Positions 1 to 64,000 of a stretch of DNA of 64,000 nt are shown piece after piece. The stretch's first letter is position 1. The number at the start of each line of letters is the position of its first letter. Below the pieces are notes generated by a model. The model had not been told where the DNA came from, searched no databases, and was given only the letters and a program-made list of their open reading frames with translations. Source of the stretch: Pseudomonas fluorescens (GTDB lineage Bacteria > Pseudomonadota > Gammaproteobacteria > Pseudomonadales > Pseudomonadaceae). The stretch is from NCBI RefSeq assembly GCF_900215245.1, contig NZ_LT907842.1, positions 4,712,001 through 4,776,000 of the forward strand, given 5' to 3'. The translations under genes were made by a program, and so were the position numbers.

Positions 1-102
1 AACCAGATCATGGTGGTGACGGTCATCGTGTTGGTGGCGCTGGTGCAGGGCGTGCAAAGCCTCGGGGATCGCTGTGTGAGGTGGTTGGCGCATCGGCGCT
101 GA
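1..102 (+). CDS. ABC transporter permease, C-terminal end (MetI-like), partial
   Basis: The window opens inside this gene, and only the last 33 codons and a TGA are visible. They encode a hydrophobic stretch (MVVTVIVLVALVQGVQ) followed by a short basic tail. That fits the last membrane helix and cytoplasmic end of a MetI-type permease of a D/L-methionine ABC importer. The family call is tentative because so little is seen. An ordinary inner-membrane permease of another ABC family is possible. Confidence 0.5.
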   Translation, partial: NQIMVVTVIVLVALVQGVQSLGDRCVRWLAHRR

Positions 103-147
103 GCGGGCAGTGAGTGATCGGCTTCTGCGCATCCATGGCGCGACCGC

Positions 148-1560
148 TCAAGGCTTACGCCCGGCCTTCAGCAGCAGCGCTTCGAATACCCGTTGCGCGC
201 GTGGCTCGTCACTGTGGGCCACATTGAAGCGCATCGAATCAAGGTGCGCCGGGTCATAGCCGAATAGCGCGCCCGGCGCCAAGACCATGCTGCGTTTCAA
301 CGCCTCCTGGGCCAGCTGCTCGCCGTTCACCCCCGGTGGCAGGCGCGCCCAGATAAACATGCCGCCTTCAAAGGCCATCGGCAATTCGCAGCCGCAGCGC
401 TTGAGCCACTGTTCGACACGCCCACCCGATTCCATCAAGCGCTGCACCATACGCTTGCGGTGTTTGGCATAGCTGCCTTCGCTGAGCATGCGATAGACAA
501 TCTGTTCGAACAGCTCCGAGGTCACGCCGCCACTCATCAACTTCATGTTGGTCAGGTTGGCGGCCAACTGCGGCGCGGCCACCACATAACTGACGCGTGT
601 GTTGGCGCTGAGGATCTTGGAGAACCCCGACAGGTAGGTGACCTGCTCCAGGCCGGCAAGGGTTGCCAGTCGGGGCGGCGGGTTGGGGTGCAAGTCGCCG
701 TAGAGGTCATCTTCGACAATATGGCAGTGGTAGTGCTGGGTCAGTTGCAGCAGGCGAAACGCCTGACTGGGGCTGAAAGAATGGCCGGTAGGGTTATGCA
801 ACACGCTGGTGGTGAGATACAGGCTGGGGCGGTGTTCGGCCAGCAGTTGTTCGAGGGCGGTGAAGTCAAAGCCGTCGGGACGGCGCTGGATAGTCACCAC
901 TTTGACGCCATGCAGGGCCAGGTTGGCGTGGAAGTTGAAGTAACACGGCGCGTCCAGCAGCACCGTGTCGCCGGGGCGTGCGAGCAGGCGCATCAGCATG
1001 TCCAGGCCCTGCACCGTGTTGGGGGTGGTGATGATTTGCTCCACCGGCACCGACAGGCCGTCGGCGTGCAGTTTCTGTTGCAGGGCCTGGCGCAGCGGCA
1101 ACAGCCCGGCCGGCGTGCCCAGCCCGGCAATGCGCAACGACGGCGCGCGCACCACGCTGCGCATGGTTTGGCGGATGGCTTCGCCGTTCAACCATTCCTC
1201 CGGCAAGTGGCCGCCACCGGGCCGCAACTCGCCGCTGACGGTGACCAGCGGGCGCCGTAACACGCTGAGCAGGTCCTGGGGCAGCAGGTCGACCCAGGTC
1301 GCCGAAGTCGGGTGGGCGGTTTCCATCGCCACAAAGTAGCCGCGACCCTGGCTTGAGGTCAGCAGGTTGCGCCCACGCAGACGGTCCAGTGCCTCATTGA
1401 GGGTGAACTTGCTCACGCCCAGGGTCTGGGTCAACTCACGCACCGATGGCAACTTACTGCCGGGCGCCCATTCACCGCTTTCGATCGCCTGGCTGAACGC
1501 CGCGACGATCTGCTGGACCTTGGGCGTGCCTTCCACAAAGGCGATAGCGGATACAAACAT
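148..1560 (-). CDS. MocR/PdxR-type regulator (GntR winged helix + aminotransferase-like domain)
   Basis: 470 residues, the usual MocR length. An N-terminal GntR winged helix (about residues 12-78, with LPSVRELTQTLGVSKFTL as recognition region) is followed by a fold-type I aminotransferase domain. The PLP-binding lysine is K315 in SGFSK; the HNPTGH and VEDDLYGDL motifs of the family are also present. MocR proteins bind PLP or a PLP-amine adduct and usually control an adjacent divergent operon. Here the divergent neighbours are the rubredoxin, TIM-barrel and LysE genes starting at 1719. A 6-4-6 palindrome lies 18 bases upstream of the start codon. Target metabolite unknown. Confidence 0.9.
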   Translation of the reverse strand: MFVSAIAFVEGTPKVQQIVAAFSQAIESGEWAPGSKLPSVRELTQTLGVSKFTLNEALDRLRGRNLLTSSQGRGYFVAMETAHPTSATWVDLLPQDLLSVLRRPLVTVSGELRPGGGHLPEEWLNGEAIRQTMRSVVRAPSLRIAGLGTPAGLLPLRQALQQKLHADGLSVPVEQIITTPNTVQGLDMLMRLLARPGDTVLLDAPCYFNFHANLALHGVKVVTIQRRPDGFDFTALEQLLAEHRPSLYLTTSVLHNPTGHSFSPSQAFRLLQLTQHYHCHIVEDDLYGDLHPNPPPRLATLAGLEQVTYLSGFSKILSANTRVSYVVAAPQLAANLTNMKLMSGGVTSELFEQIVYRMLSEGSYAKHRKRMVQRLMESGGRVEQWLKRCGCELPMAFEGGMFIWARLPPGVNGEQLAQEALKRSMVLAPGALFGYDPAHLDSMRFNVAHSDEPRAQRVFEALLLKAGRKP

Positions 1561-1578
1561 AAACCTTCCTTGTCTTTG

Positions 1579-1594
1579 CCGGTACTTTTACCGG
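1579..1594. promoter_or_regulatory. Palindrome in the MocR/rubredoxin divergent region (candidate operator)
   Basis: CCGGTA-CTTT-TACCGG is a perfect 6-bp inverted repeat with a 4-base spacer, between the divergent MocR gene and the rubredoxin operon. MocR regulators typically bind repeats in such intergenic regions, so this is a plausible operator. No binding data. Confidence 0.4.
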
Positions 1595-1718
1595 TGAAGT
1601 TAGGCCGGATTAGGCATCACTTTACCTGCCTTGTGCAATGCCGCTCCCCTAGACTGCGCGCCATCTCGCCAGGAGTTGGCGACATTCCCTACAGGCGAGC
1701 AATGGATTTCGCATCCTT

Positions 1719-1883
1719 ATGAAGACTTATATGTGCGCACCCTGCGGCTTTATGTACGTAGAAGAATTGGGCATTCCGGAGGACGGAATCCCGGCAGGCA
1801 CCCCTTGGGAAGAGGTGCCTGAAGACTGGAAATGCCCGGATTGCGGCGTGACCAAGGCCGACTTCATGGCCATCGAAATTTAA
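1719..1883 (+). CDS. Rubredoxin
   Basis: 54 residues with the two iron-binding knuckles CAPCG (residues 6-10) and CPDCG (39-43) about 30 residues apart, the classic one-iron rubredoxin arrangement. Conserved aromatic and acidic residues lie between (GTPWEEVPEDW). Rubredoxins are cytoplasmic one-electron carriers. The next start is only 27 bases downstream, so it is probably co-transcribed with the TIM-barrel gene and could donate electrons to that enzyme. This context is unlike the usual Pseudomonas rubredoxin pair with rubredoxin reductase for alkane hydroxylation. Confidence 0.93.
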   Translation: MKTYMCAPCGFMYVEELGIPEDGIPAGTPWEEVPEDWKCPDCGVTKADFMAIEI

Positions 1884-1910
1884 CCCTCCATCAACGAAAG
1901 GAATCGCTCC

Positions 1911-2780
1911 ATGGAAAGCAAACTGATCAACCCCACCGTGCCGTTCTGTACCGGTGTGGCTCACCAGAAATACCTCAGCGCGGAAAAGGGCCTGCAAACC
2001 GCTGTCGAAGGCGACTGCACCCACTGGTACATCGACGGCAGCCTGTTCGGTGAAATGGTTGACGACTGGACCGAGGCACGCATCGTCAGCCTGCAGGCGC
2101 AGATCGAGGCGAGCGGCGTTCGGCCGATATTCCACGGCAACTTCAAGGCCCCACTGGGCAGTGACGTCGAGGCGTTCCGTGTGGCGGCCGTGGAGTACGT
2201 GAAAAAAGAGATCGATATCGCCAGCCGTCTGGGCGCGCCGTTGATCATTCACGGTGGCTGCATCGTCGAGCCGAAAATGGTGCTGATGGCCAAGAAGGTT
2301 GCCCTGGAGCACTACCTCAAGTCGGTACAGGAACTGGCAAGTTACGCCGCGGCCAAGGGCACGGATATCTACCTGGAGAACCTGTCCAACTACGTCAACT
2401 ACCGGCCGTTCCACTACATCTTTACCCACGAAGCTGAATACGCCTTTGTATTCGAGCGCCTGCAAGCGCACAGCAACGTGTATTTCTTCCTGGATGCCGG
2501 CCACGCCAATATCGAAAACGGCCTGCCGGCGGAGGTGGTGCGCAAGTATCACCACCTCATCAAGGGCATTTCCTTCAGCAATAACAATGGCGTGCAAGAC
2601 CAGCACTTCGGCATTCATGACGGCAGCTGTGACTACGCCGACGTGGTGCAGGCCATCGTCGAAACCAATTGGAAAGGCTTGGTGGCGTTCGAAACCCGCA
2701 ACCAGACCGCCAAGGCTGCCCTGGCTGACCTGGCGCTGATGTACCGCGAATCCCTGACGACCGAAATCGCGGTCGCCTGA
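1911..2780 (+). CDS. Xylose-isomerase-like TIM-barrel metalloenzyme
   Basis: 289 residues with the pattern of the AP-endonuclease-2 / sugar isomerase TIM barrel. Likely metal and active-site residues follow the family spacing: H75, H114 (IIHGG), E156 (YLENL), D195 and H198 (LDAGHA), H232, H236-D237 (GIHDG) and E261 (FETRN). A purine-rich Shine-Dalgarno (AAAGGA) precedes the ATG. Family members include isomerases, epimerases and non-haem metal oxygenases, so the substrate cannot be read off. Lying between a rubredoxin and a LysE exporter under a MocR regulator, it may act in making or modifying an amino-acid-like metabolite. Confidence 0.8.
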   Translation: MESKLINPTVPFCTGVAHQKYLSAEKGLQTAVEGDCTHWYIDGSLFGEMVDDWTEARIVSLQAQIEASGVRPIFHGNFKAPLGSDVEAFRVAAVEYVKKEIDIASRLGAPLIIHGGCIVEPKMVLMAKKVALEHYLKSVQELASYAAAKGTDIYLENLSNYVNYRPFHYIFTHEAEYAFVFERLQAHSNVYFFLDAGHANIENGLPAEVVRKYHHLIKGISFSNNNGVQDQHFGIHDGSCDYADVVQAIVETNWKGLVAFETRNQTAKAALADLALMYRESLTTEIAVA

Positions 2781-2845
2781 TGGGCCCAGGGGCGGGCGCT
2801 TGCGAGGCCCGCTCCGTTGTTTTTTTCAAACCAAGGTCCCGGACC

Positions 2846-3478
2846 ATGACAACTGCGTTAACACTGTCTTCGTTTCTGTATTTTCTGCTGTTTTGCGCCA
2901 CCATGACCTTCAGCCCCGGCCCCATGACCCTGCTGCTCTTGAGCCTGGGTTTGAAAGACGGCCTGCGTAGCTCGATCCCGGCGCAGATCGGCGCCACGGT
3001 GTCCTACCTGATTTCGATCCTGATCTTTGCCGTGGGCTTTTCGGAGTTGATCAAGGGCAACCTCGCCATTACCCAGACCATCCAGTTTGTTGGCGTGGCC
3101 TACATTCTTTACCTGGCCTACAAGCAGTGGACCAGCAGTGGCGTCGCGATCAACAAGGCCGGTGCCGTGGAGGGCTCGCGCAGCCTGTTCGGCAAAGGCT
3201 TGCTGACCGGGTTTTCCAACCCTAAGACCATCATCATGTTCAGCGCGGTGTTCCCGCAGTTTGCCGGCTCAGGTGAGCACACCTCATCGGCAGATATCGC
3301 GATCCTGGGGTTAACCTTTCTGACGCTGCAATTTGCCAGCGGTTGCCTGTACTGCTATTTCGGCCAGCGCATCAAACACGTATTGGAAAACCCCAAGCGC
3401 CGGGTGTTGTTGCAGCGGGTCACGGCGGTGTTGCTACTGGGTGTGGCGTTGATGCTGGCGCGCGGGTTTTCGCACTGA
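2846..3478 (+). CDS. LysE/RhtB-family amino-acid exporter
   Basis: 210 residues from the ATG at 2846. An upstream in-frame start would add a non-conserved hydrophilic extension. The early motif FSPGPMTLLLLSLGLKDG is the LysE/RhtB signature (PGP near the first helix), and about six membrane helices follow. Members export amino acids or related small molecules from the cytoplasm. Third in the rubredoxin - TIM barrel - LysE array, 65 bases after the previous stop, it probably exports the product or a toxic intermediate of that cluster. Confidence 0.9.
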   Translation: MTTALTLSSFLYFLLFCATMTFSPGPMTLLLLSLGLKDGLRSSIPAQIGATVSYLISILIFAVGFSELIKGNLAITQTIQFVGVAYILYLAYKQWTSSGVAINKAGAVEGSRSLFGKGLLTGFSNPKTIIMFSAVFPQFAGSGEHTSSADIAILGLTFLTLQFASGCLYCYFGQRIKHVLENPKRRVLLQRVTAVLLLGVALMLARGFSH

Positions 3479-3567
3479 ATGGCCTGATCTACAGCCTTAT
3501 GAGCGGTAGTGGCGATTTGCTGTTGCCCTGATAGACTCCAGGCATTCTCTCAGGATTACACCCGACC

Positions 3568-4626
3568 ATGTCAGCTGCCGGAGGAAATGGACTTCCGCTC
3601 GCTTCACGGTTATACAAATCCCGCTTACTGGGGCTGACGCTCGGCTTGGTGTGCGTGGTGTTTGGTATGTATCCCCTGCACCCACCGGCGTGGGTGTGGG
3701 TATGGATGGTGATCAACGCCTTTGTCTGGCCGCACCTTGCCTATCAATGGTCGCGCCGCGCGAGCAATTCGCTGCGCAGCGAACGCCGCAACCTGCTGTT
3801 CGACTCCTTTTGCGGCGGGTTCTGGGTCGGCGCCATGCACTTCAACCCGCTGCCCGGCGTCACCACGCTGTCGATGATGACCATGAACAACGTCGCCATC
3901 GGCGGGTTTCGCTTTATGTTGGCCGGTTGGGTCGCACAGGCGTTGGGTATTGGCGCGTCAATGTTGCTATTGGGTCCGGCGTTTATCGCCGTGACCACCG
4001 AGACCCAGCTGTATGCGTGCTTGCCGATCCTCACGCTGTATCCCATGGCGCTGGGGTGGATCTGCTATCGCCAGGCCGTGACCCTGGCCCGGCATAAACG
4101 CGAGTTGCTGGCGTTGAGCCGCACGGACAGCCTGTCCGGCCTGCTCAACCACGGCGCCTGGAAAGACCATCTGGAAATCGAGTTTCAGCGCTGCCGCCGC
4201 GAGCAGGTCGGCGCGGCTATTGCGCTGATCGACATCGACCATTTCAAGACCATCAACGATACCTACGGGCATGTCACTGGCGATATCGTGCTGCGCCAAC
4301 TGAGTAAAGTCCTGCGCCAGAACCTGCGGGCTTCCGACATGGCCGGGCGTTATGGCGGGGATGAGTTTTGTGTGATTTTGCCGGATATGCCACTTGCTCG
4401 GGCCACGGAAGTGATGGACGCCTTGCGCGATCGCTTCAGTGCATTGGCCTATGTGCAGGACCCGACCCTGCGCGCCAGCCTGAGCATTGGGCTGGCCCCG
4501 TATCAAGCCGCCCACGCCGATTCCACCAGTTGGCTCAACGACGCTGACCAGGCCTTGTATGAAGCCAAGAGCAGCGGGCGTAACCGGGTCAGCGCTGTGC
4601 AGGGGAGTTGGTTGCGGTCGGTTTAG
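3568..4626 (+). CDS. Diguanylate cyclase, MASE2-GGDEF
   Basis: 352 residues. Several membrane helices (about residues 18-165) resemble the MASE2 sensor domain of AdrA/DgcC-type cyclases. A C-terminal GGDEF domain has GGDEF at 263-267 and an intact product-inhibition site RASD (254-257) five residues before it. The active site is complete, so it should convert two GTP to c-di-GMP, the second messenger promoting sessile growth. It stands alone between LysE and the carboxypeptidase; no partner phosphodiesterase is adjacent. Confidence 0.92.
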   Translation: MSAAGGNGLPLASRLYKSRLLGLTLGLVCVVFGMYPLHPPAWVWVWMVINAFVWPHLAYQWSRRASNSLRSERRNLLFDSFCGGFWVGAMHFNPLPGVTTLSMMTMNNVAIGGFRFMLAGWVAQALGIGASMLLLGPAFIAVTTETQLYACLPILTLYPMALGWICYRQAVTLARHKRELLALSRTDSLSGLLNHGAWKDHLEIEFQRCRREQVGAAIALIDIDHFKTINDTYGHVTGDIVLRQLSKVLRQNLRASDMAGRYGGDEFCVILPDMPLARATEVMDALRDRFSALAYVQDPTLRASLSIGLAPYQAAHADSTSWLNDADQALYEAKSSGRNRVSAVQGSWLRSV

Positions 4627-4675
4627 TGGGGTAGGGTGTTTGCAGCCCCTCCCAACAAAAAACAAGGATCGGTCC

Positions 4676-5905
4676 ATGCTCTTCTCCTTCTCCCGTACCC
4701 TCCTGGCCGCGACCCTGGCCTTGTCCTGCGCAATGCCGGCCTACAGCGCCGAACCCCACAAACAGATCCAGGCGGATTCCGAACAGTACCAGGCCGATAC
4801 CTTGAAACTGTTGGAGCGCCTGGTGAATATTGATTCGGGCTCCGGCTACGAGCCCGGCCTGACCCAAGTGCGCGACATCGCCGTCGATGAACTGAAACAG
4901 CTCGGTTTCAGCATCGAACTGGTGCCGGACAAGGCCGCCAACAACAGCCATGTGATCGCTACCCTCAAGGGCACCGGTAAAGCCAGGATCCTGCTGATGG
5001 CCCACATGGACACCGTGTTCAAGGAAGGCTCGGCCGCCGAACGCCCGTTCCACATCAAAGACGGCCGCGCTTATGGCCCGGGCGTAATGGATGACAAGGG
5101 CGGCATCGTCGCCGGCATCTACGCGCTGAAAGTCCTCAAAAACCAGGGCTTCAAGGACTACGCAAACATCACCTTCCTTCTCGACGCCAGCGAAGAAACC
5201 GGCTCCGAGGCCGCCTCCGAGCTGATCCGCAACACCGCCAAAAGCCACGACGTCACCCTCAACCTCGAACCCGGCCGCCCCGCCGACGGCCTGGTGGTAT
5301 GGCGCAAAGGCAGCGCCACCGCCGTGGTCGAAGTCAAAGGCAAAGCCGCTCATGCTGGTGTCGCCCCGGAACTGGGTCGCAACGCCGCCATGGAAGCCGC
5401 GCACCAGATCCTGCAACTGGGCAAACTGGGCGATGAGGAAAAGAAAACCACCATCAACTTCACGGTCATCAAGGCCGGTGACCGCACCAATGTGATCCCC
5501 GACCAAGCCACCGCCAAGGCCGACGTGCGTGCTGCGTTGCCGAAAGAATTTGATCGGATCGAGAAAGACCTCGCGCGCGTTTCAGCGAATAAGTTGATCC
5601 CTGAAACCGAAGTGAAGACCAGCCTGTTGCGCGGCCTGCCGCCGATGCCGCAGACGCCGGAGTCGGACAAATTGGTGGCGATTGCCCAGGGAATTTATGG
5701 GGAGTTAGGGCGCAAGCTGACCATTGAAGGCAGCGGCGGAGCGGCGGATGCAAGCCTGTCCGCCGGGGTTGGGACGCCGACGCTGGATGGGTTTGGGATT
5801 GTCGGTGGGAATATTCATACGCCGGAGGAATATGCCGAGGTGGAAAGTGTGGCGCCGCGGATTTATCTGTTGAGCCGGATGATTATGGAGCTTTCCAGGC
5901 GCTGA
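4676..5905 (+). CDS. Secreted M20 metallopeptidase (glutamate carboxypeptidase / CPG2-like)
   Basis: 409 residues from the ATG at 4676, preceded by AAGGAT. The N-terminus is a Sec signal peptide ending near PAYSA. M20 di-zinc motifs are in order: HMDTVF, GPGVMDDKGG, DASEETGSE and the C-terminal GGAADAS. This matches periplasmic carboxypeptidase G2, which removes C-terminal glutamate from folates and peptides. Substrate specificity is inferred from family resemblance only. The 3' end is followed by REP-like sequence. Confidence 0.88.
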   Translation: MLFSFSRTLLAATLALSCAMPAYSAEPHKQIQADSEQYQADTLKLLERLVNIDSGSGYEPGLTQVRDIAVDELKQLGFSIELVPDKAANNSHVIATLKGTGKARILLMAHMDTVFKEGSAAERPFHIKDGRAYGPGVMDDKGGIVAGIYALKVLKNQGFKDYANITFLLDASEETGSEAASELIRNTAKSHDVTLNLEPGRPADGLVVWRKGSATAVVEVKGKAAHAGVAPELGRNAAMEAAHQILQLGKLGDEEKKTTINFTVIKAGDRTNVIPDQATAKADVRAALPKEFDRIEKDLARVSANKLIPETEVKTSLLRGLPPMPQTPESDKLVAIAQGIYGELGRKLTIEGSGGAADASLSAGVGTPTLDGFGIVGGNIHTPEEYAEVESVAPRIYLLSRMIMELSRR

Positions 5906-5977
5906 TTTGATTGCAGGGCTCACTCATTCCGGTGAGCCCGATTCTCTGGCCCGCTGGCTTATTGTGACCGCTGCGCA

Positions 5978-6013
5978 ACCCAACGCGAGCAAGCTCGCTC
6001 GCCACAGGGTTGG
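5978..6013. repeat. REP-like palindrome
   Basis: GCGAGCAAGCTCGCTCGC lies within flanking CAACCCAAC / GTTGGGGTTG arms. It resembles the short Pseudomonas REP core (GCGAGCAAGCTCGC) and sits between the carboxypeptidase and the Rhs locus. It may also act as a bidirectional terminator. Confidence 0.55.
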
Positions 6014-6039
6014 GGTTGTCAGTGAGGCAAGTGGTGTTC

Positions 6040-7059
6040 TTACCATGTGGATGGGTCTTCGAGACTGGCTCTTTGGAGGTCGTCTTTCCAAACCTCGTTG
6101 GCTAATCGGTAGATGTCGGCAAAAAAGCTTCGGGGGTCAACTATTTCTGTTTCGTCCCAGGCCATCGTTGAATATTTATCTGGGTCATCCTCAAAAAAAC
6201 AATGAAAATCAAAGTTTTCTGTATTTAATGCGGCGTCCAGGTTTTCCATTAATTTGTATCGGTGGCGATAGGAAAGCTTGTTGTATGGATCCAGGCAATA
6301 TTTGAGAATTAGATTTTCTCTATCTTTTTTGTCGTTGGGATCATAGGCGTGAAGCTCTGCTCCCTTGGTTTCCTCTCTGTCGTAAATGTCAAAAACTCCT
6401 ACGAAATAATACAAGCTCGCATCAAAAGGTATGTGCTCGGAAAATGGGTGAAATAGCATTTTTATTCCTTGATCGGAAATAGAGTAAAAGCGTTCACGTC
6501 GCTGTTCCCGCGAGGTTTGAGGTGCAGTTAGTTGTCGCTCATTTACTTGTGCCTTTCCGATTGGATTTTCGAGGCCGGTTACTGGCTTACATCCATCGCC
6601 GCCTGGGCAGGTGTTTAAGCCCAGAGGATCCACCCAACCTGTTGGGTTCGGCACGTACTGGTACGCGTTAATCCCACCCGCCAGCTTCACCGGGTCAGGC
6701 GTCAGGTAGCGACCAATATCCGGATTGTAGTACCGGTGGCGGTTGTAGTGCAGCCCGCTTTCCGGGTCGAAGTATTGGCCTTGGAAGCGCAGCGGGTTGT
6801 CGATTTTGCTGACGTCGAGGCGGGCAATCTCTCCGTAGGCGCGGTAGTGCGCCGACCAGACGATTTCACCGTCTGGGTCTGTAAGCTCCTGCGGTGTTCC
6901 GAGGTGGTCGAGTTGGTAGTGGAAGGGCTGGGTGTCTTTAGGGCCAAAGCCTTCCAGCAGTGCCAAAGGCCTAAAACTGTCCGGTTCGTAGAGGTAACTG
7001 CGATGACGATCTGCGTGATGTTCGGCAATTGCGAAGACCCGTGGTGAGAGAGCGAGCAT
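6040..7059 (-). pseudogene. Orphan Rhs C-terminal cassette 3 (truncated core + acidic unknown tip)
   Basis: Homology to the full-length Rhs starts at about 7029 (IAEHHADRH) and runs to the hallmark junction NPTGWVDPLGL. A unique 191-residue tip follows (coding about 6615-6040). Everything upstream of the junction in the core is gone, and the apparent ATG at 7057-7059 lies inside a hairpin, so no genuine start is evident. The tip is strongly acidic and aromatic (for example FHCFFEDDPDKYS) and resembles an immunity protein more than a nuclease. No separate immunity gene follows it. It is probably a displaced tip kept as a recombination reservoir, or a tip fused to its immunity domain. Function unassigned. 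Confidence 0.7.
6650..7029 (-). repeat. Rhs core direct repeat, copy 1
   Basis: About 380 bp nearly identical to 8065-8460 and 9631-10010. It encodes the last part of the Rhs core up to DPLGL. The three direct copies differ by only scattered bases and lie just upstream (in reading direction) of three unrelated tips, so homologous recombination could swap tips. Confidence 0.9.
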
Positions 7060-7079
7060 GTTCGCTCTCTCACCACGGG
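7038..7079. repeat. 18-bp perfect stem hairpin at the break of Rhs cassette 3
   Basis: The two 18-base arms (7038-7055 and 7062-7079) are perfect reverse complements, CCCGTGGTGAGAGAGCGA on the left, separated by a 6-base loop. It lies exactly where Rhs core homology of cassette 3 ends and before the immunity gene of cassette 2. It may be a terminator for that immunity gene or a REP-like element marking the rearrangement end-point. Confidence 0.75.
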
Positions 7080-7119
7080 GATTGGGCTGTAACGTCGAGT
7101 GGTGGCGTTCTTATGCTGC

Positions 7120-7485
7120 CTATTGGTCTTTGAAACTGACCATGTATTGCTTTAAACGGCTCAAAAGGATCTGCATAAAGATTCGTTGATCAGCTATAGG
7201 GTCGCTGAAGTAAGTTGCCATTTTTTTAAATACTGCGTTGAAGTCATCATTAATAGATAAGTAGTGTTCGATCGACTCGATGAACCATTCTTGTTCTGAT
7301 TTTGTATAAGACAGAAATTCTGGCTTGGTCAGTTCGTCAAAAAGCTCAATAAGTTCTTCTTTGTTGTTTACATTCTTTGAGGAGATGAAATCTTCTCTTT
7401 CCGGATTATCCGTATTTTCAATGTCGTATGTGAACAGTAATCCACGGATTATTGCCATGCTTGGATTTTTTTTCATGTTCATCAC
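7120..7485 (-). CDS. Putative Rhs immunity protein (cassette 2)
   Basis: 121 residues, AT-rich and helical-looking, with no signal peptide or recognised domain. Its start overlaps the stop of the cassette-2 toxin tip by 4 bases (7482-7485, ATGA), the translational coupling typical of polymorphic toxin/immunity pairs. An alternative start is the internal methionine at position 2 or 4. The immunity role is inferred from position, size and overlap. Confidence 0.65.
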   Translation of the reverse strand: MMNMKKNPSMAIIRGLLFTYDIENTDNPEREDFISSKNVNNKEELIELFDELTKPEFLSYTKSEQEWFIESIEHYLSINDDFNAVFKKMATYFSDPIADQRIFMQILLSRLKQYMVSFKDQ

Positions 7486-8786
7486 TCGGTATAGGCAGTT
7501 TTTGGTTTTCCATCTTTATCTAGTATTACTCGTGCTTTGCGTTGTTGACTATATTGCAGGTCGCCACTGGAATACCCTTCACCAATCACTCTTCCCATGT
7601 CCATCGGCTCCAATGATGCTGCATGACCGTTTCTTCTAAATATTAGCTGTGCTCGATATATCGAATTCAACTGATCCCTATGGCTCAGGTAATGCGTTGC
7701 TGCAGGTGGGTATTTAGGTTCTCCTTTTTTCTTACCTGATGTGTAAATCTCAACAATTCCTGTTGTTGGGTTTTTTGCTGATCTGACTCTTTCGAGCTGA
7801 GATTCAAATGTTGTCTGGGCGCCGTGTTTTTCTAAAAAATGTGCGCCTGGTGTCTCCTCTTCGAGCTTGTCCAAGCGTCTGTAGGTATTTGCTTCTGCGA
7901 GCTCATCAATTTTTGCCAGTCGTTCCGCACGTGTCAGTTGAGGTAACGCGGGCTCTCCGTGATGTACACCTTTAGTTGAGTTTTGAACGTTAGCGCTTGA
8001 CTTGCAACCATCTCCACTAGGGCATGAGTTTAAGCCTAGCGGATCAATCCACCCTGTAGGGCTCGGCACGTACTGGTACGCGTTAATCCCACCCGCCAGC
8101 TTCACCGGGTCAGGCGTCAGATAGCGACCAATATCCGGATTGTAGTAGCGATGGCGGTTGTAGTGCAGCCCGCTTTCCGCATCGAAGTATTGGCCTTGGA
8201 AGCGCAGCGGGTTGTCGATTTTGCTGACGTCGAGGCGGGCAATCTCACCATAGGCGCGGTAGTGCGCCGACCAGACGATTTCACCGTCTGGGTCTGTAAG
8301 CTCCTGCGGTGTTCCGAGGTGGTCGAGTTGGTAGTGGAAGGGCTGGGTGTCTTTAGGGCCAAAGCCTTCCAGCAGTGCCAAAGGCCTAAAACTGTCCGGT
8401 TCGTAGAGGTAACTGCGATGGCGATCCGCGTGATGCTCGGCAATCAGCTTGTCGCCTTGCCAAAAAAACTCTGTCGTTATGCCTCCAACGGTTTTGCTGA
8501 TCCGTCGCCCAAACGGGTCATAGCGATAGCTGGCTGTTTTTCCGTTCGGCTGGGTGATGCCTATCAACCGGTGCTGGCAGTCGTAGCGGTATTCAGTAAC
8601 GAGTTGATGGCCTTTGCCACGTCGCTGACGGATCAGGTTGCCAAAGGCGTCATAGTCGTAATGATGATCGCCCTGGATCATCAGGCGGTTGCCGGCAACG
8701 ATGTCCGGGCCGTGGCCGAAGCGTTCCTGTGCGTCTCGTGGGTGATCGGCCCGAGTCAGACGGGCGAGGGGATCGTAGTAGTGGTA
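7482..8786 (-). pseudogene. Orphan Rhs C-terminal cassette 2 (core fragment + unidentified toxin tip)
   Basis: The frame is open from about 8786 with Rhs core sequence (HYYDPLARLTRADH), then DPLGL, then a unique 182-residue tip (coding about 8030-7482). Compared with the full Rhs, the core fragment lacks 12 residues in frame near 8705 and has no upstream start; the first internal ATG is at 8681. The tip contains AHFLEKHG, ATHYLSHRDQL and a C-terminal VILDKDGKPKTAY. This layout loosely resembles BECR-fold RNase toxins, but I cannot assign the family. It is followed by a 4-base overlap with a likely immunity gene. Confidence 0.75.
8065..8786 (-). repeat. Rhs core direct repeat, copy 2
   Basis: About 720 bp nearly identical to 9631-10390 of the complete rhs gene, with a 36-base in-frame deletion near 8705. 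It is the longest of the displaced core pieces and ends at REP-like DNA at about 8797. Confidence 0.9.
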
Positions 8787-8796
8787 CCTCGTCCGC

Positions 8797-8842
8797 TCCT
8801 ATTGGGGCCGCTTCGCAGCTCAACGCAAGCTCGCTAACTACA
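8797..8842. repeat. REP-like sequence at the break of Rhs cassette 2
   Basis: The stretch CCTATTGGGGCCGCTTCGCA followed by ACGCAAGCTCGC resembles a common Pseudomonas REP arm. It lies exactly where Rhs core similarity of cassette 2 stops and 27 bases before the stop of the upstream immunity gene. REP elements are frequent end-points of rearrangement. Confidence 0.5.
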
Positions 8843-8868
8843 AGGTTTTCTGCTGCCTTATTTGTTTT

Positions 8869-9174
8869 TTATTTAGAACTTTGTTTTTTCAGGGTTGAGG
8901 CCACATGCTTCAACCACGTTCGAGCGTCCTTCCATTCGTTAAGATAATAGTAGTAGCATCCGATGTCGGCGAATAAGTAGTCTTGAAGCTCTTGCTCCGT
9001 CTTGTTGGTCATTATTAATCTGTCTAACTCTGACTGTACTTCGGATAGTACGTCCGCAGAAATGTCGGAGATGAAAAAGTCAATTACATCATCTGCGCTC
9101 TTGTGGTCGTACGCCCAATCTTGATTAAAATAGCCTGCAAGGAATTGCTGTAGCTCAGGATAGTCTTGGTTCAT
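8869..9174 (-). CDS. CdiI-type immunity protein for the RNase A-like Rhs tip
   Basis: 101 residues, acidic. It opens with YPELQQFLAGYFNQDW and contains DVIDFF, the pattern of the CdiI_2-like immunity family that neutralises contact-dependent toxins. The ATG overlaps the rhs stop by 4 bases (9171-9174), ensuring coupled translation. It should bind and block the Rhs tip in the cytoplasm of the producer and its kin. The family assignment is from remembered pattern, not a search. Confidence 0.8.
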   Translation of the reverse strand: MNQDYPELQQFLAGYFNQDWAYDHKSADDVIDFFISDISADVLSEVQSELDRLIMTNKTEQELQDYLFADIGCYYYYLNEWKDARTWLKHVASTLKKQSSK

Positions 9175-12100
9175 GGGTTTGGAAATCCAGTGTGAATTCG
9201 GTAGCCATTATGCATGTTGTTATCTCTGCGAATGACAAGGTGAATTTCCGTTCCGGGAACGGAAATTGTTGTGTTCTTTTTAAAACTGGTGCCTATAGGG
9301 TGTTTGACTTTTTGAATAATGACAATTTGGTTGTTTTGCCCTTCGAGAAAGTTGCTGATCTTGGTTTTGTTGTCATCTAATACGTTTGATATCGCTAACT
9401 CTGCCGAAGTGCGATCATGAAAAGTCGAAGCTGCTGGGATGTTTGGTTGTTGTTGCAAACGATCCAGCAATTGCCTATCAGTTCTACCGATGTGTCTTTG
9501 CATCAAATGCCCTCCCGCCCGTTCATGTGCAGCTAACCCCCCACCTGGAACTATTTTGCTATACGGGCCTTCAGGACAATTCGTGCTCTTACAACTCAGT
9601 CCCAGGGGATCCACCCATCCCGTCGGATTGGGCACGTACTGGTACGCGTTAATCCCACCCGCCAGCTTCACCGGGTCAGGCGTCAGGTAACGACCAATAT
9701 CCGGATTGTAGTAGCGATGGCGGTTGTAGTGCAGCGCGCTTTCCGGGTCGAAGTATTGGCCTTGGAAGCGTAGCGGGTTGTCGATTTTGCTGACGTCGAG
9801 GCGGGCAATCTCGCCGTAGGCGCGGTAGTGCGCCGACCAGACGATTTCACCGTCTGGGTCTGTAAGCTCCTGCGGTGTTCCGAGGTGGTCGAGTTGGTAG
9901 TGGAAGGGCTGGGTGTCTTTTGGACCAAAGCCTTCCAGCAGTGCCAGCGGGCGGAAGCTGTCCGGTTCGTAGAGGTAACTGCGATGGCGATCCGCGTGAT
10001 GCTCGGCAACCAGCTTGTCGCCTTGCCAAAAAAACTCGGTGGTGATGTCGTCGACGGTTTTGCTGATCCGTCGCCCAAACGGGTCGTAGCGATAGCTGGC
10101 TGTTTGCCCATTGGGCTGGGTGATGCCTATCAACCGGTGCTGGCAGTCGTAGCGGTATTCAGTAACGAGTTGATGGCCTTTGCCACGTCGCTGACGGATC
10201 AGGTTGCCAAAGGCGTCATAGTCGTAATGATGATCGCCCTGGATCATCAGGCGGTTGCCGGCAACGATGTCCGGGCCAGGTCGATCCTGCATCAGCAGGT
10301 TGCCCGCCGGGTCGTGGCCGAAGCGTTCTTGCACGTCTTGCGAGTGATCGGCCCGAGTCAGACGGGCGAGGGGGTCGTAGTGGTAGTCGTGTTGGCCTTT
10401 ACGGGTATCGAGCAGGCGGGTGAGGTTGCCGGTGTTGTCGTAGTCGTATTGGCGCTGGTAGAGAGTGTGTTGCTGTTGGCTGACGGCGTGGGCGTGCAGG
10501 CGGTTTTGTTCGTCGTAGTGGTAGTGGCTGAGGAGCTGGCCTTGTTGGCGCTGGTGTTCGCGACCGGCTTTGAACAGGTGAGAAGTGAGTGTTTCACCAT
10601 TCAGTTCGACGCTGGCAAGGTGGCCGCCTTTGTCGTGGTTGAAGGTGAGGCGGTTGTTGTCCGGCAGACGGAGGTTTTGCAGCTGGCCGCAGGCGTCGTA
10701 GCCATAGCGCAAGGTGCCCCAGCCCTGGTGTTCGGCGGTGAGGCGGTTTTGTGGGTCGTATTCGTAGGCCAGCGCCCAGTGGCCGTCGTCAACGCTGAGG
10801 AGGTTGCCCTGGCGGTCGTAGGCATAATCAACAAGGTTGCCGTCGGGCAGGGTTTTTCGTACGAGGCGGCCGGCGTGGTCTCGCTCGTAGCGGGTGATTA
10901 GCTGACTGCCGTCATCGCCATATTCGGTCTTTTCCGCCAGGTTACCGTTGAGGTCGTAAACGTAGGCGGTGCGCTGGCCATCAAAACCGATTTCCTGCTG
11001 GATCAGGCCATTGGGGTGGTAAGCGAGCTGGTAGGTTTCGCCGACTTCGTTTTCGATGGCGGTCAGCAGCAACCGTACGTTGTCGTAGCGGTAGTTGACC
11101 TGAGTGCCATCGGCATTGATGCGGCGGCTGATCAGGTGCAGGCCGTCGGCGTATTCGTAGCGAGTGACGTGGCCCCGTTCATCGCGTTCGGCGGTGATTT
11201 TTCCGTAGGGGTTGTAGCTGTATTCCCGCGTAGCTCCATCGTGCCGGGTCAGTTTCAGCAGACGCCCGGCGGCGTCCCATTGATACTGGGTTAGCGCTCC
11301 ATGCTCTTCCTCGCGTGTAATCTGCCTACCAAGAGCGTCATAGCGATAGCGTTTGATAGCGCCATTCGGCAGTTGCTCCTCAAGCAACTGACCGCGTTCA
11401 TTCCAGACCAGCCGGTGACAGCTGTTATCCGGATACCAAATCCCGCTCAGTTGCCCGTATTTGTCGTAGCTGCAGTCCGTGACATTCCCGTCGGGATCAG
11501 TCTTGCGAATGACGTCGCCCTGGTCGTTGCGCTCATACTTCCAGACCGCCTCACCACGCCGTACAACCCGTACGAACCCGTTATCGTGCTCGTAGGAAGT
11601 CGGTTCATCCTCCCCAGGAAACAACGCCACCAACCGTCCGGCGTCGTCGTACTGATACGCCGTCACCGCGCCCAACGGGTCTTGCTCGACCGTCAGCCGG
11701 CCTTTGTCGTCATAGGACTTGAAGTGCTCGGCGCCGTCGGGATCAATACGCTGCACCAGCCGCGCGCGCTGGTCATGCACGTAAACTTCGCGACTGCCGT
11801 CAGCGTTGTGAACCGTGACCCGGCCGTTGTCATCCCACGCATAGCGCGTGTCCATCTGCGAAAAGCTGGCCCAGTGCCGGACACAGCGTGCCGCTTTGCC
11901 AGCCCGTTCCCACGCCCAGAAGAAGCTCGCCCCGCCGGCGAGCTGCCGCTCCAGAATGACGTGCTGATCGTCGTACCGATAAACCTCGCTTTCACCGACG
12001 GCGTTGGTCGCTGACACCAGTCGGCCAAGGTCATCGTAGGCGTAGGCAACGACGGTCTGTTCAGTCACCCATTCAAAGGGTTCAGGCCCTTTGGCGCGAT

Positions 12101-13871
12101 GAACCTGGTAGTCCACGGCCGCGATGCGACCAAACGCATAGCGCAAAAACAGCGAGCGGCCCGCACCGTTATCCAGTCGTTCGATTCGCCCCAAACGATC
12201 TCGAACAACCCGCAGGCGGTTGTCATACGCATCGCTGATGGCTGTGAGTAAACCGTCGCGGAAATGGTAGAAACGTGACGCCTGAGCCAGCACCAGTTCA
12301 TCGGGCAAAGCGCCCAAGTAAATCGCGGCTTCGGCCAGGCTGTTGGTAATCACCGGTCGGGTGGCAGAAGGCAAGGGCAGGGCAGTCGAGCGGTTCTCAT
12401 GATCCGTCCACACCACCGAATCGCCATCCACCACCAACCGCTGGGCCAGCGCATGACTCCAGCCAAACCCCAGCCCGCAATCCACGTCCACCGCACTGGT
12501 GCGATACAACCGTGTCCACTCAAACGGCAATATCCCGTCCAGCACACCGTCGGTGAGGGTCAGCAGTTCCTCGCCGGTCACCATCGACACCGGGCAACCG
12601 TTGGTGGCCGTCTTGTCCGCCGGGGCCGCCGCATCGCCGTTCGGGTTCTTACCCGCAGCCGGCACATCGTCGACAGGTTCCTGGCGCACCAATGTCGTCT
12701 GCTGGGTCTTCTTACGAACCGCCGGTACCGGGTTGGAAACCAACTGATCCCCAGCCTTCAACGACACAAGCGGCACGGTCTTGATCTGTGTGGCAGGGCC
12801 ACCGAGCATCAAGGGCTTAACCGCTGCCAGATGCGGCTCCAATATCGGCCCCACCAACTGACCCGCCAGCGTCTGCAACCAGTTGCGCACCCGCCTTGAT
12901 TTGATAGGGCCCAATACCTGAGCACCCAGCCGAAGTTGCACGCCCATACCCCGGGTCGCCCAGATCAGAAACAAGTTGATCAATACTTCGCCGGTGACCT
13001 CTCCCAGCAGCTCATACATGTCTGGCGGTGGAAGCATGCGTATCCAGCCGACCATGGCTGACAGATAGATGAACAACAGCGGTTCGTCGCTGAGTACCAG
13101 CAGACCCTGCGCAATGGCGTCCTTGCCCAGTTTCAGCAGATCGTCAAGTTCGGTTTGGGAGATGTATTGCAGCAACTTTTGGCTGTTGGTTCTGATATCC
13201 GCCAGCAGGTCATACAGTTGCGTAAAGTTGTCCCACAGGTTGTAGAACGCTTGGCTGATCCCACTGGCAAATGCCACGCCTTGCATCGCGCTACGCTCAA
13301 TAGGCGTGGCGTTTGCAAAGTCGGTCCATTGGGCGCTTGAGGTCTTAGTCCACTCATCGCGCAGGCGAACTTCCAACTCCGCAATCACCGACTGATAAGA
13401 CGCATACAACGCCTTGACGTGATCTTTGGAAACGTTGGGGTAAAACGTAATTTGGTATCGCTGATCACGTGTGCATTCTCTGACTTCAAGAATGCCGCTG
13501 GGGCCGATGGTGTGATGGATGGGCGGCCCTGTCGGGCTGCCATCTACGGCAATGGCTTGCAGCATCACCGGCGTATTGCCGATCGGCACGAACTGCGTGC
13601 TTTCGAACATATGCACCAGGGTCAAGGAACCCTGGGCCTTGCACATCGCAACTGTGGGGCTTGGCGCTTTGGAAGAGACCGGCGCTACCAGTGCGACGTC
13701 TTCTCCAACCTTGAACACCTGCTCCACTTCCAGCGCCGAACCACTCCAGAAGCTCTCGGCCCATTGGTCAAAAGTGTTCAGGCACTCTCGAAAATCACGG
13801 AAGACGCTTTCAACATCCGGTGCTTTGGCATCCATGGGGGCCAGGACAAACCTGGCAATGACCGGAATCAT
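9171..13871 (-). CDS. Full-length Rhs polymorphic toxin with RNase A-like C-terminal domain
   Basis: 1566 residues. A unique N-terminal region (about 1-420) has a hydrophobic helix pair near 256-310 and no PAAR motif that I can see. Rhs/YD repeats run from about 424 (CPVSMVTGEE) through many YxYDxxGR units to the DPLGL junction near 1425. The tip (1426-1566) has GGHLMQRHIG and ends GYRIHTGFP, matching the bacterial RNase A-like toxin family of CdiA tips, so it probably cleaves RNA in target cells. A cognate immunity gene follows with overlap. No vgrG, PAAR or chaperone gene adjoins it, so its delivery (type VI secretion is usual for Rhs) must be supplied elsewhere. A weak ribosome-binding site leaves the exact start open. 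Confidence 0.92.
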   Translation of the reverse strand: MIPVIARFVLAPMDAKAPDVESVFRDFRECLNTFDQWAESFWSGSALEVEQVFKVGEDVALVAPVSSKAPSPTVAMCKAQGSLTLVHMFESTQFVPIGNTPVMLQAIAVDGSPTGPPIHHTIGPSGILEVRECTRDQRYQITFYPNVSKDHVKALYASYQSVIAELEVRLRDEWTKTSSAQWTDFANATPIERSAMQGVAFASGISQAFYNLWDNFTQLYDLLADIRTNSQKLLQYISQTELDDLLKLGKDAIAQGLLVLSDEPLLFIYLSAMVGWIRMLPPPDMYELLGEVTGEVLINLFLIWATRGMGVQLRLGAQVLGPIKSRRVRNWLQTLAGQLVGPILEPHLAAVKPLMLGGPATQIKTVPLVSLKAGDQLVSNPVPAVRKKTQQTTLVRQEPVDDVPAAGKNPNGDAAAPADKTATNGCPVSMVTGEELLTLTDGVLDGILPFEWTRLYRTSAVDVDCGLGFGWSHALAQRLVVDGDSVVWTDHENRSTALPLPSATRPVITNSLAEAAIYLGALPDELVLAQASRFYHFRDGLLTAISDAYDNRLRVVRDRLGRIERLDNGAGRSLFLRYAFGRIAAVDYQVHRAKGPEPFEWVTEQTVVAYAYDDLGRLVSATNAVGESEVYRYDDQHVILERQLAGGASFFWAWERAGKAARCVRHWASFSQMDTRYAWDDNGRVTVHNADGSREVYVHDQRARLVQRIDPDGAEHFKSYDDKGRLTVEQDPLGAVTAYQYDDAGRLVALFPGEDEPTSYEHDNGFVRVVRRGEAVWKYERNDQGDVIRKTDPDGNVTDCSYDKYGQLSGIWYPDNSCHRLVWNERGQLLEEQLPNGAIKRYRYDALGRQITREEEHGALTQYQWDAAGRLLKLTRHDGATREYSYNPYGKITAERDERGHVTRYEYADGLHLISRRINADGTQVNYRYDNVRLLLTAIENEVGETYQLAYHPNGLIQQEIGFDGQRTAYVYDLNGNLAEKTEYGDDGSQLITRYERDHAGRLVRKTLPDGNLVDYAYDRQGNLLSVDDGHWALAYEYDPQNRLTAEHQGWGTLRYGYDACGQLQNLRLPDNNRLTFNHDKGGHLASVELNGETLTSHLFKAGREHQRQQGQLLSHYHYDEQNRLHAHAVSQQQHTLYQRQYDYDNTGNLTRLLDTRKGQHDYHYDPLARLTRADHSQDVQERFGHDPAGNLLMQDRPGPDIVAGNRLMIQGDHHYDYDAFGNLIRQRRGKGHQLVTEYRYDCQHRLIGITQPNGQTASYRYDPFGRRISKTVDDITTEFFWQGDKLVAEHHADRHRSYLYEPDSFRPLALLEGFGPKDTQPFHYQLDHLGTPQELTDPDGEIVWSAHYRAYGEIARLDVSKIDNPLRFQGQYFDPESALHYNRHRYYNPDIGRYLTPDPVKLAGGINAYQYVPNPTGWVDPLGLSCKSTNCPEGPYSKIVPGGGLAAHERAGGHLMQRHIGRTDRQLLDRLQQQPNIPAASTFHDRTSAELAISNVLDDNKTKISNFLEGQNNQIVIIQKVKHPIGTSFKKNTTISVPGTEIHLVIRRDNNMHNGYRIHTGFPNP

Positions 13872-14220
13872 GGGTAGGCACCGTCACCCGGCGCCCTAAC
13901 AAAGAAAACCATCCGCAATCCCTCGCACTGTTGAGTCAGGCGAAGGACTTTGCAGAGGTTTTAAGGAGAGATCTGTAGAGCTTGTCCGGCTGTTACGTGG
14001 GAAGTTTCAACGGCTTTTGTCCTCTTCTGCCCAAACACCAGACGGCATAGCGCGGCGGGTCCACGCTGTCAGTCAAGGTATTGCCGCCCGTATACGGCAA
14101 GGCTTCGGCGCCAGCCCGCGAACAAAGCACTGTCCTATGTATAGAACGAATAAGGCCACGTTTGCCGGCTAGTGCTCAAACGCCAGCAGCCTTATGGTGG
14201 TCGTACTTTGGAGGTACACC
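13872..14220. other. Intergenic region between rhs and pirin, no gene seen
   Basis: 349 bases between divergent genes. I see no convincing reading frame. A GGAGGT Shine-Dalgarno precedes the pirin start at 14221. The promoters of both rhs and the pirin gene should lie here, but I cannot place them. Confidence 0.6.
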
Positions 14221-15087
14221 ATGAAAAAACTCATCGGCATCTACACCAGCCCTCGCGCCCATTGGGTCGGCGACGGCTTCCCGGTGCGCACGCTGTTTTC
14301 CTACGACTCGATGGGCAAGCACATCAGCCCATTCCTGTTGCTGGACCACGCTGGTCCCGCCGATTTCACGCCCACCGATCAACGTCGCGGCGTCGGCCAA
14401 CACCCGCATCGCGGCTTTGAAACCGTGACCATCGTGTATGACGGCGAAGTCGAGCACCGGGATTCCACCGGCGCCGGTGGCAAGATCGGCCCCGGCGATG
14501 TGCAATGGATGACAGCCGCGAAAGGCATCATCCATGAAGAGTTTCATTCCGAAGCCTTTGCCCGTAGCGGCGGGGCGTTGGAAATGGTGCAACTGTGGGT
14601 CAACCTGCCAGCCAAGGACAAAATGGCCGACGCCGGTTACCAGACCATTGTCGACGGTGACATCCCTGTGCTGCCGCTGGCCAACGACGCCGGGCAACTG
14701 CGCCTGATCGCCGGTGAATTCGCCGGTACTCATGGCCCTGCGCGCACCTTTACGCCAATTGACGTGTGGGACGTGCGCCTGAATGCCGGTAAAGCGGTGA
14801 CGCTGGACCTGCACGCCGGGCGCAATACTGCGCTGGTGATTCTGCGCGGCACGGTGCTGGTCAATGGCGAAGAAGTGGCGCGCCAAGGGCAATTGGCGTT
14901 GTTCGAGCGCGAGGGTGATCAGCTCACGCTGGAGGCCAACGATGACGCTAAAGTGTTGCTGCTCAGCGGCGAGCCGATTGACGAGCCTATCGTCGGCCAC
15001 GGCCCGTTCGTGATGAACACCGAGCAGGAAATCCACCAGGCGTTTGCCGACTTCCAGTCGGGGCGTTTCGGGCAGATGGCGGGCTGA
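14221..15087 (+). CDS. Pirin family protein
   Basis: 288 residues, a bicupin of the YhhW/pirin type. The N-terminal cupin carries the metal-binding run HPHRGFET with a later EEFH, as in metal-binding pirins. The ATG at 14221 with GGAGGT directly upstream is preferred over an upstream in-frame start at 14194. Bacterial pirins are reported as quercetinases or redox/metabolic modulators; the substrate here is unknown. It is followed by a REPIN. Confidence 0.92.
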   Translation: MKKLIGIYTSPRAHWVGDGFPVRTLFSYDSMGKHISPFLLLDHAGPADFTPTDQRRGVGQHPHRGFETVTIVYDGEVEHRDSTGAGGKIGPGDVQWMTAAKGIIHEEFHSEAFARSGGALEMVQLWVNLPAKDKMADAGYQTIVDGDIPVLPLANDAGQLRLIAGEFAGTHGPARTFTPIDVWDVRLNAGKAVTLDLHAGRNTALVILRGTVLVNGEEVARQGQLALFEREGDQLTLEANDDAKVLLLSGEPIDEPIVGHGPFVMNTEQEIHQAFADFQSGRFGQMAG

Positions 15088-15106
15088 TTGCCGGGCGCAA
15101 TACCCC

Positions 15107-15193
15107 TGTGGGAGCGGGCTTGCCTGCGATGCAGGCACCTCGGTGTATCCGTTGCACCGAGGTGATGCTATCGCAGGCAAGCCCGCTCCCACA
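15107..15193. repeat. REPIN (paired REP hairpins)
   Basis: Two inverted copies of TGTGGGAGCGGGCTTGCCTG (15107-15130 and 15170-15193) flank a shorter CACCTCGGTG/CACCGAGGTG stem. This is a classic Pseudomonas fluorescens REPIN, mobilised in trans by RAYT transposases; no RAYT gene is in the window. It separates the pirin gene from the channel gene and could stabilise upstream mRNA. Confidence 0.9.
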
Positions 15194-15255
15194 TTTTGTT
15201 TTCCAGCGTTCCTGTTTCATGCGATCTTCTGGGCATTCGCCCTGGAGTCGCCTGG

Positions 15256-16701
15256 ATGCCCTCATTTATCGCTGATCACCCGATGTTGTGCGCCGTGGCG
15301 CTGATCTTTATCGATATCGCTGTGTGGCGCCTTATTTCCGCCAACCTCGCCAACTGGAAACTCGCAGCGCGCTTGGCGATTTTTGCCGTTTACAGCGCCG
15401 TGTTGTTCAACGACGGCATGAACCCCATGCAACTCGCGCCGTATGCCGACAACACCGCCTTGCACCTGGCCGCCACGGGGTTGCAGATCGGCTGGTGGCT
15501 GTTCGCTGCGCGCACCCTCACGGTGTTGCTCGGCACGGTGATGATGAATCGGGTCGGGCACGGCGGGCGGTTGTTGCAGGACCTGATCGGCGCAGTGATT
15601 TTCCTGATCGCGATCATTGCCGCCATGGCTTATGTGCTCGACCTGCCCGTCAAGGGCGTGCTCGCCACCTCCGGCGCCGTGGCGATCATCGTCGGCCTGG
15701 CGTTGCAAAGCACCTTGAGCGATGTGTTTTCCGGGATCGTCCTCAACACCACCAAGCCCTATCAGGTCGATGACTGGATTTCTATCGACGGCACCGAAGG
15801 CCGCGTCACCGACATCGACTGGCGCGCCACACGCCTGGAGACTTCCCAGGGCAGCATGGCGGTGATCCCCAACTCGCTGGCGGCCAAAGCCAAGATCATC
15901 AACTTCTCACGCCCGGCGGACATGTTCGGCCTGGCGGTGAGCCTGCAAGTCAGCCCCCATGCGCGCCCGCAAACCGTGATCGAGGCGCTGGAGCGCGCCA
16001 TGCAAGGTTGCCGACCCCTGCTGGCCAAACCCGCGCCCAGCGTGGCGTTCAAAACCTCGGCCAGTGGCGGCGTTGACTATGAGATCAGTGGGTTTGTACC
16101 GGCCATGGGCCTCAAACGCGAAGTACGCAACCAGCTTTACGATTTGGCGTTCCGGCACCTGCAAGCGGCGGGCGTAGGCCTGTTGTCCGCCACCGAAAGC
16201 AGCGCGCCACCGGCGATGTCCGCTGCGCGGGCCTTGCTGGAGCGCTCGTCGATTTTCTCCACTCTGCGCCAGGAAGAGAAAGACACCTTCAGCCAGAACA
16301 TGACCCTGCACACCTACCGCGCTGGCGAGATGATCTTGCCGGCGGGCGAGGTCAGCGACCATTTGTTCATCGTCGAGTCCGGCGTGGTCTCGGTGATGTT
16401 GGTCAAGGGTGGCCACAAGTTCGAAGCCGGGCGCATGGGGCCGGGCGAGGTGATTGGCGAGGCGGGGATTTTGTCGGATGAGGCGACGCTGGCGGATTTC
16501 TCGGCCAAGACCTTCTGCACGCTGTACCGCATCGAAAGGGAATACCTCAAACCTTGCCTGGATGCGCGGCATGACATCAGCGAAGCCATGAAGGCGCTGC
16601 TGGATTTCCGTGTGCACACGGCGCAGGCCCTGACCCGGGAAACGCCGGCGGTGCCGGTCAAGAAAGGCTTTTTGCAGTGGCTGCGCAATCGCGGGCTGTA
16701 G
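15256..16701 (+). CDS. MscS-family mechanosensitive channel with C-terminal cyclic-nucleotide-binding domain
   Basis: 481 residues from the ATG at 15256. Starting earlier at 15196 would begin almost on the REPIN. Membrane helices cover about residues 10-150. The MscS pore and beta domain follow (VKGVLATSGAVAIIVGLALQ, then VDDWISIDGTEGRVTDI). A cNMP-binding domain is at about 335-450 (AGEMILPAGEVSDHLFIVESG, GEVIGEAGILSDEATLADF). It should be an osmotic-tension channel gated or modulated by a cyclic nucleotide at the inner membrane. Confidence 0.9.
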   Translation: MPSFIADHPMLCAVALIFIDIAVWRLISANLANWKLAARLAIFAVYSAVLFNDGMNPMQLAPYADNTALHLAATGLQIGWWLFAARTLTVLLGTVMMNRVGHGGRLLQDLIGAVIFLIAIIAAMAYVLDLPVKGVLATSGAVAIIVGLALQSTLSDVFSGIVLNTTKPYQVDDWISIDGTEGRVTDIDWRATRLETSQGSMAVIPNSLAAKAKIINFSRPADMFGLAVSLQVSPHARPQTVIEALERAMQGCRPLLAKPAPSVAFKTSASGGVDYEISGFVPAMGLKREVRNQLYDLAFRHLQAAGVGLLSATESSAPPAMSAARALLERSSIFSTLRQEEKDTFSQNMTLHTYRAGEMILPAGEVSDHLFIVESGVVSVMLVKGGHKFEAGRMGPGEVIGEAGILSDEATLADFSAKTFCTLYRIEREYLKPCLDARHDISEAMKALLDFRVHTAQALTRETPAVPVKKGFLQWLRNRGL

Positions 16702-16778
16702 CCGGTCATTGCGGGAAAACCCGAACGTCGTGCGGATCACTGACGTGCGCGCCGCGGTGGGCGCGCACGGTTCGTTGA

Positions 16779-17477
16779 TCACTGAGCGAGGTAAACCGGG
16801 CTGTCGGTCGACAGTGAGGCTTTTACCGCGTGAGTCATGTCGGAAATCAAGGCCTCCTCGCGGTCTTCGCTCAGGGCTTTGAGGGTGATGGCGACCACTT
16901 CCTGAGGCGTGCTCTTCGGTGCCTGCACCTCGGCGACCATGTCGGTATCGATGTAGGCCGGGTGCACGCCGATCACCAGGGTGTTCTGTTCGCGCAGCTC
17001 GCCGCGCAGGCCGTTGGTCAGGCCCCACTGGGCGGCTTTCGAGGTGCTGTAGCCGCCGGTGCCGGGCGGGCTCAGCCAGCTCAAGACCGAGAGGATATTA
17101 ATCAGCGCGCCGCCGCCGTGCTTGGCCAGGATCGGCGCGAAGGCGCGGCTCACGCGCAGGGTGCCGAAGGTGTTCACGTCAAAGTGTTGCTGCAGGTTCT
17201 CAACACTGTCTGCGGCCAGCAAAGAGCCGTATTTGAGCCAACCCGCGTTGTTGATCAACACACTCACATCAGTGCACTGCTCGGCGGCGCGCTGCACGCT
17301 GGCCGGGTCGGTAATGTCCAGCGCGACCGGCGTGCTGCCGGGAATATCGACACTGGCCGGGTCGCGCGCACCGGCGTACACCTTGGCGGCGCCGGCTGCC
17401 AGCAGCGCGGTGACGAATGCTTTGCCCAGGCCACGGTTGGCGCCGGTGACCAGTACGACTTTTCCACGAATATCCAT
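16779..17477 (-). CDS. Short-chain dehydrogenase/reductase (SDR)
   Basis: 232 residues from the ATG at 17477. The Rossmann motif TGANRGLG near the N-terminus, NNAG, a catalytic Ser region (ILSVLSW) and YSTSK with the catalytic Tyr/Lys are all intact, so it is probably an active NAD(P)-dependent oxidoreductase. It is divergent from the HxlR regulator at 17585, a common pairing in which the redox- or electrophile-sensing HxlR controls the reductase. Confidence 0.92.
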   Translation of the reverse strand: MDIRGKVVLVTGANRGLGKAFVTALLAAGAAKVYAGARDPASVDIPGSTPVALDITDPASVQRAAEQCTDVSVLINNAGWLKYGSLLAADSVENLQQHFDVNTFGTLRVSRAFAPILAKHGGGALINILSVLSWLSPPGTGGYSTSKAAQWGLTNGLRGELREQNTLVIGVHPAYIDTDMVAEVQAPKSTPQEVVAITLKALSEDREEALISDMTHAVKASLSTDSPVYLAQ

Positions 17478-17496
17478 GATGAACTCCAGGCAACGA

Positions 17497-17558
17497 ATTA
17501 GGTTTAATGATGAAACCGTTTTTATCCTGAGCCTGTTGGTCCTATAATGCAACCTAAT
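17497..17558. promoter_or_regulatory. SDR/HxlR divergent control region
   Basis: ATTAGGTT (17497-17504) and its exact inverted copy AACCTAAT (17551-17558) flank the divergent promoter region. A perfect TATAAT (17543-17548) is placed as the -10 of the HxlR gene, and GGGAGG at 17572 serves as its ribosome site. The spaced inverted octamers are a plausible HxlR operator. Confidence 0.5.
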
Positions 17559-17584
17559 AGTTCTGACTAACGGGAGGCCCAACG

Positions 17585-18016
17585 ATGAAACGCAAATGCC
17601 TGGAAGGCGACTGCTGCCCGGTTGCTCGTGCGCTGGATGTGGTGGGCGACTGGTGGACCCTGTTGATCATTCGCGACGCATACGCTGGCGTGACGCGCTT
17701 CGGGGATTTCCAGAAGCACCTGGGCGTGGCGAAAAACATCCTCGCCACCCGCCTCAAGGACATGGTCGAGCAAGGCCTGCTGCACACCAGCGAAATTGGC
17801 GCGCGCAGTGAATATCAACTCACCGACAAAGGCCGCGCGCTGATGCCGGTACTGGTGACGCTGGCCCAATGGGGCGAAGCCTTCACCGAGCCGGCGGCTG
17901 GCAGCACCCGTTTGCTGGATGCGCAGGCGCTCAAGCCGCTGCGCAAAGTCGAGGTCCTGTCCGAAGACGGCCGCGTGCTGGGCCTCGAAGACATCTTCAC
18001 CCAGCTACCCGCCTGA
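17585..18016 (+). CDS. HxlR-family winged-helix regulator
   Basis: 143 residues with the HxlR hallmark CP near the N-terminus (EGDCCPVARALDVVGDWW) and the winged helix FGDFQKHLGVAKNILATRL. The adjacent cysteines could sense oxidants or aldehydes. It is divergent from the SDR gene, which is the likely target, and autoregulation is plausible. A LysE exporter follows 103 bases downstream on the same strand. Confidence 0.92.
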   Translation: MKRKCLEGDCCPVARALDVVGDWWTLLIIRDAYAGVTRFGDFQKHLGVAKNILATRLKDMVEQGLLHTSEIGARSEYQLTDKGRALMPVLVTLAQWGEAFTEPAAGSTRLLDAQALKPLRKVEVLSEDGRVLGLEDIFTQLPA

Positions 18017-18119
18017 ACGGAACGTGCCCACGAACCCAGGGGCATTTTCTTCAATACCCCGCGCGCTCAGCCCTTTACCGTGATGCCATCTTCACGCGGC
18101 ATCATCAAAAGGAACTGCA

Positions 18120-18707
18120 ATGAGCTTGATCATTTCCATGGCGGCCTTCGCCCTGGCCACCTCCATCACACCGGGCCCGGTCAATGTGGTCGCGCTCAGC
18201 GCCGGCGCGCGCTTTGGCTTTGTTGCCAGCCAGAAACACGTAGTCGGCGCCGCTGTCGGCTTCACCTTGCTGTTGGTGCTGATCGGCCTGGGCCTGCATG
18301 AAGTGCTGGTGCGCTGGCCGCTCCTCACCCAATTGATTCAGTGGGGCGGGGTGGCCTTCTTGCTGTACATGGCCTGGAAACTCGCGGTCGACGATGGCCG
18401 GCTCGACGCCGAGGGCACCGCCACTGCGCCGTCGATGCTCTACGGCGCCATCATGCAATGGCTCAACCCCAAGGCGTGGCTGGCGTGCGTGGCGGGCATG
18501 GGCTTGTTTGTGGCCGATGGCGATGCGCGCCAGGTTTGGCTGTTCGCGGCGCTGTACCTGGTGATCTGCTACCTGTCGGTGGCGTGCTGGGCGTATGCCG
18601 GCACCTTCCTGCGGCGCTACCTGAGCAACCCCCACGGCGTGCGCCTGTTCAACCGCTCAATGGCCGCGTTGCTGGTGGCCAGTGTGGGTTATTTGCTGAT
18701 GGCTTGA
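18120..18707 (+). CDS. LysE-family translocator
   Basis: 195 residues. The N-terminal motif SITPGPVNVVALSAGARFGF is the LysE/RhtB signature, followed by about six hydrophobic helices. Predicted inner-membrane exporter of amino acids or similar metabolites. Its last 59 bases overlap tail-to-tail with the AraC-family gene on the other strand. That convergent arrangement is frequent for LysE/AraC pairs and suggests functional linkage. Confidence 0.9.
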   Translation: MSLIISMAAFALATSITPGPVNVVALSAGARFGFVASQKHVVGAAVGFTLLLVLIGLGLHEVLVRWPLLTQLIQWGGVAFLLYMAWKLAVDDGRLDAEGTATAPSMLYGAIMQWLNPKAWLACVAGMGLFVADGDARQVWLFAALYLVICYLSVACWAYAGTFLRRYLSNPHGVRLFNRSMAALLVASVGYLLMA

Positions 18708-19542
18708 GCAAGTCGCGGTACTGCCCGGGCGTGGCGGCGAAATGCTGTTTGAAGGTGCGTTGGAAATGCGCCTGGTCGGCAAAACCGGCCGCCAGCGCCA
18801 CGTCTGCGATCAACGCGCCGTTGCGCAACTGGGTGCGCGCAAACTGAATGCGCCGGTTGACCAGAAACGCATGCGGCGTGAGCCCGTAATACTGTTTGAA
18901 CGCGCGGATCAGGTAGGACGGCGACAACTCGGCCGCCAGGCAAATATCTTCCAGCTTCAACGCCTCGGTGCAGTGCGCGCGGATGTACTCGGCGGCGCGC
19001 TCCAGCTTGTGGTTGACCTCCCGCACCGGCGTCAGCGAAGGGTTCAAACGCTGCTGCACCTCGGTGAAATAACTCACCAGCGCGCTTTGCTTTTGCAGCA
19101 ACTCGGCCTGCTCATCCAACAGCAGTGCGTAGAGCTCGATCAAACCGTTGTACAGCACGCTGTCGCGGGTGTGCGGCGTGTTGAACGGCCGATAACCCTG
19201 GTCGGTACTGAAACCCAGCTGGTATTGCAGGTCAGTCAGCCACGGCGTGTCGAGGTACAGCATGTGATACGACCACGGCTGGTCGTAGATCGGGTTGCAC
19301 GCATGCACATCGCCCGGGTTCATCAACACCACCGTGCCGGCGCTGATCTCAAACGTCTGCGCGCCGTAGTGGTAATAACTGCGCCCGGTGGTGATCGCGC
19401 CGATGGAAAAGTGCTCGTGGGAGTGGCGGGTATACGTCACCTTGCGCCCGTCGGCGATGGTGCGCGCCTCAATGAACGGCAAGCACTCGTCACGCCAGAA
19501 GCGCGGCGCTTGCGCGGGGTGAGCGGAGGTGTTCAGCGTCAT
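18649..19542 (-). CDS. AraC-family transcriptional regulator with cupin sensor
   Basis: 297 residues from the ATG at 19542. An N-terminal AraC-type cupin (HSHEHFSIGAITTG, then VVLMNPGDVHACNP) is followed by the double helix-turn-helix (LEDICLAAELSPSYLIRAFK; IADVALAAGFADQAHFQRTFK). Closely resembles regulators that sit opposite LysE exporters in Pseudomonas. Probably co-directional with the two upstream acetyltransferase genes. It converges on and overlaps the LysE gene end by 59 bases. Confidence 0.9.
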   Translation of the reverse strand: MTLNTSAHPAQAPRFWRDECLPFIEARTIADGRKVTYTRHSHEHFSIGAITTGRSYYHYGAQTFEISAGTVVLMNPGDVHACNPIYDQPWSYHMLYLDTPWLTDLQYQLGFSTDQGYRPFNTPHTRDSVLYNGLIELYALLLDEQAELLQKQSALVSYFTEVQQRLNPSLTPVREVNHKLERAAEYIRAHCTEALKLEDICLAAELSPSYLIRAFKQYYGLTPHAFLVNRRIQFARTQLRNGALIADVALAAGFADQAHFQRTFKQHFAATPGQYRDLLKPSANNPHWPPATRPLSG

Positions 19543-19616
19543 GGCGGTGGCCCCATCCCTTGAGGAACGAGCAGGGATCATTACACAGCCCGGTGCTGCA
19601 TCGCCATGGCCGTTGA

Positions 19617-20045
19617 TCAAAGCACTTTAGACAAAAACACCCGGCTGCTGCCTTCAGGTTCACAGGGTATTTCGCCAAACCGCACCCAGCCGTGTTTCTC
19701 ATAAAAGCCTGGCGCCTGAAAGCTCAGGGTGTACAGCACCGCGTTGCGGCAACCGCGCCGCCGCGCCTCGTGTTCAAAGGCCTGCAGCAACTGGCTGCCC
19801 AGGCCAGAACCGCGCAAGGCGTCGGGCAGGTGGAACAGGTCAAGAAAGGCCATGCCCAGGGACGTTTTGCCGGTAATTCCGCCGAGAATCTGCCGCGTGT
19901 CAGGGTCTTTGAGCAGCACCGTCAGCGGCAGGCGATCGTTGCAACCGGTGATGGCTGCATTGAACGCAGCCAGGCCGTTGCCGAGCAGGCGCTCGGCGTC
20001 GGGGTGGGGTTGGTCGCTGATTTCAATCTGCGCTGCCGTCATCAC
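19617..20045 (-). CDS. GNAT-family N-acetyltransferase
   Basis: 142 residues with the acetyl-CoA loop LRGSGLGSQLLQAFEHEARRRGC and the later FYEKHGWVRFG, standard GNAT motifs A and B. The N-terminal pattern (LLGNGLAAFNA, PLTVLLKD) fits the small stress-type GNAT group. Substrate unknown. It lies 15 bases downstream of another GNAT gene and 74 bases before the AraC start, so the three may form one transcript. Confidence 0.88.
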   Translation of the reverse strand: MMTAAQIEISDQPHPDAERLLGNGLAAFNAAITGCNDRLPLTVLLKDPDTRQILGGITGKTSLGMAFLDLFHLPDALRGSGLGSQLLQAFEHEARRRGCRNAVLYTLSFQAPGFYEKHGWVRFGEIPCEPEGSSRVFLSKVL

Positions 20046-20060
20046 AGAACGCTTCCTCGG

Positions 20061-20552
20061 TTAAAGCGCCATCACCATCTCATGCCACGCCATCCCGCCA
20101 TGTTCCGACGGCGAAGGCTGCACATAGGTGTAGCCCATGCGCGTGTACAACGGCACATGCTGCTCCTTGCACATCAAATGAATCGTCTGCTTGCCCATTG
20201 CGTGCATGCGCTGCACAAACTCAGTCATCAGCAGCCTGGAATAACCCTTGCCCTGCTGCGCCGGGTCAACCACCACTGACATAATCACCACATTCGGCGC
20301 CTCGGCCGCATGCCCCACCAACTCCTTGAACGCCTCATCCGACATCACCACCTGATGCGCGCAGCCACCGTTGATAAAACCCACCACCGCGCCATCCGCC
20401 TCCAGAATCAAAAAGCCCTCGGGGTACTGCGCAATGCGCGTGGCGATCTTTTCCAGCGTCGCGGCTTCATCGCCTTCGTAAGCGCTGATTTCGATGTTAA
20501 AGCAACGGCCGGCATCGTCGGGGCGGGCGTTGCGGAAGGTGAGGGCGGGCAT
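20061..20552 (-). CDS. GNAT-family N-acetyltransferase
   Basis: 163 residues from the ATG at 20552 (MPALTFRNARPDD). Motif A is VVDPAQQGKGYSRLLMTEFVQ and motif B is PLYTRMGYTYVQPSPSEHGG. The C-terminal pattern resembles arylalkylamine-type GNATs. First gene of a possible GNAT-GNAT-AraC transcript. Substrate not predictable from sequence alone. Confidence 0.88.
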   Translation of the reverse strand: MPALTFRNARPDDAGRCFNIEISAYEGDEAATLEKIATRIAQYPEGFLILEADGAVVGFINGGCAHQVVMSDEAFKELVGHAAEAPNVVIMSVVVDPAQQGKGYSRLLMTEFVQRMHAMGKQTIHLMCKEQHVPLYTRMGYTYVQPSPSEHGGMAWHEMVMAL

Positions 20553-20649
20553 GGGCGTTTCCTGGGGCGTTAAACGAAAGGCCACATCATAGCGGCACGC
20601 CCAAACACTCGCCATCGCCGCACTGGCAGCGTCGAACAAAGCTCAAACG

Positions 20650-20690
20650 GTGGGAGCTGTAGAGCCCCGGCGAGGCTGCGAAGGCGGCGG
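20650..20690. repeat. Single REP element
   Basis: GTGGGAGCTGTAGAGCCCCG followed by GCGAGGCTGCGA is one arm of the second REP type seen again as a full REPIN at 33379-33488. Confidence 0.75.
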
Positions 20691-20735
20691 TACAGGCACT
20701 CTCAAAGCCGGATCAGTAGCCCTGTTTCAGTTCAC

Positions 20736-20765
20736 CAAAAACCAGAAAACCCGCCAAAGCGGGTT
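20736..20765 (-). terminator. Rho-independent terminator of the DUF3077 gene
   Basis: AAACCCGC-CAAA-GCGGGTTT, an 8-bp stem, is followed on the minus strand by a T-rich run (TTTTCTGGTTTTT). It lies 21 bases beyond the DUF3077 stop. Confidence 0.75.
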
Positions 20766-20785
20766 TCCACACAGCTCACATCACA

Positions 20786-21079
20786 TCAACTCACAGCAGC
20801 CACATCAAACCCGCGCCGCTCCATCACCGTAAACACGTCCGCCACATCCTGCACCATGATTCGAGCGGTATTGGCGACCGTATTGATGTCGTGCTCGGCA
20901 TAGTCGGAGACATTGGAACAGGCCATCAGGTGCAGGTAGGCGAGGGCGGCGTTGAGACGTTCGCTGGCGCAAGCGTGAAGCTCGCTGAGCGGGGCGTCGC
21001 TGTCGATGAGGAGGACAGGGTATTCGGTTGCGGTTTGGGACATGGGGGTGAAGCGGCGGGGCGGGTGTTGAATTTTCAA
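20786..21079 (-). CDS. DUF3077 family protein
   Basis: 97 residues if it starts at the TTG at 21079, which has AGGGAT eight bases upstream. The first ATG is at 21043 (85 residues) but has no visible Shine-Dalgarno. The body LSELHACASERLNAALAYL and a later VQDVADVF helix match the small helical DUF3077 proteins that are multi-copy in fluorescent pseudomonads. Function unknown. A terminator follows at 20736-20765. Confidence 0.75.
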   Translation of the reverse strand: MKIQHPPRRFTPMSQTATEYPVLLIDSDAPLSELHACASERLNAALAYLHLMACSNVSDYAEHDINTVANTARIMVQDVADVFTVMERRGFDVAAVS

Positions 21080-21983
21080 GGTAGAAATCCCTAAGAAAGA
21101 AAAAGTATTGAACTGCCGTTGAACAAGGCATCTCCGGAAACAGATCTGGTGGGCTCAACGGTTTTGGGTAATTCTTTTTTAGGGCTGCGAATCCCATCGC
21201 CGATCAAGCTGGCGACGTAGCGGACTATAGATGGCTGATTTTGGCGAGGCAACGGGGGCTGTTGTGGTTGTAGGCTGGTTTGCGGAAGCATTGACTATTC
21301 TGGGTAAAGGTTAAATCAGAGGTTTAGTGCTCTATACCGCGTGTTTAAAGGTGATGCGTGCATGAGGACTGATCAGCATCGTGGATGCGTCTTTCGATTT
21401 TGTAAGACATATCTGACTGGGTTTTAGGAGAGTTTGGGTGGCTCCAAAAACCGACTCATCCATTTGCGTTCGACCTAGTCAGTTTTTACATCGGTTTTTA
21501 CCAGCAGGTTTGCGTACATGACAGGCATAAAGTGGCCGATAACTGCCTCGCGTACAGAGCTATAGATAGCCGAGAGGCTTCGAGCGTGAGTGGCAGAAAG
21601 CAGTCTACAGAACACAATCAACTGGTTACGCAAAATATAAATCGATTCAACTTGCACTCGTTGGTGTTAATTCGGTAGGTTAAGCACTCATTGTGGCATA
21701 CAGTTACCAAATAATTATTATGATCAATGCATACTACTCAAAAATTAAGAACGTTCTGGCTTAGGCGTGAAGGTTTTTCAAATACGAAAATTGGCCATAA
21801 AAATTAATGGAGGAAGATTTAAAATGACTGTATACAACTTTAGTGCTAGCGCATTAAAGAATGCAATTTACTTCGCTTAATGCCAGAATTCGAACTGTGC
21901 AGAATGCTCTTCGAACTATAATTTGTCGCCTGTCTCAACAGGTGGGTCAGTGGAACATACATGGGTAAATCAAGGACAGAGCA
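21080..21983. other. AT-rich intergenic region at the left edge of the island
   Basis: About 900 bases in which composition shifts from GC-rich to AT-rich. Apart from the short frame at 21824-21880 I see no convincing gene. Minus-strand frames at 21091-21291 and 21475-21657 lack good ribosome sites and family resemblance. A small stem CCTGT-CTCA-ACAGG lies near 21929. No integrase or att repeat was recognised. Confidence 0.5.
21824..21880 (+). CDS. Very short ORF with strong ribosome-binding site (possible leader peptide)
   Basis: 18 codons (MTVYNFSASALKNAIYFA) preceded by GGAGGAAG at 21809-21816, an almost ideal Shine-Dalgarno eight bases from the ATG. It lies 103 bases before the start of the metallophosphoesterase-NACHT gene. 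It could be a leader peptide, the truncated 5' end of a lost gene, or chance. The strength of the ribosome site argues for translation. Confidence 0.35.
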   Translation: MTVYNFSASALKNAIYFA

Positions 21984-24900
21984 ATGAGAATTTTACACAT
22001 CTCAGATCTACATGTTACTAATAGTGCTGATCACGCAAGGATAATTAACGCGCTATGTGAGGATGTAATCAAGGCGAATAGCAATAAGAAAATAGATGCA
22101 ATATTATGCACTGGTGACATTGCTAACAGAGGGAATACGTCAAAGAGCGCTATTGGCGCTCAAGAAGTAATAATAAGGAGGATACTTCGCTCCTCAAACT
22201 CTACGGCGGTATTTTTATCCTGTCCGGGAAATCATGATGTAAGTCTCAAGGATAGAGAGGATTTGTACGAGTCAATATTTACCAGCATAAACACCCCTGA
22301 AGAGGCAAATAAGCTAGTCGAAAATCTTATTGGCAAAGGCGACACGCCACTTTTGGGGCACTTAAGCGGCTATGTAGAGCTTTTAAGAAGAATTGATTCT
22401 TCAGCATATGCGGGGAATATGCTATTCACAACAAAAAAGCTAGAAATTGACTCTGTGCAAGTAGGTGTGATCTCTTTAAATAGTACATGGCGAACCGCTG
22501 GTGGAGGGAGCAAAGATAGAAATAGTCTATATGTTGGCGAGCGGCAAATTGAACTTTCACTTGCGGAGATAGATGGTTGTGATATTAAGATTGCAATGAT
22601 GCATCACACTTTAGATTGGCTGGCTCCGGAAGAAAAGAATAGAATTCAACGAGTGCTGTCAACTAACTTTGATCTTCTTTTGTGCGGGCACAATCATAGC
22701 AATAATGCGTCACAAACAATATCAACATTGGGGAGTTTATTGATTAGCAACACAGGATGTATCTACGAAAGCAGAGATCACTATAACGGCTATTCCATTA
22801 TAGATATTAATAGCAAGGAAAGCGTATTAAAGATAGAGGCGCGGGAGTATTATAGTCAGAGAGATGAGTTTGATATCTCCCCAAGATTCGCGAAGGATGG
22901 AGTGTATGAGTTTAGTTTGTCGAAAAATAACGGCGGAGTCAAAACATCTATTTCAAGTACCGCAATAAATGCAGCGTTAGAAAAGGCTAATTCAAAGCTC
23001 CTATCTTTTTCGGCGTCCGATATTGCACCAAAACACTTATCATCTATCTTTGTTGAGCCGCCGCTGGCAAAGAAAAGTGAGAAAAGTCTTGCTGCTAGTG
23101 ATGATCTTGATACAAAAGATACTGATGAGGTCGTAAGTCTATACAGCTTGTCGCAAGAAAAAATAGACATTATTTTTATCGGGAAAAGAGAGTCTGGAAA
23201 ATCAACACTGCTAAATCATATTGCAGTCAATAAATTTATGGAGTTTCATGGGAGTGCAAGGGTTGGCCTGTTGATTGATATCTCAATACTTTATAAGTTG
23301 ACAGTGGCAGCCATCATTACTCAAGCAATAGAGTTTTTAGGTAACGAAATCCTTAAAAGGGATCTAGTCACTCTATTAGAGGGCGGTGAAGCATTGGTTA
23401 TCTTCGATAGCTTTGATCTGCATAGTTCTGCTCATAGAAAATTAATTGAGGAGTTTAGAGAGAAATACCCAGCGCCTCGATATATACTGGCTACAAACGA
23501 AGAGTTGCAGGATGATCTTAGTCTTGAAAAGCTTCCGTCTTTAAAAAACAACCCGGCCGTTGTTTATATACACTCATTCAAGATAAGGCACACGAAGGAG
23601 TTAGTAAGAAAATGGTTCGGTGAGCATGACCAAAACTCTGAAGAACGGTTCGCGCTTGTAAAAAAGTTATTATCCAAGTTGAATGTACCACAAACCCCTT
23701 TCTTAGTATCTATATTGCTATGGGTAATAGAGCAGCAGCCCACAGCCAAACTAATAAATCAAGCGTCCGCAATAGAAGCACTAATTTTTGGTCTTCTGGA
23801 AAAATTTACAGAGTCAAAATCGCGATCTAACTATGATTCCAATATTCAGTCCCATTTTCTATCAGAACTATCTACCGCCATGGATGAGGCAAGCGCAGAA
23901 TGGGTGAATTCGAATGAATTTGAGGTTTTTGTATCTACTTACTTTAATAAGAGGGGGCTCACCGTCCCTTCAAGGGGCTTCACAGAGGAGCTTCTTAGGA
24001 AAGGCTTACTATATGAGAGTAATCAAAAAATATCATTTAAATTCGATTGCTTTAGGGCTTTTTTCCTAGCAAACAAACTTGCTGATAGTGTAGAGGCGCT
24101 GGCAAAGGTTTTAACCCCACTTTCAATCTCAAGCTATACAACCGAGCTAGACCTACTTACAGGCCTTCACCGGGATCGGAAAGATATTCTAATTTCAGCT
24201 AGGGACTGTTGTCGAAAACTACTCGCCGAGTCCGAGTTTGAAGTTGACATATCTTTGTTTGAAAGTCACGGTAGTGAACAAGGAATATTTAATCAGTCGG
24301 AAAGTCTAACGAAAATGGAGGACGATTTTTTAAATACTCCCATTGATGACAACCATAGAGCTAGATTCATTGAAGAAGCAGAAGTCCCTTCAAAGGCGTC
24401 TATTGATCATGACCATGCTAGACAAAGGCACCCTAGTACCCCACTATCAAGCCAAATGCATTTCATAGGTGCGTTAAAAGCATACTCTAATATATTAAGG
24501 AATAGTGAGCTAATTGATGATGTCGAGCTAAAAAAGCAGTGCCTCAATGATGTTCTTACTATGTGGTCAAAAATTATTGTTTCCACAACAAAGTATTTTC
24601 ACGAAATAAATCCAGACGACTTCCCAGACGACCTTCCGCCTGAGCTTGAGTTTTTGTCTCCAGAACAATTTAAAAGCTTTATAAGATTGATGATCCCTCA
24701 ACTGATCTCATCTTTAATGGCGGAGTCCTTGGCTACACCCAAGCTTGAAAATTTTATTCTGGCTGAAACGAACAATCCGAGTCAGTGTATACGTTTCCTA
24801 TCCACAATGCTCACGATAGAGAATTTAAACAGGGCAAGCATACAAGCGATTTGTAAGTTAATAAAGGAGGCGAGTGCGAATAATATTGTTACGCAGGCAG

Positions 24901-25097
24901 TATTTATTCGACTTCTAACGTTATATTATTTTGAAGCGCCTTCTAACTCATTAGAGTCAATAAGGGACTGCATTGGTGATGCCTTTAATGCTCTTCGAGG
25001 CTCATCAAGTAGTGAACGATCAGTATATAAAGGGCAATTTTTACGGCATATCGATGAGAAACGTGCAAAAACTCTGGGGGATCTAGAAAAGGACTAA
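21984..25097 (+). CDS. Metallophosphoesterase-NACHT/STAND-like NTPase (candidate anti-phage protein)
   Basis: 1037 residues, strongly AT-rich and unlike the flanking chromosome. Residues 1-270 form a complete calcineurin-like phosphoesterase: D8-L-H10, GD45, GNHD (82-85), HH 207-208 and GHNH (235-238). Residues about 385-560 are a P-loop NTPase: Walker A GKRESGKST (400-408), Walker B ALVIFDSFD (470-478), sensor-like ILATNEE (501-507) and a NACHT-like KIRHTKELVRKWFG. A winged-helix segment with SFKFDCFRAFFLANKL follows, then a long helical C-terminus of about 350 residues without recognised repeats. Effector-switch-sensor order is that of bacterial STAND immune proteins; the phosphoesterase would be the effector. 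Single gene with its own ribosome site (AAGGAC). Defence role is inference. Confidence 0.75.
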   Translation: MRILHISDLHVTNSADHARIINALCEDVIKANSNKKIDAILCTGDIANRGNTSKSAIGAQEVIIRRILRSSNSTAVFLSCPGNHDVSLKDREDLYESIFTSINTPEEANKLVENLIGKGDTPLLGHLSGYVELLRRIDSSAYAGNMLFTTKKLEIDSVQVGVISLNSTWRTAGGGSKDRNSLYVGERQIELSLAEIDGCDIKIAMMHHTLDWLAPEEKNRIQRVLSTNFDLLLCGHNHSNNASQTISTLGSLLISNTGCIYESRDHYNGYSIIDINSKESVLKIEAREYYSQRDEFDISPRFAKDGVYEFSLSKNNGGVKTSISSTAINAALEKANSKLLSFSASDIAPKHLSSIFVEPPLAKKSEKSLAASDDLDTKDTDEVVSLYSLSQEKIDIIFIGKRESGKSTLLNHIAVNKFMEFHGSARVGLLIDISILYKLTVAAIITQAIEFLGNEILKRDLVTLLEGGEALVIFDSFDLHSSAHRKLIEEFREKYPAPRYILATNEELQDDLSLEKLPSLKNNPAVVYIHSFKIRHTKELVRKWFGEHDQNSEERFALVKKLLSKLNVPQTPFLVSILLWVIEQQPTAKLINQASAIEALIFGLLEKFTESKSRSNYDSNIQSHFLSELSTAMDEASAEWVNSNEFEVFVSTYFNKRGLTVPSRGFTEELLRKGLLYESNQKISFKFDCFRAFFLANKLADSVEALAKVLTPLSISSYTTELDLLTGLHRDRKDILISARDCCRKLLAESEFEVDISLFESHGSEQGIFNQSESLTKMEDDFLNTPIDDNHRARFIEEAEVPSKASIDHDHARQRHPSTPLSSQMHFIGALKAYSNILRNSELIDDVELKKQCLNDVLTMWSKIIVSTTKYFHEINPDDFPDDLPPELEFLSPEQFKSFIRLMIPQLISSLMAESLATPKLENFILAETNNPSQCIRFLSTMLTIENLNRASIQAICKLIKEASANNIVTQAVFIRLLTLYYFEAPSNSLESIRDCIGDAFNALRGSSSSERSVYKGQFLRHIDEKRAKTLGDLEKD

Positions 25098-25129
25098 GTT
25101 GAGAGTGGAAGTCAAAGTTTTTTCTCGAC

Positions 25130-25158
25130 ACAGGTCACGATCGTTAGTCGTGACCTGT
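25130..25158. terminator. Hairpin downstream of the NACHT-like gene
   Basis: ACAGGTCACGA-7 bases-TCGTGACCTGT is an 11-bp perfect stem 32 bases after the stop. It is not followed by a clear T-run on the plus strand, but on the minus strand it is followed by GAGAAAAAAC. It may be a factor-dependent terminator or part of a mobile end. Confidence 0.45.
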
Positions 25159-25184
25159 AGGTGGCCTACAACTGAGAGCGAAAA

Positions 25185-25229
25185 AACGGGGTCAGTCCAC
25201 AGTTAAAATAATGGTGGTCTGGCCCCGTT
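25185..25229. repeat. GGGGTCAG-type palindromic element, copy 1
   Basis: AACGGGGTCAGTCCAC pairs with GTGGTCTGGCCCCGTT across an AT-rich loop. Related sequences occur at 26033-26070 and, as a half-site, at 32359-32376. It resembles dispersed proteobacterial palindromes with a GTGGTCTGACCCC core that may be mobilised by RAYT-type transposases (inference). Confidence 0.6.
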
Positions 25230-25233
25230 CTGC

Positions 25234-25299
25234 GTCTAACACATGGTTTAAGTCGCTCGCTGGGACGGCGTTCCGCCGCCCCTTAACCAAACGTTATGT
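25234..25299 (+). other. Integron attC-like recombination site
   Basis: 66 bases with the attC layout. The 1L box is GTCTAAC (RYYYAAC), the 2L-like box GGTTTAAG, a central stem GGGaCGGCG/CGCCGCCC, the 2R-like box CTTAACC, and the 1R box GTTATGT. Paired 2L/2R boxes with one extrahelical base are typical of attC sites folded for integrase binding. The 1R box departs from GTTRRRY at one base. The TPR gene starts 15 bases after it, as in a gene cassette. No integron integrase is in the window. Confidence 0.6.
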
Positions 25300-25313
25300 G
25301 AATTAGGGGATAT

Positions 25314-25874
25314 ATGCGTTTGTCTTTGGTTCTTTTTCTTTCTCTGCTTCCAAGCCTTTCGTCAGCAGATATTGGACTTAACAATATGATCGAAAGCTAC
25401 GAGTCACAAAAAAGTGGTGATTATCTAAATGATCAAGAGTTATCTTTTTTAAGTCACGAAATTGGCATGCGTCTTTTGGCGAGTGAAAAATACGATTCCG
25501 CTATCACTTACTTTAAAACCGCATTAGAGATCGACCAGAATATTGACAAAAATGACCCCGGCCTCGGGGGGCGCTGGACATATTTAGGCCAGGCATACAC
25601 GCTTAATGGTCAGATAAATAATGGTATTGAATCGCTCCAGCGCGCCCTTCAGATAGATGAGCAGCACTACCCTGAGGGGCACCTGAATATTGGAATTGCA
25701 CACGGAAATTTGGGTTGGGCTTTAATTCGATCTCGAAACTATCAGAGCGCAAATGATCATTTAAAAATAGCTTGCGCAATCTTCTTGGAAGAGTTTGGCG
25801 AAAACCACCCCCAAACTCTAGACTGCCACAAGAAGCTGAACGTTACCCTCAAGTACCTGCAGAAGAACCGATAA
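25314..25874 (+). CDS. Secreted tetratricopeptide-repeat protein
   Basis: 186 residues. An N-terminal signal peptide (LSLVLFLSLLPSLSSA) is followed by at least three TPR-like helical hairpins from about residue 40: YDSAITYFKTALEID, INNGIESLQRALQID and YQSANDHLKIACAIF. AGGGGA sits just before the start. The gene fills a 0.7-kb segment with an attC-like site in front and a matching CACATAAC behind, so it looks like an integron cassette. TPR proteins act as interaction scaffolds; the partner is unknown. AT-rich like the NACHT gene. Confidence 0.75.
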   Translation: MRLSLVLFLSLLPSLSSADIGLNNMIESYESQKSGDYLNDQELSFLSHEIGMRLLASEKYDSAITYFKTALEIDQNIDKNDPGLGGRWTYLGQAYTLNGQINNGIESLQRALQIDEQHYPEGHLNIGIAHGNLGWALIRSRNYQSANDHLKIACAIFLEEFGENHPQTLDCHKKLNVTLKYLQKNR

Positions 25875-25994
25875 TAGGGATGCGCGACTATAAATAAGCA
25901 CCAATCGCCACAAGATTTATTGTTTTGCTTTACGGGCATTGCCAGGCCGCTTCTGGCAGGTACGGCTTCAGCCCATTTACATATGCACCAACGA

Positions 25995-26042
25995 CACATA
26001 ACAACTGATTTAAATCATTCTCTTAAATAGTAGGGGTTAGAG
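25995..26042 (+). other. Degenerate attC-like end of the TPR cassette
   Basis: CACATAAC (25995-26002) is the exact reverse complement of GTTATGTG at 25293-25300. An integron cassette requires its own trailing 1L box to complement its leading core. GATTTAA and TTAAATA could be 2L/2R, and GTTAGAG at 26036 a trailing core. The central stem is poor, so this is weaker than the upstream site. Confidence 0.4.
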
Positions 26043-26070
26043 CACATTTAAATAAAGGTGGCCTGACCCC
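26033..26070. repeat. GGGGTCAG-type palindromic element, copy 2
   Basis: GGGGTTAGAGCAC and GTGGCCTGACCCC form an imperfect palindrome around an AT-rich loop. It is the same type as 25185-25229, so the TPR segment is bracketed by two copies. Confidence 0.5.
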
Positions 26071-26084
26071 CAATATTTTTTCAA

Positions 26085-26513
26085 TCAGCGCTTCAAAGCA
26101 TCACATTGGGCACGCAGGTCCCTGTTGGAGATTGAACCGCAGCTACCGTTGTTGGTTTTCGCGTTACACAAATAGCGCTGATCACTGTCGTCGATGCTAT
26201 TGCAGCTGCCTCCGTTGGTTTCAGCATTGCAGGCATAGCGCAGGTCGCGGTCGGAGATGGAGTTGCAGCTTCCATGATTGGTCTTGGCATTGCAGTAATA
26301 ACGCTGGTCACTGTCGCTGATGCTATTGCAGCTGCTCCCATTGGTTTCCGCGTTGCAGGTGTAGCGCAGGTCGCTGTCGGAGATAGAGTTGCAGCTACCA
26401 TGGCCTTCCTTGGCTTTGCAGTAAGCGCGTTGGTCCGAATCGCCAATGCTGTCGCAGCCGGCAAAGGCGTTGCCGCTAATCAACAACAACAGCACAAGAA
26501 TCACTCTCATCAC
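26085..26513 (-). CDS. Secreted cysteine-rich tandem-repeat protein
   Basis: 142 residues. The signal peptide (MMRVILVLLLLISGNAFA) is followed by six near-perfect repeats of about 21 residues of the form CNSISDSDxRYxCNAxTNxGS, each with two cysteines. Repeats alternate between a DQR...AKTN type and a DLR...AETN type, giving a 42-residue higher-order unit. The regular paired cysteines suggest one disulphide per repeat in the periplasm or outside the cell. No lipobox is clear, although a Cys follows the cleavage region. Function unknown. The DNA repeats are equally regular, so copy number may vary by slippage. Confidence 0.8.
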   Translation of the reverse strand: MMRVILVLLLLISGNAFAGCDSIGDSDQRAYCKAKEGHGSCNSISDSDLRYTCNAETNGSSCNSISDSDQRYYCNAKTNHGSCNSISDRDLRYACNAETNGGSCNSIDDSDQRYLCNAKTNNGSCGSISNRDLRAQCDALKR

Positions 26514-26916
26514 TTTCTTCCTTGGTTTACCGGGACGCTATTCGGTATTTTTGGCCCGGCTGGCCATGCTGCACAACGGCGCGTCAAATTGCCATCACCT
26601 TAAGAAAAAGCTCACTTTTTTCCAGCCATCTTATTGCGCCTCCAGCGCCGAGCCGTCGCCCGACGCCCGAGAGTTGTCATGGCAATAAACCCTATTGAGT
26701 CTGAGTGGTGTGCAAGCTTCGTAGGCTGCTAGCAGCTACTCACTGACGTTTGCGTTTTGCCGACAGCAAACGGTTCGCCTACGGCCAAAAACAAAAAAAC
26801 CACCCACACCCCAGCCGCAAAGCCACGATATGGATGGTTCCACCCATCCGTCTCAAAACACTACATTCGGTTCACTCAAACCCCACCCACCAACTTCCCC
26901 TATCCATCCGTCGCTT
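26514..26916. other. Intergenic region, no gene seen
   Basis: About 400 bases upstream of the cysteine-repeat gene. The part after about 26780 is a C- and A-rich run of poor complexity on the plus strand. I see no plausible gene, palindrome or RNA. The cysteine-repeat promoter must lie at its left end. Confidence 0.5.
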
Positions 26917-27313
26917 TTAAGCACTACCCCGACTCGCCAACCAAAAATACAACGGCGACGTCACCACCAACCCCACCACCCAAGACAAATCCGCCCCGTT
27001 AATGCGTTCGGAAATCGGCTCCACATACAGCGGCGTGTTCATAAACGCAATCTGCACCGCAATCCCCACTGCATATGCCAGCACCATGTCGACGAAGTGG
27101 CCGATGAAGTCTTTGCCGGCGAACACGGCTGCAATCGCGCAGGCGGCGAGTACGAGGATGGAGATCACCGCGCGGCTTTTGGCGGTTGGAATCCAGCGAT
27201 ACGCGAAGGTCTGCACCAGGGTGAAGATTCGACAGCACCGCGCCGTACAGGTTGAGGGCGTTGTGGCTGATCACGTTGAGCAGGAACAGCACCGGCATCA
27301 ACTGAAGCCGCAC
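26917..27313 (-). pseudogene. Broken NCS1-type permease (C-terminal remnant, frameshifted)
   Basis: Two minus-strand frames together read as the end of an NCS1 nucleobase/hydantoin permease: LLNVISHNALNLYGAVLS in one frame, then IFTLVQTFAYRWIPTAKSR onwards in another to the stop at 26917. A single extra A near 27228 (TCG-A-ATC) causes the shift. The N-terminal two-thirds are absent, and the remnant starts just after the RraA-like gene. The intact permease probably imported the substrate of the upstream dehydrogenase/aldolase genes. Confidence 0.75.
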
Positions 27314-27339
27314 CCGCTGCGGCTTCTGTCGTCGGCCCG

Positions 27340-27993
27340 TCAGCGGCGCGGGGTCTGCAAGGCGTGGTAGCCGTAATCGGCGCGGGCTTTGCGTAAAGGA
27401 ACGCCCGCCTCGATAGCCGCACGAATATGCGCTTCGGCCTGGTGGATTTCTTCGGCCACCGCCAGCACTTCGCTCAGTGAACCGGCCGGAATCACTACCA
27501 GGCCATCACCGTCACCGCGCAACCAATCATCGGGCTGTACTCGTACGCCGCCCAGCGTAACGGGCGCCTGGATCGCTTCGACACGCACGCGATCCTTGCC
27601 GGTGCGCATCCAGTTACCCCGGGCAAAGATCGGGTAGTTAAGCGCCAGCGCACGGTCGACATCGCGGCAGATACCGTCAATCACCGTTCCGGCCAACTGC
27701 TTGCGGGCGGCGGTGGAGGTCAGCAAATCGCCCCACACGGTGGTGTCGAGCCGCGCCTGGTTGTCGATCACTACCACTTGGCCGGCCTCAAGGTCGTCGA
27801 TGTAGTCACCCACCGAGCCGCCGTCCAGGCCAATAGGGCCGTAGCGCAGGGTCCAGGCTTTGCCTGTGAGGTTGAACGAGCGGTCCAGAGGCATGATGTC
27901 GGTGCACTGGCAAACAATCTTCAGGCGGTCCATCGCATCGCTGAGGTCGGTGCAACTCAGGGCGTTGAGACGGGTAAAAATAGAGGTTTGCAT
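27340..27993 (-). CDS. RraA-like aldolase (4-hydroxy-4-methyl-2-oxoglutarate / oxaloacetate-type family)
   Basis: 217 residues. The conserved core is present: GDLLTSTAA, then VIDGICRD with R110-D111 as substrate and metal-binding residues, and WLRGDGDGLVVIP. RraA-fold proteins include HMG/CHA aldolases that release pyruvate and often decarboxylate oxaloacetate, besides the true RNase E inhibitor. The catabolic setting (dehydrogenase 27 bases upstream, permease remnant downstream) favours an aldolase or decarboxylase over RNase E control. Confidence 0.82.
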   Translation of the reverse strand: MQTSIFTRLNALSCTDLSDAMDRLKIVCQCTDIMPLDRSFNLTGKAWTLRYGPIGLDGGSVGDYIDDLEAGQVVVIDNQARLDTTVWGDLLTSTAARKQLAGTVIDGICRDVDRALALNYPIFARGNWMRTGKDRVRVEAIQAPVTLGGVRVQPDDWLRGDGDGLVVIPAGSLSEVLAVAEEIHQAEAHIRAAIEAGVPLRKARADYGYHALQTPRR

Positions 27994-28020
27994 GATGTGG
28001 CCTTCCTTGTGTCCGGTAGG

Positions 28021-29076
28021 TTAACGCGCGCTGGCGGCGGCACTGAATGCGTGGATCTTGTCGACGATCTGGCGCGACGCCGTCCTGATTGCCGTGGTGG
28101 TATTGCCGGCGATGTGTGGCGTCAGTTGCGCGTTGGGAATGCCGGTCAGTGGCGAGTCGAACCGGTCTTTTTCCAGGGTAAAGGTATCGATGGCGACCGC
28201 TTTGATATGCCTGGGAAACTGGCGCATGAAGGCTGCCAACTGGTGCTCGTCGACGATCCCGCCGCGAGCGGTATTGATGAGGATTGAACCCTGGCGCATC
28301 TGCCGGAACTCGGCAGTGCCGAACAAGCCGCGGGTCTGCGGGGTGAGCGGTACGTGGATCGAGACGAGGTCCGCCTCGGCCAGTAACTGTTCCAGGCTTG
28401 CTCGTCGTTCAAGCTCAAGGTTGCGCGCCACCGGTTCGGTAAACCGCTCGGACCCGGTGGCGATCACCTTGATGCCCAGCGCCGCAGCTTTGCGCGCCAC
28501 CTGCCGGGCAATGCTGCCGGTGCCCACCAGCCCAAGCGTCAGTTCGGCGTATTCGCGGGCAGGTGCCAAGCTGCCTTTTGCCCAATGGCCGTTGTGCGTT
28601 TCGGTGTTGTAGTCATCCAGGTCGCGCGACAGAAACAGCGCCTGGGCCACGACGTATTCGGCAACAGCGGCCGCGTTGGAACCTGGCGTGTTGAGTATCG
28701 CCACGCCACACTGCTCGCACGCCAGCCGATCAATATGGTTAACCCCGGTGCCGGCCTGGGCAATGGCGCGCAGGGGAGTGGCCAGCGCGGGCGAGGTGGC
28801 GGCGCGGATCAGGCTGGCACCGAAGGGGATGTTCAGGCGCGTCTTGAACACGCTATAACCCCCGGCCTGAGTCACCGCGGCAATAAAGGCAGGCTCGTCA
28901 TGGCAGTTGATCTCGGCATAGTGAATGCGCGTGGCGTAGTGCTGCCGGATGCGGTCTTTGTCGGCGAAGTAGTGCAGGTTGAGGGTGACGACCAGGCCCA
29001 GCTCAAGAAAGCGATCGACTTCCTCAAACAGTAACGGCGGCCCGGGGGCATCGAGTATCAGGGTGGTAAATGCCAT
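28021..29076 (-). CDS. NAD-dependent 2-hydroxyacid dehydrogenase
   Basis: 351 residues of the D-isomer-specific 2-hydroxyacid dehydrogenase family. The Rossmann motif is GLVGTGSIARQVA. Catalytic Arg lies in NTARGGIVDE, Glu in the TLEKDRFDSPL region and His in LTPHIAGN. Cytoplasmic, interconverts a 2-hydroxyacid and a 2-oxoacid. It lies 64 bases downstream of the PEP-carboxylase homologue and 27 bases before the RraA-like gene on the same strand. The three could form a pathway ending in pyruvate/oxaloacetate. The exact substrate is not evident. Confidence 0.88.
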   Translation of the reverse strand: MAFTTLILDAPGPPLLFEEVDRFLELGLVVTLNLHYFADKDRIRQHYATRIHYAEINCHDEPAFIAAVTQAGGYSVFKTRLNIPFGASLIRAATSPALATPLRAIAQAGTGVNHIDRLACEQCGVAILNTPGSNAAAVAEYVVAQALFLSRDLDDYNTETHNGHWAKGSLAPAREYAELTLGLVGTGSIARQVARKAAALGIKVIATGSERFTEPVARNLELERRASLEQLLAEADLVSIHVPLTPQTRGLFGTAEFRQMRQGSILINTARGGIVDEHQLAAFMRQFPRHIKAVAIDTFTLEKDRFDSPLTGIPNAQLTPHIAGNTTTAIRTASRQIVDKIHAFSAAASAR

Positions 29077-29140
29077 ACAGTTGATCCTCTTGAAGGGTAG
29101 CGCCTGCCGATACCCAGGTTGCCCTGGGTATCGGGGTTAA

Positions 29141-31828
29141 TCACCAGGTGAAATGGTGCGCGCTTGCGGGATCGACCAGGCCCGCGTCGGTACTCACGGC
29201 CGCGAGGAACCCGCTGTAGAAATCATTCAGCGATGAACACTGGATGAACTCGGGATTGCGCTTGGCGTAGATAAGAAACAACCGATAGATTCGCAGGTTC
29301 TTTTCCTTGCGGTAGACCTCTGCCTTGAGGCTCGGCCACAGATTGAGCAAGCTGCTTTCCTTGATTTTCCACGGGTCCGCCGGCTCGGTGCCGGTGGTGG
29401 CTTTGTGGACAAAGCGCTTACCTTCAATGACTTCCAGGTGCAGGCTGGCCAGCAGTTGTTCGGCCGTGCCGACGGCTTCGGTCTTCAAGGCTTGCGCCAG
29501 CGCCAGGATGTGGGCCTTTTCCGGGATGCTGCCGGTCAAGGTCAGCCAGGCGCATTTGAGGTCGGTTCGCGCAATGGCGTAGGCCATGCCTTTGACGTAG
29601 GTGTGAAAGCTCTCATCCTCGTTGAAGGCCTTCGCCAACTGCGTGGCCGGCTCTTGCGCGAACTGCCCGACGCCGATCAGTTCGCTGTGCAACCCACCGG
29701 CCAGCAAGGCGCGGGTCCAGGGAATCGCACGAATGGCATCGGGGCGCGACTCGAACACTTTGATGTTGAAGATACGCGAAGGCGGCCGGGTGCCCTTGGC
29801 GGTGGCCCTGACCACGTCAAATCGCGCCAGGTCGCGCAGCAGAGCGGGCAGTGCCGGGTGCTCGAAGAACGTCGCCTGGTAGCGGCGCACCACGTCCCCC
29901 CAACGTTGAATCCTGTCGGCGATGACTGCCTCGGACGGTTGTGGCTGGGGCTCGGCGTGCATACGGTACAACTGGCTGAGAAAGTTGACGGACTGGTTGC
30001 GGGTCAGCAGATGAGCGCGCATCTCTGCGCACCCGGCCAGCATGAACCGGGTTTCCGGACCGTCCAGCGCACCGAACTCCTGCAAGGTCTCGGCGATCAC
30101 CCCGTTACACCGCGCGTGTTCGCCACCCATGATGACGTGGGCGACCACTTCGATGCCGTAGCGGGCCGCAATCGACTTGTGCTGGTTGGCAATCGCCATA
30201 TTCAGTTTGTGCATGGCCTTGCCGCCTTGCTTGCCCGTGTCGCTGGGGCCAAACGTGATGTATTGGCGGTTGCCGCGTGTTGCCAGGTGCTGGCGGTATA
30301 CCGGGTTTTCGTACACCTCATGCACCGTGGCAAGCGTGCGCTCGGCACCGGCGAGGTCTTCGGGTTGCAGGGCGATGTCGATCCCGTCGCGCACTTGGGC
30401 CGCCTTCATCAAGAACAGCACCTCCAGCGTGCTGAGGGCTGAGGTGTACTCGGCGATCCCGTGGATTTTCATCCTGTCGCGATAACGGTCGGGCATTTCA
30501 AACCGCTCAATCGCATTGCGCGCATCGTGCATGCGGATATAGCTCGGGTCCTGCTCCATCAGCGCAATGTAATCCTGGCCGGCGTATTGCTGGGCTTTCT
30601 TGGTATAAATCGGCGTGGTGCGTTGCAGATATCCTTGCCACAGGGCCGCGGGTGTCTGGGCCGCCTCGCCTTCCAGCGCGACCTCAAGCGCAGCTTGACG
30701 CGCACGTTCATCCAGCTCGCGATAGTGCAGGCCCTGGCCCAGGCCGATGGATTCCAGCCATTGGCTGGACAGAATTTCATCGACCACGCTGGCGAACATC
30801 TCGGCGTTTTCACGAAACTCGATATCCAGGTAGTGAAAGCCAAACGCATGCACCCGCAGCAGCAGGCGGTCGATGGCCGCCGGCTGGGTAAAACGGATGC
30901 TGCCCAGTGCCTCGATCAGCTCAGCGGGCTGCTCGAAATGCGCGGGGTGATCCTTGCCCAGGCGTGCCCGAATCTCTTCCAGGCGATGCTGTGCGCCGCC
31001 GGCCTTGATCAGGCTGTCGATATCAGCGATGTAGCGGTTGCGCAGCGCGGTTTCCAGCGCCACGACCAGGGTTTCGGTGTGCTGGTTGGTGTCATAGGGG
31101 CGGCCATCCTTGTCGCCGTATAACCAGGTAAACAAGCTCAGCCATTTTTCCTGCGTCGCCAGGCCCAGGGCGTGATGCACGTCGGGCAACGCGTCATACA
31201 CACTGTCGGCGTAAAAAATCTGCGACTCGATATCGGTGCCATTACTGCCCGACCACACGGCGTTGTATAACTTCAGCAACAGCTGCGCAGTGACTTGGGG
31301 CTTTTTGAGACCACGGTCTTCGACGTGCTGCGCCAGTTTCTGCAAGGCCAGCACGACGGAATGCTTGAGCTGGTCGGTCTCTTTGCACAGCAGCCCCAGG
31401 CTGATATTTACCCCGGCCGGCGCCGCAATCAACTGCGAGTCGAGCGTGAGCAACTGACGGGGCAGGCTGGCTTGCGAAGCAATCTGGGTCGCCACGCTTC
31501 TGACTGACAATTCGAACAGCAGCTGCTTGATCAGCAACAACTTCCAGAACGCCTCGACGTCTTTGCTGGAGCGGGACTCGAAGAACGCCTTGCCCAACGC
31601 CGCCGCCAATTTCGCATCAGCCTTGTCCAGATACGACAGCGTATCAATTTCGGCGTAGATCCTCAGGCAGGCTCGGGTGTGCGGGGTTTGGGAAGCGTCA
31701 TCTGTGTTGGCCTTGAGTGCGTGCTCCAGTGCTCGCCATAGAACGTCATGCAGTAACGCGGGGTTGGTATGGCGCAATGACGGGCGAGTTGATGCATTTT
31801 CCAGTATGGAATTGATCACATGATTCAT
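29141..31828 (-). CDS. Divergent phosphoenolpyruvate carboxylase homologue
   Basis: 895 residues from the ATG at 31828, close to bacterial PEP-carboxylase length. Recognisable family landmarks: GDKDGRP (238-244, for GGDRDGNP), SDTGKQGG (529-536, for SDSNKDGG), H564 and R573 in place of the HGRGG...GRGG loop, and RAIPW followed by LIGVGQF. The TAHPTE block with the catalytic His is not visible (TAQL at 180-183 is the nearest), the glycine-rich loop is altered, and the C-terminus ends HHFTW instead of the usual RNTG. Likely not the housekeeping Ppc. It may have changed chemistry or a degraded activity. First gene of a minus-strand cluster with a dehydrogenase and an aldolase. Confidence 0.75.
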   Translation of the reverse strand: MNHVINSILENASTRPSLRHTNPALLHDVLWRALEHALKANTDDASQTPHTRACLRIYAEIDTLSYLDKADAKLAAALGKAFFESRSSKDVEAFWKLLLIKQLLFELSVRSVATQIASQASLPRQLLTLDSQLIAAPAGVNISLGLLCKETDQLKHSVVLALQKLAQHVEDRGLKKPQVTAQLLLKLYNAVWSGSNGTDIESQIFYADSVYDALPDVHHALGLATQEKWLSLFTWLYGDKDGRPYDTNQHTETLVVALETALRNRYIADIDSLIKAGGAQHRLEEIRARLGKDHPAHFEQPAELIEALGSIRFTQPAAIDRLLLRVHAFGFHYLDIEFRENAEMFASVVDEILSSQWLESIGLGQGLHYRELDERARQAALEVALEGEAAQTPAALWQGYLQRTTPIYTKKAQQYAGQDYIALMEQDPSYIRMHDARNAIERFEMPDRYRDRMKIHGIAEYTSALSTLEVLFLMKAAQVRDGIDIALQPEDLAGAERTLATVHEVYENPVYRQHLATRGNRQYITFGPSDTGKQGGKAMHKLNMAIANQHKSIAARYGIEVVAHVIMGGEHARCNGVIAETLQEFGALDGPETRFMLAGCAEMRAHLLTRNQSVNFLSQLYRMHAEPQPQPSEAVIADRIQRWGDVVRRYQATFFEHPALPALLRDLARFDVVRATAKGTRPPSRIFNIKVFESRPDAIRAIPWTRALLAGGLHSELIGVGQFAQEPATQLAKAFNEDESFHTYVKGMAYAIARTDLKCAWLTLTGSIPEKAHILALAQALKTEAVGTAEQLLASLHLEVIEGKRFVHKATTGTEPADPWKIKESSLLNLWPSLKAEVYRKEKNLRIYRLFLIYAKRNPEFIQCSSLNDFYSGFLAAVSTDAGLVDPASAHHFTW

Positions 31829-32358
31829 GGGTTCGAGCCTCGATAATTGTACAAATCCCTTGTTTGCAGTGTGCCGAACAGGCACACGCAAAATCATCAA
31901 TGTCCCAGGCTTAACCCACCGCGTCGTAACGAACGGAACTCACCTGTTCGCCGACAGAAAGCCCCCCTTGTCGGTACCGAAAAACGGCAAAAAAATGAAA
32001 CAACTTGTTACATCTGCGCGAAATAAAACATGCGCCGAATTTGTCGACAAAAGACCTTTTTGGAATAGAACGCTAGGAAAAAATGATAGGGAGCTAATAA
32101 AAAACCCAACGCTGAGTGCTGTTTCAGTGCCGCGCTGATTTCTAAAACCCTGATTCTTCGACATTAAATTCACTCGTTCAAAAAACGCTTGCCCAAGCAG
32201 GAATCTCGCCTAGCCACGGCCTGCGAGCGCAACCTAAACAATTCTTCATAAACTCGAATGTATGGAAAAAGCAGAGCAGGCTTATTGCCAGCCCTTTAGA
32301 GTCATTTTTCGCATTGAGCGTCCTACCCAAGGCGTGCGCGCCTGGGCAGTAAAAATTA

Positions 32359-32376
32359 TCGTGGTCTGACCCCGTT
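32359..32376. repeat. GTGGTCTGACCCC half-palindrome
   Basis: TCGTGGTCTGACCCCGTT matches the right arm of the palindromic element at 25185-25229; no left arm is seen. Probably a decayed copy. Confidence 0.5.
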
Positions 32377-32401
32377 GTTACCGTTTTTACCCTGACCCAC
32401 C

Positions 32402-32430
32402 GCCATCGCGGGCAAGCCCGCTCCCACAAG
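32402..32430. repeat. Single REP element
   Basis: GCGGGCAAGCCCGC followed by TCCCACA is one arm of the same REP type as the REPIN at 15107-15193. It ends 10 bases before the GNAT start. Confidence 0.85.
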
Positions 32431-32440
32431 GTTTCATGCC

Positions 32441-32875
32441 ATGCCTACGATCCGCGTCATGACCCCAACCGACTACGACGCTGTGCTCGAACTGATGCAA
32501 AACACCCCCGGCATTTCCCTGCGCGATGCCGACGGCCGCGAGGCCACGCAGCGTTATCTGGCGCGTAACCCGCAGATGAGTTTTGTCGCCGAAGCCGCAG
32601 GCCGGTTGATCGGCTGTGTGATGTGCGGCCATGATGGGCGGCGCGGGTATTTGCAGCACTTGCTGGTGCTGCCGGGCTTTCGCCGTCAGGGCATCGCGCA
32701 AACGCTGGTCGAGCGTTGCCTCACCGCGCTGGAGCAGCAGGGCATCCACAAATGCCACCTCGACGTGTTCAAGACCAACACCCACGCGGCTCAGTATTGG
32801 CAAGGCCAGGGCTGGACGCTACGAACGGATATCGACCGTTATTCATTCACCCGCGAGGGCCATGAAAACGCATGA
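32441..32875 (+). CDS. GNAT-family N-acetyltransferase
   Basis: 144 residues. Acetyl-CoA loop LLVLPGFRRQGIAQTLVERCL, then TNTHAAQYWQGQGWTLRTDIDRYSF, the motif B region. The overall layout resembles small metabolite acetyltransferases. A second GNAT gene starts 12 bases after its stop, so the two are probably co-transcribed. Substrate unknown. Confidence 0.9.
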   Translation: MPTIRVMTPTDYDAVLELMQNTPGISLRDADGREATQRYLARNPQMSFVAEAAGRLIGCVMCGHDGRRGYLQHLLVLPGFRRQGIAQTLVERCLTALEQQGIHKCHLDVFKTNTHAAQYWQGQGWTLRTDIDRYSFTREGHENA

Positions 32876-32887
32876 AAGGACCACGCA

Positions 32888-33361
32888 ATGCTCGAAATCA
32901 AACGGGCCACCCCTGATGACGCCAACGCCGCGTTTCACATCCGCCGCGAAGCCATTCGCAGCCAATGCATCGGCGCCTACACCGCTGAGCAAATGGCGCT
33001 GTGGACGCGAGGCAGCGCTGAGGACGGCTACAGCGTGCTGATGGACAAACCGTTTTACCTGGGTTGGGTACAGGGTGAACCGGTCGCCACTGGCATGCTC
33101 GACCTCGACAACAATGAAGTGGGCGCGCTGTTTGTACTGCCGGCGTTCACCGGCCGTGGGTACGCCAAACACATGCTGGAGCACCTGGAAAAGCTCGCGC
33201 GGGCATCAGCGATTGAACAGGTGGTGCTGGACGCCACGTTGAACGCGGCGAGCTTCTACAGAGCGTGCGGGTATGTGGGCGAAGAGCAGGCGGTGTATCA
33301 CTCGCCGTCGGGGTTAACCTTGGCGTGCATCCCGATGGTAAAGCGGCTGTCGGCGGTGTAA
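32888..33361 (+). CDS. GNAT-family N-acetyltransferase
   Basis: 157 residues beginning LEIKRATPDDANAAFHIRREAI. Motif A is LFVLPAFTGRGYAKHMLEHLEK, with DATLNAASFYRACGYVG downstream. Cytoplasmic acetyl-CoA-dependent acetyltransferase of unknown substrate. Second gene of a likely two-gene operon; a REPIN follows directly. Confidence 0.9.
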   Translation: MLEIKRATPDDANAAFHIRREAIRSQCIGAYTAEQMALWTRGSAEDGYSVLMDKPFYLGWVQGEPVATGMLDLDNNEVGALFVLPAFTGRGYAKHMLEHLEKLARASAIEQVVLDATLNAASFYRACGYVGEEQAVYHSPSGLTLACIPMVKRLSAV

Positions 33362-33378
33362 CGAACACCGCCGAACCC

Positions 33379-33488
33379 TGTGGGAGCTATCGAGCCCCGG
33401 CGAGGCTGCGATGGCGGTGGCACTGTCAAAATAGGTGTCGCCTGATACACCGCTATCGCAGCCTCGCTAAAGCTCGGCAGCTCCCACA
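33379..33488. repeat. REPIN, second type
   Basis: TGTGGGAGCTATCGAGCCCC with GCGAGGCTGCGAT (left) and the inverted ATCGCAGCCTCGC with AGCTCGGCAGCTCCCACA (right) form a paired REP hairpin about 110 bases long between convergent genes. A single copy of one arm is at 20650. Confidence 0.9.
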
Positions 33489-33496
33489 CTTGCTCT

Positions 33497-33979
33497 TCAC
33501 GCGGCGCTGAAGGCCGCACGCAGCCGCTCAATCACCTGCTCGACCGAAGCCCCCTGAATCATTGGCGGCGTCAGGCTCTCGCCAAACTCGCGCCACACAA
33601 ACAACGTCAACTCCGCCCCATCGGTAAACGCCTGTTCCTGTGCGCCAAAACCCTGTAGCACCCGATACCGCTGATCCCGCCAAAACGCCTGCTTTACCCA
33701 GTCATACACCGGGATGAAATGAAAATGCAGTGGAAAGCCCGGCATATGCCCATAGCGGCTGATATACAGCCATTTCGGCCGCAGCTGTGCCTCCATCACC
33801 CGTTGAGTGCGAGCCAGTAAGCCCCCCAGCTCCGCGAGTGCGGCCTCGGGCATGTCGGCGAGGCTGTCGATGGGGGCTTTGGCGCCGAGCATCAGGTAAC
33901 CCGGCAGTTTTGAGGCCAGGTGATGGTTGAGCAACCAGTGCTCGGTTTCAGCAAGGATGAAAGCGGGGTCGATCTGCAT
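33497..33979 (-). CDS. HIT-domain protein
   Basis: 160 residues from the ATG corresponding to 33979; the frame extends further upstream without family-like sequence. The histidine triad-like HFHFIP follows FPL, and an N-terminal WLLNHHLASKLPGYLMLGAK fits the nucleotide-binding beta strand of HIT hydrolases. Members hydrolyse or transfer nucleotidyl groups from dinucleoside polyphosphates or AMP-conjugates. Converges with the GNAT pair across a REPIN. Confidence 0.8.
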   Translation of the reverse strand: MQIDPAFILAETEHWLLNHHLASKLPGYLMLGAKAPIDSLADMPEAALAELGGLLARTQRVMEAQLRPKWLYISRYGHMPGFPLHFHFIPVYDWVKQAFWRDQRYRVLQGFGAQEQAFTDGAELTLFVWREFGESLTPPMIQGASVEQVIERLRAAFSAA

Positions 33980-34119
33980 AAGCACGCGTCCATGAGAGCA
34001 GGGCGGGCAGGATAACAAGCACGGGCGCCTGTATCGCGCAAAAGCGCGCGATCTGTGTCTACCCCAGCGTCTGCCGGGTGGATAGTGTTGGGCCCCGTTC
34101 ACTGATCTGCGAGCCCACC

Positions 34120-34449
34120 ATGGAACTGACCGCCGTCCCGTTTGGCATCACCGACTGGTCCAGCCTCGACCCCGTGACGCATCCCGGCGTTACCGGCAAT
34201 GCGGTGTGGCGCACTTGCCAGTTTGGCACCACCCGTGTGCGCATGGTCGAGTACACCCCCGGCTACCTGGCCGACCACTGGTGTTGGCGCGGGCACGTCC
34301 TGCTGTGCCTTGAGGGCGAGTTACACACCGAGTTGGAGGATGGCCGCCAGTTCACGCTGACGGCCGGGATGAGTTACCAGGTGGGCAACGACATGGAAGG
34401 GCATCGCTCCTCCACCCGCACGGGGGCGAAGCTGTTTATTGTGGATTGA
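34120..34449 (+). CDS. Small cupin with DHCW-type motif
   Basis: 109 residues, a single cupin barrel. The defining DHWCWRGH segment follows EYTPGYLA, and a second strand set (GELHTELEDGRQFTLTAGMSYQVGNDMEGHRSS) carries the usual glycines and histidine. Known only as an uncharacterised cupin family. It stands alone, convergent with the copper-chaperone operon across the terminator at 34487-34520. Confidence 0.85.
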   Translation: MELTAVPFGITDWSSLDPVTHPGVTGNAVWRTCQFGTTRVRMVEYTPGYLADHWCWRGHVLLCLEGELHTELEDGRQFTLTAGMSYQVGNDMEGHRSSTRTGAKLFIVD

Positions 34450-34486
34450 GCCTCACCCCTGGCGAAACACCCCACCCAGCGCCCAC

Positions 34487-34520
34487 AAAAAAGCGAATTT
34501 GCGGCGTACGCAAATTCGCT
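34487..34520 (-). terminator. Rho-independent terminator of the copper operon
   Basis: AGCGAATTTGCG and CGCAAATTCGCT form a perfect 12-bp stem with a 5-base loop. On the minus strand it is followed by six T. It lies about 60 bases after the PCuAC stop, so it ends the SCO1-PCuAC transcript. Confidence 0.88.
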
Positions 34521-34578
34521 GTTGAGCTAATCATTCAGGGCCCAGGCGCGGTGCCGGGCGTGTGCTGACGGGTGCGGC

Positions 34579-35064
34579 TCAATGCATCTTGCTGTGGTCC
34601 ATGCCGCCCATGTCGCCCATGTCATTCAAGGCGCGGGCCGGCGCTTTCACTTCAATCGACTGTTTCTCGCCCTTGGCGTTTTCCACGGTCAGGGTCAGCG
34701 GCACCTGGTCGCCTTCCTTGATCTGGCCGGTCAGGCCCATCAGCATTACGTGGTAACCGTCCGGGTCGAGCTTGACTGCTTTGCCGGCGGGCAGGGCGAC
34801 CGACTTCACCGGGCCCATGCGCATCACGTCGTCTTTCATGCTCATTTCATGGATCTGCACGTCCTTGGCCACCGGTGACGCAACGCTGAGCAATTGGCTG
34901 TCGCTGTCGGCGGTGAGGGTCATGAACGCGCCGCTGGACGGTTGGCCCGCCACGGTCGCGCGGACCCACGCGTCGCTCACGTGTACCTGGGCGCTGGCGT
35001 GCGCCGCGAGGCCCAGCAGGGTCAGGCCGAAGGTGATGCGCTTGAGGTGTTGAACGGCAGTCAT
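34579..35064 (-). CDS. Periplasmic copper chaperone PCu(A)C
   Basis: 161 residues from the ATG at 35064. A signal peptide ends near AAHASA. The copper-binding signature is present: HEMSM, then M..M (VMRMGP), then YHVMLMG, all in the DUF461/PCuAC spacing. The C-terminus adds a Met/His tail (MGDMGGMDHSKMH) that could hold extra Cu(I). It delivers copper to the CuA site of cytochrome oxidase together with SCO1, whose stop codon overlaps this start (TAATG), so the two are translationally coupled. Confidence 0.92.
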   Translation of the reverse strand: MTAVQHLKRITFGLTLLGLAAHASAQVHVSDAWVRATVAGQPSSGAFMTLTADSDSQLLSVASPVAKDVQIHEMSMKDDVMRMGPVKSVALPAGKAVKLDPDGYHVMLMGLTGQIKEGDQVPLTLTVENAKGEKQSIEVKAPARALNDMGDMGGMDHSKMH

Positions 35065-35675
35065 TAGCAGACCTCCATGACGGTGAGCAGGTCTTCTGCG
35101 CACTCTTTAGCGGTAAGGGATGCCGACAGGCCCAGGCGCAGATTGCCGCGGGTGTCGAAGACGAAACTGGTGGACGTGTGGGACAGGGTGTAGGTGTCAC
35201 CGGCGGGGATCTTTTCATAAAAGATCCCGAATTCCTTGGCGGCCACGGCGATTTCTTCCGGGGTGCCGTACAGCGCTTCGAAGCTGGGGTCGAAGGCCTT
35301 GACGTAGCGGTCGAGCAGTTCCGGTGTGTCGCGCTCGGGGTCGAGGGTGATAAACACCACTTGCATGATCTCGCCGTCGCGGCCCATCAGCTTCTTGGCC
35401 TGGGCGGCGCGGGCCAGGGTCGTCGGGCACACGGCCGGGCACTGGGTGAAACCGAAGAACACCACGGGCATGAGGCCACGGAACGAGCTCAGGGTGACGG
35501 TTTCGCCATCAGTGTTCTTGAGCTTGAAGGTGCGGCCCATGATCTTGTCACTGAGGTCCTTGCCGTACTTGAAGTTCAGCTTGGGACTGTAGTCACAACC
35601 GCCCAGCAAACTGCCGAGGCCCAGCAGGCCCATACCGGTCAGCACTTTGCGGCGGGTGAATAACGTACTCATCAA
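35064..35675 (-). CDS. SCO1/SenC family copper-delivery protein
   Basis: 203 residues. The N-terminus carries a twin-arginine-like run (FTRRKVLTG) and a lipobox (LGSLLGGC), so it is probably a membrane-anchored lipoprotein. Thioredoxin fold with the copper-binding CPAVCP and the distal His in LSHTS. It works with the downstream PCu(A)C protein in loading cytochrome c oxidase. Start chosen at 35675; the adjacent Met at 35672 is equally possible. Divergent from the DUF2946 gene. Confidence 0.93.
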   Translation of the reverse strand: MMSTLFTRRKVLTGMGLLGLGSLLGGCDYSPKLNFKYGKDLSDKIMGRTFKLKNTDGETVTLSSFRGLMPVVFFGFTQCPAVCPTTLARAAQAKKLMGRDGEIMQVVFITLDPERDTPELLDRYVKAFDPSFEALYGTPEEIAVAAKEFGIFYEKIPAGDTYTLSHTSTSFVFDTRGNLRLGLSASLTAKECAEDLLTVMEVC

Positions 35676-35866
35676 CTGTGCATCCTGTGAAACGCCTGCA
35701 TTGCTCTGGATCTACACATCAGGCTGCGAAAGCCAGGCTTTGAAAGGTAGAAACGAGGAGGGCGCCCAGTCTACCAACCCTGGCCAGTCGGCGGAATCTG
35801 CGACGTTCTGCCACAGGGGCGCGTGGTGCTTCATCCCTTTGCGGCTTCGATGGTAAAGTCGCCGCC

Positions 35867-36250
35867 ATGAAATTGAGCCACCCTGACCGTTCGCTGATCG
35901 CCTGGGCCCTGTACTTTTGCGTGCTGATGAACGTGTTCGCCTGCGGTTTGGGGCATGGGCAAATGTTGGGCCAGCAGCTCAATGGCATCGGCGGGGCGTT
36001 CTGTTCGGTGGACGGTAGCCAGGCGCCAGTTTCCGACCAAGGGTCAGGTATCCCGGCCTCCAGCAACATCTCGAACTACTTTGCCTGCCCGGTGTGCGCT
36101 GCCGTGACCGTGGCTATCGTGTTCCTCATCGGCCTGGCCTGGTTGCTGAGCCTCAAGCAAACCCCGCGCCCGGCCCACGAGCGCCGCAACAAAGCCCCGC
36201 CGCGCTACGCCTGGCCCTCGGCCAACCCGCGCGCTTCCCCCGCATTCTGA
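35867..36250 (+). CDS. DUF2946 family protein
   Basis: 127 residues. A first membrane helix (LIAWALYFCVLMNVFACGLGHG) is followed by a CSVDG segment and a second helix introduced by FACPVCAAVTVAIVFL. DUF2946 proteins are found beside copper-handling genes in Pseudomonas and are suspected to bind metal through His/Cys. Here it is divergent from SCO1-PCuAC, so a shared copper-responsive region between 35676 and 35866 is plausible. Confidence 0.85.
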   Translation: MKLSHPDRSLIAWALYFCVLMNVFACGLGHGQMLGQQLNGIGGAFCSVDGSQAPVSDQGSGIPASSNISNYFACPVCAAVTVAIVFLIGLAWLLSLKQTPRPAHERRNKAPPRYAWPSANPRASPAF

Positions 36251-36312
36251 CGTGTGCCTTGGGCTTCCTGTGATCAGGAGGCGTTCTATCGTCACGACTG
36301 TGAGTGCGTTCC

Positions 36313-36858
36313 ATGAACCATCTATTGCCTGCCGGCGCCAGCCGCCTGGTCAGCAAGGCGTCCCGGCGCTTGCGCGCCGAGCCGTTGCGGCCCGAATACC
36401 CCAGCAATTCCCGCTGCTTCGTGCATTTGGATGCACGCCTGTTGCCGCATTGGCACACCTTGTTCGATATCTGCCCGGCACTGCTCAAGCTTGATCCGCC
36501 GGAGGGCTTGAACCTGTTTCGCAGCTTCATGACCTGGGCCTACCGCAACCAGACACCGCAGGATTGGACCTATCACCTGAATGTCTGCCGCTGGCTGCTC
36601 ACGTCGCCGTATCGACTGCAGATCGACGACGAGCCCATCGAGGCGTTCATGGCGGCAGCGGCAGCACGCTGGATCAATACCGATCAAAGCCAGGCCCAGG
36701 GCGTGGTCCTTGCCTGGCGCGATTCAACGGTTTTCGATTGGAAGGGCGCGGCGGTGGTCGGCGTCGAACAGCAGCGACTGCCGGCCCCGACCGGCGATTT
36801 TGCCTGGTGCCCGCTGACGCAAAAAGAGGGCTTCAGCGGCTGGTTGTCGGTGCCGTGA
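36313..36858 (+). CDS. Hypothetical protein
   Basis: 181 residues from the ATG at 36313. No family recognised. The sequence is soluble-looking and rich in Trp and Arg (WHTLFDICPALLKL, SFMTWAYRNQTPQDW, VVLAWRDSTVFDW). It has no signal peptide or helix long enough to span a membrane. The 3' end overlaps the NmrA-like gene tail-to-tail by 26 bases. Codon use is that of the chromosome, so it is likely a genuine native gene. Confidence 0.65.
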   Translation: MNHLLPAGASRLVSKASRRLRAEPLRPEYPSNSRCFVHLDARLLPHWHTLFDICPALLKLDPPEGLNLFRSFMTWAYRNQTPQDWTYHLNVCRWLLTSPYRLQIDDEPIEAFMAAAAARWINTDQSQAQGVVLAWRDSTVFDWKGAAVVGVEQQRLPAPTGDFAWCPLTQKEGFSGWLSVP

Positions 36859-37747
36859 GGTTAAGGCGAACCCACTGCGCGACGCTGGTCACGGCGATCT
36901 GCTGCTGAGCGTTGAAGGTCACGGCGGGGTCCCAGGCCACGCCGTTGCCCTGGGCAAATACTGCGCGGTACTTCTGCAGGTTGTCGTCCGGGGTTCGTGC
37001 CAGCTGCGCGAGCAGCGTTGGCACTGACCAGCACGCGCGCTTGAGCGTGATACCGAGCACGGCATCGACGGTGTCGGCCAGTTGCCGATAAGTCAGGGTA
37101 TCGCCTGCGGTGTACACCACTTGGTTACCGAGCGCGGGTTCGGCAAACACGATGCGTGCGGTCAACCTGCCGATGTCTTGCGGCGTGGTCACGGTGACCG
37201 CAGTGTCCCAGTCGCCCAGGGCGTGCATGCGGTGTTGCGTCAGGTCGACCACGCCGAACGACGGTTCAAACAGAAAGCTGGTGAACATGCCCGTGGAGAT
37301 GATCAGCCACTGGGTGGCTTGTTGCCCGCGCAACAGGTCGCGTACGTCCAGCTGTTCATCGAACGTATCCTGCGGGCTGCCGCGCCCGATCACGTCGTAA
37401 TCCACGCCGAACTGCCACGGTATATAACGTTGCACACCACCTTCGATGGCGGCCCGTGCGAGTTTGGTTTGTGTGCCGGGGCCGGCGGCGAAACCGGTGC
37501 AGCAGATAACCGTGGCGAAGCCCGAAAAGAGCGCGGCGAGGGTGCTTTGGCTGTCGTTCTGCAGATCGCCGGCCAACACCTCGACACCCTGCTCGCGCAA
37601 GGTCTGCGCCGCAGCCGATTGCAGGCTGGCGGGGCGCAGTAACACCGCGATGCGTGTGTTATGCGGCGCGGCCAATACAACCAACTCGCGCAGCACGGCC
37701 ATGCCCAATTCGCCGGCACCGAGTACCAGCATGGAAGAGGCAGTCAT
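36833..37747 (-). CDS. NmrA-like / isoflavone-reductase-like NAD(P)-binding protein
   Basis: 304 residues from the ATG at 37747. The N-terminal Rossmann motif is VLGAGELGMAVLREL, followed by LLRPASL for NADP preference and an NmrA-type body (IPWQFGVDYDVIG, ISTGMFTSFLFEP, VTVTTPQDIGRLTA). Members reduce aromatic or phenolic substrates or act as redox sensors. Divergent from an HxlR regulator at 37839, the same design as the SDR/HxlR pair at 16779-18016. Confidence 0.88.
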   Translation of the reverse strand: MTASSMLVLGAGELGMAVLRELVVLAAPHNTRIAVLLRPASLQSAAAQTLREQGVEVLAGDLQNDSQSTLAALFSGFATVICCTGFAAGPGTQTKLARAAIEGGVQRYIPWQFGVDYDVIGRGSPQDTFDEQLDVRDLLRGQQATQWLIISTGMFTSFLFEPSFGVVDLTQHRMHALGDWDTAVTVTTPQDIGRLTARIVFAEPALGNQVVYTAGDTLTYRQLADTVDAVLGITLKRACWSVPTLLAQLARTPDDNLQKYRAVFAQGNGVAWDPAVTFNAQQQIAVTSVAQWVRLNLTAPTTSR

Positions 37748-37838
37748 AGGGTTCTCCGTCGGTGATGAAAGTCGTGGCATGCTTGCAGAATTAATCGCCG
37801 CGCATAAGAAGGCACACCCGTGATACCGAGAGCCCCCT

Positions 37839-38234
37839 ATGGATAACGACGAGATCATCCGCCGCTCGCAAGAGGCGTGCGATGCCCTGAGCGCTGACGA
37901 TGATGGCCTCAAGCGTGAGGTGTTGACCCATGCGGGCAACCGCTGGTCATTGGGTATCGTGCATGTATTGGGCGTATCCGGACGCTTGCGCCACGCCGAG
38001 ATCGGCCGCCGCCTGCAGGGGGTCACCCAGCGCATGCTGACGCGCACGTTGCGCCAGCTGGAACGGGACGGCCTGGTGCTGCGTCATGATTTTCAGGAAG
38101 TGCCGCCCAGGGTCGAATACGCGCTCTCGGCCCTGGGGACTGAACTGCTGGTGCACATGATTCCGCTGTGGACCTGGGTGGTGGAAAACGGTGAAGGGTT
38201 TCGCCAGGCGCGGGAGCGCTTCGACAACACGTGA
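37839..38234 (+). CDS. HxlR-family winged-helix regulator
   Basis: 131 residues. It begins with a conserved cysteine (SQEACDALS) and has the HxlR winged helix (GRLRHAEIGRRLQGVTQRMLTRTLRQLERDGLV). The second HxlR in the window; it probably represses the divergent NmrA-like reductase. The single Cys near position 11 could be the redox sensor. Confidence 0.92.
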   Translation: MDNDEIIRRSQEACDALSADDDGLKREVLTHAGNRWSLGIVHVLGVSGRLRHAEIGRRLQGVTQRMLTRTLRQLERDGLVLRHDFQEVPPRVEYALSALGTELLVHMIPLWTWVVENGEGFRQARERFDNT

Positions 38235-38437
38235 TCAACCCAGGGTTCGCCCCGTCGTGGTTACCCAAGGCATTGGATTGTTACGAAAACTGAAACAGTG
38301 ATTGGCGGTTTTAGCGGCTGTTTCCCGGCAGCCCAACGCTATACCGTGCGCGCACCCGTCGATAGCAGCACCACCCGGCTTACACAGAACAGGGTTGGGC
38401 TGTGACGGGGTTGCCTCAATGACTTCTCGGAGCCTTC

Positions 38438-39754
38438 ATGAATCACACCACTTGCCTGGCGCTCGCCGTTTCCCTCGGCGTCGCGCAGCAGGCGGCTGCG
38501 TCGGGTTTTATCGATGACAGCAAAGCCAACCTCGACCTGCGCAACTTCTATTACAACCAGGACACGCGTAACACCAAAGCCGCCTCGGATAAAGAATGGG
38601 GCCAGGCGTTCATGTTCAACTACCAGTCGGGTTTTACCCAAGGGCCGGTCGGCCTCGGCCTGGACCTGCAAGCCCTGTATGGCCTGCGTCTGGACGCCTC
38701 CGGGCGCGCCGGCAAGGCCGGTGAGGACACTACCCCCGGCAGCGTATTCCCGCTGTCCGATGGCAAGGCCGCGAACGACTTCAGCAAGGTCGGCGCCACC
38801 GGCAAGGTGCGCCTGTCCCAGACCCAACTGAAAGTCGGCACCTTGCTGCCCAAGATGCCCGTGCTGATGTCCGAAGACGGCCGCCTGTTACCGCAGACGT
38901 TTCGTGGCTATCAGGTGGACTCCAAGGACCTCAAGGACGTCAACCTGGTCGCCGGTAAAATCGAGCAGGTGCTGGACCGCAACTCCAGCAACAGCCAGGG
39001 CATGTCCATTGGCGGTGCCAACGACCCGGTCAAAGGCGCGTTCAGCCATCAGTTCTACTACGGCGGGGTGGATTACACCGTCAGCAAGCCGCTGCAAGTG
39101 CAGTACTACTACGCCAGTCTGGAAAATTTTTACCAGCAGCATTTTGTCGGCCTGGTGCACAACTGGCAGTTGCCGGTAGGGCAATTGAAGACCGACCTGC
39201 GTTATTTCTACAGCACCGCCGACGGCAAGAACGCCCGTGCCAGCGGGCGAGGCGAAGGCTATGTCAGCTCGGGGTATTACGGGGCGGGTGTCAATTCGGG
39301 CAAGGTCGACAACCGCCTGTGGAGTGCGTTGTTTACCTATGCGCTGTCCGGGCATGCCGTGAGCCTGGGGTATCAGAAGACCACTGGCGCAAGTGATTTT
39401 CCTCATATCAACCAGGGGCAGGGCCGTTCGCTGTACCTGATCACCAATGCGCAATCACTGAAGTTCATCAATGCCGGGGAGCAGGCCACGGTGGGCAGTT
39501 ACGCCTATGACTTCACCGGCCTTGGTATACCGGGCCTGCGGTCGAGCGTGACGTATCTCCACGGCAGCAACATCCGTGCGGCGCGTGGTGACAACCGTGA
39601 GTGGGAGCGCGATGTGCGCGTCGACTACGTGATTCCCACCGGCACCTTCAAGGGGCTTGGCCTGACGTGGCGCAGTGCGGTGCTGCGCGGTAATGACACA
39701 GCCGACAAGGATGAAACGCGGCTGATCGTCAGCTACAGCATCCCGCTGATGTAA
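38438..39754 (+). CDS. OprD-family outer-membrane porin
   Basis: 438 residues, the normal OprD length. A signal peptide ends near QQAAASG. The mature start FIDDSKANLDLRNFYYNQD is the family signature, and the protein ends in a beta strand with terminal PLM. The 18-stranded barrel imports basic amino acids, peptides or aromatic acids depending on subgroup; substrate not assigned here. It stands alone, with about 200 bases of upstream sequence for its own promoter. Confidence 0.94.
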   Translation: MNHTTCLALAVSLGVAQQAAASGFIDDSKANLDLRNFYYNQDTRNTKAASDKEWGQAFMFNYQSGFTQGPVGLGLDLQALYGLRLDASGRAGKAGEDTTPGSVFPLSDGKAANDFSKVGATGKVRLSQTQLKVGTLLPKMPVLMSEDGRLLPQTFRGYQVDSKDLKDVNLVAGKIEQVLDRNSSNSQGMSIGGANDPVKGAFSHQFYYGGVDYTVSKPLQVQYYYASLENFYQQHFVGLVHNWQLPVGQLKTDLRYFYSTADGKNARASGRGEGYVSSGYYGAGVNSGKVDNRLWSALFTYALSGHAVSLGYQKTTGASDFPHINQGQGRSLYLITNAQSLKFINAGEQATVGSYAYDFTGLGIPGLRSSVTYLHGSNIRAARGDNREWERDVRVDYVIPTGTFKGLGLTWRSAVLRGNDTADKDETRLIVSYSIPLM

Positions 39755-39813
39755 GGCGCGCAGAGGCGCAGCGGCACGCTGTTTTTCGAGCGCCGGGCGT
39801 GACGGACGGGCCT

Positions 39814-40122
39814 TCATTGGCCTGAGCGTTGTTTGCCGTGAGCGCGTTTGTGCTTGTCCGGCGGGGGCTGGTTGCCCTTGGCCGGCGTGGGCGGGCGCTT
39901 TTCACTGTCGCGGGTGGCTTTCTTGCCGCTGTCGCCGCCACGGCTACTGTCCGCCGGGCTGCTGGGGTAAGTGCCAGGAGGCAGTGCGGAACCGGCGGCA
40001 GTGTCGCTGTTCAGCGCGTTGGCCGGGGCGACGTTATCGCCAAAGGCGGCGAAGGCTGGGCTTGCCAGCACGGCGGTCAAACCGACGATAAGCAAAATCC
40101 TTTGGGCAGTACGGGTCTTCAT
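39814..40122 (-). CDS. Hypothetical secreted Pro/Lys-rich protein
   Basis: 102 residues. A clear signal peptide (ILLIVGLTAVLASPAFA) is followed by a low-complexity hydrophilic tail rich in Ser, Gly, Pro, Lys and Arg (SRGGDSGKKATRDSEKRPPTP). Probably periplasmic and disordered. No family recognised. Confidence 0.65.
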   Translation of the reverse strand: MKTRTAQRILLIVGLTAVLASPAFAAFGDNVAPANALNSDTAAGSALPPGTYPSSPADSSRGGDSGKKATRDSEKRPPTPAKGNQPPPDKHKRAHGKQRSGQ

Positions 40123-40342
40123 GACGCTGTCTCCTTGATCAGGCCAAAGCCCGGCAACTCCCGGGCGCCGGTGGTCTATCAGTCAAGGCTGGCTGCCGCC
40201 TGCACCTGGCGGGGTGTTTCCGTTGGTAGCCATTTCCCAATGCCTCATCAATGAGTGAATCCATTCCATGGTGTGGCTTAATTGGGAATGCGCCGTGCCA
40301 ATCAAAGTTTGAAAAAGTTCGCGAGCCTGCGACGAGCGGTGG

Positions 40343-40900
40343 TTACCCGCCGCTGACTTTCCAATGCTGGGTGTCTTCGGCAAACACCACCTGCTTGACC
40401 TCATGAGCGATCCCGTAAGCCAGTGATTCATGGGCGGCGATGACTTTTTCCTCGGCCGACAGGCATTTGAAAATATCCAGCTGGGTGTCGGCCTGGAGGG
40501 TCTCCAACTCATAGATTTTCACATAGCGCGCCAAATCGTTATCCAGGCTCGACAGGTACTCGCGCAGGCGCTGGTGGTCCACCGAGCTTTGGCTGAAATG
40601 CCAATTCATCGGGTGGATCAAAAAACGTGAGTGCGGTGTGGTGATGCGACGGTTGGCCGCCAGGAACATGATGATGCCCATGGATTCGATATTGCCCGCG
40701 TTAATCGCGCACAACGGCACCGGCAGCGCCTTGAGGAAGGTGTAGAGGGTAAAGCCGAAATTGCTGCTGCCACCGGTGGTCGAAAGGTTCAGCAGCAGGG
40801 AACTGGCGCCTTCGTCAATTGCATCCAGGCAACAGTCGCGAAAGCGTTCGCTGGTGCCCTGGTCGATCTGGCAGTGAAAGTGAATAACGTGCTCGGTCAT
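40343..40900 (-). CDS. ClpP/crotonase-fold serine protease-like protein
   Basis: 185 residues from the ATG at 40900. ClpP-like pattern: an early strand ending LNLSTTGGSSNFGF (oxyanion region), the putative nucleophile S73 in GNIESMG, H96 in RFLIHP and a C-terminal SAEEKVIAAHESLAYGIAHEV. It is shorter than housekeeping ClpP, and no Clp ATPase gene is adjacent. The catalytic Ser and His look intact, so it may be an active stand-alone or signal-peptide-peptidase-like protease. Role unknown. Confidence 0.8.
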   Translation of the reverse strand: MTEHVIHFHCQIDQGTSERFRDCCLDAIDEGASSLLLNLSTTGGSSNFGFTLYTFLKALPVPLCAINAGNIESMGIIMFLAANRRITTPHSRFLIHPMNWHFSQSSVDHQRLREYLSSLDNDLARYVKIYELETLQADTQLDIFKCLSAEEKVIAAHESLAYGIAHEVKQVVFAEDTQHWKVSGG

Positions 40901-41060
40901 CCTGAACCTCCGTAATCCAACGCAAAAGCGGTAACTGAGGTTGAGTCTAGAAGGTTGCTCAGGATGCGCCGCAATGATTGGGCGTGAGTGTTGGCGGAAA
41001 ATCAGATGGAACCCTGACGCCATCTGCTTGACCTAACGCATAGACCTCAGGAGGTGACTC

Positions 41061-41267
41061 ATGCAATTAGAATATATCTGGATCATTTTGGCAGTGGTTC
41101 TGCTGGTCCTGGAATTGTGGGCGATCAACGTCGTTCTGCGCAGCACCGGTGGCTGGGAGACCAAAGGGTTGTGGTTGATCATTCTGATCTTCGTGCCGCT
41201 GTTCGGGCTGATCGCCTGGGCGATGTTCGGGCCGAAACGCGAGATGCCTGAAGTGCGTAAAAACTGA
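41061..41267 (+). CDS. Small two-helix membrane protein (PLDc_N domain)
   Basis: 68 residues. Helices IWIILAVVLLVLELWAINVVL and LWLIILIFVPLFGLIAWAMFG are separated by a short loop and end in FGPKRE, the PLDc_N pattern found alone or fused to cardiolipin synthases. Inner membrane. GGAGG precedes the start. It ends just before a strong bidirectional hairpin. Confidence 0.85.
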   Translation: MQLEYIWIILAVVLLVLELWAINVVLRSTGGWETKGLWLIILIFVPLFGLIAWAMFGPKREMPEVRKN

Positions 41268-41283
41268 AGCTGAACCGGACTGA

Positions 41284-41310
41284 AAACAGGCGCCCATGGG
41301 GCGCCTGTTT
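41284..41310. terminator. Bidirectional terminator
   Basis: AAACAGGCGCCC-ATG-GGGCGCCTGTTT is a perfect 12-bp stem with a 3-base loop between convergent genes, with T/A runs at both sides. It should stop both the PLDc_N and the PfpI transcripts. Confidence 0.85.
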
Positions 41311-41327
41311 GCGTTCCAGGGCTGGGG

Positions 41328-41888
41328 TTAACCTGCCACGGTCTTGGCAATCGCCTCGTTGAACGCCGGCAAGTCATCCGGTGTGCGCGAGGTAATCAAG
41401 GTCCAGCCATTAGCGGTGCACGCTTTGACTTCGGCGTCGACCCAGCCGGCAGCGCCGGCATTTTCAAGGTCGATGCGTACGCTCTTGTAGGAGGTCAAGG
41501 TCTTGCCCTTGATCACCCCGGCGTCAATCAGCGTCCAGGGGCCGTGACAGATCGCTGCGATGGTTTTGCCGGCCTTGACGAAGTCGTTGATCAGTTTCAA
41601 CGCAGCCGCATCCTGACGCAGGGTGTCGGCATTGACGGTGCCGCCAGGGATGACCAGCGCGTCAAAGTCGCTGCTGACGACCGCCGAGAGTTGCACGTCG
41701 GATTCCACGGTTTGATCCTTCTCGGTGTCGCCGACGAAGGTCTGCGTCGTTCCGCCTTTGCTTGAGGCGTGCGTGACGGTCGCACCGTAGGCGCGCAGGG
41801 CTTGCAGCGGCTTGAGCAACTCATCGCGCTCGATACCGGTGTTAGAGGTGATGATGAGGATGTGCTTGCCGTTGAGTTGCGAACGCAT
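41328..41888 (-). CDS. DJ-1/PfpI family protein
   Basis: 186 residues with the nucleophile elbow AAICHGPW (C114, H115) and the conserved VIPGGTVNADTLR glutamate/aspartate region. Same length and layout as YhbO/PfpI-type deglycase or stress chaperones. Lies 26 bases downstream of a DUF4142 gene on the same strand, a pair often seen in stress-response clusters. The exact activity (protease, glyoxalase or deglycase) is debated for the family. Confidence 0.92.
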   Translation of the reverse strand: MRSQLNGKHILIITSNTGIERDELLKPLQALRAYGATVTHASSKGGTTQTFVGDTEKDQTVESDVQLSAVVSSDFDALVIPGGTVNADTLRQDAAALKLINDFVKAGKTIAAICHGPWTLIDAGVIKGKTLTSYKSVRIDLENAGAAGWVDAEVKACTANGWTLITSRTPDDLPAFNEAIAKTVAG

Positions 41889-41914
41889 GGTTGGGCTCCT
41901 TAGTCAGGGACGGA

Positions 41915-42418
41915 TCAGTGGGCGTGATTGGCTTGCAGTTCCTTGGCCATTTTCAGGTGGGCTTCAAGGGTTGGCAGGGTCTTGGTGGCGAAGGCCTTCA
42001 ACTCGGCGTTGTCCGAAGAGGCGGCTTCTTTCTTGAACAGTTCGACGGTTTTTTCGTGGGCCGCCACTTGGTTGTTGGCATAGGCCTTGTCGAACGATTC
42101 GTCGCGCAGTTCCAGGATGGCCTTCTTGGCTTGGTCGGTCAGCGCGGCGTCATCAGGGACTTCGATGTCGAGCTTCTTCGCCAGTGCCGCCAGTGCCTGG
42201 TTGGCTTTGGTGTGGTCGGTGACCATGTGTTGGGCGAAGGTCTTCACGTCGCTCGCGCTGCTTTTTTCCAGCGCCAGCTTGCCGGCTTCGACCTCGGTGA
42301 TACCGCCTTGGGCGGCGTCGTCGACAAAACTGTTGGACGTAGCGGCCATGGCCGTGGTGATCGAACCCGCAACCAGCACAACGGTCAGGCCCATTTGTTT
42401 CATCAACAGCGTAGTCAT
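41915..42418 (-). CDS. DUF4142 periplasmic ferritin-like protein
   Basis: 167 residues. A signal peptide ending near TTAMA is followed by a four-helix bundle with the family pattern FVDDAAQGGITEVEAGKLAL and FAQHMVTDHTKANQAL. DUF4142 proteins are periplasmic, ferritin-like and linked to envelope or oxidative stress. First gene of a pair with PfpI. Confidence 0.9.
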   Translation of the reverse strand: MTTLLMKQMGLTVVLVAGSITTAMAATSNSFVDDAAQGGITEVEAGKLALEKSSASDVKTFAQHMVTDHTKANQALAALAKKLDIEVPDDAALTDQAKKAILELRDESFDKAYANNQVAAHEKTVELFKKEAASSDNAELKAFATKTLPTLEAHLKMAKELQANHAH

Positions 42419-42620
42419 GGTGAAGCTCCTTGAAATCGATAATGGCGTGATGCCGTACCTGTTGGTTGAGCGAGTGCTGGTGCAAAAGGTTTAAATTAAT
42501 TCGCAGTTATTTCGCCGGTGGCACTGCACGGCAATTTCCTTGAACTAACCCCATTCGCAGGGCTCTGCTGCATAAGTGCCTGCTGATTCAGGTGGGCCTT
42601 CAACTGCCTGGAGATACACC

Positions 42621-42845
42621 GTGACCGATCACAACACCGTCGATAAAACCCCATCGCCCATCAGCTCGGAAGACGCGCAGAAAGGCACCGAAAAACCGGC
42701 CAAGGGGCAGACGCTGGAACGTGCGAACCCGCATACCGAAACCGTGGACAAGGTGCTGACGCCCACCTCGATCAAGGACATCGAGCGCCAGACCGATGCC
42801 ATCAACGAGCAAGCCGCCAAGGCTGAGCGCAAGCTGGGTCACTGA
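42621..42845 (+). CDS. Small hydrophilic protein of unknown function
   Basis: 74 residues if it starts at the GTG at 42621, with GGAG upstream. Polar, with many Thr, Lys, Glu and Pro and no helix-spanning segment, so probably intrinsically disordered. The HhH gene starts 2 bases after its stop, so it is co-translated. No family recognised. Confidence 0.6.
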   Translation: MTDHNTVDKTPSPISSEDAQKGTEKPAKGQTLERANPHTETVDKVLTPTSIKDIERQTDAINEQAAKAERKLGH

Positions 42846-42847
42846 GC

Positions 42848-43279
42848 ATGGCTCGGTCGATTACCGCGTCTGAACTGGGCATCGAGCTCAAGCCCGGGGA
42901 TGACGCCAGCCTGTTCAGATGGTTCATTGCCAGCTTCCTGATGGGCAAGCGTATCCAGGCGCCCATTGCGGCGCAGGCTTACAAGGTGATTGTGGAAGAG
43001 CAGGGCCGTGACACTGCGCGCAAGTTGCAGCACTGCACCTCGCGTGAATTGGTGAGCATGCTCGGGCGCGCCCATTACGTGCGTTACGACGAAACCACGG
43101 CGCAGCGCTTGCTCGACCTCAGCGCCAAATTGAACGCCGAGTACGCCGGCAAGATCAGCCAAATCCGCAGTGCCAGCGAGGATCGGCAGGCCTTTGAAAA
43201 GCGCCTGGGCGAATTCGATGGGGTCGGGCCCAAGACTATCGAGATTTTCATGCGCGACGCGGCCACGGTGCTGTTTTGA
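42848..43279 (+). CDS. HhH-domain DNA-repair-like protein
   Basis: 143 residues. The C-terminal helix-hairpin-helix LGEFDGVGPKTIEIFMRDA is the DNA-binding and glycosylase-type motif, while the N-terminal part matches small endonuclease III-like proteins without an iron-sulphur cluster. It may be a truncated glycosylase or non-catalytic DNA-binding relative. It overlaps the DUF72 start by 4 bases. Confidence 0.75.
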   Translation: MARSITASELGIELKPGDDASLFRWFIASFLMGKRIQAPIAAQAYKVIVEEQGRDTARKLQHCTSRELVSMLGRAHYVRYDETTAQRLLDLSAKLNAEYAGKISQIRSASEDRQAFEKRLGEFDGVGPKTIEIFMRDAATVLF

Positions 43280-44004
43280 CGGCACTGCTGTCTGTGGGGT
43301 GTGCCGGCTGGCGTTTGCCCCGTGAACGCTGGCCGGATTTTGCCGAGCAGGGCACGCATTTGCAGCGTTATGCCGCGCGTTTCAATGCGGTGGAAATCAA
43401 CAGCTCGTTTTACCGTCCGCACCTGCCCAAGACTTACCAGCGCTGGGCAGAATCGGTGCCGCCGGGGTTCCGGTTCTCGGTCAAGCTGCCCAAGCGCATC
43501 ACCCATGCACTGCGTTTGCAGCACTGCGAGGCGGCGCTGGATGAGTTCCTCGGGCAGTGCCTGCATTTGGGCGAAAAGCTCGGCTGCCTGCTGGTTCAAC
43601 TACCGCCTTCGCTGCGTTATGAACCGGTTGTGGCGGCGAGTTTTTTCAGTGCATTGCGCGAGCGCTTTGCCGGTGCCGTGGTGCTCGAACCGCGTCATGC
43701 CACATGGCGTGAGGCGCAAGCGTTGTTGGTGGATTGGCGGGTTGCTCGCGTGGTCGCCGACCCTGCGGTGATCGACGCGGGCGCGGGTTGGCAGGGCTTG
43801 GGCTATTGGCGCCTGCACGGTTCGCCGCGTATCTACCACAGCGCCTACGGCCCGCAACGGGTGCAAGCGTTCGCGCGACAGTTGAACCAGGCGGTCGCGT
43901 CCGGCATTCCCACCTGGTGCATCTTCGATAACACCGCCAGCGGCCACGCAGTGACCGATGGGTTGTGGCTACTCGACTTCCACGCGCAGCACTTCCAAGC
44001 CTAA
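43276..44004 (+). CDS. DUF72 (YecE-like) protein
   Basis: 242 residues of a TIM-barrel family of unknown function. Typical segments are GCAGWRLPRERWPDF, FNAVEINSSFYR and FRFSVKLPKRITH. It starts at a TTG (43276) whose bases overlap the HhH stop, so translation is coupled. The 3' end overlaps the DeoR gene tail by 36 bases. Confidence 0.9.
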   Translation: MTALLSVGCAGWRLPRERWPDFAEQGTHLQRYAARFNAVEINSSFYRPHLPKTYQRWAESVPPGFRFSVKLPKRITHALRLQHCEAALDEFLGQCLHLGEKLGCLLVQLPPSLRYEPVVAASFFSALRERFAGAVVLEPRHATWREAQALLVDWRVARVVADPAVIDAGAGWQGLGYWRLHGSPRIYHSAYGPQRVQAFARQLNQAVASGIPTWCIFDNTASGHAVTDGLWLLDFHAQHFQA

Positions 44005-44754
44005 CTGCTCATACGCCTCGACACTCGGCACATGCCACTCCGTGATGAGTGTATGGATTCGGTTGCACGGCCCGACCACAAAGGGTTCCACCGCGCCGAG
44101 CTTATCGGCCATGGTCACGGCCACGACATGGGATGCGCTGTCGAGCAAGGCCTGTTTGACCGCCACTTCATCGAAATGCAGCGAGGTGATACCGACCTGT
44201 GGATGCAACGCGCACACGCCGGTAAACAGCAGGTCGGCCTTGATGCTCTGGATCAGGCGCACAGCATCCTGGCCGCCGGTGGACAAGGTGGCGGGGTTGA
44301 GCTGGCCACCGGCGAGGATCACTTTTACCTCGGGATGATCCGCCAGGGCGATGGCGATCATCGGCGACGGCGTGACCACGGTCAGGCGGATCGAGCGCGG
44401 TAACGACTGGGCAATCTGCAGCGTGGTGGAGCCGGAATCGAACAGCACGATCTGGCCATCCTCGACACGCTCGGCCGCCAGCTGCGCAAGGTGGCGCTTG
44501 ACCTCGTCGGTTTCGCCGACGCGGGTGAAGAAGTCCTTGCCGGTGTCTTTGGGCCGGGGCAGGGCACCGCCGTGCACGCGTTGCAACAAGCCGGCGGCGG
44601 CGAGTTCGCCGAGGTCGCGGCGAATGGTGTCCTGGGACACGGCAAAGTGTTCAACCAGCTCTGACGCGGTGACTTTACCGTCGCGCTCCAGCAGCAACAG
44701 GATCTTTTGTTTGCGCAAAGAAGGCAGGTCGACGGCGTGGTGAGTGTTGTGCAT
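43969..44754 (-). CDS. DeoR/GlpR-family transcriptional regulator
   Basis: 261 residues. The N-terminal DeoR helix-turn-helix (VTASELVEHFAVSQDTIRRDLGEL) is followed by a sugar-phosphate-binding DeoR-C domain (FDSGSTTLQIAQSLP, ADLLFTGVCALHP). Such proteins repress sugar or polyol catabolic genes until a phosphorylated intermediate binds. It is divergent from the LldD-like gene (44876), the most likely target in view. Confidence 0.92.
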   Translation of the reverse strand: MHNTHHAVDLPSLRKQKILLLLERDGKVTASELVEHFAVSQDTIRRDLGELAAAGLLQRVHGGALPRPKDTGKDFFTRVGETDEVKRHLAQLAAERVEDGQIVLFDSGSTTLQIAQSLPRSIRLTVVTPSPMIAIALADHPEVKVILAGGQLNPATLSTGGQDAVRLIQSIKADLLFTGVCALHPQVGITSLHFDEVAVKQALLDSASHVVAVTMADKLGAVEPFVVGPCNRIHTLITEWHVPSVEAYEQLGLEVLRVEVE

Positions 44755-44875
44755 GTTTGTGCTTCTTTTTGCGGGTTTGTGCGAGGTTAATCATCTGTCG
44801 AAGTAAACGCAATGGCTGGTTGTGCAGCCGATGGGCGGTTACTCTCTGCGCTCAGTTCAGGGAGAGGTGACCCAG

Positions 44876-46036
44876 ATGTCGTTGATCACAACCATCGAAG
44901 ACTTACGCAAACTGGCGCAAAAACGTGTCCCCCGGATGTTTTACGATTACGCCGATTCCGGCTCCTGGACTGAAAGTACCTACCGGGCGAATGAAAGCGA
45001 TTTTGCCCGCATCAAATTCCGCCAGCGGGTGGCGCGCAATATCGATGAGCGCTCGATCCGCGCCACCCTGATCGGCCAGGACATGGCCATGCCTGTCGCC
45101 CTCGCACCCACCGGCCTGGCGGGCATGCAGCATGCCGATGGCGAAATCCTGACCGCCCGCGCCGCCGCGGCGTTCGGCCTGCGTTATACCTTGTCGACCA
45201 TGAGCATCTGCTCGTTGGAAGACATTGCCGAACACGTCGGCCAGCCATTCTGGTTCCAGCTGTATGTGATGCGTGATCGCGGGTTTATCGAACAGTTGAT
45301 CGAGCGTGCCAAGGCCGCCGGGGTGGACGCCCTGGTGTTGACCCTCGACTTGCAGATTCTCGGGCAGCGCCACAAGGACTTGATCAACGGTCTGTCGGCG
45401 CCACCCAAACTGACCCTGCCGAATATTCTCAATATGATGACCAAACCGCGTTGGGTGATGGGCATGCTCGGCACCCAGCGTCGCGGCTTCGGCAATATTG
45501 TCGGGCATGTAAAAGGCGTGGCGGACATGAGTTCGCTGTCGTCGTGGACTGCCCAGCAATTTGACCCGCGCCTGAGTTGGGATGATGTGGAGTGGATCAA
45601 GAAATGCTGGGGCGGCAAGCTGATCATCAAGGGCATCCTTGATGTGGAAGACGCGCGCCTGGCGGCCAATTCCGGCGCGGATGCGTTGGTGGTGAGTAAC
45701 CACGGTGGCCGTCAGTTGGATGGGGCGCCGTCGAGCATCAGCCAGTTACCGGCGATTGTCGAGGCGGTGGGTAATCAGATTGAAGTGTGGCTCGACGGCG
45801 GCATTCGCTCTGGCCAGGACGTACTTAAAGCCATGGCATTGGGCGCAAAAGGCACCCTGATCGGCCGCGCGCATTTGTATGGGTTGGGGGCGATGGGCGA
45901 GGCGGGCGTGACCAAGGCCCTTGACATCATCGCCCGTGAGTTGGATGTGTCGATGGCGCTGTGCGGCTATAACGATATACGCGATGTGAATCGCGAGATT
46001 TTGCTGCCGGGTTCTTTTCCCACCGGCGTTTATTGA
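44876..46036 (+). CDS. FMN-dependent alpha-hydroxyacid dehydrogenase (LldD-like)
   Basis: 386 residues from the ATG at 44876 (MSLITTIEDL), with GGGAGAGG upstream. The family's FMN-binding and catalytic blocks are intact: APTGLAGMQH, FQLYVMRDRGF and the diagnostic VVSNHGGRQLDG with the catalytic His. Size and layout match L-lactate dehydrogenase (quinone) LldD, but glycolate or mandelate relatives are possible. Divergent from a DeoR-family regulator. Confidence 0.88.
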   Translation: MSLITTIEDLRKLAQKRVPRMFYDYADSGSWTESTYRANESDFARIKFRQRVARNIDERSIRATLIGQDMAMPVALAPTGLAGMQHADGEILTARAAAAFGLRYTLSTMSICSLEDIAEHVGQPFWFQLYVMRDRGFIEQLIERAKAAGVDALVLTLDLQILGQRHKDLINGLSAPPKLTLPNILNMMTKPRWVMGMLGTQRRGFGNIVGHVKGVADMSSLSSWTAQQFDPRLSWDDVEWIKKCWGGKLIIKGILDVEDARLAANSGADALVVSNHGGRQLDGAPSSISQLPAIVEAVGNQIEVWLDGGIRSGQDVLKAMALGAKGTLIGRAHLYGLGAMGEAGVTKALDIIARELDVSMALCGYNDIRDVNREILLPGSFPTGVY

Positions 46037-46065
46037 GCAAAAAAATCGTAAAAAAGTAAAAAGAG

Positions 46066-46100
46066 TTGTCCACGAAAACCGTGGGTATCTCTGTGGATAA
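46066..46100. promoter_or_regulatory. Paired DnaA-box-like sites
   Basis: TTGTCCACG (46066-46074) and, inverted, TGTGGATAA (46092-46100, the exact complement of the consensus TTATCCACA) flank a small CCACG-AAAAC-CGTGG hairpin. An A-rich run (46039-46063) precedes them. They could bind DnaA, though two sites alone may be chance. Confidence 0.4.
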
Positions 46101-46228
46101 CTTTGCGAAGGCCCGGCAGGGTTGGCGATTTAACCCTCGGTTAATATTTGATCAACTTTCGGCGCGGGCCAGTATGGGCAGGGTTGGCGCTTGACAGCCA
46201 AGCGCGAACCCAGTGCCGAAAAGCACTT

Positions 46229-47155
46229 TTATGAGTCGTCACCACGGCCTGTGGAATGCGTGACGACCTGCGCCGGCCCCCTTGATCGCATCAGGTTGTC
46301 CAGCGCCTGGCCATAACTGCGGCCGGCCAGGCTCATGCTGTTGTTATGGGTGGCGCCGGGCACCAGCAATAACCGCTTGGGTCCCTGGGCGGCGTCAAAC
46401 AATTGTTGGCTGAAACGCGGTGGCACGTACTGGTCGGCGAGGCCATGCACAACCAGCAGGGGCATGTGCACGTCGGCAATCTTGTCGATGGAGTCGAACT
46501 TCTGCGACAGCAACCAGCGCACCGGCAGCGAGGTATTGGCCACGGCGGCGGCCGCGTCCCCGAGTGACGTGAAAGTGGACTCGATGACCAGCCCACGCAC
46601 GGGAACCGGGGTGTGTTGACTCAACTGCGCGGCCAGGTCGATGGCGACCGCACCGCCCAGTGAGTGCCCGTAGATCAGGCGTTTGTCGGGGTCGGGCTGC
46701 AACACCTGAAAGCGCTCCCAGGCAATGCGCGCGTCTTCATACACGGTGGTTTCCGAAGGCAAGTCACCGTGGCTTTGGCCAAAACCACGGTAGTCGATGG
46801 CCAGCACCGAGAAGCCCAGCGCGTGCAATTGCTCAATGCGAAACAATTGCCCGGTGAGGTTCCAGCGCACGCCGTGCAGGTAGAGGATCGCCGGCGCATC
46901 TTTGTTGTCCGCCGGGTACCACCAGCCGTGAAGGTTCTGCCCAGGTTTGAAACTGGCGGGCTTGATATCGAATTCCTGTACGGCCTTGGGCAGGCCGGTG
47001 TACCAACCGGCGGTGCCCGGCTCGATGCGAAACACCAGCTCGCGTTCCTTGTGTTGCAGCACCGCGCAGCCCACCGGCAGACCGATGATCACAATGGCCA
47101 TGCACAGCAGGGGAAACCAGCGCAGGCCCAGGCGAGACAGCAAACGAGATGGCAT
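46229..47155 (-). CDS. Alpha/beta hydrolase, membrane-anchored
   Basis: 308 residues from the ATG at 47155. An N-terminal hydrophobic segment (WFPLLCMAIVIIGLPVGC) ends in a cysteine, so it is either a signal anchor or a lipoprotein. The hydrolase core has YLHGVRWN, the nucleophile elbow GHSLGG, an Asp in HGLADQYVPP and a His in PGATHNN. Probably an esterase or peptidase facing the periplasm. Substrate unknown. Confidence 0.85.
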   Translation of the reverse strand: MPSRLLSRLGLRWFPLLCMAIVIIGLPVGCAVLQHKERELVFRIEPGTAGWYTGLPKAVQEFDIKPASFKPGQNLHGWWYPADNKDAPAILYLHGVRWNLTGQLFRIEQLHALGFSVLAIDYRGFGQSHGDLPSETTVYEDARIAWERFQVLQPDPDKRLIYGHSLGGAVAIDLAAQLSQHTPVPVRGLVIESTFTSLGDAAAAVANTSLPVRWLLSQKFDSIDKIADVHMPLLVVHGLADQYVPPRFSQQLFDAAQGPKRLLLVPGATHNNSMSLAGRSYGQALDNLMRSRGPAQVVTHSTGRGDDS

Positions 47156-47320
47156 GAAGGTTCCAGGACAAAGGCGAAGCACGCGTTTTACCAGATGGTG
47201 CAAGGCCGCAGGAATTAATTCGACAGTCGACCCAGAGGTTTGCTTGCAAAGTGTTACCGCATTGAACAGCGGGGGCGCGGGTTGTTAGGGGCGGCGGCCG
47301 AACAGGCGCGTACGCACAGG

Positions 47321-47530
47321 GATTTCACCGCTAAAACGGCCATCATCACCGGTGGCGCGCGCGGGCTGGGTCTCAGCTATGCACGGGCGTTGGCAGCGGG
47401 CGGCGCCCGGCTAGTGATCAGTGATGAGTGGCGCCGATAACGCCGGGGTGGATTACCCGTGCGATCTTGCGCGAATCACGGCGGGCAGCGCCGATGAAGT
47501 CGCCGCCGCATGGCCGCGTATCAAGCAATC
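47321..47530 (+). pseudogene. Decayed short-chain dehydrogenase remnant
   Basis: One frame reads DFTAKTAIITGGARGLGLSY...RLVISD, the N-terminal NAD-binding part of an SDR, and stops at about 47440. A second frame then begins NAGVDYPCDLARITAGSAD, which resembles the internal NNAG region. About 50 residues between them and the whole C-terminus are missing. Dead gene. Confidence 0.7.
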
Positions 47531-47533
47531 GCC

Positions 47534-48685
47534 TCAGGCTGTCGCCATCCCCTGAACCCGATTGCGCCCGCGTGACTTGGCCTGGTACAGCCTCTGGTCG
47601 GCCTGGGAAAGCAAGTGTGAAAGGTCGTAGCCTGCCGCATCGGTGGTGACGATGCCGATGCTGACGCTCAGGAAACCGGGGGTCAGCAGGTCGAGCTGGG
47701 CAAACGCCTGGCGAATCCGTTCGGCCACTTCAAACGCGCCGGCTTCATCGCTGTCGGCAAGCAGGCAGGCGAACTCTTCGCCGCCAATGCGCGCGAACAC
47801 ATCGCTGCTGCGCAAGGTCGCCTCGGTGACTCGGCTGAACGCGATCAACGCCTGGTCGCCCATCGGGTGGCCGAACGTGTCATTCAGGCGTTTGAAGTGG
47901 TCCAGGTCGCACAGCAACAGGCTCACGCACTGGCGGCGGCGGGCGCTGTCGGCCAACAGCTTGTCACCCGTGAGCATAAACGCGCGGCGGTTGCCGACAC
48001 CGGTCAGCGCGTCACTGAAGGCGGCGGCCTTGAAGCGCAGCTCGGCGCGCTCCTTGACCATCGCCAGCGTGACGTAGGCGATGCCGATGGCGTACAGCAT
48101 GGACTCAAACAACATGAACGAGAAAAACGGAACGCCTTCGCTGCCCGATTGCTGGGCGCTCTTGATGGGCAGGCCGGGGTCGGTAAAGGCGCGAATGGCA
48201 TAAAAGCCGGTGTGCCACAGGGTCAGTACCAGCGCGGGTACATAGGCCACTTCCAGGCTGTCGCGTTTGCGCCACAGCTCCAGGGCCGAGAGCACCCCAT
48301 ACCCTGCCGCCAGCAGCGAATACAAGGTGACCCGCGCCGACAACGAGGCATAGAACGGCGGCACCAGGCACATCAATAGCCACAGCCCGGCACCGGCAAA
48401 GATGCCCGGCACACTGGGCGTGTTTTGCACGAAGGCACGCATGGCGGTCCAGTTCATCGCGGCGCTGAGCAACAGCACCACGTTGCCGATGATCAGCGCA
48501 ACGAAGTCCATGCCCATGCCGCGCACGACGATCAGCCCCGTGCCCAGGGAGGCGAGCAGCAGCATGATGCTCAGGTAGCCCAGGGTCGGCTCGCGGCCAC
48601 GGCTCCAGGCATGCGCCGTGAGCAGGCCCATCAGGCAGAATACGAACACGGCCACTATCAGGAGTGTCGGGATGTGCAGCATCAT
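47534..48685 (-). CDS. Diguanylate cyclase with N-terminal membrane domain
   Basis: 383 residues from the ATG at 48685 (next Met 48682). About six membrane helices fill residues 1-190, with no recognised sensor name. The C-terminal GGDEF domain has RIGGEEF and an intact inhibition site RSSD five residues before it, with LCDLDHFKRLNDTFGH as the metal site. Active c-di-GMP synthase is expected. Divergent from nudK. Second such enzyme in the window. Confidence 0.9.
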   Translation of the reverse strand: MMLHIPTLLIVAVFVFCLMGLLTAHAWSRGREPTLGYLSIMLLLASLGTGLIVVRGMGMDFVALIIGNVVLLLSAAMNWTAMRAFVQNTPSVPGIFAGAGLWLLMCLVPPFYASLSARVTLYSLLAAGYGVLSALELWRKRDSLEVAYVPALVLTLWHTGFYAIRAFTDPGLPIKSAQQSGSEGVPFFSFMLFESMLYAIGIAYVTLAMVKERAELRFKAAAFSDALTGVGNRRAFMLTGDKLLADSARRRQCVSLLLCDLDHFKRLNDTFGHPMGDQALIAFSRVTEATLRSSDVFARIGGEEFACLLADSDEAGAFEVAERIRQAFAQLDLLTPGFLSVSIGIVTTDAAGYDLSHLLSQADQRLYQAKSRGRNRVQGMATA

Positions 48686-48824
48686 TTCCTTGAACCCGGC
48701 GCAGAGAGATCCTTCTTGGGGCGCGATTGTAGCCGTATCCGCGACAGCCAGTGAGGTCATCGCCAACTTGACGCTGACAAGGCCGGCGCGACATCCTCCT
48801 GTTCCTTTGAGCAAAGGCCCGACC

Positions 48825-49412
48825 ATGCACAGCAGCCCCGTTCGCATCACCGCCGAAGAGACCCTCTCGGACAACTGGTACCTTTTGAAAAAATACACGT
48901 TTGACTTGCGCCGCCGGGATGGCACTTGGCAAGCCCAGACCCGTGAAGTGTATGACCGAGGCAACGGGGCGACCATCCTGTTGTACAACCGTGAGCGGCG
49001 CACGGTGCTGCTGATTCGGCAGTTTCGCATGCCCACCTTCGTCAATGATTACCCGGGTTACTTGATCGAAACCGCTGCCGGTTTGCTGGACAACGCCAGC
49101 CCCGAAGAGCGCATTCGCCTGGAAGCCGAAGAAGAGACCGGCTACCGCGTGGGCCATGTGGAAAAGATCTATTCGGCGTTCATGAGTCCGGGGTCGGTGA
49201 CCGAGCGGATTCACTTCTTTATCGGCGAATACCAGCCGGCGGATCAGGTGGGCGCGGGGGGTGGCCTGGAGGCGGAGGGCGAAGACATCGAGGTGCTGGA
49301 ACGCAGCTTTGAACAGGCGCTGGCGATGGTGCAGAGCGGTGAGATTGTGGATGGCAAAACCATCATGTTGTTGCAGTACCTTGAATTGCGCATGTTGAAA
49401 GAAGGGTGGTGA
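48825..49412 (+). CDS. nudK: GDP-mannose/ADP-sugar Nudix pyrophosphatase NudK
   Basis: 195 residues from the ATG at 48825. It follows E. coli NudK closely: REVYDRGNGATILLYN, VLLIRQFRMPTFVN, the Nudix box from GLLDNASPEERIRLEAEEETGY, MSPGSVTERIHFFI and the C-terminal GEDIEVLE. It hydrolyses GDP-mannose and related nucleotide sugars. A secreted lipase gene begins 6 bases after its stop. Confidence 0.92.
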   Translation: MHSSPVRITAEETLSDNWYLLKKYTFDLRRRDGTWQAQTREVYDRGNGATILLYNRERRTVLLIRQFRMPTFVNDYPGYLIETAAGLLDNASPEERIRLEAEEETGYRVGHVEKIYSAFMSPGSVTERIHFFIGEYQPADQVGAGGGLEAEGEDIEVLERSFEQALAMVQSGEIVDGKTIMLLQYLELRMLKEGW

Positions 49413-49418
49413 TGCCTG

Positions 49419-50582
49419 ATGCGCTGGTGTGCATTGTGGTGTGTACTGGTGGCGGGCAGTAGCCAGGCCGGCGATACGTTCTACACCTGGGCCGAGCCTG
49501 TGCCGTCTGCACCGGGCACACTGTTGCGCAGCGAAGCACTCACACCGCAGCAAAGCCTCGCCTCGGCCGCGCAGAACCTGCGGATTTTGTACACCTCCAC
49601 TGATGGGCTCGACGGCACCACACCCATTGCGGTGTCCGGTGCGCTGTTCGTGCCCAAGGGCACACCGCCAGTGGGTGGCTGGCCGCTGATGGCCTGGGCC
49701 CATGGCACGGTCGGCAGTGCTGACCGTTGTGCACCGTCGCTTAACGAGCGCAGCCCACGGGATACGCGCTACCTCAATTATTGGCTCGACCAGGGCTACG
49801 CGATTGTGGCCACCGATTATCAGGGGTTGGGCACGCCGGGCCTGCACCCTTACGGGCTCACTCGGCCGCTGGCCTATGGTGTGCTGGACAGTATTCGTGC
49901 CGTCGGTGCCGCGGATTTCAACCTGTCCAGGCGCGTGGTGGTATTCGGGCAGTCCCAGGGCGGCCGGGCGGCGTTTGCCACGGCGGTATCGGCCAAAGGC
50001 TATGCGCCGGAGCTGGATATTGTGGGCGTGGTGGCGACGGGGACACCGTATGCCACCGCGCATGCGCAAGGCCAAAGCCCGGAGCTTGAAAATGCCCGCC
50101 GCTCGGTGGTGCCCACGTTTGCCTATAACCTCTTGCGGCTGAGCACGGCCAGTTTGCTGGACCCCGCCTTTGTGCCGGCCGATTACTTGGCCGAGCAGGC
50201 GCTGCCAGCGTTCAAAGCCAGTCAGGAGGAGTGTCTGCATGCCATCGAGCAGCGGGTGGTGGCGCACGGGTTGACCTTTAACAACAGCTTCAAGCGGTCA
50301 CCCAAGGCGGCGCTGGATCGGGTCAATCGGGCGTCGGCTTATCCCTCGTTGAAAACCGACATTCCGCTGTTTTTGGGGACCGGCGGCAAGGACCGCGATG
50401 TGTTTGTGCCGGGGCAGAAGGCGTTGGTGCGGGATGCGTGCAAGGTTGGGGACCGGGTTGAATGGCATTTTTATCCGGAGCTGGATCACTCCGCGACTGT
50501 TAATGGGTCTTTGGGCGATTCGAGCGGGTTTGTTCGGCGCGCGTTTGCGGGGGCGGTGATTGGCGGCAATTGTGGGCGCTGA
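49419..50582 (+). CDS. Secreted lipase/esterase (LIP family)
   Basis: 387 residues. A short signal peptide (CALWCVLVAGSSQA) is followed by an alpha/beta hydrolase with the nucleophile elbow VVVFGQSQGGRAA, an oxyanion region AWAHGTVGSADRC and a late His in YPELDHSATVNGS. The layout fits secretory (fungal-type) lipases found in some bacteria. Immediately downstream of nudK, so they may share a promoter. Substrate inferred only at family level. Confidence 0.85.
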   Translation: MRWCALWCVLVAGSSQAGDTFYTWAEPVPSAPGTLLRSEALTPQQSLASAAQNLRILYTSTDGLDGTTPIAVSGALFVPKGTPPVGGWPLMAWAHGTVGSADRCAPSLNERSPRDTRYLNYWLDQGYAIVATDYQGLGTPGLHPYGLTRPLAYGVLDSIRAVGAADFNLSRRVVVFGQSQGGRAAFATAVSAKGYAPELDIVGVVATGTPYATAHAQGQSPELENARRSVVPTFAYNLLRLSTASLLDPAFVPADYLAEQALPAFKASQEECLHAIEQRVVAHGLTFNNSFKRSPKAALDRVNRASAYPSLKTDIPLFLGTGGKDRDVFVPGQKALVRDACKVGDRVEWHFYPELDHSATVNGSLGDSSGFVRRAFAGAVIGGNCGR

Positions 50583-50610
50583 TAGGTGTCGACCTCCCGA
50601 CTACCGGCTA

Positions 50611-50646
50611 TTGTCAGAATTTTCCCACAAGAGTACAAATGTACTC
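50611..50646 (+). promoter_or_regulatory. lexA2 promoter with overlapping LexA2 operator
   Basis: TTGTCA (50611-50616), 17 bases, then TACAAA (50634-50639) make a good sigma-70 promoter. The perfect palindrome GAGTAC-AAAT-GTACTC (50631-50646) covers the -10. It fits the GTAC-N4-GTRC operator described for Pseudomonas LexA2. The lexA2 ATG follows after one base, so transcription should begin at or next to the start codon. Confidence 0.75.
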
Positions 50647-50647
50647 C

Positions 50648-51256
50648 ATGACGACTCTAACTCCCCGCCGCACTGCCATCCTGACCTTTATCCGCGAGCG
50701 TATCGCGCAACAAGGCCAGCCCCCCAGCCTCGCCGAGATCGCCGAGGCGTTTGGCTTCGCCTCGCGCAGTGTGGCTCGCAAGCATGTGGTGGCGCTGACC
50801 GAAGCCGGCTTCATTGAGGTCAACCCCAATCAGGCGCGTGGTATCCGTCTGCTCAACCAACCGGCACGCCCCGAATGGCTGGACGTCCCCGTCCTCGGCC
50901 GCGTCGCGGCAGGCTTGCCCATCGGCGCCGATGCTGAGGTGCACAGCCGTCTGCAACTCGACCCTGGCACCTTCGCGAAAACCCCTGACTACCTGCTGCG
51001 CGTGCAGGGCGACTCAATGATCGAAGACGGCATTCTCGATGGCGACCTGGTGGGCGTACGCCGCAGCGCCGAGGCCTTGAACGGACAAATCGTCGTGGCG
51101 CGCCTGGACGGCGAAGTCACCATCAAACGCTTCGAGCGTCACGGCGAGCATGTACGCCTGCTGCCACGCAACCCCGCGTATCAACCCATCGTGGTAGGCC
51201 CCGATCAGGACCTGGCCATTGAAGGGGTGTTCTGCGGCCTGGTGAGGCAAGGCTGA
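50648..51256 (+). CDS. lexA2: LexA2 SOS repressor of the mutagenesis cassette
   Basis: 202 residues. N-terminal winged helix (SLAEIAEAFGFASRSVARKHVVALTEAGFI), a linker with the Ala-Gly self-cleavage site (A88-G89), and the S24-like protease domain with S123 (GDSM) and K160 (VTIKRF). DNA damage triggers RecA-assisted self-cleavage, derepressing lexA2-imuA-imuB-dnaE2. The start was chosen at 50648, just after the operator; a second Met at 50639 lies inside the operator. The stop overlaps the imuA start (TGATG). Confidence 0.93.
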   Translation: MTTLTPRRTAILTFIRERIAQQGQPPSLAEIAEAFGFASRSVARKHVVALTEAGFIEVNPNQARGIRLLNQPARPEWLDVPVLGRVAAGLPIGADAEVHSRLQLDPGTFAKTPDYLLRVQGDSMIEDGILDGDLVGVRRSAEALNGQIVVARLDGEVTIKRFERHGEHVRLLPRNPAYQPIVVGPDQDLAIEGVFCGLVRQG

Positions 51257-51870
51257 TGGGCGCCGTCGTTGCCCTGGACTCGCTGTTCAATGGCGGCCGA
51301 GTCTGGAAGGGCCGGCCTGCCGCACCAGCGGCCAGCGTGCATCCCACAGGGCTTGCGGCGCTGGATGCGGTGCTGCCCAGCGGCGGCTGGCCAGAGTCGG
51401 CCTTGAGTGAAATCCTGATCGCCAAGGAGGGCGTTGGCGAACTGCAATTGGTACTGCCGACTCTGGCGCGGTTGTCGGCGGCAGGCGAGCGCATTGTGCT
51501 GGTGGCACCGCCCTATACTCCGTACCCTCACGCCTGGCAGAACGCCGGGGTGGATTTGCGTCAGCTCTCGGTGATCCAGGCCGACGAACGCGATGCCTTG
51601 TGGGCGGTGGAGCAGTGCCTGCGTTCGGGCAGTTGCGGCGCGGTGTTGTGCTGGCCGCGCAAGGCCGATGACCGGGCCTTGCGCCGCTTGCAGGTGGCGG
51701 CGGAAACCGGACAGACCCTGGCGTTTGCCTGGCGATCCTTGAATGAGGCGGTCAACGCTTCGCCCGCCGCCTTGCGCCTGGCGGTCGAAGCCAGGCCGGC
51801 CCAGGTGCGCGTGCTCAAGTGCCGTGGTGGGCTGGCCCATCCGGCGCCGATTGCCCTGGCGGGGCACTGA
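51256..51870 (+). CDS. imuA: SOS mutagenesis protein ImuA
   Basis: 204 residues, a RecA-like protein of the ImuA/SulA-related family. It begins with LDSLFNGGRVWKG and has HPTGLAALDAVLPSGGWPESALSEIL as the RecA-like P-loop region, but without a canonical Walker A. It works with ImuB and DnaE2 in damage-induced translesion synthesis. Translationally coupled to lexA2 by a one-base overlap, and 7 bases before imuB. Confidence 0.93.
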   Translation: MGAVVALDSLFNGGRVWKGRPAAPAASVHPTGLAALDAVLPSGGWPESALSEILIAKEGVGELQLVLPTLARLSAAGERIVLVAPPYTPYPHAWQNAGVDLRQLSVIQADERDALWAVEQCLRSGSCGAVLCWPRKADDRALRRLQVAAETGQTLAFAWRSLNEAVNASPAALRLAVEARPAQVRVLKCRGGLAHPAPIALAGH

Positions 51871-51877
51871 GGTTGCC

Positions 51878-53293
51878 ATGCGCTGGGTGTGTATTGTCTT
51901 CCCGCAATTGGCGCTGGACGGGGTGCAGCGTCTGCATCCCGAACCCGACCAACCGCTGGCGCTGCTGGCCGGTACGCCGCAGCGTCGTGTGTTGCAAACC
52001 GTCAATGACGCCGCGCGCGCCTTGGGGTTACGCCCCGGCCAATCCCTGACGGCGGCGCATGCCCTGGCCAAGACCTTTGCCTGCGCCGAATACGACCCCG
52101 CAGAGATCGAGCGTTGGCAGCAGTTTCTCGCGGCCTGGGCCTACCGTTTCAGTTCCCAGGTCAGCGTGTATTACCCGCGCGCCTTGCTGTTCGAGATCGA
52201 ATCGAGCCTTGGTTTGTTCGGGCCGTGGCCGCAGCTTGAGGCGCGTTTGCGCCAGGAGCTGACCGAACTGGGGTTTCGCCACCGTATCGTCGCGGCGCCC
52301 AACCCGGCGGCGGCGCGGGTGCTGGCGAATATCTACGATGGTCTGGCCGTGGCCGATGATCACGCCTTGATGCAGGCGTTGGCGCCATTGCCTGTCGACC
52401 GCGCGGGCCTTGACCCGCAAGCCGCGACGGCTTTGTCGCGTATGGGCCTGCGTACGTTGGCCCAGGTGCAGGCGTTGCCTCGGCATACCCTGGCACGGCG
52501 CTTTGACGCGGAGTTGCTCAAGCACCTGGATGCGCTGAGCGGGCAGCGGCCGTTGGCCCTGGCGTTCTATCAGCCGCCGGATCGCTTCGATGTGCGCATC
52601 GAGTTGAATTTCGATGTGCAATCCCACCAGGCGCTGCTGTTCCCCTTGCGTCGTTTAACGGGCGACCTATCCGCCTTCCTGTGTGGGCGTGACAGCGGCG
52701 TGCAGCGCTTTGACCTGCACCTGGAACACGCCCAGGCGCCCGACAGCGTGATCAAGGTCGGCCTGCTCAGCGCCGAACGCGAACCGGCGATGCTGTTCGA
52801 GCTGGCCCGCGGGCGCCTGGAGCAGGTGCACGTCACCGCGCCGGTACGCGGCTTTCGTTTGGTGGCCCAGGACTTGCCGGTATTTGTGCCGCAACGCCAG
52901 GACCTGTTCGACGACCGCCCGCAACAGACCTTGCCCTGGGCGCAACTGCGCGAACGCCTGCGTGCGCGTCTGGGGGACGAGGCGGTGCAAGGCCTGCGCT
53001 TTCACGCCGACCACCGCCCTGAATGCGCCTGGCAAGCGGCCGCCGATAACCGCGCGTGCCCGACCTTGAACAAGGTGCAACGCCCCGGTTGGTTGTTGCC
53101 CGAACCGACCTTGCTGGCCGAGCACGGCGTACAGATTTTGATGGGCCCGGAACGCATCGAATCGGGCTGGTGGGATGGCGCCGATATCCGCCGCGACTAT
53201 TACCTGATCCAGACCCGCGCCGGTCAGCAAGGCTGGGCCTACCGCACGGTGGGGCAAAGCGATGGGCTGTGGCTGCAAGGCTGGTTTGCATGA
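51878..53293 (+). CDS. imuB: Inactive Y-family polymerase-like protein ImuB
   Basis: 471 residues from the ATG at 51878. Y-family palm and little-finger layout ([34 protein letters not shown]), but the catalytic acidic residues of true DNA polymerases are absent at the N-terminus, as is normal for ImuB. A QDLFDD segment near residue 343 resembles a beta-clamp binding motif. It acts as the hub linking the clamp, ImuA and DnaE2. Its stop overlaps the dnaE2 start by 4 bases (ATGA). Confidence 0.94.
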
Positions 53294-56200
53294 GCTACGC
53301 CGAGCTGCATTGCCTGTCCAATTTCAGTTTTCAGCGCGGCGCTTCGAGTGCGCTGGAGTTGTTCGAGCGCGCCAGGCGTCAGGGCTACAGCGCCCTGGCG
53401 ATCACCGACGAATGCACCTTGTCGGGCATCGTGCGTGCCTGGCAGGCGGCGAAGGCGGTGGACTTGCCGTTGATCATCGGCAGCGAGATGCGCATCGAGA
53501 ACGGCCCGAAACTGGTGTTGCTGGTGGAAAACCTGACCGGCTACCAGCACCTGTGCCGCTTGATTACCGTGGCTCGCCGCCGCGCCGAAAAAGGCCGCTA
53601 TCGCCTGCTGCAAGAGGACTTCGATCAACCGCTGCCGGGCCTGCTGGCGCTGTGGGTGGCCGAAGACAGCGACACCCAGGCCTCGATCCAATGGGTGCGC
53701 CGCACCTTCGCCGAGCGCCTGTGGCTGGCGGTGCACCTGCACTGCGGCCAGGACGATACGCGCCATCTGGAGCAGCGCTTGCACCTGGCTGCCAGCCTGC
53801 AGATTCCGGCGGTGGCGTGCGGCGATGTGCACATGCATGCGCGTGGCCGCCGCGCCCTGCAAGACACCATGACCGCGATCCGGCATCACGTGTCGGTGGC
53901 CGAAGCCGGTACGCGTTTACACCCCAATGGCGAGCGGCATTTGCGCAGCCTGGAGGCCCTGGCCGCGTTGTACCCGCAAGCCTTGCTTGACGAGACCTTG
54001 GCCATCGCGCGTCGCTGCACCTTCGACTTGAGCCAGTTGCGCTACCACTACCCGCGCGAGCTGGTGCCCGAAGGGCATAACGCAAAATCCTGGTTGCGCG
54101 CCGTGACCGAAGAAGGCATCGCGCAGCGTTGGCCGCAGGGCGTCGATGCGAAGACCTTGCAGCAGATCAACCATGAACTGGAGTTGATCAGCGAGCTGGG
54201 CTACGAAAGCTATTTCCTCACGGTGCATGACATTGTGCGCTTCGCCCGCAGCCGCTCGATCCTGTGCCAGGGCCGGGGCTCGGCGGCCAACTCGGCGGTG
54301 TGTTTTGCCTTGGGTATCACCGAGATCAACCCAAGCCTGATGAACATGCTGTTCGAGCGCTTCCTGTCCAGGGAGCGCAACGAGCCGCCGGATATCGATG
54401 TCGATTTTGAACACGAACGCCGCGAAGAAGTGCTGCAGTACGTGTTCCAGCGCTACGGCCGCACCCGCGCGGCATTGACGGCGGTGGTCAGTTGTTACCA
54501 CGCGGCCGGTGCGGTGCGCGATGTGGCCAAGGCCCTTGGCTTGCCGCCGGATCAGATCAATGCCCTGGCCGAGTGCTGCGGGCGCTGGAGCGAAGATGCG
54601 CCGCCCCTTGAACGCCTGCGTGAAGGTGGCTTCGACCCGCAAAGCCCGATCCTGCGCCGGGTGCTTACGCTGACCCAGCAATTGATCGGCTTCCCTCGGC
54701 ACCTGTCCCAGCACCCCGGCGGTTTTGTGATTTCCGAATACCCGCTGGACACTCTGGTGCCGGTGGAAAACGCCGCCATGGCCGAGCGCACCATCATCCA
54801 GTGGGACAAGGACGACCTCGACGCCGTCGGCCTGCTCAAGGTGGATATCCTGGCGCTGGGCATGCTCAGCGCGATCCGCCGCTGCTTCGATTTGCTGCGT
54901 CGCCATCGCAACCTGAACCTGTCACTGGCGGACATCCCCAAGGAAGATGCCGCCACCTACGCGATGATCAGCAAGGCCGACACCATCGGCGTGTTCCAGA
55001 TCGAGTCGCGGGCGCAGATGTCGATGTTGCCGAGGCTGCGCCCGCAAACCTTCTACGACCTGGTGATTGAGGTCGCCATCGTGCGGCCCGGGCCGATTCA
55101 GGGTGGCATGGTGCATCCGTATCTGCGTCGGCGAAACAAGGAAGAGCCCACGACCTATCCTTCTGCGCAGCTCAAGGCGGTGCTGGAGCGCACCTTGGGC
55201 GTGCCGCTGTTTCAGGAACAGGTGATGCAAATCGCCATGGTGGCCGCCGACTACGGCCCCGGCGAGGCCGACCAGTTGCGGCGCTCGATGGCCGCCTGGA
55301 AACGCCATGGCGGGCTTGAACCGCATCAGGAACGCCTGCGCACCGGCATGTTGAAAAACGGCTACAGCGAGGCCTTTGCCGCGCAGATCTTCGAGCAGAT
55401 CAAAGGCTTTGGCAGCTATGGTTTTCCCGAGTCCCACGCGGCCAGTTTCGCCTTGTTGACCTATGCCAGTTGCTGGCTCAAATGCCATGAGCCGGCGGCC
55501 TTCGCCTGTGCGTTGATCAACAGCTGGCCCATGGGCTTCTACAGCCCGGACCAGATCCTGCAGGACGCGCGGCGCCATCGGTTGCAGGTGCGCCCGGTGG
55601 ATGTGCTGGCCAGTGACTGGGATTGCAGCCTGGAGCCCATCGACGGCCAGCAACCGGCGATTCGCATGGGCTTGCGCATGATCGCGGGGTTTCGCGAAGA
55701 GGACGGGCGACGTATCGAAGGGGCGCGTCAACACCGGGCCTTCAGCGACATCGCCGACCTGGACGCGCGTGCCGGGCTGGATGCCCGGGCCCAAGCGTTG
55801 CTGGCCGATGCCGGTGCGTTGCGCGCGTTGGCCGGTAATCGACACGCCGCGCGCTGGGAGGTCGCCGGCGTGCACAAGCAACTCGGGCTGTTTGCCTGCC
55901 TGCCCAGTCCTGACGAGGCGACGGTGGCGCTGCCGGCCCCCACGGTCGGCGAAGACCTGCAGGCTGACTACGCTACACTCGGTACCACCCTTGGCCCGCA
56001 CCCGTTGGCGTTGTTGCGCGATGAACTGCGTAAGCGGCGCTGTCGCAGCTCCGTGGAGTTGATGGCGGTGGCGCATGGGCGCAATGTCAGCGTTGCCGGC
56101 TTGGTCACCGGCCGGCAACGCCCAGGCACCGCCAGTGGCGTCACCTTTGTCACTCTGGAGGATGAGTTCGGCAACCTCAATGTGGTCGTCTGGCGCGACC

Positions 56201-56361
56201 TGGCTGAGCGTCAGCGTCAGGCCCTGGTCGGTTCGCGGCTGCTGAAAGTCGACGGGCGCTGGGAGGCGGTGGGCGAAGTACGGCACCTGATCGCCGGGCG
56301 TTTGACTGACCTGACAGCGTTGCTGGAAGGGATCAATGTGCGCAGTCGGGATTTTCACTAG
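53290..56361 (+). CDS. dnaE2: Error-prone DNA polymerase DnaE2 (ImuC)
   Basis: 1023 residues, the usual DnaE2 length. An N-terminal PHP domain ([35 protein letters not shown]) is followed by the C-family palm with the catalytic acids in [16 protein letters not shown], then FQEQVMQIA and [13 protein letters not shown] [17 protein letters not shown], and a C-terminal OB fold ([24 protein letters not shown]). It is the translesion polymerase of the SOS cassette and produces damage-induced mutations. Confidence 0.95.
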
Positions 56362-56481
56362 TTGCCCATGTCTCCATGGATAAGCTATATGCAATGAAAC
56401 GATTTATTGCCGCCAGGCTCCAAGCTTTTATCAGTGGAACTGTGCCACTTACCCACCCCTTTGTTCGCCAAGAGCCAACCG

Positions 56482-58190
56482 ATGCATTTTTTGTCCAATA
56501 CCCATGGCTGCGAAGGCTGGGGCGGTGAAATGGCCCAGCGGATCCGCGCGTTCGATTGGTCATCCACCGCGTTGGGGCCCATTGACGCGTGGCCCCATAG
56601 CTTGAGCTGCGCCGTACAGATGCTGCTGGCATCGCCCATGCCGATGGTGATGCTCTGGGGGCCGTTGGGGTACATGATTTACAACGACAGTTATTCGGTG
56701 TTTGCCGGTGGCCGGCACCCGTACCTGTTGGGCACACCTGTGGAACTGGGCTGGCCGGAAGTCGCTGATTTCAACCGCAATGTACTCGACACGTGCCTGG
56801 CGGGTGGCACCTTGTCGTACCGCGACTTTCCGTTGGAGTTGCTGCGTAACGGTATGCCGGAAGAAGTCTGGATGGACCTGACCTACAGTCCCGTGGCCGA
56901 TGATAACCAGCAACCGGCCGGGGTCCTGGTGATCGTGACCGAGACCACTGAGCACGTGAAGTCCGAGCGTCTGCGTCAGGAGCTGACCCACAACCTCGAA
57001 CAGCGCGTGGCCGCCGAAGTGCAGGCGCGTTCCGCCGCCGAAGACCAGCTGCGCCAGTCGCAAAAGCTCGAAGCCATCGGCGGCCTGACTGGCGGCGTGG
57101 CCCATGACTTCAATAACCTGCTGCAAGTGATCGCCGGCAACTTGCACTTGCTGGCCCGGCATGAACCGGACAATGCCCAGGTGCAGCGGCGTGTCTCAGC
57201 GGCCATTGCCGCGGTGGAGCGTGGGGCCAAATTATCATCGCAGCTGCTGGCTTTTGCCCGGCGCCAACCGTTGTCGCCGGCGGTGTACAACCCCCAACGC
57301 ATCTATGCTGGGTTGGGTGAACTGCTGCAACGGGCACTGGGCGAAACCATTCATATCGACGTGCAACTGCCTCAGGATTCCTGGTGCATCAATGTCGACC
57401 GCAATCAACTGGAAAACGCGCTGCTCAACCTGGCAATCAATGCCCGGGATGCCATGAAAGGCGAGGGCGTGATTCGCATCAACGGCGAAAACATCATTCT
57501 CAACCCTGGCGATTGCATCGGTAAAAGTATCAAGCCGGGTGAATACGTGCGTCTGGCGGTGACCGACACGGGCGTCGGTATGACGTCGGAGGTGCTCAAG
57601 CGCGCCTTCGAGCCGTTTTTTACCACCAAGCGTGAAGGCCACGGCACCGGCCTGGGCCTGAGCATGGTGTTCGGCTTTGTGCGGCAAAGTGGCGGGCATG
57701 TGGAGGTGTGGAGCGAGGAGGGCAGCGGTTCGGTGGTACAGATGTATTTTCCGCGTAGCCTGGAACCGGAATGTTTCGACGAGCACAGCGAGCTGGCGCC
57801 CCACAGCGGTGGTCAGGAAACCATTCTGGTGGTTGAAGACAATGAGGGCGTACGCTTGACCGTTGTCGAGCTGCTGGAGCAAGCGGGCTACACCGTACTC
57901 ACGGCCGAGGACGGTGATCGCGCGATGCAAGCCTTGCAAAACGGGGTGCAGCCGGACCTGATCTTTACCGACGTGGTGATGCCGGGTCGGGTCAAAAGTA
58001 CCGACCTGGCCGACTGGGCGCGCGTGCAGCAGCCACCTGTCGCGGTGCTGTTCACCTCCGGCCACACCCGCGACATGCTCTCCACCAATCACCTGTTAAG
58101 CCCCGACATTCATCTGCTGAGCAAACCCTACAGCCCCGAAGCGCTGACACAGAGGGTGCACAGCGTGCTCACCGCAAGACAAGGTTGCCC

Positions 58191-58194
<4 letters not shown>
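56482..58194 (+). CDS. Hybrid histidine kinase (PAS-HisKA-HATPase-REC)
   Basis: 570 residues from the ATG at 56482. A PAS-like sensor (about 30-155), a coiled coil (160-195), HisKA with phospho-acceptor H208 (GGVAHDFNNLL), an HATPase with NLAINARDAM, DTGVGM and GTGLGLSM, and a C-terminal receiver with phospho-acceptor D497 (IFTDVVMPG). No membrane helix, so a cytoplasmic sensor. Its stop overlaps the start of the UvrA-like gene by 4 bases (ATGA), which suggests a functional link with DNA damage or antibiotic stress. Confidence 0.92.
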
Positions 58195-60710
<2,516 letters not shown>

Positions 60711-60730
60711 GCATCAACGCCGATCAACAG

Positions 60731-60773
60731 TGGGCGCGGGCTTGCTCGCGCATTCGCGAGCAAGCGCGCTCCC
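60731..60773. repeat. REP hairpin between uvrA-like and tkt
   Basis: GCTTGCTCGCG-CATT-CGCGAGCAAGC, an 11-bp perfect stem flanked by GGGCGCG and CGCGCTCCCA. A Pseudomonas REP located between convergent genes, probably also serving as a terminator. Confidence 0.85.
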
Positions 60774-60779
60774 AGCGGA

Positions 60780-62840
60780 TTACCCGTGTTCAGCCAGCTG
60801 TTGCTTGGCCAGTTTCACCACGTTTTCAGGGGTAAACCCAAACTTCTCCTGCAACTTGGCCAGTGGCGCCGACGCGCCAAAGCTGTTCATCACCACTTTG
60901 GCGCCCGTCTGGCCGACATAGCGGTCCCAACCCAAGGGGCCCGCCTGTTCCACCACCACGCGCGCCTTGACGGCTGGCGGCAACACGCTGTCGCGGTAAG
61001 CCGCGTCCTGTTCCTCAAACAGCTCCCAGCTCGGCATCGAGACCACCTGTGCGGCAATCCCTTCGGCTGTCAGCTGTTCGTACGCTGCCACTGCGAGGCT
61101 GACTTCACTGCCCGTCGCCAACAGCAGCACTTCAGGTTTGTCAGCGCCGGCCAACACGTAGGCGCCTTTGGCGGCACCGGAGGCGGCCGCATACTGGGTA
61201 CGGTCCAGAGTCGGCAACGCCTGGCGTGACAGCACGATGCAACTTGGCCGATGGGTTTGCGCCAGGGCGACTTTCCACAGTTCCAGGGTTTCATTGGCAT
61301 CGCCCGGGCGCAGGGTCAGCAGCCCCGGCGTAGCACGCAGTTGAGTCAGGTGCTCGATGGGTTGGTGCGTCGGCCCATCCTCACCCACACCAATCGAGTC
61401 ATGGGTAAACACGAATACCACCGGCAACTCCATGATCGCCGCGAGGCGTATGGGCGGTTTCATGTAGTCGCTGAACACCAGGAACGTCGAGGTATACGGG
61501 CGCAGGTACGACAGCGCCATGCCATTGGCGATGGCGCCCATGGCGTGCTCGCGGATGCCAAAGTGCAGGTTGCGCCCGCTGTAGTCGTCAGCACTGAAAC
61601 GCCCGGCCCCGTCGAAGGTGAGGTTGGTCTTGGTCGACGGTGACAGATCCGCCGAGCCGCCCAGCAGCCAGGGGATTTGCTCGGCAAAGGCATTGAGCAC
61701 CTCGCCACCGGCGGCACGGCTGGCCACGCCTTTGGCGTCGGTGTTGAAGGTGGGCAACTGATCCTGCCAATGCTCCGGCATTTCGCCGGCGCGCATGCGG
61801 CTCAACTCATCCGCCAGTTCAGGCTCGTACTGTGCCAACTGCGACAAGTGTCGGTTCCATTCTTCATACAGCGGCTGGCTGCGCTCCAGCAGCGCATCGC
61901 GCAGCACCGTGCGGGTTTCATCGGGCACCAGGAAGCTGGAGTCCTGCGGCCAGCCGTAAGCGGCTTTGGTCAGGCGGATTTCCTCAACGCCCAACGGTTC
62001 GCCGTGGGCGGCGGCGGTGTTGTGTTTGTGGGGCGAGCCGTAGCCGATCACACTGTCGACCACAATCAGGGTCGGCGCGCCGGTGTTGGTCTTGAAGGTC
62101 TCCAGTGCGGCGCTCAAGGCCTGCAGGTCATTGGCGTCGGTGACATGCAGGGTATGCCAGCCATAGGCCTGGAAGCGCTTGGTCACGTCTTCACTGAACG
62201 CCAGCTCGGTGTGGCCCTCGATGCTGATGGTGTTGTTGTCGTAGATCCAGCAGAGGTTATCCAGCTTCAAATGCCCGGCAATGGACGCGGCTTCGCTGCT
62301 GATGCCTTCCATCATGTCGCCGTCACCGCACAGGGTGTAGACGTTGTAATCGAACAGCACGTTGTCATCGCGGTTGAAACGCTTGCCCAGCCAGCGCTCG
62401 GCCATGGCCATGCCCACGCTGTTGGCGCAACCCTGGCCGAGCGGGCCCGTGGTGGTTTCTACCCCGGTGGTCATGCGGTATTCGGGGTGGCCCGGGGTCT
62501 TGGAGCTCATCTGCCGGAACTGCTTGATATCGTCCAGGCTGATCGCCGGTTGGCCCGAGCGTTTGCCGTGGGCATCAATCTCGACCACGCCGGCCAGGTG
62601 CAGCAGCGAATACAGGAGCATCGACGCATGCCCCACCGACAAGACAAACCGATCGCGGTTGGGCCAGTCGGGATGGTGCGGGTGATAGCGCAGGAACCGA
62701 CTCCACAGCGTGTACCCCACCGGCGCCAGGCCCATGGGCGTGCCGGGGTGGCCGGAGTTGGCCTTCTGCACAGCGTCCATGGCCAGGGTGCGAATGGTGT
62801 TGATGCAGTGGGTGTCGACAGCAGTGGCAGCATGAGTCAT
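60780..62840 (-). CDS. tkt: Transketolase
   Basis: 686 residues from the ATG at 62840. TPP-binding and catalytic motifs are intact: NSGHPGTPMG, CGDGDMMEG (TPP/magnesium), YDNNTISIEG, GLGPL-type TTGPLGQGCANSVG, and the pyrimidine-domain FGIREHAMG with the catalytic Glu. It interconverts pentose-phosphate intermediates. About 20 residues longer than E. coli TktA. It stands alone here, so it may be a second copy besides the one near gap/epd in Pseudomonas (inference). Confidence 0.93.
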   Translation of the reverse strand: MTHAATAVDTHCINTIRTLAMDAVQKANSGHPGTPMGLAPVGYTLWSRFLRYHPHHPDWPNRDRFVLSVGHASMLLYSLLHLAGVVEIDAHGKRSGQPAISLDDIKQFRQMSSKTPGHPEYRMTTGVETTTGPLGQGCANSVGMAMAERWLGKRFNRDDNVLFDYNVYTLCGDGDMMEGISSEAASIAGHLKLDNLCWIYDNNTISIEGHTELAFSEDVTKRFQAYGWHTLHVTDANDLQALSAALETFKTNTGAPTLIVVDSVIGYGSPHKHNTAAAHGEPLGVEEIRLTKAAYGWPQDSSFLVPDETRTVLRDALLERSQPLYEEWNRHLSQLAQYEPELADELSRMRAGEMPEHWQDQLPTFNTDAKGVASRAAGGEVLNAFAEQIPWLLGGSADLSPSTKTNLTFDGAGRFSADDYSGRNLHFGIREHAMGAIANGMALSYLRPYTSTFLVFSDYMKPPIRLAAIMELPVVFVFTHDSIGVGEDGPTHQPIEHLTQLRATPGLLTLRPGDANETLELWKVALAQTHRPSCIVLSRQALPTLDRTQYAAASGAAKGAYVLAGADKPEVLLLATGSEVSLAVAAYEQLTAEGIAAQVVSMPSWELFEEQDAAYRDSVLPPAVKARVVVEQAGPLGWDRYVGQTGAKVVMNSFGASAPLAKLQEKFGFTPENVVKLAKQQLAEHG

Positions 62841-63015
62841 GAAACCGTTCTCCCTCAGGTGGCGATCTACAGTGGAGGGCAGGGGGTGGCAAAGGTTTGA
62901 TCCCATCGGTCGCGTTGCGACGAACGGGGAGGCATTGACCCAAGACATGACAAGACCCCTTGGAATGGGCTAGCTTCAACAGGGTAGGCCATTGATCAAC
63001 TTGCGGAGGTACTCC

Positions 63016-63255
63016 ATGCCAGTGAAACACGACCTGTATCAGGATTTGGGTTTGAGCAAGGAAGTTGTTCACGAACGCAGGAGGAGCGATGACCGCTTGA
63101 ATTCGCTGCTCGAACAATACGATGCCGCCGACAAGGAGGTACTCGTTTTCGAGTCGTCAGGCGGAGCGGACGACGAACTGGAGAAACTGAAGAAGAAACG
63201 CCTGTTGGTCAAAGACAAGATTGTGCTGCAACTCGCTCCTACATCGGGGCGGTAA
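63016..63255 (+). CDS. DUF465 (YdcH-like) small coiled-coil protein
   Basis: 79 residues from the ATG at 63016, with GGAGGT upstream. Short helical hairpin with the DUF465 pattern: HDLYQDL near the start and DDELEKLKKKRLLVKDKI at the end. Function unknown. Followed by a nested inverted repeat. Confidence 0.88.
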   Translation: MPVKHDLYQDLGLSKEVVHERRRSDDRLNSLLEQYDAADKEVLVFESSGGADDELEKLKKKRLLVKDKIVLQLAPTSGR

Positions 63256-63314
63256 TATTTGTTCAGAATTGTCTGAGGGACAGGCGGCGCTTCACTGACT
63301 ATGATGCCCGCCGT

Positions 63315-63369
63315 CCACCCGGCTCTGGGGACTGTTGCGGCGCAAGGATTGCGCTGCTGAGCCGGGTGG
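63315..63369. terminator. Nested inverted repeat between convergent genes
   Basis: Outer arms CCACCCGGCTC and GAGCCGGGTGG (11 bp perfect) enclose an inner hairpin GCGCAA-GGA-TTGCGC. It lies between the DUF465 gene and the convergent DUF1338 gene. No T-run follows, so it may be a structural RNA or cruciform rather than a classical terminator. Confidence 0.55.
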
Positions 63370-63390
63370 GCAACCTGTTTCACACCTGCC

Positions 63391-64000
63391 TCATACCCCC
63401 AGCGCTTGCATGCATTCATCCATTGAGCGTTGCTGCGTCTCGCCATACAGCTTCAATTCATCAATCGTCTGGCGGCCCAGTGCCGTTTCGAACTCAGCCT
63501 GATTCGATGTGGCTGCATAGTGACTTTGCGCGGCATCGCCCAGGTTCGACTGGAAGATCCCCGCCGCACTCACCGGCAGAAAGTCTTCATACACCAACGG
63601 TTCGACATCCACGTGCCCGGCAGCAATCAACGCCTCCAGCGTTCGCGGTTGGTCGGCCTGGCCGCGTGCCGCCAAGCCTTGTGCAGTGGCGAAGTAGCGG
63701 AAGTACGCGAGGCCCTGTTCACGCATTTGCGCGTGGTTATCGGGGAAGGCCTGGAAGTGTTGCTCCATCAACGTCACATAGCGTGCCGCGTTGCCCTCAT
63801 TCGGCAACGCGCCCAGTTCGTCGCGCGCCGCGTTCAGCAGTTGGTCGTACAGGGCGCGGCCTTTGGGGGTCAGTGCCACACCGCGCTGTTCAATTTCGCC
63901 GAAGCGTGCGCTGTGGCTGCCTTGGGCGTCGGTGAAGGCGATGGGCTCGTCGAGGGCCTTGAAGCTGGTCTGGCGCAGCAGGATCGGGCACTCGCGGCGT
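63391..64000 (-). CDS. DUF1338 protein (HglS/YdcJ-like 2-oxoadipate dioxygenase/decarboxylase), partial
   Basis: Only the C-terminal 203 or so residues lie in the window; the gene continues past 64000. The diagnostic block YEDFLPVSAAGIFQSNL, containing the metal-binding Glu of the family, is present, with RGVALTPKGRALYDQLL upstream. HglS converts 2-oxoadipate to D-2-hydroxyglutarate in lysine catabolism in Pseudomonas. The 5' part and other metal ligands (two His) are outside the window. Confidence 0.88.
   Translation of the reverse strand, partial: RRECPILLRQTSFKALDEPIAFTDAQGSHSARFGEIEQRGVALTPKGRALYDQLLNAARDELGALPNEGNAARYVTLMEQHFQAFPDNHAQMREQGLAYFRYFATAQGLAARGQADQPRTLEALIAAGHVDVEPLVYEDFLPVSAAGIFQSNLGDAAQSHYAATSNQAEFETALGRQTIDELKLYGETQQRSMDECMQALGV

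Follow-up and report, generated by a model that had tools for sequence, protein, structure and literature searches.

DS-8 is a single protein in which an N-terminal metallophosphatase is joined to a NACHT NTPase (DefensePredictor, 2026, PMC13092281). According to that paper, it protects E. coli against phage, and the defence is abolished by mutating either of two residues of the metallophosphoesterase (MPP) or one residue of the NACHT domain. In the authors' comparison, the MPP resembles human SMPDL3A; its substrate is stated to be unknown. In the same text, DS-9 is described as a two-gene system composed of a metallophosphatase, homologous to that of DS-8, and a HAD phosphatase. DNase effectors are used by other bacterial NACHT proteins (PMC12169576). 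PADLOC also holds the system PDC-S60, a candidate label only, whose name was not found in the literature searched. A literature search for MPP/NACHT combinations, including passages of PMC8195603, PMC7159879 and PMC12169576, led nowhere.

The gene described here lies in a 64-kb window, i.e., the whole stretch of DNA that was analysed. It very probably encodes an NLR-like protein of the PDC-S60/DS-8 kind that defends against phage as a single-gene system. This reading is based on conserved catalytic residues, a NACHT-like predicted fold, ancestry shared with the DS-8 family, and an accessory, sometimes defence-associated setting. The gene and its parts are as follows.

21972..21976, plus strand: AAGGA, Shine-Dalgarno-like, 7 nt upstream of the ATG, read from the sequence
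21984..25097, plus strand: MPP-NACHT/STAND gene (P0001), 1037 aa, candidate single-gene defence system of the PDC-S60/DS-8 kind
21984..22883, plus strand: N-terminal metallophosphoesterase, residues 1-300, with complete di-metal centre motifs; proposed effector
22884..23135, plus strand: linker, residues 301-384, with a conserved IFVEPPL segment at residues 355-361
23136..24263, plus strand: NACHT-type STAND NTPase and winged-helix region, residues 385-760 (Walker A 400-408, Walker B D475, PF24406 643-695)
24264..25094, plus strand: C-terminal helical region, residues 761-1037, helical in the model, no Pfam match listed; proposed sensor

The open reading frame (21984-25097, plus strand) starts with ATG and contains no internal stop. 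The original prediction had called the gene AT-rich, and the base composition agrees. Its GC fraction is 0.396, against about 0.6 in the rest of the window; measured per 1 kb, GC is 0.39-0.45 at 21-26 kb and about 0.6 before this region and beyond 27 kb. A scan for promoters and terminators remained at chance level (10 found vs. 9.1 and 2 found vs. 3.3, respectively). Neither tRNA genes, by ARAGORN, nor Rfam families at gathering scores were found in the 64-kb window.

The N-terminus is matched by Pfam Metallophos (calcineurin-like phosphoesterase) over residues 1-239, with an E-value of 8.7e-16. The residues of the di-metal centre are complete, namely D8, H10, D45, N83, H84, H207, H236 and H238. 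Indeed, the motifs first read from the letters were correct down to their numbering (D8-L-H10, G44-D45, G82-N-H84-D, H207-H208, G235-H236-N-H238, K406, D475). With the MPP motifs, Walker A K406 and Walker B D475 all present, both catalytic centres appear complete in sequence, as had been proposed. A search of 5.8 billion proteins yielded at least 79 relatives among 7992 candidates scored, the best being 93% identical and found in a Pseudomonas. After 7 of 80 sequences were dropped (four short, three very distant), the alignment held 73 full-length rows, including the window protein. D45, N83, H84, H207, H208, H238 and D475 are kept in all 73 rows, D8, H10 and H236 in 72, and K406 in 69. The pattern DxH...GD...GNHD is carried by 82 of the 90 proteins found (7992 candidates scored per search). 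The remaining eight either begin inside the MPP (four) or are without all or nearly all of it (four), and no alternative effector was seen on the closest relatives among these 90 proteins.

The gene evolves under purifying selection. Within the set formed by the window and three Pseudomonas species, L011-L013 is the sole pair with a computable whole-gene dS, and it gives a dN/dS of 0.053 at a dS of 1.43. Between the window gene and the three species, dN amounts to 0.13-0.18, with dS at saturation. In each pair, the NTPase changes most slowly.

The Walker B motif of NACHT domains typically has a second acidic residue (hhhhDGhDE). In the window protein, the corresponding residues are D475-S-F-D478, and position 478 is D in only 10 of the 73 rows. 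Taken with the count for K406, this suggests that in some relatives NTP may be bound without being hydrolysed. The Pfam model nSTAND_NTPase4 (PF24406) matches residues 643-695 with 41.1 bits (cut-off 27), and Pfam NACHT (PF05729) matches residues 396-546 below its gathering cut-off (13.7 vs. 26.7 bits). At the sequence level, the family profile reaches NLRC4 only at an E-value of 0.018. When the whole-protein model was submitted to VIA-align, the matches listed were almost all MPP proteins. Because the MPP domain fills that list, residues 350-760 were modelled alone, and the folds closest to this predicted structure are the NACHT domains of NOD2, NLRP3 and NLRC4. An unrelated P-loop NTPase was considered and rejected, as the weak matches to G-alpha (residues 389-480), dynamin and small GTPases centre on Walker A and the predicted fold leads to NACHT. 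The fold check suggested along with the original prediction thus came out on the side of the NLR NACHT domains, as far as the model tells.

The predicted NACHT-type fold is common to the window protein, bNACHT proteins and the animal NLRs (NLRC4, NLRP3, NOD2). The order of effector, NTPase and sensor is common to them as well. In contrast to these proteins, the sequence here falls under the Pfam NACHT cut-off, and the second Walker B acid is unconserved. Furthermore, unlike in animal NLRs, no leucine-rich repeats are among the Pfam matches. The combination of an MPP, a NACHT/STAND NTPase and a helical C-terminus, as initially proposed, is backed by the motifs, the Pfam MPP match, the predicted NTPase fold and the model.

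With regard to catalogued families, a comparison with defence catalogues gave a whole-length match to the PADLOC candidate PDC-S60. Its model PDLC05051 matches end to end (320.1 bits, E-value 8.3e-96, residues 1-1008 to positions 1-1002 of 1027). No PADLOC Avs (AVAST) model matched, and only PDC-S60 and 'Effector' were listed up to an E-value of 5. The NCBIfam model NF053861 (DS8_antiphage) scores 224.9 bits, under its equivalog cut-off of 790 bits. From the name and architecture of this model, we infer that it stands for the DS-8 of PMC13092281. Among 274 genomes of the class, a single protein, L022, exceeds the cut-off (1073 bits); its DNA has no match in E. coli genomes. The family profile aligns L022 collinearly over 904 columns with a probability of 99.9, and PF24406 is common to L022 and the window protein. 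In the superfamily sense, the architecture is DS-8-like, i.e., complete metal ligands are followed by a NACHT NTPase and a C-terminal region, collinear with L022. Judged by these comparisons, the window protein descends from a common ancestor with the DS-8 family, to which it is distantly and collinearly related without being a DS-8 equivalog. It is separated from DS-8 by the low similarity (22% identity to L022 over 797 columns, 225 vs. 790 bits), and its activity is a predicted one. Likeness to DS-9 consists in the metallophosphatase, which the paper calls homologous to that of DS-8, and in a weak match of NF053862 (37 vs. 420 bits); the window protein is a single fused protein, whereas DS-9 consists of two genes with a HAD phosphatase partner. 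The architecture had been thought to be unnamed. This view was not borne out, as it corresponds to DS-8 in the 2026 paper (PMC13092281), to PDC-S60 in PADLOC and to the DS8_antiphage model of NCBIfam. The kind is already catalogued (PDC-S60) and experimentally validated (DS-8).

In the search of the 274 class genomes, two further proteins, L023 and L024, match only the part of the DS8 model that follows about position 290. Both have a TIR domain where the window protein has the MPP, and both are matched by PF24406, over the cut-off in L023 and with 20.8 vs. 27 bits in L024. L023 shares 27% identity with L022 over 706 columns and aligns to columns 357-755 of the window-protein family profile with a probability of 98.4. 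The second PDC-S60 model, PDLC05050, matches L023 and L024 as well as residues 316-1000 of L022. Such an exchange of the N-terminus, with the STAND module kept, supports the N-terminus as the effector. The alternation of MPP and TIR on this module clearly illustrates how bacterial relatives of NLRs swap effectors. A different fusion was seen in L026 (1477-3396 and 28-1404), where an MPP is joined to a SIR2-like (ThsA/Dsr-type) domain beside an ATPase gene, the latter with an SMC_N match below the cut-off. It is another phosphoesterase-headed candidate defence architecture.

Concerning the mechanism, the C-terminal helical region would keep the protein inactive until it detects a phage product or a change caused by infection. 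By analogy with the fold and with NLR/STAND precedent, the NACHT-type STAND NTPase may then swap its nucleotide and oligomerise. Clustering would switch on the N-terminal di-metal phosphoesterase, which might cleave the phosphodiester bonds of a nucleic acid, nucleotide or cyclic nucleotide required by the infected cell. Phage growth would be stopped, and probably the cell's as well. Variability in the alignment peaks in two stretches of the C-terminus (751-800 and 851-900). This region also holds near-invariant residues (R839-L843, K850, K920), which is unusual for a fast-evolving sensor. On account of these residues, the cue itself could be a conserved one, either host-derived or universal to infection. 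A tentative and rather doubtful extension is that the proteins form a separately evolved branch of phosphoesterase-headed NLRs which senses such a cue and destroys a nucleotide messenger or an essential nucleotide pool, not DNA. If true, such an NLR would kill by hydrolysing the phosphodiester bonds of a small molecule.

As for the substrate, phosphodiesterases and nucleases have such similar MPP folds that the present data do not discriminate between the two. About an even chance is given to a small nucleotide or cyclic nucleotide, DNA or RNA is a reasonable second guess, and another substrate, e.g., a lipid, is improbable. PADLOC PDLC00736, which we take to be a CBASS effector model, matches residues 2-317 only. 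Entry 9a6c_B, an integrative model of YYDD-YYDB and not an experimental structure alone, aligns only to residues 1-315; its YYDB is presumably the YydB of B. subtilis. Several matches point to an Mre11/SbcD-like nuclease which, within the same system, would degrade phage and host DNA or RNA. The family profile matches Mre11/SbcD nucleases in the PDB at the sequence level (3qg5, E-value 7.9e-7), NCBIfam SbcD is matched with 27.1 bits, and PADLOC names the model matching the N-terminus 'Effector, Endonuclease'. The DNase effectors carried by other bacterial NACHT proteins (PMC12169576) also favour such a nuclease, which we regard as quite possible, if short of probable.

The distribution of the gene is patchy. 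Full-length copies are present in 2 of 298 genomes of the genus, source genome included, and eight more have partial matches only. The branch was found in Pseudomonas, Variovorax, Acinetobacter and Oxalobacteraceae. Eleven homologue loci were found and six examined; in all six, the GC content of the gene is below that of its flanks. DNA similarity to three other Pseudomonas species begins 12-16 bp before the ATG and ends about 30 bp before the gene end. The flanks of these three homologues are unlike the window, save for one 112-bp stretch and short repeats in one species.

Known defence genes lie close to some homologues. The Acinetobacter homologue adjoins Avs3a and Avs3b, and an ORF read by eye as an integrase lies further off. 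A type VI retron RT with its HTH is located about 1.7 kb from the Oxalobacteraceae homologue. A pooled PADLOC scan covered 80 of 106 flanking ORFs (at least about 150 aa, not cut by an end), with the best 25 of 41 families. At 1e-10, the matches listed for these 80 ORFs were Avs3a, retron RT (most rows), one ThsB-type and two helicase cross-matches. The two Cas3g matches are one 691-aa ORF common to two loci, which we take to be RecG. At 1e-10, no neighbour was attributed to a defence system in four of the six loci, and the pooled ThsB-type match was placed at no locus. In the window flanks, no known defence gene was identified, and the two neighbouring ORFs scanned with PADLOC gave weak matches only. 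The neighbourhood comparison proposed earlier therefore finds the homologues accessory and near known defence systems in two of six examined loci. This proximity to Avs3 and a retron is suggestive but not statistical evidence. A housekeeping or regulatory STAND phosphoesterase, acting in nucleotide signalling or stress response and unrelated to phage, would agree with scanned flanking genes that are ordinary chromosomal ones or without a family match. Such a role is unlikely in view of the patchy distribution, the foreign base composition, the different insertion places, the Avs3 and retron neighbours in two loci and the kinship with the DS-8 family, and an anti-phage protein is preferred.

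A phage core gene was rejected, with no match in 50,697 phage records. The same applies to a plasmid core gene, as 9 of 72,556 plasmid records match, two covering at least 80% and all at less than 60% identity. On the Sphingomonas plasmid NZ_CP155757.1, a distant homologue (L042, 24.7% identity) was seen in a stretch that also holds a recombinase, a serine protease, a cytosine methyltransferase, an HNH protein, Vsr and an integrase. On plasmid NZ_CP139142.1 (L059:9977-13286), a separate metallophosphoesterase gene overlaps that of a 759-aa protein, without a Pfam match at 0.001, beside a tyrosine recombinase. This pair is possibly a split version of the same kind.

The site was compared with one relative, G017; in another (G004), the two flanks are on different contigs and in other company.

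20571..26875, no strand: segment between the GNAT gene and the flank common to relative G017 (one relative only)

The GNAT gene occupies 20061-20639 (minus strand), and the flank common with G017 runs from 26876 onward. In place of 20571-26875, G017 carries 534 bp of other content, including a different small ORF. A short REP-like repeat (20636-20698) immediately outside the GNAT gene has four further matches in the genome, two of them close together and in opposite orientation. Upstream of the MPP-NACHT/STAND gene, Pfam gave no match at 0.001 for a 97-aa ORF (20786-21079, minus strand). The DNA of this ORF recurs with a 72% match elsewhere in the genome and is also matched in some relatives, but the corresponding place in G017 has none. 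A 142-aa Cys-rich protein (26085-26513, minus strand), also without a Pfam match at 0.001, has 21-residue repeats (63-nt spacing) and, by eye, a signal-peptide-like start. Elsewhere in the window lies an Rhs locus (6040-13871, minus strand). Its RHS protein of 1566 aa carries an RNAse_A_bac (CdiA-CT) domain at the C-terminus, and the end of the Rhs core recurs, with other tips, in two shorter ORFs of 399 and 339 aa (the latter read by eye). The locus looks like a polymorphic toxin with displaced tips.

Downstream of the gene, the original prediction had noted integron-type DNA.

25234..25298, plus strand: single attC-like hairpin, read by eye; belonging to the system doubtful

The hairpin, 136 bp after the stop codon, is there; its link to an integron is weak. 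A pattern search allowing three mismatches, which is not an attC model, found no further copy anywhere in the window. The hairpin folds slightly better than expected by chance (z -2.07; equalled or surpassed by 9 of 200 shuffles). An active integron was rejected, as no integron integrase exceeds the family cut-off in the genome. Integron cassettes with defence genes are known, and such a precedent, together with the position of the hairpin, would fit capture of the gene and its downstream attC-like site as one unit. This is very unlikely, given the lack of an integrase over the cut-off, a fold only modestly better than shuffles, DNA similarity to the three Pseudomonas homologues that ends just before the stop codon, and the 983 bases of 25098-26080 without a plasmid match. 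Perhaps the hairpin is a relic, and it is not necessarily tied to the gene. Directly after it, as in a gene cassette, lies a gene for a TPR protein of 186 aa (25314-25874, plus strand). On the whole, an MPP-NACHT/STAND protein of probable defence type stands, whereas the unnamed architecture does not and the integron link is weak.

With these findings, the DS-8 kind gains a branch in Pseudomonas, Variovorax, Acinetobacter and Oxalobacteraceae. The alignment with 71 relatives is available for choosing mutants. Moreover, a distant and independently conserved branch is useful for finding features common with DS-8, whose substrate is unknown according to PMC13092281.
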